From: an uncultured bacterium
GTDB lineage: Bacteria; Verrucomicrobiota; Kiritimatiellia; RFP12; UBA1067
Direction of reading: 5' to 3'
Assembly: GCA_902776615.1 (NCBI GenBank)
Contig: CACYQU010000013.1
Coordinates: forward strand, 1-40,826
Length of the DNA: 40,826 nt
Of this stretch, positions 1 to 40,826 are shown piece by piece; the first letter of the stretch is position 1; each line of letters starts with the position of its first letter. The notes under the pieces are model-generated. The model did not search any database, was not told the DNA's origin, and saw only the letters and a program-made list of their open reading frames with translations. The position numbers and the translations under genes were made by a program.

Positions 1-225
1 ACGCTCAAAGTGGCATCGGCACCTACTGTTGCCGGAATAAAGGCGCTCACTTCGTATGAAAGCGTCTCTGCGGACAATCAAGTGCTCGCTACGAACGGCT
101 TGGTGTATGCATCAAGCGGTGCAACTGTAACGGTCGACCTCTTTCTGCCCGCGCCGTCCGCCAGAAGATCTTTCTACAAAGTGTTCGCGCTGGAAGAACT
201 GCCACAGGAGAGCCCAGGTGAATGA
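1..225 (+). CDS. C-terminal end of a large, probably surface or secreted protein (5' truncated)
   Basis: An open frame runs from the first base to a TGA at 223-225, so only the last 74 residues are present. They are rich in Ala, Ser, Thr and Val, have no cysteine, and end with an aromatic/hydrophobic stretch (SFYKVFALEEL) followed by a short polar tail. This composition fits the last beta-rich module of a big exported protein, but no named domain is recognised. The stop overlaps the ATG of a 29-codon ORF (ATGA). Function is unknown; being exported is an inference from composition alone. Confidence 0.6.
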   Translation, partial: TLKVASAPTVAGIKALTSYESVSADNQVLATNGLVYASSGATVTVDLFLPAPSARRSFYKVFALEELPQESPGE

Positions 226-311
226 TCTACAACCGCCATAGCATGTTTCGAGCCGCGCTGCTCGCCGCGATTGTCGCGAGCGGCGAGGGACAGACCCCGC
301 CGGGTCCTTGA
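222..311 (+). CDS. Tiny translationally coupled ORF (29 aa), possible remnant
   Basis: The ATG at 222 overlaps the upstream stop as ATGA, and the frame closes with TGA at 309-311. The product has an internal Met at residue 8 followed by a short hydrophobic stretch (FRAALLAAIVAS), like the start of a signal peptide, then Gly/Pro-rich residues. It ends 16 bases before a perfect palindrome. It may be a real micro-protein, the decayed start of a lost secreted-protein gene, or chance. Confidence 0.25.
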   Translation: MIYNRHSMFRAALLAAIVASGEGQTPPGP

Positions 312-327
312 AAAACGGGCTTTCGCG

Positions 328-361
328 CACCCTTATCCCGGAAATTTCCGGGATAAGGGTG
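328..361. terminator. Perfect 34-bp palindrome, likely hairpin terminator or operator
   Basis: Two 17-base arms meet with no spacer, the left arm being CACCCTTATCCCGGAAA. As RNA it would fold into about 15 pairs around an AATT loop. There is no T-tract on either side, so it is not a classical Rho-independent terminator. It lies between the upstream ORFs and the rseP promoter, so it could end the upstream transcript, protect a 3' end, or be an operator. Confidence 0.5.
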
Positions 362-396
362 TTCCCGAAGCCGTGATAGCACCCTGCGGAGGATTA

Positions 397-405
397 TGGT
401 ATAAT
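397..405 (+). promoter_or_regulatory. Extended -10 promoter (TGGTATAAT) of rseP, leaderless type
   Basis: TGGTATAAT matches the extended -10 pattern TGnTATAAT exactly. The rseP ATG follows after 8 bases, so transcription should begin at or within about two bases of the start codon. No good -35 box and no Shine-Dalgarno are visible. The same nine-base string occurs upstream of several other transcription units here. Confidence 0.7.
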
Positions 406-413
406 ACTCTCTC

Positions 414-1619
414 ATGTTTGCAACCTTTCTATACATCATTGCCGGTGTTTTGCTGTTCTCTCTGTCGATAGCAATTCACTTTGCAACCTTTCTATACATC
501 ATTGCTTGTGTTTTGCTGTTCTCTCTGTCGATAGCAATTCACGAATTCGGTCACTTTGTCGCCGCTCTGTGGCTCGGCTTGCGCGTCGAGGCTTTTTCCC
601 TCGGCTTCGGTCCGGTGCTTTGCAAATGGTCTGCGAATGGCGTCGAATATCGCTTGAGCGCCATCCCTCTCGGCGGCTATGTGTCGATTCCCGATGTCGA
701 CCCGGAGGGCACCATGCGTCTCGAAGGCGGCGCGAAAAACGATTCCGTCCGCACGCGCATCCCCGCCTGGAAGGAGATTGTCGTCGCTGTTGCCGGACCA
801 GCCATGAATATCGTGCTCGCCGTGCTGCTCGCCGTCGCGATTTCTCTCGCGCCAGGCGTCCAATTCGGCGAACTGCCTTCGAAAATCGGCTCCGTGATTG
901 ACGATGGCCCTGCGGCTGCAGCCGGCATGAAAGCCGGCGACAACGTGCTCTCCGTCGGCGGCAGGCCCGTCTCGACCTGGAAGGAGATGCTTACTGAGGT
1001 GTGGATCTCCGGCGGCAAGCCCACACTGTTTACGGTGGACCGTCCCGGCGTGGGCGTGGTCGAGCTTTCGATCACTCCGCGCTACGAGGAAGTCACGGGC
1101 GGATATTTGATAATGGCCCTCAGCGAGGCCAATGCGTCCGGCGCAGGCTCGTGGCTGCCAAGCAGAAATCCTCTGCGCCAGCTCGCTTGGGACGCCGGTT
1201 CGATCTTTCGCGTCCTCAAGGGGCTTGTCACCCCGAAGGAGGCCAAGGCCACGGCGAACGCTCTCGGCGGCGCGGTGTCGATTGCGCAGGGCATTTACGT
1301 GAGCCTGCGCCAAAATGCGTGGGACGGCCTCGGCTTCATGCGCTTTCTCAATGTGAATCTCGCCGTGCTGAACCTTTTGCCGATACCGGTTCTCGACGGC
1401 GGGCTTGTGATGTTCGCCCTGATTGCGCTTGTCTTCAGGCGGCGCGTTCCGGACAAAATCGTGAACGCACTTTCCACCGGTTTCATGTATCTTCTCATTG
1501 CGCTGATGGCGATTCTCATCTACAGGGATTCCATGCGCAGCTGGAGAATCCACACCTGCAAAACGGGAGACGCGGCAAATGTCGTCGAACAGGCGGACGA
1601 GAGCCATCAGGACAGGTAG
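414..1619 (+). CDS. rseP: RseP-type site-2 zinc metalloprotease with duplicated N-terminal segment
   Basis: A membrane-embedded M50 intramembrane protease that, by family, cuts anti-sigma factors and remnant signal peptides. The zinc motif HEFGH is at residues 43-47, one PDZ domain with a GMKAGD core lies at about 160-230, and the second active-site motif NLLPIPVLDGG starts at about 320. E. coli RseP has two PDZ domains and about 450 residues; this has one and 401. Residues 2-22 are repeated almost exactly at 23-43 through a 63-base in-frame tandem duplication (417-479 and 480-542, two base differences), so the first membrane segment is present twice and only the second copy continues into the catalytic motif. 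The start is fixed by the promoter at 397-405. Its end overlaps ispG by 41 bases. No dxr, the common neighbour, is visible upstream. Confidence 0.93.
   Translation: MFATFLYIIAGVLLFSLSIAIHFATFLYIIACVLLFSLSIAIHEFGHFVAALWLGLRVEAFSLGFGPVLCKWSANGVEYRLSAIPLGGYVSIPDVDPEGTMRLEGGAKNDSVRTRIPAWKEIVVAVAGPAMNIVLAVLLAVAISLAPGVQFGELPSKIGSVIDDGPAAAAGMKAGDNVLSVGGRPVSTWKEMLTEVWISGGKPTLFTVDRPGVGVVELSITPRYEEVTGGYLIMALSEANASGAGSWLPSRNPLRQLAWDAGSIFRVLKGLVTPKEAKATANALGGAVSIAQGIYVSLRQNAWDGLGFMRFLNVNLAVLNLLPIPVLDGGLVMFALIALVFRRRVPDKIVNALSTGFMYLLIALMAILIYRDSMRSWRIHTCKTGDAANVVEQADESHQDR
417..542 (+). repeat. In-frame 63-bp tandem duplication inside rseP
   Basis: Copy one is 417-479 and copy two 480-542. They differ at two adjacent codons (GCC GGT versus GCT TGT), giving Ala-Gly versus Ala-Cys. 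The unit encodes one 21-residue hydrophobic membrane segment ending in the first His of the metalloprotease motif. The two differences argue against a simple assembly stutter. Confidence 0.95.
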
Positions 1620-2670
1620 CCTGTCCGTCGGCGGCGGGGCGCCCGTGAGCGTGCAGACGATGGCCACCGCCGCCCCGCACGACGCAGACGCGCTTGTCCG
1701 GCAGGTCGAGAGCTGCGCGGCGCTGGGCTGCGACATCATGCGCCTGACCGTTCCCGACCTCGCGGCGGCGGAGGTATTGGGCGAGGTGAGGCGGCGGGTT
1801 CCGATTCCGCTCGTCGCCGACGTGCATTTCGACTACCGCTGCGCGATTGCGGCGATTGACGCCGGTGCGGACGCGCTGAGGCTCAATCCGGGCAACATCG
1901 GCGCCCGCGAACGTGTGCAGGCCGTGGCGCGCCGCGCGCTCGAGAAAGGCGTGCCGGTGAGAATCGGCGTGAATCTGGGCAGTCTCGAACGCGATATCGC
2001 CGAAAAACTCGACGCCGCCGCGCGCTCTCCCGCGCGCATCGCCGAGGCGCTCTCGGAATCGGCGATGCGAAGTCTCGCGCTTCTGGAGGCCGAGGGACTG
2101 CGCGATATCGTCATTTCCGCCAAGGCGAGCGATGTGGCGTCGACGCTTGCGACATACAGGCTTCTCGCGAGCCGTACGGACTGTCCTCTGCACGTGGGCG
2201 TGACCGAGGCGGGTACGCTTCTGCCGGGCGCGGTGAGAAACTCGGTGGCGATTGGCCTCTTGCTTGCGGAGGGTATCGGCGACACGATTCGCGTATCCCT
2301 CACCGACACGCCGGAGAACGAGGTCCGCGCCGGCGTGGAGATTCTGCGCGCGCTCGGCATGAGGCCCAACGGGCCGTCGGTGACGTCGTGCCCGACGTGC
2401 GGACGCACCAGGGCGGACGTTTTCGGCGTTGCCGCAAGGGTCGAGACCGAGCTTGAGCGCATCTACGCCGCAAAGGGGCGGCCGGAAGGCTTCCCGCGCG
2501 TGGCTGTGATGGGGTGCGCGGTGAACGGTCCCGGCGAGGCTAAAGGCGCGGACATCGCCTTGTGCGGAGGAGACGGCGAATTTTCGCTTTACATCGGCGG
2601 CAAGTTCGTTTCCAAGGTTTCGGAGGAAGACGCAGTTTCGGAGGTGGCAAGACATGTCGTTTCTTATTGA
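1579..2670 (+). CDS. ispG: 4-hydroxy-3-methylbut-2-en-1-yl diphosphate synthase (IspG/GcpE)
   Basis: Cytosolic iron-sulfur enzyme of the MEP isoprenoid pathway, converting 2-C-methyl-D-erythritol 2,4-cyclodiphosphate to HMBPP. The TIM-barrel part shows LRLNPGNIG and RIGVNLGSLE. The C-terminal [4Fe-4S] ligands are visible as CPTCGR (Cys271, Cys274) and GCAVNGPGEA (Cys313, with Glu320 seven residues on), the spacing seen in E. coli IspG. At 363 residues it is the short bacterial type without the plant-type insert. The ATG at 1579 lies inside the rseP 3' end, and the gene overlaps the next one by 17 bases, so the three are probably translationally coupled. The rseP-ispG order is common in bacteria. 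Confidence 0.96.
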   Translation: MSSNRRTRAIRTGSLSVGGGAPVSVQTMATAAPHDADALVRQVESCAALGCDIMRLTVPDLAAAEVLGEVRRRVPIPLVADVHFDYRCAIAAIDAGADALRLNPGNIGARERVQAVARRALEKGVPVRIGVNLGSLERDIAEKLDAAARSPARIAEALSESAMRSLALLEAEGLRDIVISAKASDVASTLATYRLLASRTDCPLHVGVTEAGTLLPGAVRNSVAIGLLLAEGIGDTIRVSLTDTPENEVRAGVEILRALGMRPNGPSVTSCPTCGRTRADVFGVAARVETELERIYAAKGRPEGFPRVAVMGCAVNGPGEAKGADIALCGGDGEFSLYIGGKFVSKVSEEDAVSEVARHVVSY

Positions 2671-4207
2671 CAACATTGCGGCGCTTTTCATTGCTTTCGT
2701 GGTTTGCGGGTTCGGCTGGCTTTTCGGCGGGCGCGACCCGGCGCTTTCGTTGAAGGTTGTGCCCTGGCTTACGGTGTTCATGGCGGAGGTGGCGATGTGC
2801 TTTCCGCAGAGGCATCCGGGCGAGTCCACGGCTCACGCCCGCGCACGCGTATGGAAGGCGATCACGAAGGATCCGCTCGCATGGACGGTGCTGGCGTTCA
2901 TTATTCTCCTTTGCGTGCCTTTCGCAAACGCCGGGCTTTGCCCCGACTGTGACAGGCATCTCATCGAGCAGGGGTTTAGTCCGAATCCCGCCTTCAGGTT
3001 TCTGCCGTTCTGCGTCGACCGCGCCATGCATCTCGACGTGACGATGTGGTTCGTGCCGTCGCTGCTTGCGATGCTGGCGGCGAAGCACAGCCTGACCCAC
3101 GTCGGAAAGCGCAATCTCGTTGAGATGCTCGTATGGAACGGCGCGGCGCTTGCGATTCTGGGGTTCGTGCAGCAGCTGGCCGATGCGCCGGGGCCTTTGT
3201 GGCGTCCCTTCGGCAACGGAATTCGCGTGTACTTCTTCTCCACGTTCGGCTATCCCAACATGGCAGGGAGCTACTTCACGATGCTGTTCTGCCTTTCCGT
3301 GGCGGTCTGGCGGTGGTGCGCGGACGACATACACGAGCGCATCGAGAAGACAAACGAGGCGCGCAGGTTCGCGCGCCACAGGTTGTTCTGGATGAAGCAC
3401 TACATGATGGTTCCCGCGATAGTCAATCTTTTCGCGGCGCTGAACACGCTCTCCCGCGCCGCCATCATCCTCGTGGCGTGCTCTGCGGTGATACTTTTCG
3501 TGCATGCGGCGATGGTTGCGCTGTCGAAGATGAAGAAGGTCGAGCGGGTGAGGTCCGCCGCGTTCTGCGGTCTGGCGCTGATCGTGCTGGCGATAGTGGC
3601 GAGCGCGTTCATGCCCGATGGGGTGCATCGTGAGATGTCCACCGTAGACGCGATAGGCGCGCTCGACCGCGTGACGGGCCGCGGCGAATACCATTCGAAA
3701 GTGGCGATGGAGATATGGCGCGAGCATGCGCCGTTCGGCGTTGGCGGGTGGGGCTACATACATTTCTCGCCGACGAAGCTGCCGCCGCGCAAATACTGGG
3801 CGCCGGGTTCCGCGAACGTGCACAACGACCATCTCCAGTTCCTCGTGGAGCACGGTTTTGTGGGCTATCTCATGCTGGTGGCGATCGTCGGATTGCTGCT
3901 TGCGCCCGCCTGCTCGACGTGGATCAGGCTTTCGAAGGCCGCGCGGTTCCTGCCCAAGAAGAGCCAGCCGCCGCCTCCGCAGGCGCTGTTCGCGCTTCCC
4001 GGCGCGGCCTTCGCGGTTCTCGTCGCCGACCTGGTGCCGGTGATACACGCGTTCGGCGACTGTCCATTTCGTTCTGCGGCGGTGATGGCGCTGTTCTTCG
4101 TGTCGCTTGCGTGCATCGACGGCTACCTGCCGTTCGACACGGGCGCAGACGCCCGGACGGGCGACGACGACAGCGTTCGCCGCCACCGCAGCCACCATCG
4201 GCAATAA
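2654..4207 (+). CDS. O-antigen ligase / polymerase-like membrane protein (Wzy_C family)
   Basis: Polytopic inner-membrane protein of 517 residues with about ten to twelve hydrophobic segments. The Wzy_C signature appears late, around residues 388-400, as a loop with VHNDHLQFLVEHG (His390, Asp392, His393) just before a membrane helix; the family's ligases carry an essential His in this loop. Such proteins join or polymerise undecaprenyl-linked glycans at the periplasmic face. The sequence does not tell WaaL-type ligase, Wzy polymerase and protein O-oligosaccharyltransferase apart. It starts 17 bases before the ispG stop. Its C-terminus is short, charged and His/Arg-rich. No other polysaccharide genes adjoin it. 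Confidence 0.82.
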   Translation: MSFLIDNIAALFIAFVVCGFGWLFGGRDPALSLKVVPWLTVFMAEVAMCFPQRHPGESTAHARARVWKAITKDPLAWTVLAFIILLCVPFANAGLCPDCDRHLIEQGFSPNPAFRFLPFCVDRAMHLDVTMWFVPSLLAMLAAKHSLTHVGKRNLVEMLVWNGAALAILGFVQQLADAPGPLWRPFGNGIRVYFFSTFGYPNMAGSYFTMLFCLSVAVWRWCADDIHERIEKTNEARRFARHRLFWMKHYMMVPAIVNLFAALNTLSRAAIILVACSAVILFVHAAMVALSKMKKVERVRSAAFCGLALIVLAIVASAFMPDGVHREMSTVDAIGALDRVTGRGEYHSKVAMEIWREHAPFGVGGWGYIHFSPTKLPPRKYWAPGSANVHNDHLQFLVEHGFVGYLMLVAIVGLLLAPACSTWIRLSKAARFLPKKSQPPPPQALFALPGAAFAVLVADLVPVIHAFGDCPFRSAAVMALFFVSLACIDGYLPFDTGADARTGDDDSVRRHRSHHRQ

Positions 4208-4218
4208 AGGAATAAGCC

Positions 4219-5424
4219 ATGTTGCACGTAAATGAAAACTACGCAAAGATAAAGCCCACCTATCTGTTCGCCGAGATCGCCCATCGCGTAAACGCCCATC
4301 TGGAGGCCAACCCTGGCGCGAAGGTGATACGGCTCGGCATAGGCGACGTTACCGAGCCGCTGTGTCCGGCGGTGGTCGAGGCCATGCACAAGGCGGTGGA
4401 CGACGAGGCCGGGCGCGCCGCCTTTCACGGCTACGGGCCGGAGCAGGGCTATGCGTTCCTGCGCGACAAAATCGCCAAGTTCGACTTTCAGGATCGCGGA
4501 GTGGACATATCGGCGGACGAAATACTGGTGTCGGACGGCGCCAAATGCGACTGCGGCAACATACAGGAGCTTTTCGCGCAGGACGTCAAAGTGGCGGTCG
4601 GCGACCCCGTTTACCCGGTGTATGTCGACACCAACGTGATGGCCGGCCGCGAAGACCTGCTGCTTTTGCCGTGCACGGCCGCGAACGGATTCGTGCCAAC
4701 GCCGGACCATCTGCCCGCCGGCAAGCAGCCCGACGTGGTCTATCTCTGCTACCCCAACAACCCCACGGGCGCCGTCGCGACGAAGGCGCAGCTGCAGAAG
4801 TGGGTGGATTGGGCGAACGGGTCAAAGGCGCTCATACTGTTCGACGCGGCGTACGAGGCCTTCGTGCGCACCAAGGGCATACCGCGCTCGATATACGAGT
4901 GCGATGGGGCGCGCAAGTGCGCAATAGAGTTCAGAAGCTTTTCGAAGACCGCAGGCTTCACGGGCGTGAGGTGCGGCTATACGGTCGTTCCGAAGGGGCT
5001 TTGCGCATATGCGGCGGACGGCTCGCCGGTGGAGCTGCGGCCCATGTGGACGCGCCGCCAGACCACGAAGTTCAACGGCGCGAGCTACATAACGCAGCGC
5101 GGCGCGGAGGCGATATACACGCCAGAGGGCCAGGCTCAGACGAAGGCCACCATCGACTTCTATCTCGAAAACGCCAGGCTCGTAGGCGACGCGCTCGGCG
5201 CGCTGGGCTACACCGTCGCCGGCGGAACGGACTCGCCCTATCTGTGGGTGGACGTCAAGGGCGATTCGTGGGCGTTCTTCGACCGGCTTCTCAAGGAGGC
5301 CAACATAGTCACTACGCCAGGCGCGGGCTTCGGCCGCGCAGGCGAGGGATTCATAAGAATATCCGCGTTCAACTCGCGTGAAAACGTTTTGGAGGCCATC
5401 GAGCGCCTGAAAGGAGTGCTGTGA
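4219..5424 (+). CDS. dapL: LL-diaminopimelate aminotransferase
   Basis: PLP-dependent class I aminotransferase that converts tetrahydrodipicolinate directly to LL-diaminopimelate with glutamate as amino donor, bypassing the succinylase/acetylase steps. The N-terminus ([13 protein letters not shown]), the GIGDVTEPL motif, CYPNNPTG and the PLP lysine in [10 protein letters not shown] (Lys243) are all family-typical, and 401 residues is normal length. The ATG at 4219 follows a weak GGAATAA ribosome site 11 bases after the previous stop. dapF, which acts on the product, is in the same window at 21457. DapL is found in Chlamydiae, Verrucomicrobia, some anaerobes and plants, and supports the PVC assignment. 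Confidence 0.96.
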
Positions 5425-7166
5425 CATTTTTCGCCGCCATTGTATTGTCCGCCCTGACGTGGTATCCGTCGCCGGACTGGAAGGACGAACCCGATCCCAC
5501 CGCGTCGCCACATGCGAAGAAGGGCGGGTCGATACGCTTCTTCGGCGCCCAGGCGCCAAAGAGCCTGAACGGATACGTGGACAACAACGCCTACACGAGC
5601 ATGACGTTCGGTCTGATGTACGAGAGCCTGCTTTCGACCGACGTTGACACGCTCGACTTCGCGCCGGGCCTTGCGAGGCGCTGGGCGGTCTCCGACGACG
5701 GCGCGGAGTTTACGTTCGTCATCGACGAGCGCGCCCGGTGGAGCGACGGCGAGCCCGTGACGGCGGACGACGTGAAGTGGACTTTCGAGACGGTCATGGA
5801 TCCGAAGAACGACACCGGTCCGTGGAAGGTGAGCCTCGGCGCGTTCGAAAGCCCAGAAGCCATCGACGCCCGAACGGTCAGATTCCGCAAAAAGCCCGGC
5901 TCCGACAGCGACTGGCGCGATCTTCTGCACTGCGGGTTTTTCTACATACTGCCGAAGCATGCTTTCGGCGGGAAGGACTTCAACAAGCTCGATCTCGTCG
6001 ACGCCCCCGTAGGCGGCGCATACCGCATCTCGCGCATCGCCGAGCAGGTCGAGACCGAGTTCGCGCGCGTGAAGAACTGGTGGCGGCGCGATTTGCCGTC
6101 CAGCCGCGGCGTATGCAACTTCGACCGTCTCGTGATGCGCTACTACATCGACTCGGAAAACGGCTTCGAGGCCCTGAAGAAGAGGCTCATCGACGTATAC
6201 CCCGTCTACACGGCGCGGATAATGGGAGGCGAGACGCACGGCGAGAAGTTCGACCGCAACTGGATTCTCAAGCGCCGCGTGAAGAACCACAACCCGGTCG
6301 GCTTCCAGGGGTTCGCGATGAACATGCGCAAGCCGCCGTTCGACGACATCAGGGTGAGAAAGGCGATGGCGATGCTGGTGGACCGCGAAACGATGAACCG
6401 CACGATGATGTTTGGCGAGTACTTTCTGCTGAAGTCGTACTACACAGACCTCTACGACGATTCGCATCCGTGCGAAAACCCGGAGTTCCGCTACGACATA
6501 GAGGGCGCGAAGCGTCTGCTGGCCGAGGCGGGGTGGAGGAAAAACGCCAAGGGGCTGCTCGAAAAGGACGGCCGCGAATTCCGCTTTACGTTCCTGTCGC
6601 GCGCCACGAGCGAGGACAAGTTTCTGTCGCTTTTCAACCACGCCCTCGAACAGTGCGGCATAAAGATGAGCATCGCCCGCAAGGACTTCGCGGGGTGGAT
6701 GCGCGACATGGACGGCTTCAACTACGAGATGACGTGGGCTTCGTGGGGCGGCACGATGTTCCGCAGCCCGGAGGTGACGTGGCTTTCGTCCGAGGCGGAC
6801 AGGAAGGGGTCGAACAACATAACGGGCTTCAAGTCGTCCGAGGTCGACGAGATCATAAAGGCCGAGAAGGGGATGATGAAGATGTCCGACCGCGTGGACG
6901 CGTACCGCCGCATCGACAGGCTCGTGGCCGAGCAGGTTCCGTACGTGCTCTTGTGGAACATCGCCGAGACGCGGCTATTGTACTGGAACAAGTTCGGCAC
7001 GCCCGATACGGTTCTCGGCAAGTACTCGAACGAAGACTGCATTTTCGGCTACTGGTGGTACGACGAGGACAAGGCCGGCGAACTGGCGGAGGCGGTCTCC
7101 GGGCGGGAGTGCCTGCCTGCCGTTCCGACCCGTGTAGTCTACGACGAGGCGAGGCCCGGCAGATGA
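5421..7166 (+). CDS. Family 5 extracellular solute-binding protein (oligopeptide type, YejA-like)
   Basis: 581 residues. The opening [17 protein letters not shown], a YESLL motif and the long C-terminal lobe match SBP_bac_5 proteins, nearest by eye to the YejA group. Such proteins deliver peptides or similar solutes to an ABC permease in the cytoplasmic membrane. The GTG start overlaps the dapL stop (GTGA), with AAGGAG at 5411-5416. The N-terminus has only a short hydrophobic run ([10 protein letters not shown]) without the usual basic residues, so export is likely but the signal is atypical. No permease or ATPase gene is adjacent, so it is an orphan, possibly working with a transporter elsewhere. 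The next gene overlaps its stop as ATGA. Confidence 0.85.
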
Positions 7167-8008
7167 CCGACGGTTACGAGCTCGTCGATTCCGGCCAGAG
7201 CCGCAAACTTGAGCGCTTTGGCGACGTGACGCTTGCGCGTCCGTGTTCGCAGGCGCTGTGGCGTCCGGCGAAGCCCGCGTCCGAGTGGGCGCGCGCCGAC
7301 GCAAGCTTCGATCGCGAGGAGGGAAACCGCTGGCACGGCCGGTCGAATCTGCCGAAGCGCTGGAGCATCGAAACCGCCGGCATACGCTTCAAGCTCGGAG
7401 GGACGGATTTCGGGCATCTCGGCATTTTCCCGGAGCAGCGCGCGCAGTGGCGGTGGATACGCGAAACGGTCGCCGCCGCGACATCGGCGGGCAGGAGCGT
7501 GTCGGCGTTGAATCTTTTTGCGTACTCCGGGGGGTCCACCATCGCCGCCGCGCAGGGCGGGGCCGAAGCGTGCCACTTGGATGCATCGAAGGGCATGGTC
7601 GAATGGGCCAGGGAGAACGCGGCCGTCAACGGGCTTGAGGGCCATCCGATACGCTGGATAGTCGACGACGCCCACAAGTTCATGAGGCGCGAGCTGCGTC
7701 GCGGCCGCCGCTACGACGCGATAATACTCGACCCCCCCACGTTTGGCCGCGGAGCGGGCGGGGAAATGTACAAAATCGAGAGGGATCTCGACGAGACTCT
7801 CTCGCTGGTGTGCGAGTTGCTGTCCGAGAAGCCGCTGTTTGTGCTGTTTTCCTCGCATACGCCGGGCCTGTCGCCTGTGGCGGCGTCGAACATCATGAGG
7901 CAGATTTTTCCGTCCGCGCGGATTGATGCGGGCGAGATGCTTCTTGAAGGGAAGGGCGTTCCGTGTCCAAGCGGCGTCTATTGCCGTGTTGTATGGGATA
8001 TGGTATAA
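7163..8008 (+). CDS. Class I SAM-dependent methyltransferase, RlmI-like (COG1092)
   Basis: 281 residues from the ATG at 7163, chosen because it forms an ATGA overlap with the upstream stop; the open frame extends further upstream only as non-coding frame. The SAM-binding region is LNLFAYSGGST followed by an acidic position in HLDASKGMVEWA, and the catalytic-type motif DPPTFGRG is at Asp190-Gly197. These match the C-terminal catalytic domain of RlmI-type 23S rRNA cytosine-5 methyltransferases. The N-terminal PUA domain of RlmI is absent or reduced, so the exact substrate is uncertain; rRNA methylation is the best guess. Its final codons carry the nnrD promoter. Confidence 0.8.
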   Translation: MTDGYELVDSGQSRKLERFGDVTLARPCSQALWRPAKPASEWARADASFDREEGNRWHGRSNLPKRWSIETAGIRFKLGGTDFGHLGIFPEQRAQWRWIRETVAAATSAGRSVSALNLFAYSGGSTIAAAQGGAEACHLDASKGMVEWARENAAVNGLEGHPIRWIVDDAHKFMRRELRRGRRYDAIILDPPTFGRGAGGEMYKIERDLDETLSLVCELLSEKPLFVLFSSHTPGLSPVAASNIMRQIFPSARIDAGEMLLEGKGVPCPSGVYCRVVWDMV

Positions 8009-8009
8009 T
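8001..8009 (+). promoter_or_regulatory. Extended -10 promoter (TGGTATAAT) of nnrD, leaderless type
   Basis: TGGTATAAT lies across the TAA stop of the upstream methyltransferase gene. A weak -35 (TTGCCG, 7981-7986) sits 17 bases before the hexamer. Only 6 bases separate the box from the nnrD ATG at 8016, so the transcript should begin at the start codon itself. Confidence 0.72.
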
Positions 8010-8015
8010 TCCACC

Positions 8016-8885
8016 ATGAAAGTGAAAGTTCCGCAGAAGCTGGCTTCGGCCTTCAGGAAGCGTCCCGTCGACGCCGACAAGTATTCTGTCGGGACGGTGT
8101 CGGTCGTTGGCGGATCGTGGCGCTACGCGAACGCTCCCGTGATGGCCGGTCTCGGTGCCCGCGCGGCGGGCGCGGGGCTTGTGCAGCTTGTCGTGCCCGG
8201 CGCGTCGCGCATGTGCGCCGGCGCGCTTCTGCCGGAAGCGACTTTCACCAAGCTTACGCCCAACTGCCTGCCGCCCAAGGCTGATGTAACGGTCATAGGC
8301 ATGGGGCTGGGCGCTTCGGTAAGTTCCGAACTGATAGTGTCGCGTCTCCTGTCGGGTTCCAGCGGGCGTTTCGTGCTCGATGCCGACGCGCTGCAGATAC
8401 TCGCCGGGTGGTATGGGCGAACCGAAGGCTACGAGCCGGCCGCCGGACAGGAGCTGATTCTCACGCCGCACGAAGGCGAGGCGGCGCGGCTTCTGGGGAC
8501 CGATCGCGGCGCGGTGTCGGCGAACAGGCCGCTGGCTGCGCGAAAGATAGCCGAGCGCTACGGCGCGACGGTTGTTCTGAAGGGCGCGAAAACGCTGGTC
8601 GTGTCGGTGGATGGTTCGCGCGTCTGGGAGAACACGACCGGGAATCCCTTCATGGCTCTCGGCGGGATGGGCGATCTGCTGGCTGGCGTCATCGGCGCAC
8701 GATGGGCGTATCTGAAATGCGATGCTTTTCTGGCGGCGGCGTCCTCGGTGTGGCTGCACGGCGCGGCGGCGGACTGTGCGGTAGCGTCCGGGCGCGAACC
8801 TTCGATCTCAAATACGGCTGCGGAGGTAGGGGCTCTGCGGATCCGGCTGGATGGAGAAAATCTCAAAAGCGGAGAGACCACATGA
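8016..8885 (+). CDS. nnrD: ADP-dependent NAD(P)H-hydrate dehydratase
   Basis: Repairs hydrated NADH/NADPH in the cytosol by ADP-dependent dehydration. The ribokinase-like fold shows GTVSVVGGSWRYANAP near the start, VLDADAL, LTPHEGEAARLL, and the nucleotide/catalytic signature GNPFMALGGMGDLLAG with Asp220. The protein has 289 residues and only the dehydratase half; the epimerase half (NnrE) that is fused in many bacteria is missing, so NnrE would have to be elsewhere. The ATG at 8016 is chosen because the promoter ends 6 bases before it; the longer open frame from 7923 would overlap the promoter and the upstream gene. The stop overlaps the next ATG as ATGA. Confidence 0.93.
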   Translation: MKVKVPQKLASAFRKRPVDADKYSVGTVSVVGGSWRYANAPVMAGLGARAAGAGLVQLVVPGASRMCAGALLPEATFTKLTPNCLPPKADVTVIGMGLGASVSSELIVSRLLSGSSGRFVLDADALQILAGWYGRTEGYEPAAGQELILTPHEGEAARLLGTDRGAVSANRPLAARKIAERYGATVVLKGAKTLVVSVDGSRVWENTTGNPFMALGGMGDLLAGVIGARWAYLKCDAFLAAASSVWLHGAAADCAVASGREPSISNTAAEVGALRIRLDGENLKSGETT

Positions 8886-9988
8886 AGATAAACTATCAGG
8901 CGCTCATCGACCATCTGTCCAAAAGCGATGCAGCCTTCGGCTTGCTGACAATGCAGGCGACATCCACCACCGGGCGGCTCATGGCTGAATTTCCGGACAG
9001 GTTCAAGTGCCTGTTTTCCGCCGAGCACGGCTTCTTCGGAACGTCCGCTGCCGGCGAGAAGACGGCGAGCGCGTGGCATCCATACTGGAACAGGCCCATC
9101 CATTCGCTGTACGGCGAGCACCGCCATCCGACGGACGAGATGCTTTCGGGGCTCGGGTGCATGGTGATTGACCTGATGGATCTCGGCGTGCGCTGCTACA
9201 CCTACCTTGCGACGGTCAAGAACGTTCTTGAGACCTGCGCGGAGAAAGGGGTGGCCGTTGTCGTGCTGGATCGTCCCATACCGCTTGGCGGCGTGCTCGA
9301 CGGTCCGATGCGCAAACCCGCCTACGCGTCTTTTGTCGCGCCGCTCAACATACCTTTCTGCCATGGCATGACGCCTGGCGAATGCGCGATGTGGATCAAG
9401 TCCGCCGAGGGTCTCGACCTCGACCTCACGGTCGTGCCGGTTCTGGACTGGAGCCACGCTTCGCGCGATCCGTGGCCGAACTTCGTTCCGCCCTCGCCGG
9501 CAATCCGCGGCTGGGACAACGCGGTCTTCTATCCCATGACCGTGTTTTCCGAGGCGTATCCTTCGGTGGACTGCGATCGCGGCGGACCGTTGGCGTTTCG
9601 CGTGATCGGCGCGCCATGGCTCGACCAGCGCGGACTGATAAAAGACCTCACGCCGGGGCTTTCGAGCTGCGGAGTTGGAATGCGTCCGTACCGGTACGTT
9701 CCGCAGTCCGGGCAGTACAGCGGCCAGCATCTGAACGGAATACTCTTTACGCTTGCAAACCCCGACGCGTACTATCCGGTGACCGCCGGAATGCTCGTGT
9801 ACACGGCGCTGCTGCAGCACCACGGAAGCAAGATGGCGTTTGGGTCGAAGCCCGAGTGGTTCGACAGACTGTATGGTTCGACCGAAATCCGCGACACGCT
9901 GCAGAACGGCGATCTCGGAGAGCTTTTCACGAATTGGATCGACGCGCAGGACGAGTTCCTCAAAACGCGAATCGACCTGTATGCATAA
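8882..9988 (+). CDS. DUF1343 protein, exo-beta-N-acetylmuramidase (NamZ) family
   Basis: 368 residues. Family motifs are visible in order: SAEHGFFG (Glu48, His49), SLYGEHRHPT, DLMDLGVRCYTY, VVLDRPIPLGG, FCHGMTPGE and DRGGPLAFRVIGAPWLD. DUF1343 enzymes characterised in Bacillus subtilis and Tannerella forsythia remove terminal MurNAc from peptidoglycan fragments. There is no signal peptide, so this copy is predicted cytoplasmic and would act on imported muropeptides or recycling intermediates. The ATG at 8882 overlaps the nnrD stop (ATGA); the longer frame from 8408 is a shadow of nnrD. The nfu gene follows after 18 bases. Confidence 0.85.
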   Translation: MKINYQALIDHLSKSDAAFGLLTMQATSTTGRLMAEFPDRFKCLFSAEHGFFGTSAAGEKTASAWHPYWNRPIHSLYGEHRHPTDEMLSGLGCMVIDLMDLGVRCYTYLATVKNVLETCAEKGVAVVVLDRPIPLGGVLDGPMRKPAYASFVAPLNIPFCHGMTPGECAMWIKSAEGLDLDLTVVPVLDWSHASRDPWPNFVPPSPAIRGWDNAVFYPMTVFSEAYPSVDCDRGGPLAFRVIGAPWLDQRGLIKDLTPGLSSCGVGMRPYRYVPQSGQYSGQHLNGILFTLANPDAYYPVTAGMLVYTALLQHHGSKMAFGSKPEWFDRLYGSTEIRDTLQNGDLGELFTNWIDAQDEFLKTRIDLYA

Positions 9989-10006
9989 ATCAAGGAGCAA
10001 ACAAAG

Positions 10007-10228
10007 ATGGAAGAACAGATAAAGGCAAAGCTGGAGGAGCTTCGCACCGGACTTCAGAACGACGGCGGCGATCTTGAGCTCGTAAAGATCGACGGCAAGG
10101 TGGTGTATCTGCGGCTTGTCGGGCATTGCGGATCGTGCCCGTTCGCCATGATGACATTGAAGCAGGGCATCGAGGTCGCCCTTCAGGAAATCGACCCGGA
10201 GATTACCGTAGAGAGAGTTCAGGACTGA
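10007..10228 (+). CDS. NFU-domain iron-sulfur scaffold/carrier protein
   Basis: 73 residues, a stand-alone NifU C-terminal domain. The N-terminal LRTGLQNDGGDLELV and the cluster motif HCGSCP (Cys41, Cys44) are diagnostic; two such subunits hold one [4Fe-4S] cluster and pass it to target enzymes. The ribosome site is AAGGAG, about 11 bases before the ATG. It sits 4 bases before an oxidoreductase subunit gene, and ispG in the window is one possible client; that link is inference. Confidence 0.93.
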   Translation: MEEQIKAKLEELRTGLQNDGGDLELVKIDGKVVYLRLVGHCGSCPFAMMTLKQGIEVALQEIDPEITVERVQD

Positions 10229-10232
10229 CGCG

Positions 10233-10823
10233 ATGAAAACAGTAAACGTATCGCTCGTCGGCGTCGGCGGGCAGGGAATCATCCTCACGGCCGACATACT
10301 GGCGAAAACCGCCGCCATCGCCGGGCTGCAGGTCAAGAAGAGCGAAATCCATGGAATGGCCCAGCGCGGCGGAAGCGTAAGTTCGCAGGTCCGCTTCGGC
10401 GACAGCGTCGCTTCGCCGGTGATACAGGATGGAACGTGCGACATTCTCGTAAGCTTCGACAAGCTTGAGGCCGTGCGCAACGCGCATCTTCTGGCCGATG
10501 GCGGCGTCGCGATAGTGAACGACCTTTATCTCGTACCCGTCACGGTGTCGTCGGGACAGCAGAAGGATGTCGCGAATCTGGACGCGCGCGTCGCCGCCAT
10601 TCACGGTTTGAAGCTGATAGACGCGATGAAGATCGCGACGGAGCAGGTCGGGAACGCGCGTACGATGAACATGGTCGTCGCGGGTGCGCTTTCCGCGTTT
10701 ACTCCATTTGGCGAATCAGACTGGATGCGTGCGATGGAGGAGATGCTTTCGGGTCCGAAGGCGAAGCTTCTGGACGTCAACAAGAAGGCGTTTTCGCTCG
10801 GCCGCGCCGCAGTGCTTGGCTGA
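10233..10823 (+). CDS. iorB: Indolepyruvate:ferredoxin oxidoreductase beta subunit (2-oxoacid oxidoreductase gamma domain)
   Basis: 196 residues. It opens with a GVGGQGIILTADILA loop (residues 10-24) and has SEIHGMAQRGGSVSSQVRFG and VSFDKLEA, as in IorB, the small subunit of the oxygen-sensitive enzyme that oxidatively decarboxylates aryl pyruvates to acyl-CoA with ferredoxin. The large TPP/iron-sulfur subunit IorA is not adjacent, although iorA and iorB are usually paired; it must be elsewhere if the enzyme works. The gene suggests anaerobic amino-acid metabolism. A 44-base gap separates it from the next gene. Confidence 0.9.
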   Translation: MKTVNVSLVGVGGQGIILTADILAKTAAIAGLQVKKSEIHGMAQRGGSVSSQVRFGDSVASPVIQDGTCDILVSFDKLEAVRNAHLLADGGVAIVNDLYLVPVTVSSGQQKDVANLDARVAAIHGLKLIDAMKIATEQVGNARTMNMVVAGALSAFTPFGESDWMRAMEEMLSGPKAKLLDVNKKAFSLGRAAVLG

Positions 10824-10867
10824 TTCAACCGTGCCGGCTTGGATTTGACTGAGAAAGGATGCGTAAA

Positions 10868-12031
10868 ATGATGAAGATGTTCAAAATGGTTGTCGCGGCA
10901 TCGTCCGCAGTGCTGCTCGCGGCGGGTTGCGCAGAATCCGGCGGCGAGGACAATGTCGATCTCACCGCTCAGGCGCTGGAGGCCGCGAAGGCGAGCGGAT
11001 TCGTGCCGTCCGAAGGCGGCGACGGCGGAACGCTGCACATATACACATGGAGCGACTACATATCGCCGGATGTCCTCGAGAGTTTCGAAAAGGCGCTTGG
11101 CGTGAAGGTTGCGATCGACACTTTTGATTCAAACGAGGCGATGTACGCCAAGCTCAAAGCAGGCGGTACGGGATACGATCTGATAATGCCCAGCAGCTAT
11201 CAGATCCGAACCATGGCGCGCGAGGGCATGATCGACAAGCTCGACCACTCCAGAATGCCGAATGTCATGAAGAACTTCGACAAGTCCTTTGCGACGCAGA
11301 TCCTCGACAACGGTTTCACCTACAGCGCTCCTTACGCCGTTACATACACGGGCTTCGCATATGCGAAGGACAAGATTCCCGAAGGCGCCGAGGTGGATTC
11401 GTGGAGCATTCTCGGCAACGAGGCGCTGAAGGGCCGGATCTCGCTTCTCGACGACATGCGCGAAGTAATCGGTTCGGGTCTTATGTACCTGGGGTATTCA
11501 ATCAACTCCGAGAACCCCGCCGAGATCGACGCCGCCGTGGAGCAGATACTCAAGTGGCGCGCCAACGTGCGCAAGTTCGACTCCGAGAGCTACAAGACCG
11601 AGGTCGCGAGCGGCGCAACATGGCTTGGTCACGGTTATTCGACCGACATCACGCAGGTCATAATCGGCGACGACGAGTCGGGCGCGCCAGCGCGTGACGA
11701 CATAGGTTTCGCCCTTCCGAAGGAGGGTTTTGCAATTGCGTTCGACGAGATGGTCGTCGCCAGCGGGGCAAGGCGCAAGGACCTCGCGTATGCGTTCATC
11801 AACTACATATACGACGGCGATGTCGCGGCGGTGAACATGGACTACATCTGCGGCCCCAATCCCGTCCGTCCCGGCATAGAGCAGCTTGACGAAGACTACC
11901 GTTCCCTCATAATACTCGATGCGCAGACGCTTCGCTACGGCCAGATCCTCACGAGCTTCGACGACAAGCCAGAGGTGCAGGCCATGTACAACAAGGCCTG
12001 GGATCGGATAAAAGCCACTGAGTCGCGGTGA
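10868..12031 (+). CDS. PotD-like spermidine/putrescine-binding lipoprotein
   Basis: 387 residues from the ATG at 10868, chosen because AAAGGA (10854-10859) stands 8 bases before it; the ATG at 10859 would overlap that site. A lipoprotein signal ends in LLAAGC (Cys21). After a spacer, LHIYTWSDYISPDVLESFEK and the later YDLIMPSSYQI are the usual opening of polyamine-type family 1 binding proteins. The role would be capture of polyamines or related cations at the outer face of the inner membrane. No potABC genes follow; instead a GTGA overlap leads into an unrecognised gene, so this is an orphan binding protein in its immediate context. Confidence 0.88.
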   Translation: MMKMFKMVVAASSAVLLAAGCAESGGEDNVDLTAQALEAAKASGFVPSEGGDGGTLHIYTWSDYISPDVLESFEKALGVKVAIDTFDSNEAMYAKLKAGGTGYDLIMPSSYQIRTMAREGMIDKLDHSRMPNVMKNFDKSFATQILDNGFTYSAPYAVTYTGFAYAKDKIPEGAEVDSWSILGNEALKGRISLLDDMREVIGSGLMYLGYSINSENPAEIDAAVEQILKWRANVRKFDSESYKTEVASGATWLGHGYSTDITQVIIGDDESGAPARDDIGFALPKEGFAIAFDEMVVASGARRKDLAYAFINYIYDGDVAAVNMDYICGPNPVRPGIEQLDEDYRSLIILDAQTLRYGQILTSFDDKPEVQAMYNKAWDRIKATESR

Positions 12032-12951
12032 CGGCAAACGAAATAGGGCGGCGCATAGACGCGCTCGGCTTGTGGGATGCCGTCTATCCCTATCACTGGG
12101 CCGTGAAGCCTTCCGGGACGGTTTTGCCTTATTTCTTTGCCGCGATCAAAGGCGACCGTCCTGAAGTCAAAGCGCGACTCCTGCTCCTTGAAGGATGGCA
12201 GACCTTTCACGACTTCGTCCGCACGGCCGCCGATCACAATTTCGGATGGTACTCTACTCCGGTTGAATTTGCGCATTTCGAGCTGGTTGTGTTTGCGGAC
12301 GGCTCGAACGCGTTGTTTCGCCATGATCCCGGCTATCTGCCTGTTGCGCCAGACAGCCGCGGCCGTGCGCTTTGCGAACGCATGCTCTGGGAGGTGTTCG
12401 GCGTAATGATGCGCATTGAGACCGAAAAGGCGCTTCCCTTGAAATATGCAGGCGAGAAGGCTCTTTTCGCAAGGGTGGAAAATCGCAGCGGCGAATGGTC
12501 CGACCAGCCTCTGTCCATACCGCAACCGCGTCCGCACGTAGAGCACATCTCGTTCGCAAAGGCGGATTTGAAGAAGGCGAAGGACATACCCTTTGCACAT
12601 GGAGAATCCATCGAGATCGATTTTCGCATAGAGCCTGGATTGATCACCAAAGAACAGCGGCCGCGCTATGCGTATGTACTTGCGGGAGCGGACGGTGCGA
12701 CAGGCGAGAAGATTGTCTGGGACTGTCTTTCCGTCAAGCCGGAATCCGGTCTTCGCGGACTTTGGGAGTCGATGCCGAAGCGCGTCCTTTCGCACATTAT
12801 CTCGCGCGGACGCGTTCCGGGCGAAGTGAAGGTCGTTTCAGGAAGGGTATTCAGGCTTTTGCGCCCGCTCTGCATGGAAATCCCTTTCAAGCTGTCGCTT
12901 CACGACCGTCTTCCGCGGCTAGAGGCTCTTTTCGCCGCGGCGCGGAATTGA
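12028..12951 (+). CDS. Unrecognised conserved-looking protein, coupled to the PotD-like gene
   Basis: 307 residues from a GTG that overlaps the previous stop (GTGA). No signal peptide or membrane segment. The first 130 residues are rich in Trp, Tyr, Phe and His (LWDAVYPYHWAV, DHNFGWYSTPVEFAHFELVVF), and the rest alternates basic and acidic stretches. The end of the frame has normal codon use for the region, so it looks like a real gene. The aromatic N-terminal part recalls cytoplasmic DUF families of Gram-positives in a general way, but this is not a firm match. Function unknown; coupling to a polyamine-type lipoprotein is the only contextual clue. Confidence 0.75.
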   Translation: MTANEIGRRIDALGLWDAVYPYHWAVKPSGTVLPYFFAAIKGDRPEVKARLLLLEGWQTFHDFVRTAADHNFGWYSTPVEFAHFELVVFADGSNALFRHDPGYLPVAPDSRGRALCERMLWEVFGVMMRIETEKALPLKYAGEKALFARVENRSGEWSDQPLSIPQPRPHVEHISFAKADLKKAKDIPFAHGESIEIDFRIEPGLITKEQRPRYAYVLAGADGATGEKIVWDCLSVKPESGLRGLWESMPKRVLSHIISRGRVPGEVKVVSGRVFRLLRPLCMEIPFKLSLHDRLPRLEALFAAARN

Positions 12952-12998
12952 CTTCGAGAAAAACCTTTCGGCGACCGCTAGACTTACGCCGCGGATTT

Positions 12999-13007
12999 TG
13001 GTAAAAT
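12999..13007 (+). promoter_or_regulatory. Extended -10 promoter (TGGTAAAAT) of secDF
   Basis: TGGTAAAAT differs by one base from the box used elsewhere in the window. It lies in the 89-base gap before secDF and predicts a leader of about 27 bases that contains the ribosome site AAGAGGG (13026-13032). Confidence 0.55.
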
Positions 13008-13040
13008 ATACCTTCAAATTCCCAAAAGAGGGTGAAAAAA

Positions 13041-15596
13041 ATGTCAAAGGAAACTACGGTTCGTAACAACATATGGAAGTGGCTCGTTCTGGCGCTCATC
13101 GCCGTCGTGTCCATATACGTTTGCAATCCGCCGAGCGAGAAGCTCCGCTTCGGCCTCGATTTGAGGGGAGGCACGTCCTTCACTCTTGGCGTCGACACTG
13201 ACAAGCTCGCCGAAACCATAATAGCTGCGAATCCGGCGATAACCAACACGCCTGGCGCGGTGGAAGCGAAGATTCAGGATACGCTCAAGGATTGCGACGC
13301 GCGTATCATTCAGGTCATCCGCCGTCGAGTCGACGCGATGGGCACGAACGAGCCTGTAATTCAGGGCATGAAAGACCATCGTCTTCTCGTGCAGCTGCCG
13401 GGCGTAGACGAAGAGGTCCGCAAGGCCGCGAAGGCCAACCTGCAGAGCGCGGCGTTCCTTGAGTTCCGTCTCACGCATCCGAAGAACGACCAGCTCGTCG
13501 CCAAGCTTCTTGCGAAGGACACCGCGCCCGAAGGCTACAAGAAAAGCGGCAACGGCTACGCTCGCGCGGAGAACTGGGCAGAGGTTTCCAAGACCAAGGG
13601 ATACGCCGCCCGTCTGGCCGCGTGGGAGACGCCTGACGCCCGCTACCGCTTCATGCTCGAGGATAATGGCGACGGTACTTATTCGCCCAACTTCGTCGCC
13701 CGCAAGACCGAGCTCACCGGCGAGTCTCTCGTCTCTGCGGCAGTTCAGCGCGATCCGACTTCGGGTCAGCTCTCGATTGGCTTTACGCTCAACGCGGAAG
13801 GCGGTCGCATCTTCTCGACCCTGACGCGCAACTACAAGGCGCACGGCCCCAAGAATCCTACCGATCGTGGCCGTCAGCTGGCGATCATCCTCGACGAGAC
13901 TCTCATATCCGCGCCTGTGATCAACAGCGAAATCGGTTCGCGCGGCGAGATCACCGGCCGTTTCGACGCCAAGAGTGCGAACAAGCTTGCCAACGAGCTA
14001 AACGCCGGCGCGCTGCCTGCTCCTCTCAAGATACTCGCCGAAACTTCCGTTTCGCCGACAGTGGGTGAAGACGCCAAGCATGCAGGCGTAATCGCAGCGG
14101 CTCTCGGCTTCGCGCTTGTTGCTCTTTTCATGTTCTATTATTACTGGGCTACCGGTCTTGTCGCCGACATTGCGCTTTTCCTCGACATCGCTCTTTTGCC
14201 CACTGCGCTCGTGTTCGTGGCCAACATTCTCGGCGTATTCGCGCACGATCCTTCCATGGGCGGCGGCGGTTCGATGCAGCTTCCCGTGCTGACAATGCCC
14301 GGCATAGCGGGTCTGGTCCTTTCGCTCGGCATGGCGGTTGACGCCAACGTGCTCATCTTCGAGCGAATCCGCGAGGAGTTCCTGTCCGGCAGAAACGCCG
14401 GCGATGCGGTGAAGAACGGCTACGGCCGCGCATTCACGGCGATCTTCGACTCCAATCTTACAACAATCATCACAGGCGTGATTCTCTTCGTCGTTGGCAC
14501 TGGTCCGGTTCGCGGCTTCGCGATCACGCTTACTGCTGGTGTTGTCATCTCGATGTTCACTGCTGTCGTAGTCACGCGTCTCGTGCTCGACCACCTCGTC
14601 GATCCGGCCCGCAAGACTGCGTTCAAGATGCGTCAGTTCTTCAAGGCGCCAAAGTTCGACTTCGTGACACCCATGAAGTACACGGTCGGCGGTTCGTTTG
14701 CGATCATAGCCGTTGCGCTTGCGATCTTCGCGATTCGCGGTCTCACAAATCCCGCGTCGGTGCTTGCGGTGGATTTGACGGGCGGTACATCGATCGTATA
14801 CAACCTCAAGGAAGATGCCAAGCCTGCCGTGGCAGACGTGCGCGCTGCGCTGAACGAGTTCGACAATGCAGCCGTAATCCAGTATCAGGAAGGTGTCGGG
14901 GCGACGACGCTTCTCGTCAAGACCGGCGAGACGGCCGAAACCAAGAAGGGCGCCCAGCTTGAGGGCAAGGATGTCGGCGCTCACGTGACAAAGCTTCTGC
15001 AGGCCAAGTTCCCGCAGTCGGAGATCTCCCCCGCGTCCGTCGATGAAGTCGGCTCCATGGTCGGCGCAGACCTCAAGAAGAGCGGTACTTACGCCGTCAT
15101 CTTCTCGCTGGTTGCGATTCTCCTCTATGTGGGCTTCCGCTTCCAGTTCGGTTTCGGCCTTGGCGCGCTTGTCGCGTTGGCCCATGATGCGCTGATCTCG
15201 CTCGGTCTGTTCTCGCTTTGCGGCCGTCAGGTGTCGCTTATCGTGATTACGGCGCTTCTCACGATCATCGGCTACTCGGTGAACGACACGGTCGTCGTGT
15301 TCGACCGCATCCGCGAGAAGCTTCGCTACGATCGCCGCTCGACCTTTACGGAAATCTGCAACGGTTCGATCAACGCCTGCCTCGGCCGTACCGTCATCAC
15401 GTCGATTACGACGTTCTTCGCGGTCGCGGCGCTCTTCGCGTTCGGCGATGGTTCCATCTTCGACTTCGCGTTGGTGATGCTCATCGGTGTCGTGTCGGGT
15501 ACGTACTCCTCGATTTTCATCGCGACTCCGATCATGATGTGGTGGTATCGCGGCAAGCGGCCCGAGTTCGAGGTAGAGGCTAAAGAAGAGAAGTAA
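13041..15596 (+). CDS. secDF: SecD-SecF fusion, protein-export membrane protein
   Basis: 851 residues. It combines SecD (one N-terminal helix, FGLDLRGGTSFTLGVD, the large periplasmic P1 domain, then five helices with LGMAVDANVLIFERIREE) and SecF (from about residue 545, with SVNDTVVVFDRIRE) in one chain of twelve helices. The pair uses proton motive force to pull secreted proteins off SecYEG and supports export and membrane insertion. Fusion is common in PVC bacteria, Bacteroidetes and Bacillus. The ATG at 13041 has AAGAGGG eight bases before it; the GTG at 13032 would sit on that site. No yajC is adjacent. Its transcript ends at or reads through the hairpin at 15618. Confidence 0.96.
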   Translation: MSKETTVRNNIWKWLVLALIAVVSIYVCNPPSEKLRFGLDLRGGTSFTLGVDTDKLAETIIAANPAITNTPGAVEAKIQDTLKDCDARIIQVIRRRVDAMGTNEPVIQGMKDHRLLVQLPGVDEEVRKAAKANLQSAAFLEFRLTHPKNDQLVAKLLAKDTAPEGYKKSGNGYARAENWAEVSKTKGYAARLAAWETPDARYRFMLEDNGDGTYSPNFVARKTELTGESLVSAAVQRDPTSGQLSIGFTLNAEGGRIFSTLTRNYKAHGPKNPTDRGRQLAIILDETLISAPVINSEIGSRGEITGRFDAKSANKLANELNAGALPAPLKILAETSVSPTVGEDAKHAGVIAAALGFALVALFMFYYYWATGLVADIALFLDIALLPTALVFVANILGVFAHDPSMGGGGSMQLPVLTMPGIAGLVLSLGMAVDANVLIFERIREEFLSGRNAGDAVKNGYGRAFTAIFDSNLTTIITGVILFVVGTGPVRGFAITLTAGVVISMFTAVVVTRLVLDHLVDPARKTAFKMRQFFKAPKFDFVTPMKYTVGGSFAIIAVALAIFAIRGLTNPASVLAVDLTGGTSIVYNLKEDAKPAVADVRAALNEFDNAAVIQYQEGVGATTLLVKTGETAETKKGAQLEGKDVGAHVTKLLQAKFPQSEISPASVDEVGSMVGADLKKSGTYAVIFSLVAILLYVGFRFQFGFGLGALVALAHDALISLGLFSLCGRQVSLIVITALLTIIGYSVNDTVVVFDRIREKLRYDRRSTFTEICNGSINACLGRTVITSITTFFAVAALFAFGDGSIFDFALVMLIGVVSGTYSSIFIATPIMMWWYRGKRPEFEVEAKEEK

Positions 15597-15617
15597 ATAC
15601 AATGTCGCGTGAAAAGG

Positions 15618-15650
15618 GAATCGTCTCCTCGGGGGACGATTCTCTTTTTT
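15618..15650 (+). terminator. Rho-independent terminator or attenuator between secDF and prfB
   Basis: GAATCGTC and GACGATTC form the stem, extended inward by three more pairs to 11, around a TCG loop. The stem is followed at once by a T-rich run (TCTTTTTT, 15643-15650). It ends 36 bases before the prfB ATG, with no promoter visible in between, so it may be a partial terminator that lowers prfB relative to secDF. Confidence 0.82.
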
Positions 15651-15686
15651 GCAGGCAGTGAAAGGCCGCAGAAAGGAAAGTTGAGA

Positions 15687-16835
15687 ATGGCTGAAGAGGC
15701 GAAGGAAAAGCTTCTGGAGGTAGAGGAGATTCGCCAGCGCATAGACGACCTCAAGCGCAGAGTCGGCGAGATGGCCGACTACATAAAAATCGGCGAGCGC
15801 CGCGAGAGGCTCGCCTCGCTGGAAGCGCAGCAGGCCGATGCTGATTTCTGGAACAATCAGGCGAAGGCACGCGAAGTAATTGCCGCGACCAACGCGGAAC
15901 GCGCCTATGTCGGACCGTACGATTCGCTTCTGAAGTCTGTCGAGGATGCCGGCGTCATGCTGGAGCTTGCCGAGATGGAGGAGGGCGCGGCCCAGCAGAA
16001 TGCGCTCAAAGACACTCTTTCCGAATGCGCCAAGGCGGACGAGTTCTTCTCCAAGCTTCGCATGCAGTCGCTTCTCGGCGGCAAGTTCGACGATTGCAAC
16101 GTCTTCGTAAAGCTTCACGCCGGCCAGGGCGGAACCGAAGCGTGCGACTGGGTGCAGATGCTCTACCGCATGTACATCCGCTATGCAGAAAGCCAGGGTT
16201 GGAAGGTCGAAGAATACGACCAGCAGCCAGGCGAAGAGGCTGGGCTCAAGGATGTGTATTTTCGCGTAGAGGGCCCATATGCGTTCGGAATGCTGAAGGC
16301 CGAGCGTGGAATCCACCGGCTTGTGCGCATCTCGCCGTTCGACTCCAACAAGCGCCGCCAGACGAGTTTCGCCTCGATGGAAACCGTCGCCGAGATTAAC
16401 GACGACATTGATCTCGAGATAAAAGACGAAGATTTGAGAATCGACACCTACCGTTCCGGCGGAGCTGGCGGACAGCATGTCAACAAGACCGATTCGGCTG
16501 TGCGCATTACGCACCTGCCAACAGGAATTGTCGTGGCCTGTCAGAAGGAGCGTTCGCAGCACATGAACAAGGAAAAGGCCATGAACATGTTGCGCGCCCA
16601 GCTGTACGAATACTACGAAGACCAGAAAAAGGCCGAGATGGATCGGTTCTACGGCGCCAAGTCCGAAAACGGCTGGGGATCACAGATCCGTTCGTACGTT
16701 TTCTGCCCATACACGATGGTCAAGGACCTTCGGACTGAGTACGAGACGAGCGACGTAAATGGGGTTATGGATGGTCACCTCCAACCTTTCATCGAGGCGT
16801 GGCTGCAGATGAAAGCTTCCGGAGAAAAGAAGTAG
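15687..16835 (+). CDS. prfB: Peptide chain release factor 2 (RF2)
   Basis: Releases finished peptides at UGA and UAA codons. The UGA-recognition tripeptide is in RISPFDSNKRR, and the peptidyl-transferase motif is GGQ in SGGAGGQHVNKTDSAVRITH; the C-terminus (WGSQIRSYV, VKDLRTEYET) is family-typical. The ATG at 15687 has AAAGGA 9 bases upstream; the frame upstream of it runs through the terminator hairpin and is not used. The N-terminus reads without interruption through the place where many prfB genes carry an in-frame UGA, so the programmed +1 frameshift that autoregulates RF2 is absent here. 382 residues, slightly longer than E. coli RF2. Confidence 0.96.
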   Translation: MAEEAKEKLLEVEEIRQRIDDLKRRVGEMADYIKIGERRERLASLEAQQADADFWNNQAKAREVIAATNAERAYVGPYDSLLKSVEDAGVMLELAEMEEGAAQQNALKDTLSECAKADEFFSKLRMQSLLGGKFDDCNVFVKLHAGQGGTEACDWVQMLYRMYIRYAESQGWKVEEYDQQPGEEAGLKDVYFRVEGPYAFGMLKAERGIHRLVRISPFDSNKRRQTSFASMETVAEINDDIDLEIKDEDLRIDTYRSGGAGGQHVNKTDSAVRITHLPTGIVVACQKERSQHMNKEKAMNMLRAQLYEYYEDQKKAEMDRFYGAKSENGWGSQIRSYVFCPYTMVKDLRTEYETSDVNGVMDGHLQPFIEAWLQMKASGEKK

Positions 16836-16838
16836 TCG

Positions 16839-18395
16839 ATGAAAGTTTTCTGGCATCTCGTCGCTTTTGCCCTTGCTGTTCTGTCTGTAGCATCGGTCTG
16901 GTTTGGTGGTCTAAATCAGGACGAAGGCTGGTATTTGTATGCCGCAAACCTTGTCGCGGAAGGAAATCTGCCGTATCGCGATTTCTTTTTCACGCAGGCG
17001 CCGATGATGCCTCTTGTGTATTCGGTGTTTTCTGGGTTTTGGAAACATTTCGGGATTGCAGGAGGGCGTGTGTTCACGCTGATTCTTGGCCTGTGGGGGA
17101 TAGTGTTTCTTGTCGCGCTCGCCCGCAGAATCGCGAAACCCGAAAAACGCGGATTGGCTGCGCTGTTGGTGGCCGTGCTTTTGTGCGGCAACCTTTATCA
17201 TCTGTATTACCTTGCAATTCCGAAGACATATGCCCTCGCCGGGCTTTTTGTCGCCATGGGCTTTTATCTTCTTTCGTTTGAGGGTATGATGCAGATGGCC
17301 GCCGCCGGGCTTTGCCTTGCGTTCGCTTGCGCGACGCGCATAAGCCTTGGCGTTATGCTGCCTGTCGTGGCCTTGGGGCTTTTCCTTTTCCGCAGGCGTG
17401 AAGCCCGAGGCGGTTTGGGATGGCTCTGGTTCGGATGCGGTGCGACCCTGGGGCTTTTGATTGCGTTCGGGCCATTCTTCTTCGGAGAGTTTCTCCCTGG
17501 GCTTCTTGCCGCCCAGAAATACCATGCGGCGCGTGGCGGTTTTGACATTGTGCTCTTCGTCGGTTCGGCAAGTCGTCTAGTGAGATGGTACTTGCCGGTT
17601 GTCGTTTTGTTGGGAGTGGGCGTGTTCGGACTATTCACTGGCGCCGCGAACGACGATTGCGGCGTCTCGTCCAAAGCGCGGTTCGTGTGGTGGATTGCGC
17701 TAGCGGGTTTTGTTTCGGTTTTTGCAGTTCAAATGCTCGCCCCGGTTCCGTATGAGGACTATCAGGTTCCTGTAATGGGGCTTCTGGCTGTAGTGGCGGC
17801 TGTAGTTGCCGCCAATCGATTGGAGATTAGGTCTGATGTTCTTGCTCTGGCGGTGCTGGGCATGACATGGGCCGGATCGTTCGGCAGCCCGTTGCTTCAA
17901 GAATGGATGATTGACGGTCAAGACCGTTTCTGGGTGCTTGGCCGTGACAAGAGCAGGCTTTCACAGCTCAGAACGGTAGCTCGCGAAATAGAAGCCATAG
18001 ACCCAGGCGGCGACGAACTGCTTACGCAGGATATATACCTTGCCGTAGAGACTGGACGCAAAGTGCCGCGTCAGCTTGCGATGGGGCCATTCAGCCTGTG
18101 GAACGAGCTTCCGTACGCCGGAGCGGAGAAGGTCCTTCTTGACGAAAACTGCATGAAGCGGCTTCTCGAATCGGCGCCATGCAAAGTCGCCGCGATGAGC
18201 GGCTACTCTTTTGCGATAACAGCTCCTCGCTGCGAAAAAACCCCGATGAATGTGCAAATGGGATTCTGGAACATACTCAAGCGAAACTACGATCTCGTAT
18301 TTACAGAAGAAAGATTTGGTCAGGGCTCTACGCCACTGATGGTTCTGAAGAGAAAGGATTCTGCTTCAGGCGGTGGTGAAGGATCCGTTCAATGA
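16839..18395 (+). CDS. GT39/ArnT-like polytopic glycosyltransferase
   Basis: 518 residues with about ten membrane helices. The first periplasmic loop begins NQDEGWYLY (Asp28, Glu29) and continues with GNLPYRDFF; an acidic pair in this loop is the catalytic feature of the GT-C family that includes ArnT and protein O-mannosyltransferases, which use polyprenyl-phosphate sugars at the outer face of the inner membrane. A soluble periplasmic part follows from about residue 365. The acceptor (lipid A, protein or glycan) cannot be read from sequence. It starts 3 bases after prfB, so it is in the same transcript. The ligase-like gene at 2654 might act in the same glycan route; that is speculation. Confidence 0.75.
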   Translation: MKVFWHLVAFALAVLSVASVWFGGLNQDEGWYLYAANLVAEGNLPYRDFFFTQAPMMPLVYSVFSGFWKHFGIAGGRVFTLILGLWGIVFLVALARRIAKPEKRGLAALLVAVLLCGNLYHLYYLAIPKTYALAGLFVAMGFYLLSFEGMMQMAAAGLCLAFACATRISLGVMLPVVALGLFLFRRREARGGLGWLWFGCGATLGLLIAFGPFFFGEFLPGLLAAQKYHAARGGFDIVLFVGSASRLVRWYLPVVVLLGVGVFGLFTGAANDDCGVSSKARFVWWIALAGFVSVFAVQMLAPVPYEDYQVPVMGLLAVVAAVVAANRLEIRSDVLALAVLGMTWAGSFGSPLLQEWMIDGQDRFWVLGRDKSRLSQLRTVAREIEAIDPGGDELLTQDIYLAVETGRKVPRQLAMGPFSLWNELPYAGAEKVLLDENCMKRLLESAPCKVAAMSGYSFAITAPRCEKTPMNVQMGFWNILKRNYDLVFTEERFGQGSTPLMVLKRKDSASGGGEGSVQ

Positions 18396-18419
18396 TTCCG
18401 GCAACGACAGGAGGAATGT

Positions 18420-19097
18420 ATGGCTAAAACTCATGGTGTAGCGGGCGAATGGGCCCGTGTGAAAGGAACGGTCGCAGGGCTGTGGCCGCTTTTCTTCGGG
18501 ATTTTCGCCCTTGGCTTTTCGGCTGCGGTAATTTTGTTCGCAAGCCTGACTGTTGGTGCGGCCGCACTGGCCGTGTCGATCGCATGGATAGGATGGAGCG
18601 TATATAAAGGCGCTCGGCATGTCGAGCGCTATTTCAAAGGCGCGAGAGGCGAGGAACGCGTCGCGGGAATACTGCAGAGCCTGCCTGATGAATACCACAT
18701 CTTCAATGATTTTGTCGCTTGCGGCGTACATGTCGATCATGTCGTCGCAGGGCCCGCGGGCGTGTATGCGATTGAGACAAAGTACTGGCGCGGCGTCGTG
18801 ACGATTGAAGACGGCCACATCCTTCTTGACGGACAGCTCCCGTCGCGTTCGCCTCTTGCACAAGTGCACAAGGAGGCGGCCTTGGTCAAGGCCGCGCTCG
18901 ACAATGCAGGATGGAAGGGACCAGTAACGCCGGTTTTGGCGTTCGCTAGCGACACTTTTACTGCCCATGTGGCGGAGGTGCAAGGAGCGGTTGTGATAAA
19001 TTCCTGCGATCTCAAGAAAAGCTTCGAAACCGATCGTGTGGTTATTACACCGGAAGAACTTGACAGGTTGGTGACTTTAATGGAGAGCAATTCATGA
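18420..19097 (+). CDS. NERD-domain membrane protein (putative nuclease-related)
   Basis: 225 residues. Two membrane helices (about 21-41 and 43-60) anchor a cytoplasmic NERD domain starting near residue 74: GARGEERVAGIL, then VDHVVAGPAGVYAIETKYWRG. Asp106, Glu119 and Lys121 sit in the D-x(n)-ExK pattern of the endonuclease-like fold. NERD proteins are widespread and mostly uncharacterised; nuclease activity is predicted from fold. The ribosome site is AGGAGG just before the ATG. The stop overlaps the next gene as ATGA, so it is translated together with a periplasmic protease for no obvious reason. Confidence 0.87.
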   Translation: MAKTHGVAGEWARVKGTVAGLWPLFFGIFALGFSAAVILFASLTVGAAALAVSIAWIGWSVYKGARHVERYFKGARGEERVAGILQSLPDEYHIFNDFVACGVHVDHVVAGPAGVYAIETKYWRGVVTIEDGHILLDGQLPSRSPLAQVHKEAALVKAALDNAGWKGPVTPVLAFASDTFTAHVAEVQGAVVINSCDLKKSFETDRVVITPEELDRLVTLMESNS

Positions 19098-21457
19098 ATA
19101 CAGGAGAAATTTCCGCAAAAACGAAGAAGCGGGCAGTGTGGACGCTGCTTTCGCTGGCCATAATAATCATTGCCATAAGCAGTTGCAAATGCATACCTGA
19201 GTCAAACCAGCAGGAGTCTGCCGACGAAACGCAACCAGTCCCCGTCGAGGTGCAGCCAGAGAAGTCTGAACAGGTTCCGCCTGCGCCCGTCCAGCCGGAA
19301 GAACCGGCCGAGGTTCCGCCCCCTGCGCAGGAGACGGCGCCCGTTGTCCAGCCCGAACCGCATTTTGTGGACGTCGAACCGCAGTCGTATTACGGAAAGA
19401 TTTCCATTCGGCTTGTGAATACTTTGCCGAGAGCTCATGTTTTGCAGCAGCGGTTTGATGATATGATATCACAACGCGCCTGGACGAATCTGGTTACATT
19501 CTATGACTACGATCATTCGGTTTTTCTCAAGAGCGACCTTGACGAGCTTTCAGCGCATGAAAAGACGCTGGACGATGAATTGAAGGCGGGCGATGTCAGC
19601 TTTGGTTTTGATGTATACAATCTTTACGTGCGCCGCCTTAACGAACGCGTGTTTTTCGCCACCAACCTGCTAGCCCGCGGCGAATGGGATTTCTCGACGA
19701 ACGAGTTCTATCGCATAAAGCGCAAGGACGCCCCTTGGCCTGCAACGCGCGAAGAGGCCGAGGAACTGTGGCGGCTCAGATTGAAAAACGAGGTTCTTGC
19801 GCAGATCTTGGGCAAGGAGCTTGATGCCGAGGAGAAGTCTGCCAGGGAAGCGAAGAAATCCGCCGGCGACGCAACATCCGGGACTGTCGCCGAGAACGAC
19901 GAAGATGCTGATGAAACGGATGGCGAAACAGCTGACAAAAAGACCGAGACGCCAGAGGAGAATCTCATAAAGAAGTATCACCAGTACGTCACGGTGATGG
20001 CCGAGCCCGATGAAGAGGCCGTCCTGCAACATTACCTCGGCAGTGTTTCGCGCGCGTATGATCCGCATACTGATTATATGAGTCCAGCGTCGAAAGAGGA
20101 TTTCGACATGGAGATGAACCTCGCCCTTTGCGGCGTTGGCGCGGTGCTCGGGCTTGACGACGGAGCGCTCAAGATCGAGGAAGTAATGCCCGGCGGCCCG
20201 ATCGATGTCGATGGTCGCATAAAGCGCGGCGACAAGATAGTCGGCGTCAAGCAGGGCGATGGCGAAATGGAAGACATAATGTGGCGCCCGATGAAAAAAA
20301 CGATCCGCAAGATCCGCGGGCCGAAGGGCACGCGCGTCACGCTGGAGATAATCCCTCGCAGCGATCCTTCAGGCGCGACGCGCAAGATGATCGAGCTTGT
20401 GCGAGACGAAATCAAGCTCGAGGATCAAGCTGCCACGGGTCATGTCGAGCGCGTCACGCTCGACGGCGTCGAGCGCAAACTGGGCTACGTATATCTGCCA
20501 AGTTTCTACGGCACGATGGACAAACGCTTCGGCGATCCCGCATTTCGCAGCTGTGCGATGGATGTCGGCAAGTATCTGGCGGACTTCAATGCGGTTGACG
20601 CCGAAGGACTCGTGCTGGATCTGCGCGGCAACGGCGGTGGATCCCTTAGGGAGGCGGTCATGCTCTCGGCGCTTTTTGTGGCAAGCGGTCCTGTTGTGCA
20701 GATACGCGAGGTTCGTACGGTTGGCAGCCTGCCGATTCCACCTGGCAATCCGATTGCATTCCGCAAGCCGATTGTCGTGCTGACCGACCGCGCAAGCGCG
20801 AGTGCGTCCGAAATCGTCGCCGGCCATTTGCAGGATACCGGGCGCGCCATAGTTCTCGGCGACTGGAGAACGCACGGTAAAGGGACAGTCCAGTCCGTAT
20901 TGGGCATGGGGCCGGAGAAATACGGTTCGATGAAAATCACGACAGCCAGGTTCTATCGCATAAACGGACGTTCCACCCAGGTCGAGGGCGTCGCCGCCGA
21001 CATACGCCTGCCGTCGCTTCTCGATTCGCTTGACATTGGCGAAGACAAGTTGCCGAATGCGCTTCCGTTCAGCCGCATACTGCCAGCCGACTATGAAATG
21101 AGCTGGAATCTCGGCTCTTACGTGCCACAGTTGAAGAAACTTTCCGAGGCGCGGCTTGCAAACGACGAGCGCTATCAAAAACATATAGCCAACGTAGAGG
21201 GAATGCGCAAGATAAGCGACCGCGAGGAAGTGCCTCTGGAGCGTTCGGCCAGAAGAGCAATGATGGCGGCAGACCGCGAACTTCGCGAACTGGACGACGA
21301 GGACGATGAAGAGAAGGAGGAGAAGATATCGTCGCGCCGCAGGAGGAACCAGCGCAAAAAGGACGATGTCGTGCTTGACGAAGCCTACCGTATTCTTGCG
21401 GATCTAGTGCGCCTCACCGGTGGTGCGGAAGTACCGCTTCCGAAAGGATGGTGGTGA
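19094..21457 (+). CDS. C-terminal processing peptidase (S41, Prc/Tsp-like) with lipobox
   Basis: 787 residues. A membrane/lipoprotein signal ends in AISSC (Cys31), then comes a Pro/Glu/Val-rich linker to about residue 95. The Tsp-type N-terminal region ends in YDPHTDYMSP; a PDZ domain lies at about 345-440; the catalytic core has LDLRGNGGGSLREAV, a SASASE block (568-573) with the catalytic serine, and Lys596 in HGKGTVQ. Family members degrade or trim periplasmic proteins, including peptidoglycan hydrolases and tagged substrates. The C-terminal region has a strongly charged Glu/Asp/Lys/Arg segment near residue 730. Lipid anchoring would hold it at a membrane. The stop overlaps the dapF start as TGATG. 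Confidence 0.92.
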   Translation: MNTGEISAKTKKRAVWTLLSLAIIIIAISSCKCIPESNQQESADETQPVPVEVQPEKSEQVPPAPVQPEEPAEVPPPAQETAPVVQPEPHFVDVEPQSYYGKISIRLVNTLPRAHVLQQRFDDMISQRAWTNLVTFYDYDHSVFLKSDLDELSAHEKTLDDELKAGDVSFGFDVYNLYVRRLNERVFFATNLLARGEWDFSTNEFYRIKRKDAPWPATREEAEELWRLRLKNEVLAQILGKELDAEEKSAREAKKSAGDATSGTVAENDEDADETDGETADKKTETPEENLIKKYHQYVTVMAEPDEEAVLQHYLGSVSRAYDPHTDYMSPASKEDFDMEMNLALCGVGAVLGLDDGALKIEEVMPGGPIDVDGRIKRGDKIVGVKQGDGEMEDIMWRPMKKTIRKIRGPKGTRVTLEIIPRSDPSGATRKMIELVRDEIKLEDQAATGHVERVTLDGVERKLGYVYLPSFYGTMDKRFGDPAFRSCAMDVGKYLADFNAVDAEGLVLDLRGNGGGSLREAVMLSALFVASGPVVQIREVRTVGSLPIPPGNPIAFRKPIVVLTDRASASASEIVAGHLQDTGRAIVLGDWRTHGKGTVQSVLGMGPEKYGSMKITTARFYRINGRSTQVEGVAADIRLPSLLDSLDIGEDKLPNALPFSRILPADYEMSWNLGSYVPQLKKLSEARLANDERYQKHIANVEGMRKISDREEVPLERSARRAMMAADRELRELDDEDDEEKEEKISSRRRRNQRKKDDVVLDEAYRILADLVRLTGGAEVPLPKGWW

Positions 21458-22257
21458 TGAAAGATCTGACGTTTGTGAAAATGCATGGTGCAGGAAACGA
21501 TTTCATTATGATCGATGATCGCGACGGAACGTTTCCGATAGACGACTATATGCGTGTGGCCGCGATGGCGGCCAGGCGCGTTGGCGTGGGTTGCGAAGGC
21601 GTCATACTTGTGCAGCAGTCAGACCGTGCCGATTTCAAGATGCGTTTTTTCAATCCCGACGGTTCCGAAGCGGAGCTGTGCGGCAACGGCGCGCGTTGCG
21701 TAGCCGCGTTTGCGCGATCCATAGGCGCAGTAAACAGCAGCAGAATGCGCTTTGAGACGGCAGCAGGCGATGTCGAGGCTGAGTTGCTGGATGATAGACT
21801 GGTGCGCATCGCAATGCCCTTGCCAAAAGATTTTGACGACGATTTCGTAGTCGTCGGAGTTCCGCACAGCATCGTGCCGGTCGACAACCTTTCAAAAACG
21901 AATGTTGACGCAGAGGGTCGCCGCATACGTCTTAGCCCGCGGTTCGCGCCGAACGGCACAAATGTCGATTTCGTCGTTTACCGCCAACCAGACAGTGTCT
22001 CAATACGTACCTATGAACGCGGTGTCGAAGCAGAAACGGGCGCGTGCGGCACAGGGGCTGTCGCAAGTGCCGTGATAGGAGTAAAGGACTACGGCCTTGA
22101 GTTTCCTGTCCGGGTGAAAACGGTTAAAGGCTATGAACTTGTCGTAGACGGGACATATGACGGCGAGGTCTTTTCCGACATTACCCTTACAGGCCCTGTC
22201 AAAAAAGTATTCGAGGGTCGTCTCGATTGGGACGCCCTCGATGTGGACTCGGAATAA
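21457..22257 (+). CDS. dapF: Diaminopimelate epimerase
   Basis: Interconverts LL- and meso-diaminopimelate, supplying the peptidoglycan cross-linker and the lysine precursor. The two catalytic cysteines are in ELCGNGARC (Cys75) and ETGACGTGA (Cys197), and the N-terminus KMHGAGNDFIMID is typical. 266 residues. The ATG at 21457 is chosen because AAAGGA (21443-21448) lies 8 bases before it; the ATG at 21448 is part of that site. With dapL in the window, it completes the direct aminotransferase route. The last codons contain a hairpin that probably serves the convergent hsp20 transcript. Confidence 0.96.
   Translation: MKDLTFVKMHGAGNDFIMIDDRDGTFPIDDYMRVAAMAARRVGVGCEGVILVQQSDRADFKMRFFNPDGSEAELCGNGARCVAAFARSIGAVNSSRMRFETAAGDVEAELLDDRLVRIAMPLPKDFDDDFVVVGVPHSIVPVDNLSKTNVDAEGRRIRLSPRFAPNGTNVDFVVYRQPDSVSIRTYERGVEAETGACGTGAVASAVIGVKDYGLEFPVRVKTVKGYELVVDGTYDGEVFSDITLTGPVKKVFEGRLDWDALDVDSE
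22201..22240 (-). terminator. Rho-independent terminator of the hsp20 transcript, inside the dapF 3' end
   Basis: CGAGGG-T-CGTC (22212-22222) pairs with GACGCCCTCG (22231-22240), ten pairs with one bulge and an 8-base loop. Read on the minus strand, the stem is followed by AATACTTTTTT, the T-run of a terminator. The convergent hsp20 genes end at 22271, so their mRNA would overlap dapF by about 70 bases. Confidence 0.55.
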
Positions 22258-22270
22258 TCCTTCAGCAAGT

Positions 22271-22609
22271 TTAGAGGATTTCTATCTTCTTCGCCTGCGT
22301 TTCCGGACGCTTTTTGATGGTCACGGTCAGAACACCGTTTTCAAGTTTGGCGGCGAGAGTAGACGGGTCGGCCATTTCAGGAAGATCGACGCTCATGGCG
22401 TAGTTGGTGCGCTCGAATTCCGTCGCCACAGCCCTGAACCCGGCCGGGTTCTGGTATTTGGCGTGGGTTTTCAGCGACAGAGTCTTGCCTTCCATGTGCA
22501 ACTCGGCATCCTCTTTCCCGATACCGGGCACCATGGCCTTAAGTTCGTAATCGTCTGGCCGCTCGGTCAGCGTTGCTGCAGGAACGGTGAATTTCTCTTC
22601 AGTATTCAT
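22271..22609 (-). CDS. Small heat shock protein (Hsp20/alpha-crystallin), second of pair
   Basis: ATP-independent chaperone that holds unfolding proteins. 112 residues with an alpha-crystallin domain: ERPDDYELKAMVPGIGKEDAELHMEGKT near the start and the GVLTVTIKK strand before a short C-terminal tail. The ATG at 22609 has AAGGAG (22618-22623) exactly 8 bases upstream; the TTG at 22615 that would extend the frame is not needed. The N-terminal arm is very short (about 15 residues), which usually limits oligomer size. The C-terminal IEIL may be the I-x-I/L motif that docks neighbouring subunits. Confidence 0.93.
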   Translation of the reverse strand: MNTEEKFTVPAATLTERPDDYELKAMVPGIGKEDAELHMEGKTLSLKTHAKYQNPAGFRAVATEFERTNYAMSVDLPEMADPSTLAAKLENGVLTVTIKKRPETQAKKIEIL

Positions 22610-22657
22610 TTTCAAATCTCCTTTACTTGGTTGTTTCTTGATACTGTTGTGCCTTGA

Positions 22658-23071
22658 TCAGCCTTCAATGGCTATTCTGCGCACGCTCGGAGCGTCGGCT
22701 TTCGGCAACTCTATGCGCAGTATTCCGTTTGTGAACTTTGCGTTGGCCTTGTTTGCGTCCACGCGGAAGGGCAGCTCCAGCCTGCGCGACCATGCTGGAC
22801 GCGTTACTGTGTTCTTGCCTGTTTCGGCATCTGTCGTTTCTGCCGGATGGTCCGCGACCACCACTGCCTGCGGTTCCAGCGAGAGATCAACATCCTTTGC
22901 TGTTTTTCCTGGAAGTTCGAGGTCTATGATGATTGCGGTGTCATCCAGCAAAACGTTCACAGGCGGGAAACGGCCTGCTGCACGAGCTTTGACTGTTCTG
23001 AACGCGCGGCTCGAAGTATCGAGCAGGTCATCCAGAAAACTCCACGGATCAATGTTTATCAATGTATTCAT
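22658..23071 (-). CDS. Small heat shock protein (Hsp20/alpha-crystallin), first of pair
   Basis: 137 residues. The alpha-crystallin domain starts near FPPVNVLLDDTAIIIDLELPG and ends with GILRIELPKAD. The ATG at 23071 (or 23074) is preceded by AAGGAG at 23080-23085; the open frame to 23143 runs through the sigma-54 promoter and is not coding. The N-terminal arm contains the aromatic INIDPWSFLDDLLD common in bacterial Hsp20s. The second hsp20 follows after 48 bases, so the two likely form a co-chaperone pair like IbpA/IbpB. Transcription appears to be from a sigma-54 promoter about 30 bases upstream of the predicted leader. Confidence 0.94.
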   Translation of the reverse strand: MNTLINIDPWSFLDDLLDTSSRAFRTVKARAAGRFPPVNVLLDDTAIIIDLELPGKTAKDVDLSLEPQAVVVADHPAETTDAETGKNTVTRPAWSRRLELPFRVDANKANAKFTNGILRIELPKADAPSVRRIAIEG

Positions 23072-23110
23072 CATTTGAACTCCTTTCTTTTGTTTCAACG
23101 CCAGTAAAAG

Positions 23111-23126
23111 AGCAAACACCGTGCCA
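23111..23126 (-). promoter_or_regulatory. Sigma-54 (-24/-12) promoter of the hsp20 pair
   Basis: Read on the minus strand, TGGCACGGTGTTTGCT fits the published sigma-54 consensus TGGCACR-N4-TTGCW at every defined position. The -12 GC lies about 40 bases before the hsp20 ATG, so the transcript would start near 23100 and have a leader of about 30 bases with the Shine-Dalgarno inside. This implies control by an AAA+ enhancer-binding activator rather than, or in addition to, heat-shock sigma factors. Confidence 0.78.
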
Positions 23127-23158
23127 AACGGTATTGGCCGCATGTAGGCTATTTATGT

Positions 23159-23205
23159 GGGACTATTTGTCCCTCCGCGTGACATATGTTTCCGTCAAGT
23201 GAAAC
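23159..23205. promoter_or_regulatory. Candidate activator-binding inverted repeats upstream of the hsp20 promoter
   Basis: GGGAC-TATTT-GTCCC (23159-23173) and GTTTC-N8-GAAAC (23188-23205) are short perfect inverted repeats 33-80 bases upstream of the sigma-54 promoter, between two divergent transcripts. Such positions suit enhancer-binding proteins, but repeats this short also occur by chance. Confidence 0.3.
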
Positions 23206-23302
23206 GATATGGCCCGACTCTCGGTGCGGCAATGCAAATGACAATAGAGGCAAACGCGGCGCAATCGGAAAGGTGATTTGAAAAACAGGAAGCCGCTGCA
23301 TT

Positions 23303-23311
23303 TGGTATAAT
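23303..23311 (+). promoter_or_regulatory. Extended -10 promoter (TGGTATAAT) of the thioesterase-AAA-GH89 unit
   Basis: Exact copy of the window's recurring box. It predicts a leader of about 28 bases holding AAGGAG at 23329-23334. It is divergent from the hsp20 promoter. Confidence 0.7.
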
Positions 23312-23345
23312 ACAACTGTTGATCCACGAAGGAGAATTTTCACCA

Positions 23346-23756
23346 ATGGCCAGGTTCAAGACTATCGAAGAAGCACGAGAATACTTTTCCGGCGACAGGT
23401 TCGCCACCGACGCAGGAATGTCGCTCGATGAGCTTGACGAATCGCATGCCGTCACAAGCGTCGTGCTGGGGGCGCGTCACAAAAACGCCTTTGGCGGCGT
23501 TATGGGCGGGGCTATATTCACTCTTGCCGATTTTGCTTTCGCGGCTCTCACCAACGACCGCGAAACGGTAACTGTTGCGCAGCAGACAAGCGTCAACTTC
23601 CTTGCGCAGCCGAAGGGCGGCAGATTGATCGCCGCGGCGCGATTCAAAAAGGACGGCCGAACGTCGTGCGTAGTCAATGTCGACGTAACGGACGACACCG
23701 GGCGCGACATCGCGCAGTTTACAGGAACAGGCTTCAAGCTGAAGCCGCGCGCTTGA
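23346..23756 (+). CDS. PaaI-family hotdog-fold thioesterase
   Basis: 136 residues. The hotdog signature NAFGGVMGGAIFTLADFAFAALTN (Asn47, Asp62 in the usual active-site helix) is followed by the central strands TVAQQTSVNFLAQP and CVVNVDVTDDTGR. Such enzymes hydrolyse acyl- or aryl-CoA thioesters in the cytosol; the substrate cannot be told. The ATG at 23346 has AAGGAG 11 bases upstream, whereas the TTG at 23319 precedes that ribosome site. It may fit with IorB-derived aryl-CoA metabolism, but nothing here links them directly. The AAA gene follows after 20 bases. Confidence 0.9.
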   Translation: MARFKTIEEAREYFSGDRFATDAGMSLDELDESHAVTSVVLGARHKNAFGGVMGGAIFTLADFAFAALTNDRETVTVAQQTSVNFLAQPKGGRLIAAARFKKDGRTSCVVNVDVTDDTGRDIAQFTGTGFKLKPRA

Positions 23757-23776
23757 CTGCCGAAAGGAGAGTTCGC

Positions 23777-25798
23777 ATGGACAAAAACGGCGGCAACTTC
23801 AAAGCTACAGGTCTTGGGTGTCTTATCGACATTGTGCTCGTGATGGCTTCTGTCGCGGCAATCTCGAGCAGCTGCGGTGCTTCAATGATGATCTACATGA
23901 TGGCGCTTGCCGTTCCTGTGTGGATAATTAGATTTGCGATCTTCAACGACCGCACGCCGCGATTGGCGCGCATTCTGATCGGCCCGGCAGGAGTCGTCGC
24001 AAGCCTTGTTCTCGCTTTGCTGCACCCAATCGAAATCGAATCGGCAGACGATGCGCAGGATGGCAAGGCGAAAGAGTCTCGGACTGCAGAAAAGTCCGTC
24101 ACGCAGGTAGCCGAGACGAATCGCGAATCGGTCGACGACGTTCTTGCGGAACTTGATTCCCTTGTGGGGCTTGAGGAAGTCAAGGCGGAAGTAAGGCGTA
24201 TAGTCAATCTTGCCAAGGTGAACGAAGCCCGGCGCGCACAGGGTCTGAAGGTGCCGCCGATGACCTATCATATGGTATTCACGGGAAATCCAGGGACGGG
24301 AAAAACGACTGTCGCGCGCATAGTCGCGCGTGCGTTCCGTGCGCTAGGTATAGCCAAAACCGGGCAACTTGTGGAAACGGACCGTTCCGGACTTGTCGGC
24401 CGCTATGCGGGCGAGACGGCGGTGAAGACAAACGAAAAAATCGACGAGGCTATCGGCGGAGTGCTTTTTGTCGACGAAGCATACCAGCTTGTCAGCGGCG
24501 AAGGCGACGATTACGGAAAAGAAGCCATTGCGACCCTGCTAAAGCGCATGGAGGACGACCGCGACAAGCTGATAGTGATCGCTGCAGGCTACACCGATGA
24601 AATGAGAGACTTCCTTGATGCGAATTCGGGCCTGAGAAGCCGCTTTGCAAAGACGATAGAATTTGCCGATTATACGGCCGGCGAACTTGCCGCCATATTC
24701 CGCTCTATGGCGAAGAAAAACGAGTTCTCCCTTGCTCAGGATCTAGACGACGGGCTCGACGCGGCAATCGCCAAGCTCACGTCAAAGCGCGACCGCACGT
24801 TCGGCAATGCGCGTTTTGTGCGGCAGCTCTTCGAGGACGCGACGGCGCGTCAGGCGAATCGCATAGCCGCTTCCGGCGTGATGGACGCGCAGTCTCTGCA
24901 GACGCTCGTGCTTGCAGATCTCGCCACGGGGGAGCGAAAGGCAGATGTTCGCGCGCCAAGCCTCGACGATGTTCTGGCCGAACTCGATTCCCTCGTCGGC
25001 CTTGCGCCCGTAAAGAATGAGGTGCGGCGTCTTGTGGCGACTGTGAAGGCAAACAAGCTCCGCGAGGAGAAGGGACTTGAAAACAACGTAACGATGAGCT
25101 ACAACTTCGTGTTCACGGGAAATCCCGGAACCGGAAAAACGACTGTCGCAAGAATACTCGGCAAGGCGTTCAGAGCCTTGGGCGTACTTGACAGGGCAAA
25201 TTTCGTGGAAACCGACCGCTCGGGTCTTGTCGCCAAGTACGAAGGGCAAACAGCGGCCAAAACGAACAAGTTGATCGACTCTGCCGCCGGCGGCATACTG
25301 TTCATCGACGAGGCGTATCAGTTGAACCAGGGCGAGAACGACCAGTATGGCTCCGAGGCTGTCGCCACGCTTCTCAAGCGCATGGAGGACGCCCGCGGAT
25401 CGATGGTTGTCATCATCGCCGGATACAAAGCCGAGATGAAACGCTTCATGGACATGAATTCCGGTCTTGAAAGCCGCTTCAACCGCACTATCGAGTTTCC
25501 CGATTACAGCGCGAAGGAACTGGCCGAGATATACAGATCGATGGCCAAGAAAGGCAAGTACGTCCTTTCGTCCGACACCGAGCGGTGGCTTGAGCCGTAC
25601 ATCTCGCTTCTCACCGAAAAGCGGGACAAGAATTTCGGAAATGCGCGCTGGGCCCGCAACCTCTTCGAGAAATCCGTTGAACGGCAGTCTCTTCGTGTGA
25701 CTGAGCTTTCCGATCCATCGGCGGAAGAACTTGTCACAATACGCCTTAAGGATCTGGGCGTGAAACTCAAGGATCCAGACGCGTCCGACGAAGACTAA
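23777..25798 (+). CDS. Membrane-anchored tandem AAA+ ATPase (CbbX/SpoVK type)
   Basis: 673 residues. Two or three hydrophobic segments (about 12-28, 34-51, 61-78) precede a short linker and two homologous AAA+ modules, each opening with the same phrase DDVLAELDSLVGL. Walker A motifs GNPGTGKT are at 170-177 and 448-455, Walker B motifs are LFVDEAYQL and LFIDEAYQL, and both have sensor and arginine-finger regions, so both look active. Modules of this class include the Rubisco activase CbbX, SpoVK and the N-terminal part of type VII EccA, all of which remodel partner proteins. The ATG at 23777 has AAAGGAG upstream. It lies 26 bases before the GH89-VIT-VWA chimera, suggesting a functional link, although that protein is predicted to be exported. 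Confidence 0.9.
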   Translation: MDKNGGNFKATGLGCLIDIVLVMASVAAISSSCGASMMIYMMALAVPVWIIRFAIFNDRTPRLARILIGPAGVVASLVLALLHPIEIESADDAQDGKAKESRTAEKSVTQVAETNRESVDDVLAELDSLVGLEEVKAEVRRIVNLAKVNEARRAQGLKVPPMTYHMVFTGNPGTGKTTVARIVARAFRALGIAKTGQLVETDRSGLVGRYAGETAVKTNEKIDEAIGGVLFVDEAYQLVSGEGDDYGKEAIATLLKRMEDDRDKLIVIAAGYTDEMRDFLDANSGLRSRFAKTIEFADYTAGELAAIFRSMAKKNEFSLAQDLDDGLDAAIAKLTSKRDRTFGNARFVRQLFEDATARQANRIAASGVMDAQSLQTLVLADLATGERKADVRAPSLDDVLAELDSLVGLAPVKNEVRRLVATVKANKLREEKGLENNVTMSYNFVFTGNPGTGKTTVARILGKAFRALGVLDRANFVETDRSGLVAKYEGQTAAKTNKLIDSAAGGILFIDEAYQLNQGENDQYGSEAVATLLKRMEDARGSMVVIIAGYKAEMKRFMDMNSGLESRFNRTIEFPDYSAKELAEIYRSMAKKGKYVLSSDTERWLEPYISLLTEKRDKNFGNARWARNLFEKSVERQSLRVTELSDPSAEELVTIRLKDLGVKLKDPDASDED

Positions 25799-25824
25799 AA
25801 CCGCTTAAGGGAAAAGGAGGAAAA

Positions 25825-28800
25825 ATGAAAAACATCACAACCATCGCATTTCTGATTGTCGCGTTCGCTTCGCATGCAGAATCGGCCGCAACCCCAGCCC
25901 CAGTGCGGCTCGCCTATAACTACTGCACTCTTTCGTACACCTTCGCCTACTACGGCGAGAAAGAATGGACGGATGAGGTCGAAAGACTTTCCATGGCCGG
26001 ATACAACGCTGCGCTGCTCATGGACGGCACATTCAAAGTCTGGGAGCTTACGCTGCGCGAACTTGGCATGTCCGAAGAAGATATCTTCGCTTTCATCCCC
26101 GACGAATGCGCACGAGCATGGTGGCTTATGGGCAACCTCGCAGGAGAGGGCGGTCCGCTCGACCAGGCGACGATTGACGCGGATGGAGCACGCGGTCGCT
26201 TCATAGCCGAAAAAATGCGCGAGAAGGGGATAGAGCCCGTTCTCCAAGGCTTTTACGGAATGGTTCCTGCCAATCTTGCCGTCGCGCCGCTTCTCAATCA
26301 GGGAAAGTGGTGCGACTGCTATGATCGCCCGCCGATTCTCGATCCGACTTCGCCAGACTTTGAGCGTTGCGCCGCCGCGTGGTACCGCAGCATCGAAACG
26401 GTATATGGGATCAAGCCGAAGTACCTTGCAGGCGATCTCTTCCACGAAGGCGGCAAGTCCGAAGGAATAGACGTGACGGCTGCCGTGCGTGCCGTACAGT
26501 CTGCTCAGCAGACAGCGTTCCCTGGCGTGACCTGGGTCGTGCAGGCCTGGATGGAGAACCCCACGCAAAAGGTTCGCGCCGGTCTCGACCCTCGTTACAC
26601 TCTCATCGAAGCCCTCGTCAAGGACATGTCGGCATTCGCGAGCGACGACGCGACGTGCGAACTGGATTTCGGCGAATTGCCGTGGATATGGTGCGAGGTT
26701 CTGAACTTCGGCGGCAACCACGGTCTTTACGGAAACCTCAAAACGTTTGCACGCCTCGGGCGCGCGGCTAAGGGGAAAGGTGCGCGGACATTCCGCGGCT
26801 TCGGATCTCTTTCCGAGGGTTTCTTCACGAATCCAGTCTGCTCGGATATCTTCGAGTACATGATGATGCAACCAGCCGGGACGGAACTGACAGATGCCGA
26901 ACTCGCCGCGTGGCTCGACGATTGGGTGGGCAGGCGCTACGATCTGAACTCTCTGACCCCGTCTGCCGGCGACAAACTTCGCGAGGCGTGGCGCATTATC
27001 GCGTCGACGGCCTACGCCTGCGGACGCTGCCAGGAGGGAACTGTCGAGAACGTCATATGCGCCAAGCCGGGCTGGACGGCGAACAGCGCGAGCTCGTGGG
27101 GTCCGAAGGACGGTCTGTGGTATGACCCGGCGCGGTTTGGGCGCGCGGCGGAACTCTTCGAGGAGGCATGGAAGGAGAGCCTTTCCACATCCAACTCGAC
27201 AGCCGTGGCGAACTTCGCGCGCGATCGGTATGACGTTCGCCGACAGGCGTGGGCGAACAGGCTGCGCGCGCTTGTGCCGCAGTTGAAGGACAACGCGGAC
27301 GCGCGGCGCGAGTTTCTGAATGAAGCGGAGTCGTTCAACGTCTGCACGGCTTTCGGCATTCCGCCGGAATTCCGCCTTTCCACATGGCTGGATCTCGCCC
27401 GGGCGCGCGCCGGGGAGCGCGGAGAAAAGGCGTGGATGAGGATGATCACGACGTGGGCCGGCGCGAAATACGGCGCGACATTCCTCGCCGACTACGCCAA
27501 CCGCGAATATGCGGAACTCGTCCGCGACCACTACCTACCTCGTTGGCGCCGCTTTCTGGAGACGGCAACACCATTGCCGCCGATCGAGCCTCGGCCTCTG
27601 CCGCTGATTCGCGTTGACAATCTTCGCGCGAACGAAAAGCCTGTCAAAGTCGAGACTTCCGAGGAAACCGTTGACGAGAACGGATTCTTCCGCCGCGTGA
27701 AGACGGTTTTCGCCTTCACTAATCCGAATGCGCGCCAGATGTCGGGCGAGCTGGAGTTCCCCATTCCAGACGGTGCCTTTGTATGCGGTTATTCGCTTGA
27801 GGTGAATGGCGAGATGGTTCCAGGCGTCGTCTGCGAAAAGGAAAAGGCGCGCGTAGCTTTCGAAAACGAAGTAAAAAAAGGAATAGACCCTGGTGTCGTC
27901 GAGCAGGTGAAAGGCAATATCTGGCGCACGAGAATCTTTCCTCTCCTGCCAAATACGCCGCGCCGCGCCGAGGTTGAATACATTGCGCCAAAAACCGTAG
28001 GCAAGGGTTCCTGCGCATCGATCTGCGAACGCGACGGAAAGGATGTCTTTGTCGCAACGGTTCTGCCTGAAGACGGCGCGAAGATGCAGACTGTCGCCCA
28101 AAAGATCGCCGCGTTCGCCAAGGGTACGATACTGTGGGATGCGAGCATGAGCGCGAAGCCGTTCGCGTCGGCATGGCGCAAAAAACTCGAGGCACTGCCT
28201 GAAAAGGGCGAGTGGAAACTCGTAGTTTTCCGTCATGTCCCTGAAGATCCCCGCGCAATGGCAACGCGAGAAGAACTGTTTGCGGCGCTCGATGCGCTCG
28301 CATACGACGGCGGTACGGATATCAAGGCCGCTGTTGAAGCATGCACGCCTTCGGCTGATTCTCCAGTTCTCTTCTTCAGCGACGAGGTCGATACAATGGG
28401 CCTTGAAACGCCTAAATACGAGGAGACGGCTGGCGTCACCGTCGCAAGCCGTGACGACGCCCCGGTGCGCAAGGTCGATATAAGGCGGTTAAAGGAAGGG
28501 GAGACGCCTCCCGAGGGACTGTCCGTCAAAGATGGCCGGGTTCTCGCCACGGTCTGGGCTGCGCGTCGCATGCAGGATCTTGCGTCGCAGGCCGATTCGC
28601 GCGAGGGCGAGTTCCTCGCGCTCGGCCGCAAGTACGGCGTCGCTGGACCAGGACTTTCGCTTATAGTTCTTGAAACGCTCGATCAGTGGCTTGAGCACAA
28701 GATCGAGCCTCCTGCCAACCTCGCGATTCACGATGAATGGATCAAGAGGCGCGCGGCCGAGGATGATCCGATTGCGCTTCGCAAAGCCAAAGCAGAACAC

Positions 28801-30105
28801 GAACAGAATCTTCTCAACTACTGGGAAGAGCGCGTCAAGTGGTGGAACGATCCCAAGCCGCGCAAGGCCACGCCCAAGAGCGGACTTTTCGACAGCGTCA
28901 CGAACGATGCCGCAACCGAGGGTGCGATCGCTCCGGACGAACCTGGCGGTTCAGAGGATTCAGCGCCGGTTGCCGCCGCTTCGGGAATGCGCCGTTCTGA
29001 AGAGCGGCTGCAGAGGCGTGCAGTGGGCTCGAGAAGGGAGTCTGCGCCGATGAGTGAAGACGAGGCCTCTTTACTGATGGCGGGTGGCGCACAGAAATCC
29101 GTTCAACCGGGCGCGGCAGGGTCTGGCACATCGCCAACAGTCACGCTCAAGGCGTGGGATCCGAAGACGCCGTATATCGATGCGCTCAAGGCTGCGGAGA
29201 AGGGCAGAGCGTATGAAGTATATCTCGCCCAGCGCGAAGAGCACGGTTCTTCGCCGGCGTTCTATCTCGACTGCAGCGGTTGGTTCTTCAAAGCGGGCGA
29301 AAGGGCACTTGCCGAGCGAATCATTTCGAACCTCGCAGAATTCAAGCTTGAGGACGCGGCGCTCTGGCGCACGATGGGCTGGCGTCTGCGCGAGGCCGGC
29401 AGCCTGAAGATGGCGGTCGACGCATTCCGCAAGGTTCTTGCGATGCTCCCTGAGGAGGCGCAGAGCCGCCGCGACTTGGCGCTTGTGCTTTCGGAACTCG
29501 GCAAGGAGCGCATGGATGCGGCCGCCGTCGAAGAGGCGATGAGGCTTTTCGCAGAAGCGGCGTTCGACATAAATGCCCGGCGCAGCGGACGGCGCGGCAA
29601 CGATTTCCAGGTTTCAATCGTCTCGCTTGAAGAGCTCAACGGGCTGATTGCCTGGTCCGATGCGGCTTTCTGGCCGGACGGCGCGAGACCTGTCCAGCCG
29701 CAATTCGATGCCGCCTATCGCCGTGATTTGCCGATGAAGCTCAGAATCGTCATGAGCTGGGATGCGGACGAGACCGATATAGACCTCCATGTGCTGGAGC
29801 CGAACGGCGAAGAAGCGTATTACGGTCATCGCAGAACTGCCGAGGGAGGTTTTGTCTCGGAGGATGTAACGACCGGTTACGGTCCTGAGGAATACCTGAA
29901 GAAGGAGCTTGAGGCCGGAACATACAAAGTCCTGTCCAACTACTTCGCCTCCCACCAGACCGCGCTCACCGGCGCGACGACCGTGACTGCGACCGTCTAT
30001 ACAGACTGGGCGACAGGACAGGAGAAGCATCAGATTCTCACCATGCGCCTCGACAAACCGAAGGCAAAGCATTTGATTGGAGAGGTCAATCTCGGCAATC
30101 GCTGA
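25825..30105 (+). CDS. GH89 alpha-N-acetylglucosaminidase fused to VIT, VWA, TPR and DUF2135 (YfaP) domains
   Basis: A 1426-residue exported protein. A signal peptide (1-18, ending FASHA) leads into a complete GH89 domain (about 25-590): NYCTLSYTFAYYG, WIWCEVLNFGGNHGLYGNL, acid/base candidate Glu208 in GDLFHE, nucleophile candidate Glu331 in GSLSEGFF, and the usual all-helical tail. A VIT domain starts near 593. A VWA domain follows with an intact metal site: DASMS (772-776), GGTD near 831 and a later SDEVD. After a low-complexity linker (about 1020-1110) come TPR-like helices (1111-1245) beginning AWDPKTPY, then DUF2135 (1303-1426) with SWDADETDIDLHVLEPNG. VIT-VWA-TPR-DUF2135 is a known bacterial architecture; the GH89 front is the unusual part. 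GH89 removes terminal alpha-GlcNAc. The reading frame is unbroken through all junctions. AAGGAGG precedes the ATG. Confidence 0.9.
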   Translation: MKNITTIAFLIVAFASHAESAATPAPVRLAYNYCTLSYTFAYYGEKEWTDEVERLSMAGYNAALLMDGTFKVWELTLRELGMSEEDIFAFIPDECARAWWLMGNLAGEGGPLDQATIDADGARGRFIAEKMREKGIEPVLQGFYGMVPANLAVAPLLNQGKWCDCYDRPPILDPTSPDFERCAAAWYRSIETVYGIKPKYLAGDLFHEGGKSEGIDVTAAVRAVQSAQQTAFPGVTWVVQAWMENPTQKVRAGLDPRYTLIEALVKDMSAFASDDATCELDFGELPWIWCEVLNFGGNHGLYGNLKTFARLGRAAKGKGARTFRGFGSLSEGFFTNPVCSDIFEYMMMQPAGTELTDAELAAWLDDWVGRRYDLNSLTPSAGDKLREAWRIIASTAYACGRCQEGTVENVICAKPGWTANSASSWGPKDGLWYDPARFGRAAELFEEAWKESLSTSNSTAVANFARDRYDVRRQAWANRLRALVPQLKDNADARREFLNEAESFNVCTAFGIPPEFRLSTWLDLARARAGERGEKAWMRMITTWAGAKYGATFLADYANREYAELVRDHYLPRWRRFLETATPLPPIEPRPLPLIRVDNLRANEKPVKVETSEETVDENGFFRRVKTVFAFTNPNARQMSGELEFPIPDGAFVCGYSLEVNGEMVPGVVCEKEKARVAFENEVKKGIDPGVVEQVKGNIWRTRIFPLLPNTPRRAEVEYIAPKTVGKGSCASICERDGKDVFVATVLPEDGAKMQTVAQKIAAFAKGTILWDASMSAKPFASAWRKKLEALPEKGEWKLVVFRHVPEDPRAMATREELFAALDALAYDGGTDIKAAVEACTPSADSPVLFFSDEVDTMGLETPKYEETAGVTVASRDDAPVRKVDIRRLKEGETPPEGLSVKDGRVLATVWAARRMQDLASQADSREGEFLALGRKYGVAGPGLSLIVLETLDQWLEHKIEPPANLAIHDEWIKRRAAEDDPIALRKAKAEHEQNLLNYWEERVKWWNDPKPRKATPKSGLFDSVTNDAATEGAIAPDEPGGSEDSAPVAAASGMRRSEERLQRRAVGSRRESAPMSEDEASLLMAGGAQKSVQPGAAGSGTSPTVTLKAWDPKTPYIDALKAAEKGRAYEVYLAQREEHGSSPAFYLDCSGWFFKAGERALAERIISNLAEFKLEDAALWRTMGWRLREAGSLKMAVDAFRKVLAMLPEEAQSRRDLALVLSELGKERMDAAAVEEAMRLFAEAAFDINARRSGRRGNDFQVSIVSLEELNGLIAWSDAAFWPDGARPVQPQFDAAYRRDLPMKLRIVMSWDADETDIDLHVLEPNGEEAYYGHRRTAEGGFVSEDVTTGYGPEEYLKKELEAGTYKVLSNYFASHQTALTGATTVTATVYTDWATGQEKHQILTMRLDKPKAKHLIGEVNLGNR

Positions 30106-30130
30106 GCCGTATGCGTACACACATTGGAAA

Positions 30131-30139
30131 TGGTATAAT
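30131..30139 (+). promoter_or_regulatory. Extended -10 promoter (TGGTATAAT) of the aminotransferase unit, leaderless type
   Basis: Exact copy of the recurring box, 7 bases before the ATG at 30147. No ribosome site fits between, so leaderless translation is predicted. Confidence 0.72.
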
Positions 30140-30146
30140 ACACAAC

Positions 30147-31340
30147 ATGCAGACTGTTACAGATCAGATCAAGAGCTCGATGGCGTCTTCGAGCTGGATT
30201 CGCAAAATGTTTGAAAAGGGGCTTGAGCTCAAGAAGCAGTTCGGCGCTGACGCCGTCTGCGACTTCTCGCTCGGCAATCCGGATGTTCCGCCTCCCGCGA
30301 AAACACGGGATGCGCTTGAGAACATCGCGCTAGAGGCGGTAAAACCGCTCGGTCTGGGATATTGTCCAAATGCAGGCATCCCGGCTGTTCGCGAAACGAT
30401 TGCGGCCGCGCTTTCAAAGCAGCAGGAAATCCACCTGGACGGCAAAGACGTGGTAATGACGGTAGGTGCGGCCGGTGCGCTTGTGGCGTTCTTCCGCGCT
30501 GTAATAGAACCTGGCGACGAGGTTATCACACCTGCCCCGTACTTCGTGGAGTATGGCGCTTACTGTGGGCATTTCGGCGGCGTATTGAAACCCGTACCGT
30601 CTCTCCCGCCTGCATTCCGTCCGGATGTGGACGCCATTGCCTCCGCAATCACGCCAAAGACGCGCGCGATCATAGTCAATTCGCCGAACAATCCGACGGG
30701 CTGCATATATTCGCCAGAAGACTTGAAACGTCTCGCCGCCGTAGTGGACAAGGTCAACGAGACGCGGAATCGTCCGTTGTTCTTGCTTTCCGACGAGCCT
30801 TACCGTGCATTCGCATACGACGGCGCAACAGTTCCGGCGATGTTGCCGCTTACAAAATTCGCCTGCGTTCTCGGCAGCTTTTCGAAGACGCTCTCGCTTG
30901 CGGGCGAAAGAATCGGGTATTTCGTGGCCAACCCTGAAATGCCAGATCAGGCGTCGCTTGTCGCCGCTGTGACTTTGACAAATCGCACGCTCGGATTCGT
31001 CAATGCACCTGTCATCGGCCAGCGCCTCGCCGCCGCGCTCGTCAACGAGACGGTAGATCTTGAGATATACGACCGCCGCCGCAAACTGATGGCAAAGGTT
31101 CTTTCCGAGGCCGGAATCGAGTTTGAAATGCCGAAGGGGGCGTTCTACTTCTTTGCAAAAAGCCCGGTAGAGGACGATACAGTCTTTGTGGACACTTTGC
31201 TGAAGGAGCGGATACTTGTGGTTCCGGGAAAAGGTTTTGGCTTCGGCGGCTATGTGCGCTTGAGCTGCAGCGTCGATGAAGCGATAATAGCCCGTTCGGC
31301 CGATGGCTTCAAAAGGGCGATGGAGACGTTCCGCAAATGA
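30147..31340 (+). CDS. Class I/II pyridoxal-phosphate aminotransferase (aspartate aminotransferase-like)
   Basis: 397 residues. Family motifs: FSLGNPDVPPP, GLGYCPNAGIPAVRETIA, VNSPNNPTG, LSDEPYRAF, the PLP lysine in SFSKTLSLAGERIGY (Lys247), and the C-terminal YVRLSCSV arginine that binds the substrate carboxylate. It transfers amino groups between an amino acid and a 2-oxo acid; the exact substrate is not clear. The start is set by the promoter at 30131; the in-frame ATG 36 bases upstream lies before the promoter. The stop overlaps the next gene as ATGA. Confidence 0.92.
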   Translation: MQTVTDQIKSSMASSSWIRKMFEKGLELKKQFGADAVCDFSLGNPDVPPPAKTRDALENIALEAVKPLGLGYCPNAGIPAVRETIAAALSKQQEIHLDGKDVVMTVGAAGALVAFFRAVIEPGDEVITPAPYFVEYGAYCGHFGGVLKPVPSLPPAFRPDVDAIASAITPKTRAIIVNSPNNPTGCIYSPEDLKRLAAVVDKVNETRNRPLFLLSDEPYRAFAYDGATVPAMLPLTKFACVLGSFSKTLSLAGERIGYFVANPEMPDQASLVAAVTLTNRTLGFVNAPVIGQRLAAALVNETVDLEIYDRRRKLMAKVLSEAGIEFEMPKGAFYFFAKSPVEDDTVFVDTLLKERILVVPGKGFGFGGYVRLSCSVDEAIIARSADGFKRAMETFRK

Positions 31341-32416
31341 TTGCGTCAACCATTGCTTCGCTTTTGTTCGTCGCGTCGACTGTCACGGCAGATCCGTCCG
31401 GCCGCTCGGTGACCTTTTCCGCAAAAGCTACCGGAATTGTCGCAAACGCTCCGCTGGAATTTCTGTTCGTCACGCCTGAGTCCGACAGGGACTACGAGTC
31501 GGTGTTCGTCACTGACGCGAAAGCTTCGGAAATCGCCGCTGCTTTCGACAAGGCCGGGATTCGGCGCGGCTTGCCGATAGATGGACAAAAGTGCAGGTTC
31601 TGGCCGTCGGGGATGCGCGTTGAAGTTTCGCCAAGCCCATGGTTGTACATCGAAGACCGCGATTCGGCTTCCGTCCGGCTCCCGGTGGCATATACCGGCG
31701 GTTCGCGCGACGCGAACGGCGCGCTCGTAGCCGAGACGAACATGCCTTCTGCCGTTTTTGCCCTGTACAGTCTGGGGCAGTCCATGCTGCTGCTTGACGA
31801 TGCGCTCGACCAATCTGAGGTGTATGGACGCTTCGTGTCGAAGCAGACGCTTGAAAAGGGGACTCGCGTCGAATTTACCGTTTCGTGGAATGGTGCGTCC
31901 CGCACGAAACCCTACGGGCTTGAGCTCAAGCCTGGCGAGGCGAAAGGGGCCATCGAGGCGATGAGGCAAGCGGTCGACGATTGCGGGCTGGACGTCTCGC
32001 CGGTGTTCTCGGATGAGTTTACGATCCAGGAGGCGGCTTCGGTTGCGAATGCGCTTGCCGTTCTTGATTCAAGAAGCGTAAGGATCAACGGATTTGCAGA
32101 CGGGCAGTTCTATTACAGGGCGTTTCTGCCTCTTGAGAAATGGCGCGACCGTTCGCAACGTCTTACGCAGCCGATTGAGGCTTACTTCACGAATACCAAT
32201 ACTGCGTATGTGGCGATAGATGAAGATTGGTCGGTTGAAGGGCTGGATCCGAAACTCACGCCGCGCAGCATTACCTTCGACGAGGCAAAGCGCGCCACGA
32301 CAGACACGTGTTTCATATACGCCCCGCCGGACATGAAGCTCAAGCGGCTCTACGATTTCAAACGGTCGGTGGCTCCGGCGTTCAGGAACTGGTATATTTA
32401 CATCAACCTCAACTGA
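31337..32416 (+). CDS. Exported protein with YdjY domain
   Basis: 359 residues. A signal peptide (about 1-18, ending TVTA) is followed by a YdjY-type domain (about 22-110): NAPLEFLFVTPESDRDYESVF and later the GQKCRFWPSG stretch are typical of this family, which is often found in planctomycetal and verrucomicrobial exported proteins. The remaining 240 residues are not recognised and contain a YYRAFLPLEKWRDRSQR segment. Function unknown. It is coupled by ATGA to the upstream aminotransferase and 3 bases from rarA, but shared function with either is not implied. Confidence 0.78.
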   Translation: MIASTIASLLFVASTVTADPSGRSVTFSAKATGIVANAPLEFLFVTPESDRDYESVFVTDAKASEIAAAFDKAGIRRGLPIDGQKCRFWPSGMRVEVSPSPWLYIEDRDSASVRLPVAYTGGSRDANGALVAETNMPSAVFALYSLGQSMLLLDDALDQSEVYGRFVSKQTLEKGTRVEFTVSWNGASRTKPYGLELKPGEAKGAIEAMRQAVDDCGLDVSPVFSDEFTIQEAASVANALAVLDSRSVRINGFADGQFYYRAFLPLEKWRDRSQRLTQPIEAYFTNTNTAYVAIDEDWSVEGLDPKLTPRSITFDEAKRATTDTCFIYAPPDMKLKRLYDFKRSVAPAFRNWYIYINLN

Positions 32417-32419
32417 CAC

Positions 32420-33691
32420 ATGTCGCACGATTCAACAGAGCCTCTCGCCGCCCGAATGCGGCCTCAGACTATAGCCGACGTCGTCGGCCAAGAGCATATT
32501 CTTGGGCCTGGAAAACTGTTGAGAAGGGTGATAGAGGCTGATCGGCTGACCAACGTCATTTTCTACGGGCCGCCCGGATGCGGCAAAACCTCGCTTGCGG
32601 AAGTTATCGCCAAAACGACCAAACGCAATTTCGTCAGGCTTTCCGGCGTTCTTTCGGGCGTTGGCGACATTCGCACGATATGCGATCGTGCCCGAAACGA
32701 ACTTGGCGGACAAGGAACGATTCTCTTCATTGACGAGATACACCGGTTCAACAAGTCGCAACAGGATGTTCTTCTGCCTTATGTCGAGGACGGAACGGTA
32801 GTGCTTGTCGGGGCGACGACGCACAATCCCAATTTCTTCATAAACACCCCGCTTACTTCGCGATCGCTCGTATTCGAGCTCAAACCGTTGACTGCGCAAG
32901 CGATTGCGTCGCTTCTTGAAAGGGCTCTTGCCGACAAAGAGAAGGGGTTCGGGAACGTCCCTTCCAGATTTGATGCGAACGCAAAGGAGTTTCTTGCCAC
33001 GATAAGCGACGGCGATGCGCGTCATGCCCTGACGGCGCTTGAAATTGCAATGAAATCGACGCCGCCGAATGCAGATAGTGTCGTTGAGCTTACGCTCGAT
33101 GTGATTCAGGAATGCGTCCAGCGAAGACAGGTGCGTTACGACAAAAAGGAAGACGGCCATTACGACACGATTTCCGCATTCATCAAGTCCATTCGCGGAA
33201 GCGATCCCGACGCCGCCATCTATTGGCTGGGCAAAATGCTGGTTGCAGGCGAGGATCCCCGTTTCATAGCAAGGCGGCTTGTCATAAGCGCGTCCGAGGA
33301 TATCGGCAATGCCGACCCGCGCGGAATCTCTGTTGCCGTGGCGGCCATGCAGGCATGCGAATTCGTCGGTATGCCCGAGTGCGCGCTCAACCTGGCGCAA
33401 GCTACGACGTATCTTGCGTCAGCGCCAAAGTCCAACGCCAGCTGCATGGCGATTTCAGAGGCGATGGCTGATGTCGAAAAAGGTCGTGTGCAGCCTGTTC
33501 CGGAACATTTGAAGAACAAGCACGTCAAGGCAATCGGGTCGAACGAGGTCACAGAATACAAATACCCGCATGCGTTCGCCAACCACTATGTCAAGCAGGA
33601 ATACCTGACTGTTCCCAAGAAATACTACCGTCCGTCAGAAGAGGGCTATGAGGCGACCATCGCCCGGCGACTTGCATCCCTAAAGGCGTAG
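32420..33691 (+). CDS. rarA: Replication-associated recombination ATPase RarA (MgsA)
   Basis: 423 residues. AAA+ clamp-loader-like ATPase that acts at stalled replication forks. MRPQTIADVVGQEHILG opens the domain, Walker A is GPPGCGKT (50-57), Walker B is ILFIDEIHRF (Asp105, Glu106), sensor 1 is GATTHNPNF, and the arginine finger lies in LTSRSLVF. The RarA-specific C-terminal tetramerisation part has YDKKEDGHYDTISAFIKSIRGSDPDAA and ISASEDIGNADP. The ATG at 32420 is 3 bases past the preceding stop. The gene converges with the EamA gene and no clear terminator separates them. Confidence 0.96.
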   Translation: MSHDSTEPLAARMRPQTIADVVGQEHILGPGKLLRRVIEADRLTNVIFYGPPGCGKTSLAEVIAKTTKRNFVRLSGVLSGVGDIRTICDRARNELGGQGTILFIDEIHRFNKSQQDVLLPYVEDGTVVLVGATTHNPNFFINTPLTSRSLVFELKPLTAQAIASLLERALADKEKGFGNVPSRFDANAKEFLATISDGDARHALTALEIAMKSTPPNADSVVELTLDVIQECVQRRQVRYDKKEDGHYDTISAFIKSIRGSDPDAAIYWLGKMLVAGEDPRFIARRLVISASEDIGNADPRGISVAVAAMQACEFVGMPECALNLAQATTYLASAPKSNASCMAISEAMADVEKGRVQPVPEHLKNKHVKAIGSNEVTEYKYPHAFANHYVKQEYLTVPKKYYRPSEEGYEATIARRLASLKA

Positions 33692-33728
33692 TTTACATAA
33701 CGCCGATTGTGCGAAGTATGGGTTTGGG

Positions 33729-34646
33729 TCAGCGGCCGATGCGCGAAAGCTTCGGCAGATACTGGTAAACTTGCGAAAGAAGAACCGTCGCGAACATTAT
33801 AGTGCAACCGACAAATTGACGCGGTGTAAGCACATCTCCCAGTATAAGATATCCGCAAATCGCGCCGATCGCGCTTTCAAGGGACATTATAATTGCAGCC
33901 AACGCAGGCGGCGTGCGTACTTGCCCTAGATTCTGGCACGTATAGGCGATTCCGCTTGAAAGAATACCCACGTAAAGAAGCGGCCATATTGCTGCGGTGA
34001 GGTGTTCGCTAGTGTAGTATGCCCGTTCGGAGGCCATGAAAATAAACGGCAGTCCAAATAAAGCCCCTGCGAGTTGTTGAACGCATGAAAATGCAACGAC
34101 ATCGGTTCCTGGCGCGAATCGATCGACGCAAAGCACTTGAACGGCAAAAAGCGCCGCGCAGAGAAGGGTCCAAGCCTCGCCGCGGCCTAACGACACCCCT
34201 TCCGAATCTGCACTTATGCATATAAAGTACGAGCCGATTATGGCACAAACAACCCATATCCACACAACAGGACGCGCGACTCGTCCCACGAAAATCCCAA
34301 AAACCGGAATCAGCAGCATGTAGTTGGTCGTGAGAAACGCAGATACTCCAGGCGTTGTATAGGCGATGCCAATCTGCTGCGCCAAAGAAGCGAGAAAAAG
34401 TGCAGCGCCACACATCAATCCGCCGAAGAACGCCCTTCTCGAAAAAGACCGCTTGGCCCCTTCCGGGATGCCTGCGCGGCCAAAGAACCTCAGCCTCAGC
34501 CTGAAGCATCCGTACAAAAATACCGCCGCAATCAGATTGCGCAGAAAGGTCAGCGCAAAAGGACCAAGGTGGTTGCCGCCGAGCTTCTGGGCCACGAATG
34601 CACTACCCCACAGTGTAGCGGCGATAAATAGAAGCAGAGGACCCAT
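33729..34646 (-). CDS. EamA-family (DMT) transporter
   Basis: 305 residues and about ten membrane helices in two EamA repeats; the first opens LLLFIAATLWGSAFVAQKLG, and the second ends SLESAIGAICGYLILGDVLTPRQFVG, a family-typical helix-loop. Members export amino acids, nucleobases or other metabolites across the inner membrane; substrate unknown. It is last in the minus-strand operon, 9 bases after the ABC permease. Confidence 0.9.
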   Translation of the reverse strand: MGPLLLFIAATLWGSAFVAQKLGGNHLGPFALTFLRNLIAAVFLYGCFRLRLRFFGRAGIPEGAKRSFSRRAFFGGLMCGAALFLASLAQQIGIAYTTPGVSAFLTTNYMLLIPVFGIFVGRVARPVVWIWVVCAIIGSYFICISADSEGVSLGRGEAWTLLCAALFAVQVLCVDRFAPGTDVVAFSCVQQLAGALFGLPFIFMASERAYYTSEHLTAAIWPLLYVGILSSGIAYTCQNLGQVRTPPALAAIIMSLESAIGAICGYLILGDVLTPRQFVGCTIMFATVLLSQVYQYLPKLSRIGR

Positions 34647-34655
34647 CTATGAAAT

Positions 34656-35306
34656 CTAGTTGTAGTACGAGAAACGTTTTTCGAGACGTTCCATTCCGAA
34701 TGCTACGATATAATTGAATATATAGTAGAAGACACCTGCCGCAATCAAAGGCGTCATGCTCGTATGCGCGGATGAGAGCTGCTTGGCGATGGTGAACATT
34801 TCGGTTACGGCGATCGTGAACGCAAGCGAAGTATCCTTGACAAGCGTAATGACCTCGTTGCCTACTGCCGGAATAACACGTTTGATCGTCTGCGGAAGGA
34901 TTATCCTGAAGAAGGTCTGCGCCCTTCCCATTCCCAAGGCTTTCGCGGCTTCGTGCTGACCTTTGTCTATTGACAGTATGCCGCCACGGTATATCTCGGC
35001 GAAGTATGCCGCATAGTTGAATCCAAAGGCAAGCACTGTGGCCAGAAGCCGCGGATACCGCGAAAGCGGCATCTCAAAGAATATGTATGGAGCAAAGTAG
35101 ACGAAGATTATCTGAAGCATTAGCGGCGTTCCGCGCACTATGGAAATGTAGATTCTGAACAATGCCGAAACGAGTCTGTTCTGCGACATGCGGCCGAGAG
35201 CTATGGGAAAACCCAGCGGCAACGCCAGCAGAAGCGTGAAAACGAAGATCTCCGCCGAGACGGCAAGTCCCGACAGGAGATCCGCTATCATGCTCCAGAA
35301 TGTCAT
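34656..35306 (-). CDS. Amino-acid-type ABC transporter permease (HisM/GlnP family)
   Basis: 216 residues, about five helices, and the cytoplasmic EAA loop GQHEAAKALGMGRAQTFFRIILPQ that docks the ATPase. Polar amino acid (PAAT) type by similarity; exact solute unknown. It starts directly after the binding-protein stop with no gap. The ATP-binding subunit that normally completes this module is not in the cluster and must be supplied from elsewhere. Confidence 0.93.
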   Translation of the reverse strand: MTFWSMIADLLSGLAVSAEIFVFTLLLALPLGFPIALGRMSQNRLVSALFRIYISIVRGTPLMLQIIFVYFAPYIFFEMPLSRYPRLLATVLAFGFNYAAYFAEIYRGGILSIDKGQHEAAKALGMGRAQTFFRIILPQTIKRVIPAVGNEVITLVKDTSLAFTIAVTEMFTIAKQLSSAHTSMTPLIAAGVFYYIFNYIVAFGMERLEKRFSYYN

Positions 35307-36077
35307 TTACTTGATGAGCAGCGAAGCAGGCTCTATTCCGTATTTCTCGGCGAGCTTTGCCATCGTTCCCTCGGCGGCGACTTCGCGCAATGCCGCCTCG
35401 ACTTCGTCGCGCAGGGCTTCATTCCCCTTCTTGAACCCGATTCCGTACGTTTCGCTCATGACGATTTCGGGCAGCAGCACGAACCTGCCGGGCATATCGG
35501 CCATCTTGCGCTTGGCGACGCCAACATCAAGCGCAACTGCATCGACTGCGCCTGCGTTGAGTTCGTTGACCGCCTGATTGTAGTTCGGCTCGACGACGAG
35601 ACTCTTGAACGTCGCACCGAGGGCGGCTTTGTCGCCTCCGGAGGAAAGCGCCTTCTGCACGGGCGTATCGGTCTGCACGCCGACGGTTTTGCCGGCGAGA
35701 TCGGCGAGCGTTTTGATCGGCGAATCCGCTTTCACCATGACGACCTGCGAGTTGTCGACATAAGGAGAACTGAAGGTATAGGCATTCTCGCGCCCCTGAA
35801 TCGTAAAACCGTTCCAGATGCAGTCGATCGAGCCGGAATTGAGCTCCATGTCCTTGGAATCCCAGTTGATGGGATTCGCGACGAACGTCCACCCCTTCTT
35901 CTCGCATACCGCTCGCGCGAGGTCGAGGTCGAAACCTTTGTACTCGTTGCCTTCTTTGAATCCGTATGGCGGGAAATCGGCGTCGAATCCGACCACGAAC
36001 TTCTTCGCGCCGTCATCGGCCTTTTCGCAACCGAGAATCGCCGCGACTGCGGCGAGAACAATCATAAGCTTCTTCAT
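35307..36077 (-). CDS. Family 3 solute-binding lipoprotein (amino-acid type)
   Basis: 256 residues. Lipoprotein signal with lipobox AAILGC (Cys17). FVVGFDADFPPYGFKEGNEYKGFDLDLARAV is the classic opening of family 3 binding proteins, followed by WDGIWNGF-like and VGVQTDTP stretches. The carboxylate-binding pattern suggests amino acids or similar. The ATG at 36077 overlaps the preceding phosphoribosyltransferase stop by 4 bases (ATGA), and the permease follows at once. Confidence 0.93.
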   Translation of the reverse strand: MKKLMIVLAAVAAILGCEKADDGAKKFVVGFDADFPPYGFKEGNEYKGFDLDLARAVCEKKGWTFVANPINWDSKDMELNSGSIDCIWNGFTIQGRENAYTFSSPYVDNSQVVMVKADSPIKTLADLAGKTVGVQTDTPVQKALSSGGDKAALGATFKSLVVEPNYNQAVNELNAGAVDAVALDVGVAKRKMADMPGRFVLLPEIVMSETYGIGFKKGNEALRDEVEAALREVAAEGTMAKLAEKYGIEPASLLIK

Positions 36078-36631
36078 TTGTTGGCTTCCTTGATTAGAGC
36101 GGCCAGCGCGGGGTCTTTCTCGATTACCTCCGCCTCGCTGAGCCCCTCGATTTCATGCGGGAAAACTATCCAGTCCAAACCGACATCCCGTACATAGTAG
36201 TCGGGTTTCATGTTGGTCGTGTTCTTTTTTGGCTTCCAGTAGACGCACGCCATGCGCATTTCCGCGCCTGCGGCGTCGATACGTTCCTTCACGGCGGCGG
36301 CTGTCTTGCCTGTGTCAAACACGTCGTCCACCACAAGCACCTTGTCGCCCGGTCTCAGCATTCCGAAGACGATCTCGCCGTGAGTGAATACGACGCCGCC
36401 TTTGTTCTCGCCGATACCCGTATAGCTTACCGACTTGAGCGGTATGTGCTGCACGTTCCAGCCCGTGACCTTGAAAAACTCGTGGACGGAGATCCCCACC
36501 GGGGCGCCTCCGCGCCAAAGAGCTATCAGGATGTCCGGCTTCCAGCCGGACATCCTGACCGCCGCAGCAAGTTTCCACGTGTCTGCGTGGTACTCGTTTG
36601 CGGATAGATAATGCTTGTCGTTGAGCGCCAT
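36074..36631 (-). CDS. Phosphoribosyltransferase, COG2236 type (hypoxanthine-like)
   Basis: 185 residues. The PRPP-binding loop VLVVDDVFDTGKT is at 98-110, with PDILIALWRGGAPVG upstream, as in the COG2236 group annotated as hypoxanthine or xanthine phosphoribosyltransferases. It would convert a free purine and PRPP to the nucleotide in the cytosol. The C-terminus (YWKPKKNTTNMKPDYYV, WIVFPHE) is family-typical. The start overlaps the outer-membrane protein stop by one base (TAATG). With apt and the NCS2 permease it supports a nucleobase-salvage cluster. Confidence 0.88.
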   Translation of the reverse strand: MALNDKHYLSANEYHADTWKLAAAVRMSGWKPDILIALWRGGAPVGISVHEFFKVTGWNVQHIPLKSVSYTGIGENKGGVVFTHGEIVFGMLRPGDKVLVVDDVFDTGKTAAAVKERIDAAGAEMRMACVYWKPKKNTTNMKPDYYVRDVGLDWIVFPHEIEGLSEAEVIEKDPALAALIKEANK

Positions 36632-37509
36632 TAGAAGTTGAACGTCACGCCGACGCCACCCCAGACGAAATCCTTGGCATCGCCATAGTCCGCGCCGTGC
36701 AGATCGTGGTCGATGTTGTGGCGAAGATCGTCATCGACGACCGAGCAGTAGGCGACCTTCGCGAAGAGGCCGAAGTTGTCGGTGATGCGATAGTTGGCAT
36801 CAAGCTCGAACTTGACCGTCGCGAAGCCGGAACCGTCCCTGTACGCGCCGAAGCCGGTGGGGAAGCACCAGTTGTAGCGGTGGCTGCGCCAGACCGCAAC
36901 GACCATGGGCGTGAGCGTGAAGTTGTCGTACAGCTCGAACGCGCGCTTGGCGCCGAACTGCAGAAGCGTCGCGTGCGACTCGTGGTACTCGTGGACGATG
37001 TCGATGAACGGCGTGATGTAGGGGTTCACGAGCGCGAGGCTGTGATTCCAGTCCATCGTGGTGTTGGTCTTGCCGTAGGTCGGGTGATCCTGATACTCGT
37101 GGTGGGGATAGTAGTACCACACGAAAGAGGTGCGATAATCGAGACCCCACGTATTGTCGTCGTCAAACCAGAACGTCTTGCCCCAGTGGATGTTGGGATC
37201 GAACTCGTTGAAGAAACGCCCGTAGCTCTGATGACGCTGGCTGGTGAGGTCGGAGTTGAACCAGAGGCCAACACCGAGATACCCGAGATCGAAATCGCTG
37301 AACTTGAGGTTCAGGTTGCCCTCGAGGTAGGTCTGCCAGGTCGGCTCGGAGTTGACGAGCGAACCGTAGAGCTGATAGCCGGAGTAAACGCCCGTGTTGC
37401 CGAAGCCCCAGAAGAGAGGCGCGTCGGTGGATTCGGTCGTTTCGACGGGTTCGTCTGCAAAAGCGCAGAGCGACGCCGTCGCGCAAAGTGCAACCATTAG
37501 TTTTTTCAT
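36631..37509 (-). CDS. Outer-membrane beta-barrel protein
   Basis: 292 residues. Signal peptide 1-18 (ending CAFA), an acidic/Thr-rich stretch, then alternating aromatic/polar strands and a terminal Phe (GVGVTFNF), the C-terminal signature recognised by the BAM machinery. The strand count looks like about 12. The family is not named; similar hydrophobic barrels are common in PVC genomes. It is co-transcribed with the phosphoribosyltransferase and the ABC components, so it may be the outer-membrane entry point for the same solute. A ribosome site AAGGA precedes the ATG. Confidence 0.8.
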   Translation of the reverse strand: MKKLMVALCATASLCAFADEPVETTESTDAPLFWGFGNTGVYSGYQLYGSLVNSEPTWQTYLEGNLNLKFSDFDLGYLGVGLWFNSDLTSQRHQSYGRFFNEFDPNIHWGKTFWFDDDNTWGLDYRTSFVWYYYPHHEYQDHPTYGKTNTTMDWNHSLALVNPYITPFIDIVHEYHESHATLLQFGAKRAFELYDNFTLTPMVVAVWRSHRYNWCFPTGFGAYRDGSGFATVKFELDANYRITDNFGLFAKVAYCSVVDDDLRHNIDHDLHGADYGDAKDFVWGGVGVTFNF

Positions 37510-37574
37510 GGTCTAGTCCTTATTTTTGTTTTGGGTTGTTGTTGTGTGTGTCCTTAACGTTCCAAGTGGAAGTC

Positions 37575-37583
37575 AGTATATCA
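37575..37583 (-). promoter_or_regulatory. Extended -10-like promoter (TGATATACT) of the outer-membrane protein operon
   Basis: TGATATACT is one base off TGnTATAAT in the hexamer. It overlaps the apt stop codon, as the nnrD promoter overlaps its upstream stop. It predicts a leader of about 59 bases that is unusually rich in A and C and poor in structure. Confidence 0.45.
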
Positions 37584-38111
37584 TTTTCCGGGGTACTTTA
37601 CAAGTGAGACGACATCGTACTTCGCCAGCTTCCCCTTCACGGCGCCAAAGCCTTCAAGCTCTATGGGGAAGACCATCTTGACGACCTTTCCGCCGAGGCG
37701 CTCGATGAGCTTCGCGCCGGCGAGAGCCGTACCGCCCGTGGCGAGAAGGTCATCGACAAGCACCACCCTGTCGCCTTCCGAAAGCGCGTCCTTGTGCATG
37801 TGCACCGTCGCTCTACCGTACTCAAGCTCGTAATCTTCGCTTATCGTCTCGCGCGGCAACTTGCCGGGCTTGCGGATCGGCACGAACGCGCAGCGCAGCC
37901 GGTCGGCCAGCGCCGCGCCGAAGATGAATCCGCGCGATTCGGGCGCGGCGACCTTGTCGACGCGCACCCCGGCGAGGGCGCGTTCCATCTCGATCATCGC
38001 GAGGCGAAAGCCCTCGCCCGAATCGAGTATGCCCGTCACATCGCGGAAGAGGACGCCCGGCTTGGGGAAATCGGGAACGGCCCTCACATACTTCTCAAGA
38101 AGACATTCCAT
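37581..38111 (-). CDS. apt: Adenine phosphoribosyltransferase
   Basis: Salvages adenine to AMP with PRPP. 176 residues: FPKPGVLFRDVTGIL, PESRGFIFGAALA, RKPGKLP and the PRPP loop VVLVDDLLATGGT (116-128) are diagnostic. AAGGAG lies just before the ATG at 38111. It follows the NCS2 permease by 10 bases, so uptake and salvage are co-expressed. Confidence 0.97.
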   Translation of the reverse strand: MECLLEKYVRAVPDFPKPGVLFRDVTGILDSGEGFRLAMIEMERALAGVRVDKVAAPESRGFIFGAALADRLRCAFVPIRKPGKLPRETISEDYELEYGRATVHMHKDALSEGDRVVLVDDLLATGGTALAGAKLIERLGGKVVKMVFPIELEGFGAVKGKLAKYDVVSLVKYPGK

Positions 38112-38121
38112 GGATCGCTCC

Positions 38122-39762
38122 TTATTTGTTCTTCACGCCGCCGAAACGGTCCGCGTCTTTGATGGTTGGCGCATCCTCGGAGAATGTGAAGTCCTTGCCC
38201 GGCAGAACCGCGTTGAGCACGATGCCCATCAACGCGCCCACGGCCAGGCCGGAAAGCGAGATGTTGACAGAGCCGACCGAAAACGCAATCGCGCCTCCCT
38301 TGGAGAAGGAAATGCCCAGCGTGAGCACAAGGATGAGCGCCGTGATGAGCATGTTGCGGCTCTTGCCGAGATCGACCTGGCTCTCTACGAGGTTGCGAAC
38401 GCCGACCGCAGAAATCATTCCGTACAGGATGAACGACACGCCGCCGATTGTCGCGGCCGGAATAGTGCCGATGAACGCGGAGAACTTGGGACAGAACGAA
38501 ACGAGAATCGCCAGGCAAGCCGCAATGCGAATCACCCGCGGATCGTACACCTTCGAAAGCGACAGCACGCCCGTGTTCTCGCCGTACGTCGTGTTCGCGG
38601 GCGCTCCGCAGAGGGAGGCCAGCATCGTGGCAAGTCCGTCGCCGAGCATCGTGCGATGCAGGCCGGGCTTCTCGAAGAAGTTGCGCCCGACGGTCGACGA
38701 AATCGCCGACACGTCGCCGACATGCTCCATGATCGTGGCGAACGCCAGCGGGAACACGATGAGTATCGCGCTCATGATCCGCCCGAAATCGGGATGCGCC
38801 AAAAGCGGGAAAACCGTATTTTCCATCTTTACCGGAAGCCCGATCCATGCGGCATTGGCGACGGCGGTATAGTCGATGGAATCGCACCATCCGAACTTGC
38901 CGAAGATCACGGCCACTGCATACGAGAAGATTACACCCATCAGAATCGGGATGATCTTCAGCATCCCGCGGCCGAAGATGGAAAACGCTATCACCGTAAC
39001 GATCGCGACAAGCGCGACCGGCCAGTTGGTCGTGCAGCTGTTTACGGCGACAGGGGCCAGCACAAGACCGATTCCGATGATGATCGGCCCCGTAACCACC
39101 GGCGGGAAGAACTTCATCACCGCCTTTACGCCGCATACTTTCACGAACCACGAAACGATGAAGTACAGCAGCGCCGACGATGCGACGCCGAGACATGCGT
39201 ACTGAAGCATCGTTTCCTTCGAGCAGTCGGCGAAATGCCCCGTGCCTGCCATGCCCGCGAGAGCAAAGTATCCGGCGAGATAGGCAAAGCTCGAACCGAG
39301 AAATGCCGGCACCATACCCTTCGTAACAAGGTGGAAAAGCAGCGTTCCGACACCGGCCCAGAGAAGCGTCGCGCTCGGGCTCAGCCCGGTGAGGATTGGC
39401 ACGAGAATCGTCGCGCCGAACATTGCGAACATATGCTGCACGCCAAGAACGGCCATCTTCGGCATGCCGAGCGTGCGGGCATCGTATATCGCGTCGCTCG
39501 CCTGCAGTTTTTCGCGCAACGCGGCGATCCGCGATGCAAGCGCGGCAGATTCGTCGTCGGTAACTACCCCGTCGGCAGCGATGTCCTTGAGGAGGGCCTC
39601 GAGTTTCGCAAGGTCGTCGTCCTTGTCGGCAAAGGGATGCACAAGGCCGATCAATGCCTTGGTCTCGTCTATATCTGCTTTGCCATCTGCGAACGTGAAT
39701 TTCTCCGCAGCCGTAACAAGCTGCGAGAGCGTCCATTTGGTCGCCGTTTTGATTTCTGCCAT
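38122..39762 (-). CDS. NCS2 uracil/xanthine permease with extra N-terminal domain
   Basis: 546 residues. From about residue 100 the chain is a normal NCS2 (UraA-like) symporter of some twelve to fourteen segments, starting GVQHMFAMFGATILVPILTG and containing the NAT-type EHVGD motif and GAPANTTYGENTGV. The first 98 residues are extra: a soluble helical region with two copies of an ADG-x(5)-E pattern (Asp26/Glu33 and Asp64/Glu71) that resembles TerB-like acidic helical domains. NCS2 proteins normally have only about 15-25 residues before the first helix. The solute is a nucleobase; apt next door favours purine, but the sequence is closer by eye to uracil carriers. AAGGAG precedes the ATG. Confidence 0.92.
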   Translation of the reverse strand: MAEIKTATKWTLSQLVTAAEKFTFADGKADIDETKALIGLVHPFADKDDDLAKLEALLKDIAADGVVTDDESAALASRIAALREKLQASDAIYDARTLGMPKMAVLGVQHMFAMFGATILVPILTGLSPSATLLWAGVGTLLFHLVTKGMVPAFLGSSFAYLAGYFALAGMAGTGHFADCSKETMLQYACLGVASSALLYFIVSWFVKVCGVKAVMKFFPPVVTGPIIIGIGLVLAPVAVNSCTTNWPVALVAIVTVIAFSIFGRGMLKIIPILMGVIFSYAVAVIFGKFGWCDSIDYTAVANAAWIGLPVKMENTVFPLLAHPDFGRIMSAILIVFPLAFATIMEHVGDVSAISSTVGRNFFEKPGLHRTMLGDGLATMLASLCGAPANTTYGENTGVLSLSKVYDPRVIRIAACLAILVSFCPKFSAFIGTIPAATIGGVSFILYGMISAVGVRNLVESQVDLGKSRNMLITALILVLTLGISFSKGGAIAFSVGSVNISLSGLAVGALMGIVLNAVLPGKDFTFSEDAPTIKDADRFGGVKNK

Positions 39763-39800
39763 TTCAGCTCTCCTTAAAGTCTGTTTGGGTTGATTCGACT

Positions 39801-39809
39801 ATTATACCA
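39801..39809 (-). promoter_or_regulatory. Extended -10 promoter (TGGTATAAT) of the NCS2-apt operon
   Basis: Exact copy of the recurring box on the minus strand. It predicts a leader of about 32 bases with AAGGAG ahead of the ATG at 39762. Confidence 0.7.
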
Positions 39810-39895
39810 TATTCACTCTCCGCCTTGCAATCACAAGCCCCCTTCCACATCATCCATGGTAATCACGAGGGACAGTTCCTGTTGTTTCCAAAACG

Positions 39896-39947
39896 CTATA
39901 ATTGCACATTTTCGATTTTGGCTAAAAAGCCATTTTGTGCAGTTATA
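39896..39947. repeat. Outer inverted repeat and hairpin left of the array
   Basis: CTATAATTGCACA and TGTGCAGTTATAG form 13-base arms with one mismatch around an inner GGCT-AAAA-AGCC hairpin. ATAATTGCA recurs inverted at 40417-40425 (TGCAATTAT), on the other side of the array, so it may be an outer end of the same element. Confidence 0.55.
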
Positions 39948-39962
39948 GAGATTTCAAGGAGG

Positions 39963-40000
39963 CCAGTCCCCAGTTCCCAACAGGGGCCTGTCCCCAGTTT
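39963..40000 (+). repeat. Left end inverted repeat of the array element
   Basis: Contains GGGGCCTGTCCCCAGT (39983-39998), the exact reverse complement of 40263-40278. The similarity extends imperfectly over about 35 bases. Confidence 0.75.
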
Positions 40001-40040
40001 CACGAGAGCCTACCCCCGAGTAGCCCGCCCCCTCAGAAGA

Positions 40041-40247
40041 CAAACCCTATATAGACTTTGGGGTAAACCCTATATAGGGTTTATGGTAAAGTCTATATAG
40101 GGTTTATGGTAAAGTCTATATAGGGTTTTTAGTAAATCCTATATAAGGTTTTTAGTAAATCCTATATAGGGTTATGATTAAAGTCTATATAGGGTTTGTG
40201 GTAAAACCTATATAGGGTTTGGGGTAAAGCCTATATAGGGTTTAGGT
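40041..40247 (+). repeat. Nine contiguous 23-bp units with a palindromic CTATATAG core
   Basis: Units of exactly 23 bases start at 40041, 40064, 40087, 40110, 40133, 40156, 40179, 40202 and 40225. The best unit holds the perfect 18-base palindrome AAACCCTATATAGGGTTT. The right arm AGGGTTT is nearly constant while the left arm varies (AAAGTC, AAATCC, AAAACC, AAAGCC). The first unit has the arms swapped relative to units 2, 3 and 6. There are no spacers, so it is not a CRISPR. Confidence 0.95.
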
Positions 40248-40260
40248 TTTACCCCCGCCC

Positions 40261-40296
40261 ACACTGGGGACAGGCCCCCTTGAAACTGGGGACAGT
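40261..40296 (-). repeat. Right end inverted repeat of the array element
   Basis: ACTGGGGACAGGCCCC (40263-40278) followed by TTGAAACTGGGGACAG mirrors the left end at 39963-40000 in inverted orientation. Confidence 0.75.
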
Positions 40297-40405
40297 CATT
40301 CCTAAAATGGGGGACTGTCCCCGCTTTTAAGACCCAATTCAGCGCCTGAGAAGCCGTTCGTTGCCTCAAATACGGCCTATCATACACGGCACGAAAGCGT
40401 AAAAG

Positions 40406-40420
40406 TGCAATATATTTGCA
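40406..40420. repeat. TGCAA-TATAT-TTGCA inverted repeat
   Basis: Perfect 5-base arms around TATAT, overlapping the TGCAATTAT that mirrors the left outer repeat. Purpose unknown. Confidence 0.4.
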
Positions 40421-40532
40421 ATTATGATGAGTTATCGCCCTAAAAGCGGGCTAAGCCAGGGCGGGTTAGCAAAATCAGGCGGGGACAGTCCCTCTTTTGC
40501 CTTTGGAAGACTTTGAACCCTCCTTATTACGG

Positions 40533-40826
40533 CTACTCGATCCTGATCGATACCGAGCCGACCTTCTTGATTGTCGCAGTGCCGAAACCAATGCCATTGA
40601 GCAGGAAGCCTGTCACATTGACCGTCGTCGCCTTAAGCTTGCCTTTGTTCTCGGCGTAGACCTTGAACGAGCCCTTGAATGTGCCGTCCAACGACTTGTA
40701 CGTGAGCTTAAGGCCGGACGGATTCTCGCCCGCCTTCGAGACGTCGATGACGCCCTTCTTCATCGTGATTCTGCCGACCTTGGGCAAAGTCCACTTCGTC
40801 CCCTTCTTCGTCACTGGCACGCCGTT
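40533..40826 (-). CDS. C-terminal part of a large, probably exported protein (5' truncated)
   Basis: Open to the window edge, ending at TAG (40533-40535). The last 97 residues are rich in Lys, Gly, Thr and Val with alternating beta-strand-like stretches (GTKWTLPKVGRITMKKG, KATTVNVTGFLLNG), and end in SIRIE. The GTG at 40820 is internal, not a start. It resembles repeat modules of big surface proteins in this group, but no family is recognised. Confidence 0.6.
   Translation of the reverse strand, partial: NGVPVTKKGTKWTLPKVGRITMKKGVIDVSKAGENPSGLKLTYKSLDGTFKGSFKVYAENKGKLKATTVNVTGFLLNGIGFGTATIKKVGSVSIRIE

Follow-up and report, generated by a model that had tools for sequence, protein, structure and literature searches.

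The window, a stretch of 40,826 nucleotides, comes from the draft genome (127 contigs) of a gut-dwelling Kiritimatiellae bacterium. On its forward strand, which carries all of the features described here, lies a gene of 1426 codons (positions 25,825 to 30,105) that joins a GH89 glycosidase to a VIT-VWA-TPR-DUF2135 protein. It begins with an ATG, is preceded by a Shine-Dalgarno sequence, AAGGAGG (25,814 to 25,820), that can be read directly, and contains no stop. The preliminary description of this DNA had proposed such a single unbroken frame, and the fusion is real. Export of the product, also proposed there, is supported by a predicted signal peptide at approximately residues 1 to 21 (25,825 to 25,887), where the hydrophobic N-terminus averages 2.6 on the Kyte-Doolittle scale over 12 residues. 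A scan of positions 25,600 to 30,300 for promoters and terminators returned no more hits than did shuffled sequences.

The N-terminal half of the protein contains the GH89 TIM barrel (NAGLU, residues 28 to 344; 25,906 to 26,856; Pfam PF05089, E = 1e-66), which scores 225 bits against a curated Pfam cut-off of 25.5. The fold agrees with membership in GH89, as a model of residues 24 to 792 matches CpGH89 of Clostridium perfringens (2vc9) with a Z score of 29.9 over 523 aligned residues at 2.2 Å. The two glutamates named earlier as catalytic candidates, E208 within the motif FHEGG (acid/base candidate; 26,446 to 26,448) and E331 (nucleophile candidate; 26,815 to 26,817), align with E483 and E601 of CpGH89 (chain index 458 and 576) and have a spacing consistent with that of the C. 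perfringens pair, 118 in either numbering, leaving the active site intact. The domain had also been called complete, which is true of the catalytic core but not of the full three-domain NAGLU layout, an accessory feature that does not define GH89. A Pfam search found no NAGLU_N (PF12971) in the fused protein, and the C-terminal helical domain (NAGLU_C, residues 363 to 581; 26,911 to 27,567; E = 3e-30) is shortened, matching positions 1 to 217 of the 268 in PF12972 and missing approximately the last 50. Stand-alone GH89 relatives terminate at the same point of NAGLU_C. In a phmmer alignment, W425 (27,097 to 27,099) is the equivalent of Trp685 of CpGH89, which lies in a mucin-type specificity loop that has a role in substrate specificity (PMC8225759) and is deleted in human NAGLU. 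Because this loop is kept here and is absent from the human enzyme, mucin-type GlcNAc-alpha-1,4-Gal is, as judged from the sequence, a likelier target than heparan-type ends; of the mucin and heparan-like substrates first suggested, the former is thus favored and the latter appears less likely.

The C-terminal half begins with a VIT domain (residues 620 to 719; 27,682 to 27,981; PF08487, E = 2e-19, 70 bits against a cut-off of 26.5). The VWA domain that follows (residues 765 to 878; 28,117 to 28,458) has no Pfam match and is recognized by its fold: a model of this half matches the VWA domain of CMG2 (Z = 10.5, 114 residues aligned, 3.1 Å) and the VIT and VWA domains of inter-alpha-inhibitor heavy chain 1 (ITIH1; Foldseek E = 4e-8, Z = 10.2). 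Its metal site is complete, comprising the MIDAS motif DASMS (residues 772 to 776; 28,138 to 28,152) and the remaining ligands T831 and D853; in an alignment of 20 relatives D772, S774, S776 and D853 are invariant and T831 is conserved at 90% or more. A low-complexity linker predicted to be disordered (residues 1020 to 1104; 28,882 to 29,136; pLDDT under 50) leads to TPR helices at about residues 1114 to 1300 (29,164 to 29,724), which match TPR proteins in both sequence and fold, and to a YfaP-like DUF2135 domain (29,734 to 30,093), a predicted beta sandwich whose Pfam core (PF09906, residues 1364 to 1409; 29,914 to 30,051) scores 39 bits against a cut-off of 22 (E = 7e-10). The order of these domains, the scores of VIT and DUF2135 above their cut-offs and a full-length alignment place this half in the VIT-VWA-TPR-DUF2135 family, bearing out the domain assignments and the intact DASMS site of the preliminary description. 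No carbohydrate-binding module was matched in the fused protein by Pfam. Exosortase- or sortase-sorted VIT families (MSEP-CTERM, XrtN and marine_srt_targ) match in the VIT part only, at 30 to 38 bits against NCBIfam cut-offs of 150 to 552, and no C-terminal sorting signal was seen; sorting of this kind was therefore rejected. An exosortase gene adjoins VIT in a single genome (G018). In a related lineage (f48, g111), the VIT protein examined (L136) has a membrane segment at its N-terminus, a hint that it acts in the envelope. The family occurs about once per genome across the 162 genomes of the order, and the fused copy is the sole VIT and the sole DUF2135 found in the genome of the window, although a second VIT copy could be missed since both genomes that carry the fusion are incomplete drafts (82 to 88% complete).

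The two halves meet in a Pro-rich segment (residues 582 to 612; 27,568 to 27,660) that had been described as a linker. Alignment with stand-alone VIT proteins shows instead that this stretch is already present there as the ordinary mature N-terminus, and that the fusion took away only the signal peptide of the VIT protein. By hydrophobicity there is a signal peptide at the N-terminus and none at the junction. Structure prediction of the junction, a check that had been proposed, places a low-confidence hinge (low pLDDT at residues 582 to 589) between two confident domains.

The domain-architecture search proposed at the same time was run over the 162 genomes of the order, and found NAGLU and VIT in one frame in only two, that of the window and UBA4286 (L015/L110), a genome from the same genus whose separate assembly shows an identical architecture at 81 to 88% identity. 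In the VIT tree these two proteins form a clade (support 100/100). In the GH89 tree the nearest row is another genome, G020 (87/87), which has GH89 and VIT as separate genes on two contigs. The fusion is derived, because this nearest relative keeps both parts separate; before the window genome and UBA4286 diverged, two formerly distinct genes, one for GH89 and one for VIT-VWA-TPR-DUF2135, had merged into a single frame. Joining inside the Pro-rich segment, after the VIT signal peptide, entailed the loss of the GH89 stop and of that signal peptide. The synonymous divergence between the two fusions is about 0.6 to 1.1, and dN/dS is 0.08 to 0.21 in GH89 and 0.06 to 0.16 where the VIT half is folded, values which indicate that both halves are under purifying selection; it is 0.58 at residues 1046 to 1112, overlapping the disordered linker. 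The flanking genes differ between the two genomes and hence give no clue to a partner.

The VIT module has been joined to other proteins as well: to GH78, a rhamnosidase, in G126 (L097), and to a DUF5107 protein in G023 (L096). Both were joined in the Pro-rich segment, lost the VIT signal peptide and contain none internally, and their positions on other tree branches indicate that they arose separately from GH89-VIT. Neither Pfam nor NCBIfam recognizes the central domain of the DUF5107-VIT protein, and no PDB sequence matches it convincingly; its resemblance to a glycosidase is one seen by eye only. Elsewhere HtpG, a cytosolic chaperone, occurs in one fusion-like frame with VIT, and there the VIT signal peptide is kept. 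In-frame glycosidase fusions are frequent in the genus: G126 has GH89 joined to GH3 and to GH97 as well, and in G098 a different GH89 is joined to an alpha-amylase. The genes upstream of stand-alone VIT genes are unrelated to one another (Mur ligase, biotin synthase, MiaB-like, SSF transporter, methylase, kinase, ABC transporter, Fmt and others), with no glycosidase in the ten loci examined, which leaves the idea of a conserved glycosidase-VIT operon unsupported for species that keep the genes apart. In E. coli, YfaP, a DUF2135 protein, is encoded beside the A2M-like YfaS. The window contains no A2M gene; one is encoded on another contig (C45), and the arrangement of a YfaP/YfaS-like system is not found here. 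A partnership of this kind was rejected, as the presence of A2M and VIT is not clearly associated over 58 genomes of the genus (25 with both, 13 with VIT only, 11 with A2M only and 9 with neither); the two are close on the same contig only in G113 and G013.

We consider it somewhat probable that this inherited gene fusion couples an exported alpha-GlcNAcase to an envelope protein present in one copy. Guided by the GH89 signal peptide, the product would leave the cytoplasm through Sec and reach at least the periplasm, where the GH89 half would strip terminal alpha-GlcNAc, more likely from GlcNAc-alpha-1,4-Gal of the mucin type than from heparan-type ends, by a retaining two-glutamate mechanism. 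The VIT half would keep the job of the stand-alone protein that it replaced, docking to an envelope partner through its metal-dependent VWA site and TPR helices and holding the enzyme there, with the two halves acting as separately folded units on a flexible hinge; it is the type of these domains that suggests docking. Gene fusions are a classic hint at which proteins work together, and at least three separate carbohydrate-related fusions onto one module suggest that this module works in glycan handling at the cell envelope, a link that the fusions make testable. More speculatively, and rather doubtfully at present, VIT-VWA-TPR-DUF2135 may serve Kiritimatiellae and their relatives as a general platform on which glycan-degrading enzymes dock at the envelope, the fusions freezing a partnership that is elsewhere non-covalent. 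If true, this would be the first function for a single-copy family that occurs throughout the phylum. In the literature searched we found no protein joining GH89 with VIT-VWA-DUF2135, no role for the VIT-VWA-DUF2135 family and no mention of DUF2135.

A neutral fusion, in which VIT borrows the signal peptide of an upstream exported gene and the halves work on their own or are separated by cleavage once exported, is possible though unlikely. Without its own signal peptide a VIT fusion survives only with an exported partner, the HtpG frame with its cytosolic partner retains that peptide, and both the unrelated upstream neighbors and the frequency of glycosidase fusions in the genus fit this account. 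The fusion has, however, been kept with both halves constrained over the synonymous divergence given above, and the partner in each of the three VIT fusions that lack the VIT signal peptide is a carbohydrate enzyme or of the DUF5107 type, which a neutral origin would explain by the many carbohydrate enzymes that these genomes export. It is improbable that the VIT-VWA-DUF2135 half is instead a glycan- or matrix-binding module that guides the enzyme onto its substrate instead of anchoring it to the bacterium. The nearest solved fold is that of inter-alpha-inhibitor heavy chain 1, the heavy chains on hyaluronan offer a model for such a role, and the fusion partners are glycan enzymes, but the lack of a matched carbohydrate-binding module, the membrane segment of the related VIT protein and the absence of glycosidases upstream of stand-alone VIT genes argue against it. 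That a false join in the assembly or an overlooked frameshift in a draft genome of many contigs created the fusion can be dismissed with near certainty, since UBA4286 has the same junction, with alignable residues and different flanks, and codon usage and GC3 run on unbroken across it.

The exported alpha-GlcNAcase proposed here shares with CpGH89 (2vc9, 4a4a) and other bacterial GH89 enzymes the TIM barrel, the helical C-terminal domain, the catalytic glutamate pair and the Trp685-type loop, and differs from CpGH89 in lacking NAGLU_N, in its shortened C-terminal domain and in the added VIT-VWA-TPR-DUF2135 tail. Human lysosomal NAGLU (4xwh), which acts on heparan sulfate, has the catalytic core in common (Z = 29.4) but neither the Trp loop nor the VIT part. 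In Verrucomicrobiota the stand-alone VIT-VWA-TPR-DUF2135 proteins have the same domains along the VIT half, at 53 to 70% identity in the nearest genera, but begin with a signal peptide of their own and carry no enzyme. The inter-alpha-inhibitor heavy chains, animal serum proteins, likewise have VIT followed by VWA with a metal site, but lack TPR, DUF2135 and an enzyme, whereas E. coli YfaP shares only DUF2135, which here forms the C-terminal end of a VIT-VWA protein. Closest in construction are the GH78-VIT and DUF5107-VIT proteins, which have the module, the junction segment and the loss of the signal peptide in common with GH89-VIT and differ from it in N-terminal partner and in origin.

The gene at 25825-30105 is a single open frame without interruption, preceded by a good ribosome-binding site, and its 1426-aa product carries Pfam matches to NAGLU, NAGLU_C, VIT and DUF2135, in that order. 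In structure models built from alignments of this protein and its relatives, the GH89 part has a catalytic fold that matches C. perfringens GH89 (CpGH89; Z 29.9, 523 residues, 2.2 A). Glu208 and Glu331, the candidate catalytic pair of the preliminary description, align with E483 and E601 of that enzyme. A low-confidence, flexible hinge (aa 582-589) leads to the VIT domain, a VWA domain, a disordered stretch, TPR helices and a beta domain at DUF2135. The VWA domain resembles that of CMG2 (Z 10.5), and the best Foldseek match of the VIT-half model is the ITIH1 heavy chain (E 4e-8). The open frame, Pfam matches and models thus bear out one unbroken GH89-VIT-VWA-TPR-DUF2135 protein, and the VWA metal site, described earlier as intact, keeps its ligands D772, S774, S776 and D853 in 20 relatives whose identity falls as low as 40%, T831 being nearly as well conserved. 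By hydrophobicity, the N-terminus is signal-peptide-like. The window also carries a gene for a NamZ-type exo-beta-N-acetylmuramidase (8882-9988), and another contig of the same genome (C28, L001:955-3015) a second GH89, approximately 48% identical, with full NAGLU_C and without a VIT part.

The window belongs to a draft Kiritimatiellae genome; its named relatives were for the most part recovered from the rumen or from the gut of other herbivores. The same GH89-VIT fusion, at 81-88% identity and with an alignable junction, is present in the independently assembled genome UBA4286 (L015, L110, G114) of the same genus. Between the two, at a dS of 0.4-1.6, the GH89 parts give dN/dS values of 0.08-0.21 and the folded parts of the VIT half 0.06-0.16, rising to 0.58 in the disordered stretch. 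The flanking genes differ, indicating that the surroundings were rearranged while the fusion persisted. On these sequence comparisons, the fusion is confirmed as real, rather than an assembly join, and as maintained in evolution. Each half is of a known kind; their fusion is apparently undescribed. A GH89 fragment 94% identical to that of the window lies at a contig end in a genome labelled Bacteroidales (L049:7641-8678), adjoining GH32, MFS and PfkB genes, and reflects either a binning error or a transfer.

Most genomes of the genus encode the two parts individually, as genes on different contigs. The fused GH89 part ends where its stand-alone relatives stop. A stand-alone VIT protein has a signal peptide at its start and, after it, the Pro-rich stretch that is also seen at the junction. 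Fusion therefore entailed the loss of one stop codon and one signal peptide. The fused pair forms a 100/100 clade on both the GH89 and VIT trees; its nearest GH89 relative is G020, a genome with separate genes (support 87/87), which adjoins the pair less firmly on the VIT tree. NAGLU and VIT share a frame only in these two of the order's 162 genomes. Across 388 genomes sampled evenly from the phylum, the other long VIT frames that could be read have N-terminal extensions peculiar to a family or are open by chance, and none of them contains GH89; the frames read individually leave aside several long ones, such as those of f48/g111 and f44/g87. VIT proteins of f48/g111 genomes, including G232, have a long N-terminal extension; that of G232 (L136), approximately 280 aa long and including a membrane segment, looks by eye like an anti-sigma factor.

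The VIT module has been joined to other proteins as well. In G126, a GH78-type rhamnosidase, of which the C-terminal part is preserved because the contig starts within the gene, is in frame with VIT-VWA-TPR-DUF2135 (L097:3-2930). In G023, a 2530-aa protein (L032/L096, at 2886-10475 of L096), which probably starts at aa 499 of its open frame, comprises DUF5107, TPR, a further domain of approximately 900 aa without a match in Pfam, NCBIfam or PDB, and VIT-VWA-DUF2135. Both joins, each seen in one draft assembly, fall inside the Pro-rich stretch, and no hydrophobic signal is left at either junction. In G118 (L089:4928-9250) an open frame encoding the chaperone HtpG continues without a stop into a VIT protein that keeps its signal peptide and Met; a lost stop or a sequencing error could account for this, but because signal and Met are retained, the VIT protein is probably translated separately, beginning at an internal start. 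The VIT tree requires four separate changes to explain the fusions, and branches with good support make three of these unavoidable; that one VIT module has been chosen repeatedly is the aspect that merits further attention. G126 likewise encodes in-frame fusions of the GH89 domain's close relatives to GH3 (L103:5276-9436, 1387 aa) and GH97 (L104:555-4235, 1227 aa). Both halves therefore recombine with other genes in the genus, where glycan-enzyme fusions are frequent. A more distant GH89 having NAGLU_N is fused to an alpha-amylase domain in G098 (L105:5919-9620).

The VIT family has about one member in each genome, and the window's genome (88% complete) contains no VIT and no DUF2135 besides those of the fused copy; the fused protein would therefore most likely also do the family's usual job. 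The VWA and TPR parts point to binding of partner proteins. For these two reasons we lean towards a model in which the VIT half docks the GH89 enzyme at the envelope. A possible but doubtful alternative is a neutral fusion in which GH89 merely supplies a signal peptide to the VIT protein. That the VIT half serves as a substrate-binding tail is improbable. All three signal-less VIT fusions have glycan-enzyme partners, a number too small for an enrichment test, and partners of this kind would be favoured by export alone.

In two genomes, G113 (C79) and G013 (C176), 3-5 kb separate the VIT gene from one for an A2M-like protein (approximately 1600 aa), reminiscent of the yfaP-yfaS pairing of E. 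coli that the preliminary description mentions, but VIT and A2M presence are not clearly linked across the genus. Elsewhere, an exosortase gene (EpsH and DUF3485; G018, L113:8450-9940) immediately follows a stand-alone VIT gene, and a 370-aa fusion of Tetrapyrrole methylase-type and NUDIX domains (L048:6815-7924) is encoded immediately upstream of another VIT gene.

The GH89 half is predicted to remove terminal alpha-GlcNAc, as proposed previously for mucin or heparan-like glycans. The mucin-type ends are now the better guess and heparan-type ends less likely, since the Trp685 loop of CpGH89, which has been linked to GlcNAc-alpha-1,4-Gal specificity and is absent from human NAGLU (PMC8225759), has its counterpart here in W425, within a SASSWG motif. 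In this loop the window protein resembles the clostridial enzyme and differs from its human counterpart.

Follow-up and report, generated by a model that had tools for sequence, protein, structure and literature searches.

The array of near-palindromic units detected in the window (the whole analysed stretch of 40,826 nucleotides) may be an orphan chromosomal member of a group of iteron-like arrays in which phased sites are bound by a dimeric protein of the initiator type, to which we assign a probability of roughly 45%. The confidence is limited because this reading of the window rests on the architecture of the array and on a core and period common with arrays of Bacteroides, and not on a resident gene, and because Lin1244_N and Rep_3 genes are absent. 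The array belongs to a broader class of many intergenic arrays with species-specific cores and periods of mostly 22-23 bp, which correspond to two helical turns.

The window array (40042-40248, no strand assigned) consists of nine units starting at positions 40042, 40065, 40088, 40111, 40134, 40157, 40180, 40203 and 40226, with exactly 23 bp between all successive unit starts. TRF reported a period of 23 (score 241), and six phased exact core pairs were observed in the window against 0.00 expected from 100 dinucleotide shuffles. Unit 1 (40042-40064, minus strand; AAACCCTATATAGACTTT followed by GGGGT) is inverted (AAACCC..GACTTT), unit 2 (40065-40087, no strand assigned; AAACCCTATATAGGGTTT followed by ATGGT) is symmetric (AAACCC..GGGTTT), and units 3-9 (40088-40248, plus strand; AAAnnCTATATAGGGTTT followed by five nucleotides) show the forward polarity (AAAnnC..GGGTTT). 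Nine units of exactly 23 bases with an inverted first unit had also been described in a first-pass annotation of this DNA, and both statements hold. Its further statements, that one core is common to all nine units and that the arms vary on one side only, were too strict: eight of the nine units contain CTATATAG and unit 5 contains CTATATAA, and the arm variation lies mainly on one side, the right arm being altered too in units 5 and 6.

The predicted folding of the window array is strong (z -13.5 as DNA, -11.8 as RNA) and would fit a structured RNA or single-stranded DNA that acts via long hairpins formed by the inverted units. Such folding is, however, expected of any palindrome array; RNA-like or hairpin-type long-range covariation was absent from 47 or 48 aligned arrays, and Rfam gave no match for the array. 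This explanation is highly improbable and is disfavoured, as are the CRISPR and simple-satellite readings treated below.

The junctions of the array (left, 40022-40041, CCCCTCAGAAG; right, 40244-40278, GGTTTTACCCCCGCCCACACTGGGGACAG; both plus strand, from alignment) are common to the arrays on C12, C15 and C43. The inverted repeats of about 35 bases, between which the first-pass annotation had placed the array, are present (39952-39974/40263-40285, 91%; 39983-39998/40263-40278, 16/16). Both belong to a GGGGACAG(T/G)CCCC repeat that matches the genome 23 times in forward and 21 times in reverse orientation, mostly distant from arrays, and they are therefore not components of the array but members of a separate family. 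The copies of this genome-wide palindrome, GGGGACAGnCCCC, occupy 39952-40017 in the left and 40263-40326 in the right flank (no strand assigned). These palindromes are dispersed over the genome, also around the window array, and resemble RAYT-type palindromes. The outer inverted pair that had been noted was also recovered (39898-39909/40414-40425, 11 of 12 positions matching), but it is part of a scaffold (ATAATTGCAC.. / ..TTTGCAATTAT..GCAAAATC; 39889-40475, no strand assigned) that carries a different array at two other loci. This scaffold recurs with CTATATAG arrays on C12 and, with its left part, on C43, and with CCCTWAGGG 22-bp arrays on C2 and C37; its alignment shows an exchange of arrays and no clean insertion.

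The window array lies in the 5' region of a xanthine/uracil permease-family gene (38122-39762, minus strand). The closest relative of the host by permease identity (G039) possesses an ortholog with 94% identical amino acids. Its genome is without exact CTATATAG pairs and contains several 22-bp arrays of the AAGTCTTGCCCAnnCTTT type instead. One of these, at the end of a contig, is located 5' of the permease ortholog; the comparison of this locus covers its permease side only.

The first-pass annotation had proposed to search the genome and its relatives for the core, and had regarded an array unique to its contig, with variable unit length, as a sign of random satellite growth. The host genome (G000), a Kiritimatiellae MAG of a rumen bacterium (2.35 Mb, 87.75% complete), contains CTATATAG 23-bp arrays at eight loci, while a reversed-pattern control gave none and a looser pattern returned the same eight loci and one stray place. 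These arrays comprise 4-9 units with a period of 23, two junctions (22 and 24 bp) excepted. The occurrence beyond one contig and the constant unit length speak against random growth. The polarity switch recurs as well, most arrays consisting of inverted units first and forward units thereafter. No pool of decayed array relics was found in a search of this genome with three mismatches. Among 57 sampled congeners (Kiritimatiellae and 'Verrucomicrobia' MAG records) the core is common to two, and the family is restricted to three genomes of one genus in this sampling.

In a scan of 84,980 species, Bacteroides sp. 519 (G096) was the only other genome with many arrays (about 55), and no exact core pair was present in its 198 relatives. 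In the common spacer forms of both the Kiritimatiellae and the Bacteroides CTATATAG arrays, TTnACCCC follows the core in the same register. The CTATATAG match across the two phyla could be a coincidence if such families are common. Single matches of the scan (L049, L067, L069 and L073) were set aside as probable chance tandem repeats or palindrome-rich DNA; L073 (1500-1600, a Chromatiales MAG) differs from the others in that its CTATATAG-like cores are clustered in palindrome-rich DNA, with distances of about 11-12 and 23 bp. PLSDB contained no plasmid matching the window region at the DNA level, and four phased cores gave no match in viral contigs.

The constraint on the arrays is most apparent in Bacteroides sp. 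519, where exactly five cores are present in 48 of 52 loci, the detection by three exact cores being such that decayed arrays could be missed. All 204 core intervals measure 23 bp, without any indel. Close copies differ on average by 9% in the 20-bp flanks and by 31% in the 15-bp spacers, but by only 1.1% in the cores. Satellite growth by local slippage, with the two-turn period as a mechanical preference and without a bound protein, would be in line with the unit number of 4-9 in the host genome; the constant number of cores in Bacteroides, the lack of the inter-unit indels typical of slippage satellites and the preservation of cores next to diverging spacers make this explanation, which is already disfavoured, very unlikely. 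Among the spacer differences of closest copies in Bacteroides sp. 519, 77% are transitions; in the flanks, for copies that resemble each other there, the figure is 63%.

The spacers conserve the purine/pyrimidine class more strictly than the individual base, and around the core the extended consensus is nearly palindromic. At core positions +-2 the units are anti-complementary, with z of -5.4 and -6.5; in both phyla complementary bases are less frequent there than expected (0.10 vs 0.40; 0.19 vs 0.37), from which it appears that each unit is composed of two different half-sites. The strongest covariation is local and not pairwise between units, which together with the anti-complementary positions is consistent with polar half-sites of a protein. 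As a whole, the constraint data read as those of polar, near-palindromic DNA sites with a fixed helical phasing.

Nearly all arrays are intergenic, with no consistent class or orientation of the neighbouring genes. They occur as dispersed cassettes in unrelated flanks, and because of this their mobility is likely. The intergenic position and the strongly kept cores of the dispersed copies might also be explained by a nucleoid or regulatory protein of the host, acting in chromosome organisation, as on a centromere-like site, or in multi-gene regulation, and unrelated to plasmid replication. This is quite improbable: unlike housekeeping sites, the cores differ between the sister species G000 and G039, the family is missing from most relatives of either host, and the neighbouring genes share no class or orientation.

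A wider class of arrays became evident when the DNA was scanned without bias for 6-mers of any kind that occur three times with a constant spacing of 12-60 bp; shuffled DNA yielded no array. In 435 kb of the 2.35-Mb host genome, 13 arrays were found (period 22 in six, 23 in four, 21 in one and 33 in two), so that 10 of 13 tandem arrays have a period of 22 or 23 bp. The families are CTATATAG, CCCTWAGGG (22 bp, six or seven cores, also with an orientation switch) and GGTGGCAGGTCT. The corresponding share in 404 kb around the arrays of Bacteroides sp. 519 was 70 of 89, with periods of 23 (55 arrays, most of them of the family used to fetch this DNA), 22 (15) and 14 (12 arrays, made of heptamer repeats), other periods being rare; further core families of this genome are TCCCGGTAGGA, AAATGCWGCATTT and AAATGCAGTTCATTT. 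Other Bacteroidales (310 kb, mostly arbitrary stretches) contributed 8 of 14 arrays with these periods (22 bp in seven, 23 bp in one; another one has 24 bp), and their cores differ again from those above. The class is patchy, because the 66-100 kb sampled from each of four relatives of the host (G011, G016, G032 and G075) contained no 22/23-bp array. In the literature covered, most subscription journals lying outside it, neither CTATATAG nor 22-23-bp phased arrays were found described for these phyla, and the wide class is apparently undescribed. Iterons are the nearest known kind, of which these arrays, as scattered orphans whose units are polar and near-palindromic and whose cores differ between species, represent a new form.

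In Bacteroidales, a part of the arrays is linked to genes for proteins with a Lin1244_N domain. Arrays were detected within 270 bp after the Lin1244_N stop codon at 6 of 20 sampled loci, against 0.19 expected (background 0.0096 per gene), an enrichment dominated by Bacteroides sp. 519 with four of the six matches. Among the sampled plus-strand loci, an array was present at L264 and none at L263 and L265. In Bacteroides sp. 519, the stop codon of intact Lin1244_N + DUF7833 genes is followed at a distance of 0-36 bp by an array of five cores, the core being CTATATAG or GTATATAG on C32 and C127 and AAATGAACTGCATTT on C54. An array 60 bp after a Lin1244_N gene was also met in G184 during unrelated sampling.

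Two plasmids show the same arrangement. On the B. ovatus plasmid NZ_CP081918.1, a 22-bp array is located 18 bp after the Lin1244 stop codon and is followed by a primase/helicase gene, and on the B. finegoldii plasmid NZ_OY725970.1 a 22-bp array lies between a Lin1244 C-terminal match and a primase/helicase gene. Furthermore, on the fecal contig MT839949 a DUF7833 frame is followed after about 50 bp by a 22-bp array with three forward and then three inverted cores, which repeats the orientation switch of the window array; no array is present in MT836259, an alignable relative.

The neighbours at the 52 Bacteroides loci include no gene common to most of them, and a motif regarded as a Lin1244 3' relic was found near 16 of 51 checked loci. 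Many intergenic CTGCTGCTGTTGATGATG loci of this genome (e.g. L042, L072 and L086) are mosaics of apparent Lin1244 3' relics, 8-bp tandem repeats of the GCGCGAAG type and arrays, as though a gene-array module had been copied and then eroded.

Phage replisome organizers are Lin1244/DnaD-like initiators with their own origins, and the phage homologs of Lin1244_N are annotated as replication initiation proteins or replisome organizers. The similarity lies in the Lin1244_N gene that precedes the array in some Bacteroidales and on plasmids. However, the phage genes that were checked were without a phased array, whereas the checked members of the DUF7833 subfamily mostly have one. Viral contigs gave no protein related to Lin1244-DUF7833.

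In the Kiritimatiellae, HMM searches of G000 and G039 detected neither Lin1244_N nor Rep_3 genes; both were consequently rejected as partners of the arrays. No recurrent gene was found beside the Kiritimatiellae arrays, and no initiator gene adjoins the window array or any other of them seen.

The main rival is a mobile cassette of the REP or MITE kind, in which the near-palindromic units, their symmetry broken at one position, would serve as hairpins or end-sites for a transposase acting in trans (of the Y1/RAYT kind, or a DDE enzyme with multiple sites), and the phasing would reflect the complex of this enzyme. REP, REPIN and BIME elements with their RAYT (PMC3733652, PMC3116915) are short, species-specific, imperfect palindromes that are intergenic, clustered and dispersed, and the arrays are alike in this respect. 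The dispersed cassettes with differing flanks, their nesting among RAYT-type palindromes and the polarity with a single orientation switch, which resembles fused left and right ends, agree with such an origin, as do the Y1 transposase genes of G000 (six) and G096 (four), of which one in G096 is preceded by an array at a distance of about 440 bp, on one side only. When tested, however, the defining features were mostly not found. Array cores are present at none of the six Y1 loci of G000, no array lies near three of the four G096 genes, of which two are clearly flanked by other palindromes, and Y1 genes also occur in relatives whose sampled DNA has no array. The GTAG/CGTC tag is absent from both strands of 40042-40243, no empty site or target duplication could be found, and the phasing of exactly 22-23 bp differs from REP elements. 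Stems kept by compensatory changes would likewise be expected, but positions +-2 are anti-complementary. A cassette of this kind is regarded as unlikely. A RAYT was also rejected as the array partner, as none adjoins the G000 arrays despite the RAYT-like flanking GGGGACAGnCCCC repeats, and the co-occurring RAYT that the first-pass annotation had suggested looking for was not found beside the arrays of this genome.

REP/RAYT-like loci were seen elsewhere. In Bacteroides sp. 519, small IS200-type Y1 genes (L191, 393-857; L192, 2628-3116) lie inside symmetric hairpin sets formed by GACCCCAATGGGGTCA, CGTAGGGCAAAGCCCTACG and CCCCCAGT..ACTGGGGG, and in G000 a RAYT-like Y1 transposase gene is bracketed by AAGGTCTGACCTT palindromes (e.g. 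L026, 1411-2560).

With CRISPR the arrays have in common a constant core that alternates with a variable spacer of fixed length. CRISPR repeats, however, measure about 24-48 bp and their spacers are unrelated, whereas the core here has 8-13 bp (8 bp for CTATATAG) and the spacers, of 10-15 bp, are variants of one another; no cas gene occurred among the neighbours examined.

The closest resemblance is to plasmid iterons. In plasmids such as RK2 and R6K, iterons are spaced by about 22-23 bp. Iterons of the RK2, R6K, F and P1 types are phased direct units of about 22 bp, 4-9 per cluster, with one half-site more conserved, and in-phase units of about two helical turns are also found here, their length of 22 or 23 bp being constant in each family. 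The initiator gene that adjoins iterons has its counterpart in a subset of the Bacteroidales arrays and on the two plasmids, where an initiator-type gene and a primase/helicase gene adjoin, but not in the Kiritimatiellae. Unlike iterons, the arrays occur in about 8-55 dispersed chromosomal copies without a gene, their near-palindromic units switch orientation once, and the host genome is without a Rep_3 initiator. Among the four options of the first-pass annotation, an iteron-like array is best supported by the 22-23-bp phasing, the conserved core with hypervariable spacers and the linkage to an initiator-type gene on plasmids. The option of a non-autonomous mobile element is partly borne out, in that the arrays are dispersed cassettes, and a centromere-like site and a structure-forming satellite receive little support.

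If the iteron-like reading applies, each 22-23-bp unit would be a near-palindromic site of a dimeric DNA-binding protein, with one strong and one relaxed half-site giving the unit its polarity. The spacing of two helical turns would place 4-9 proteins on one face of the DNA and thereby allow cooperative binding. The likeliest ancestral use would be iteron-like, in view of the arrays that lie behind Lin1244_N + DUF7833 genes in Bacteroidales and by a primase/helicase on plasmids. Gene-linked arrays might be the origin or operator of a Lin1244-DUF7833 replicon module, and the dispersed copies without a gene, including that of the window, array-only cassettes that could still be bound. We infer dimer binding, cooperativity and origin function, as well as an analogous protein for the Kiritimatiellae arrays, from this model.

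Should this be true, the chromosomes of some gut Bacteroidota and Kiritimatiellota would carry dozens of orphan, apparently selected, two-turn-phased arrays that are not seen by standard annotation, and one rule would account for much of the tandem-array content of these genomes. The candidate protein family would be DUF7833 with Lin1244_N, for which plasmid examples are at hand. It also raises the question whether chromosomes hold initiator sites as protection from plasmids. In a rather improbable and speculative extension, the orphan chromosomal arrays would be decoys that titrate or handcuff the initiators of invading Lin1244-DUF7833 plasmids or phage-plasmids and block their replication, i.e. 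a sequence-based replicon immunity; the fast core turnover between sister species would then reflect an arms race.

Two further features of the window were observed apart from the array. An open reading frame of 1426 amino acids (25825-30105, plus strand) combines NAGLU and NAGLU_C domains (alpha-N-acetylglucosaminidase) with a VIT domain and DUF2135, which is an unusual combination. In addition, two tandem copies of 63 bp with 96% identity are located within an open reading frame at 417-542.
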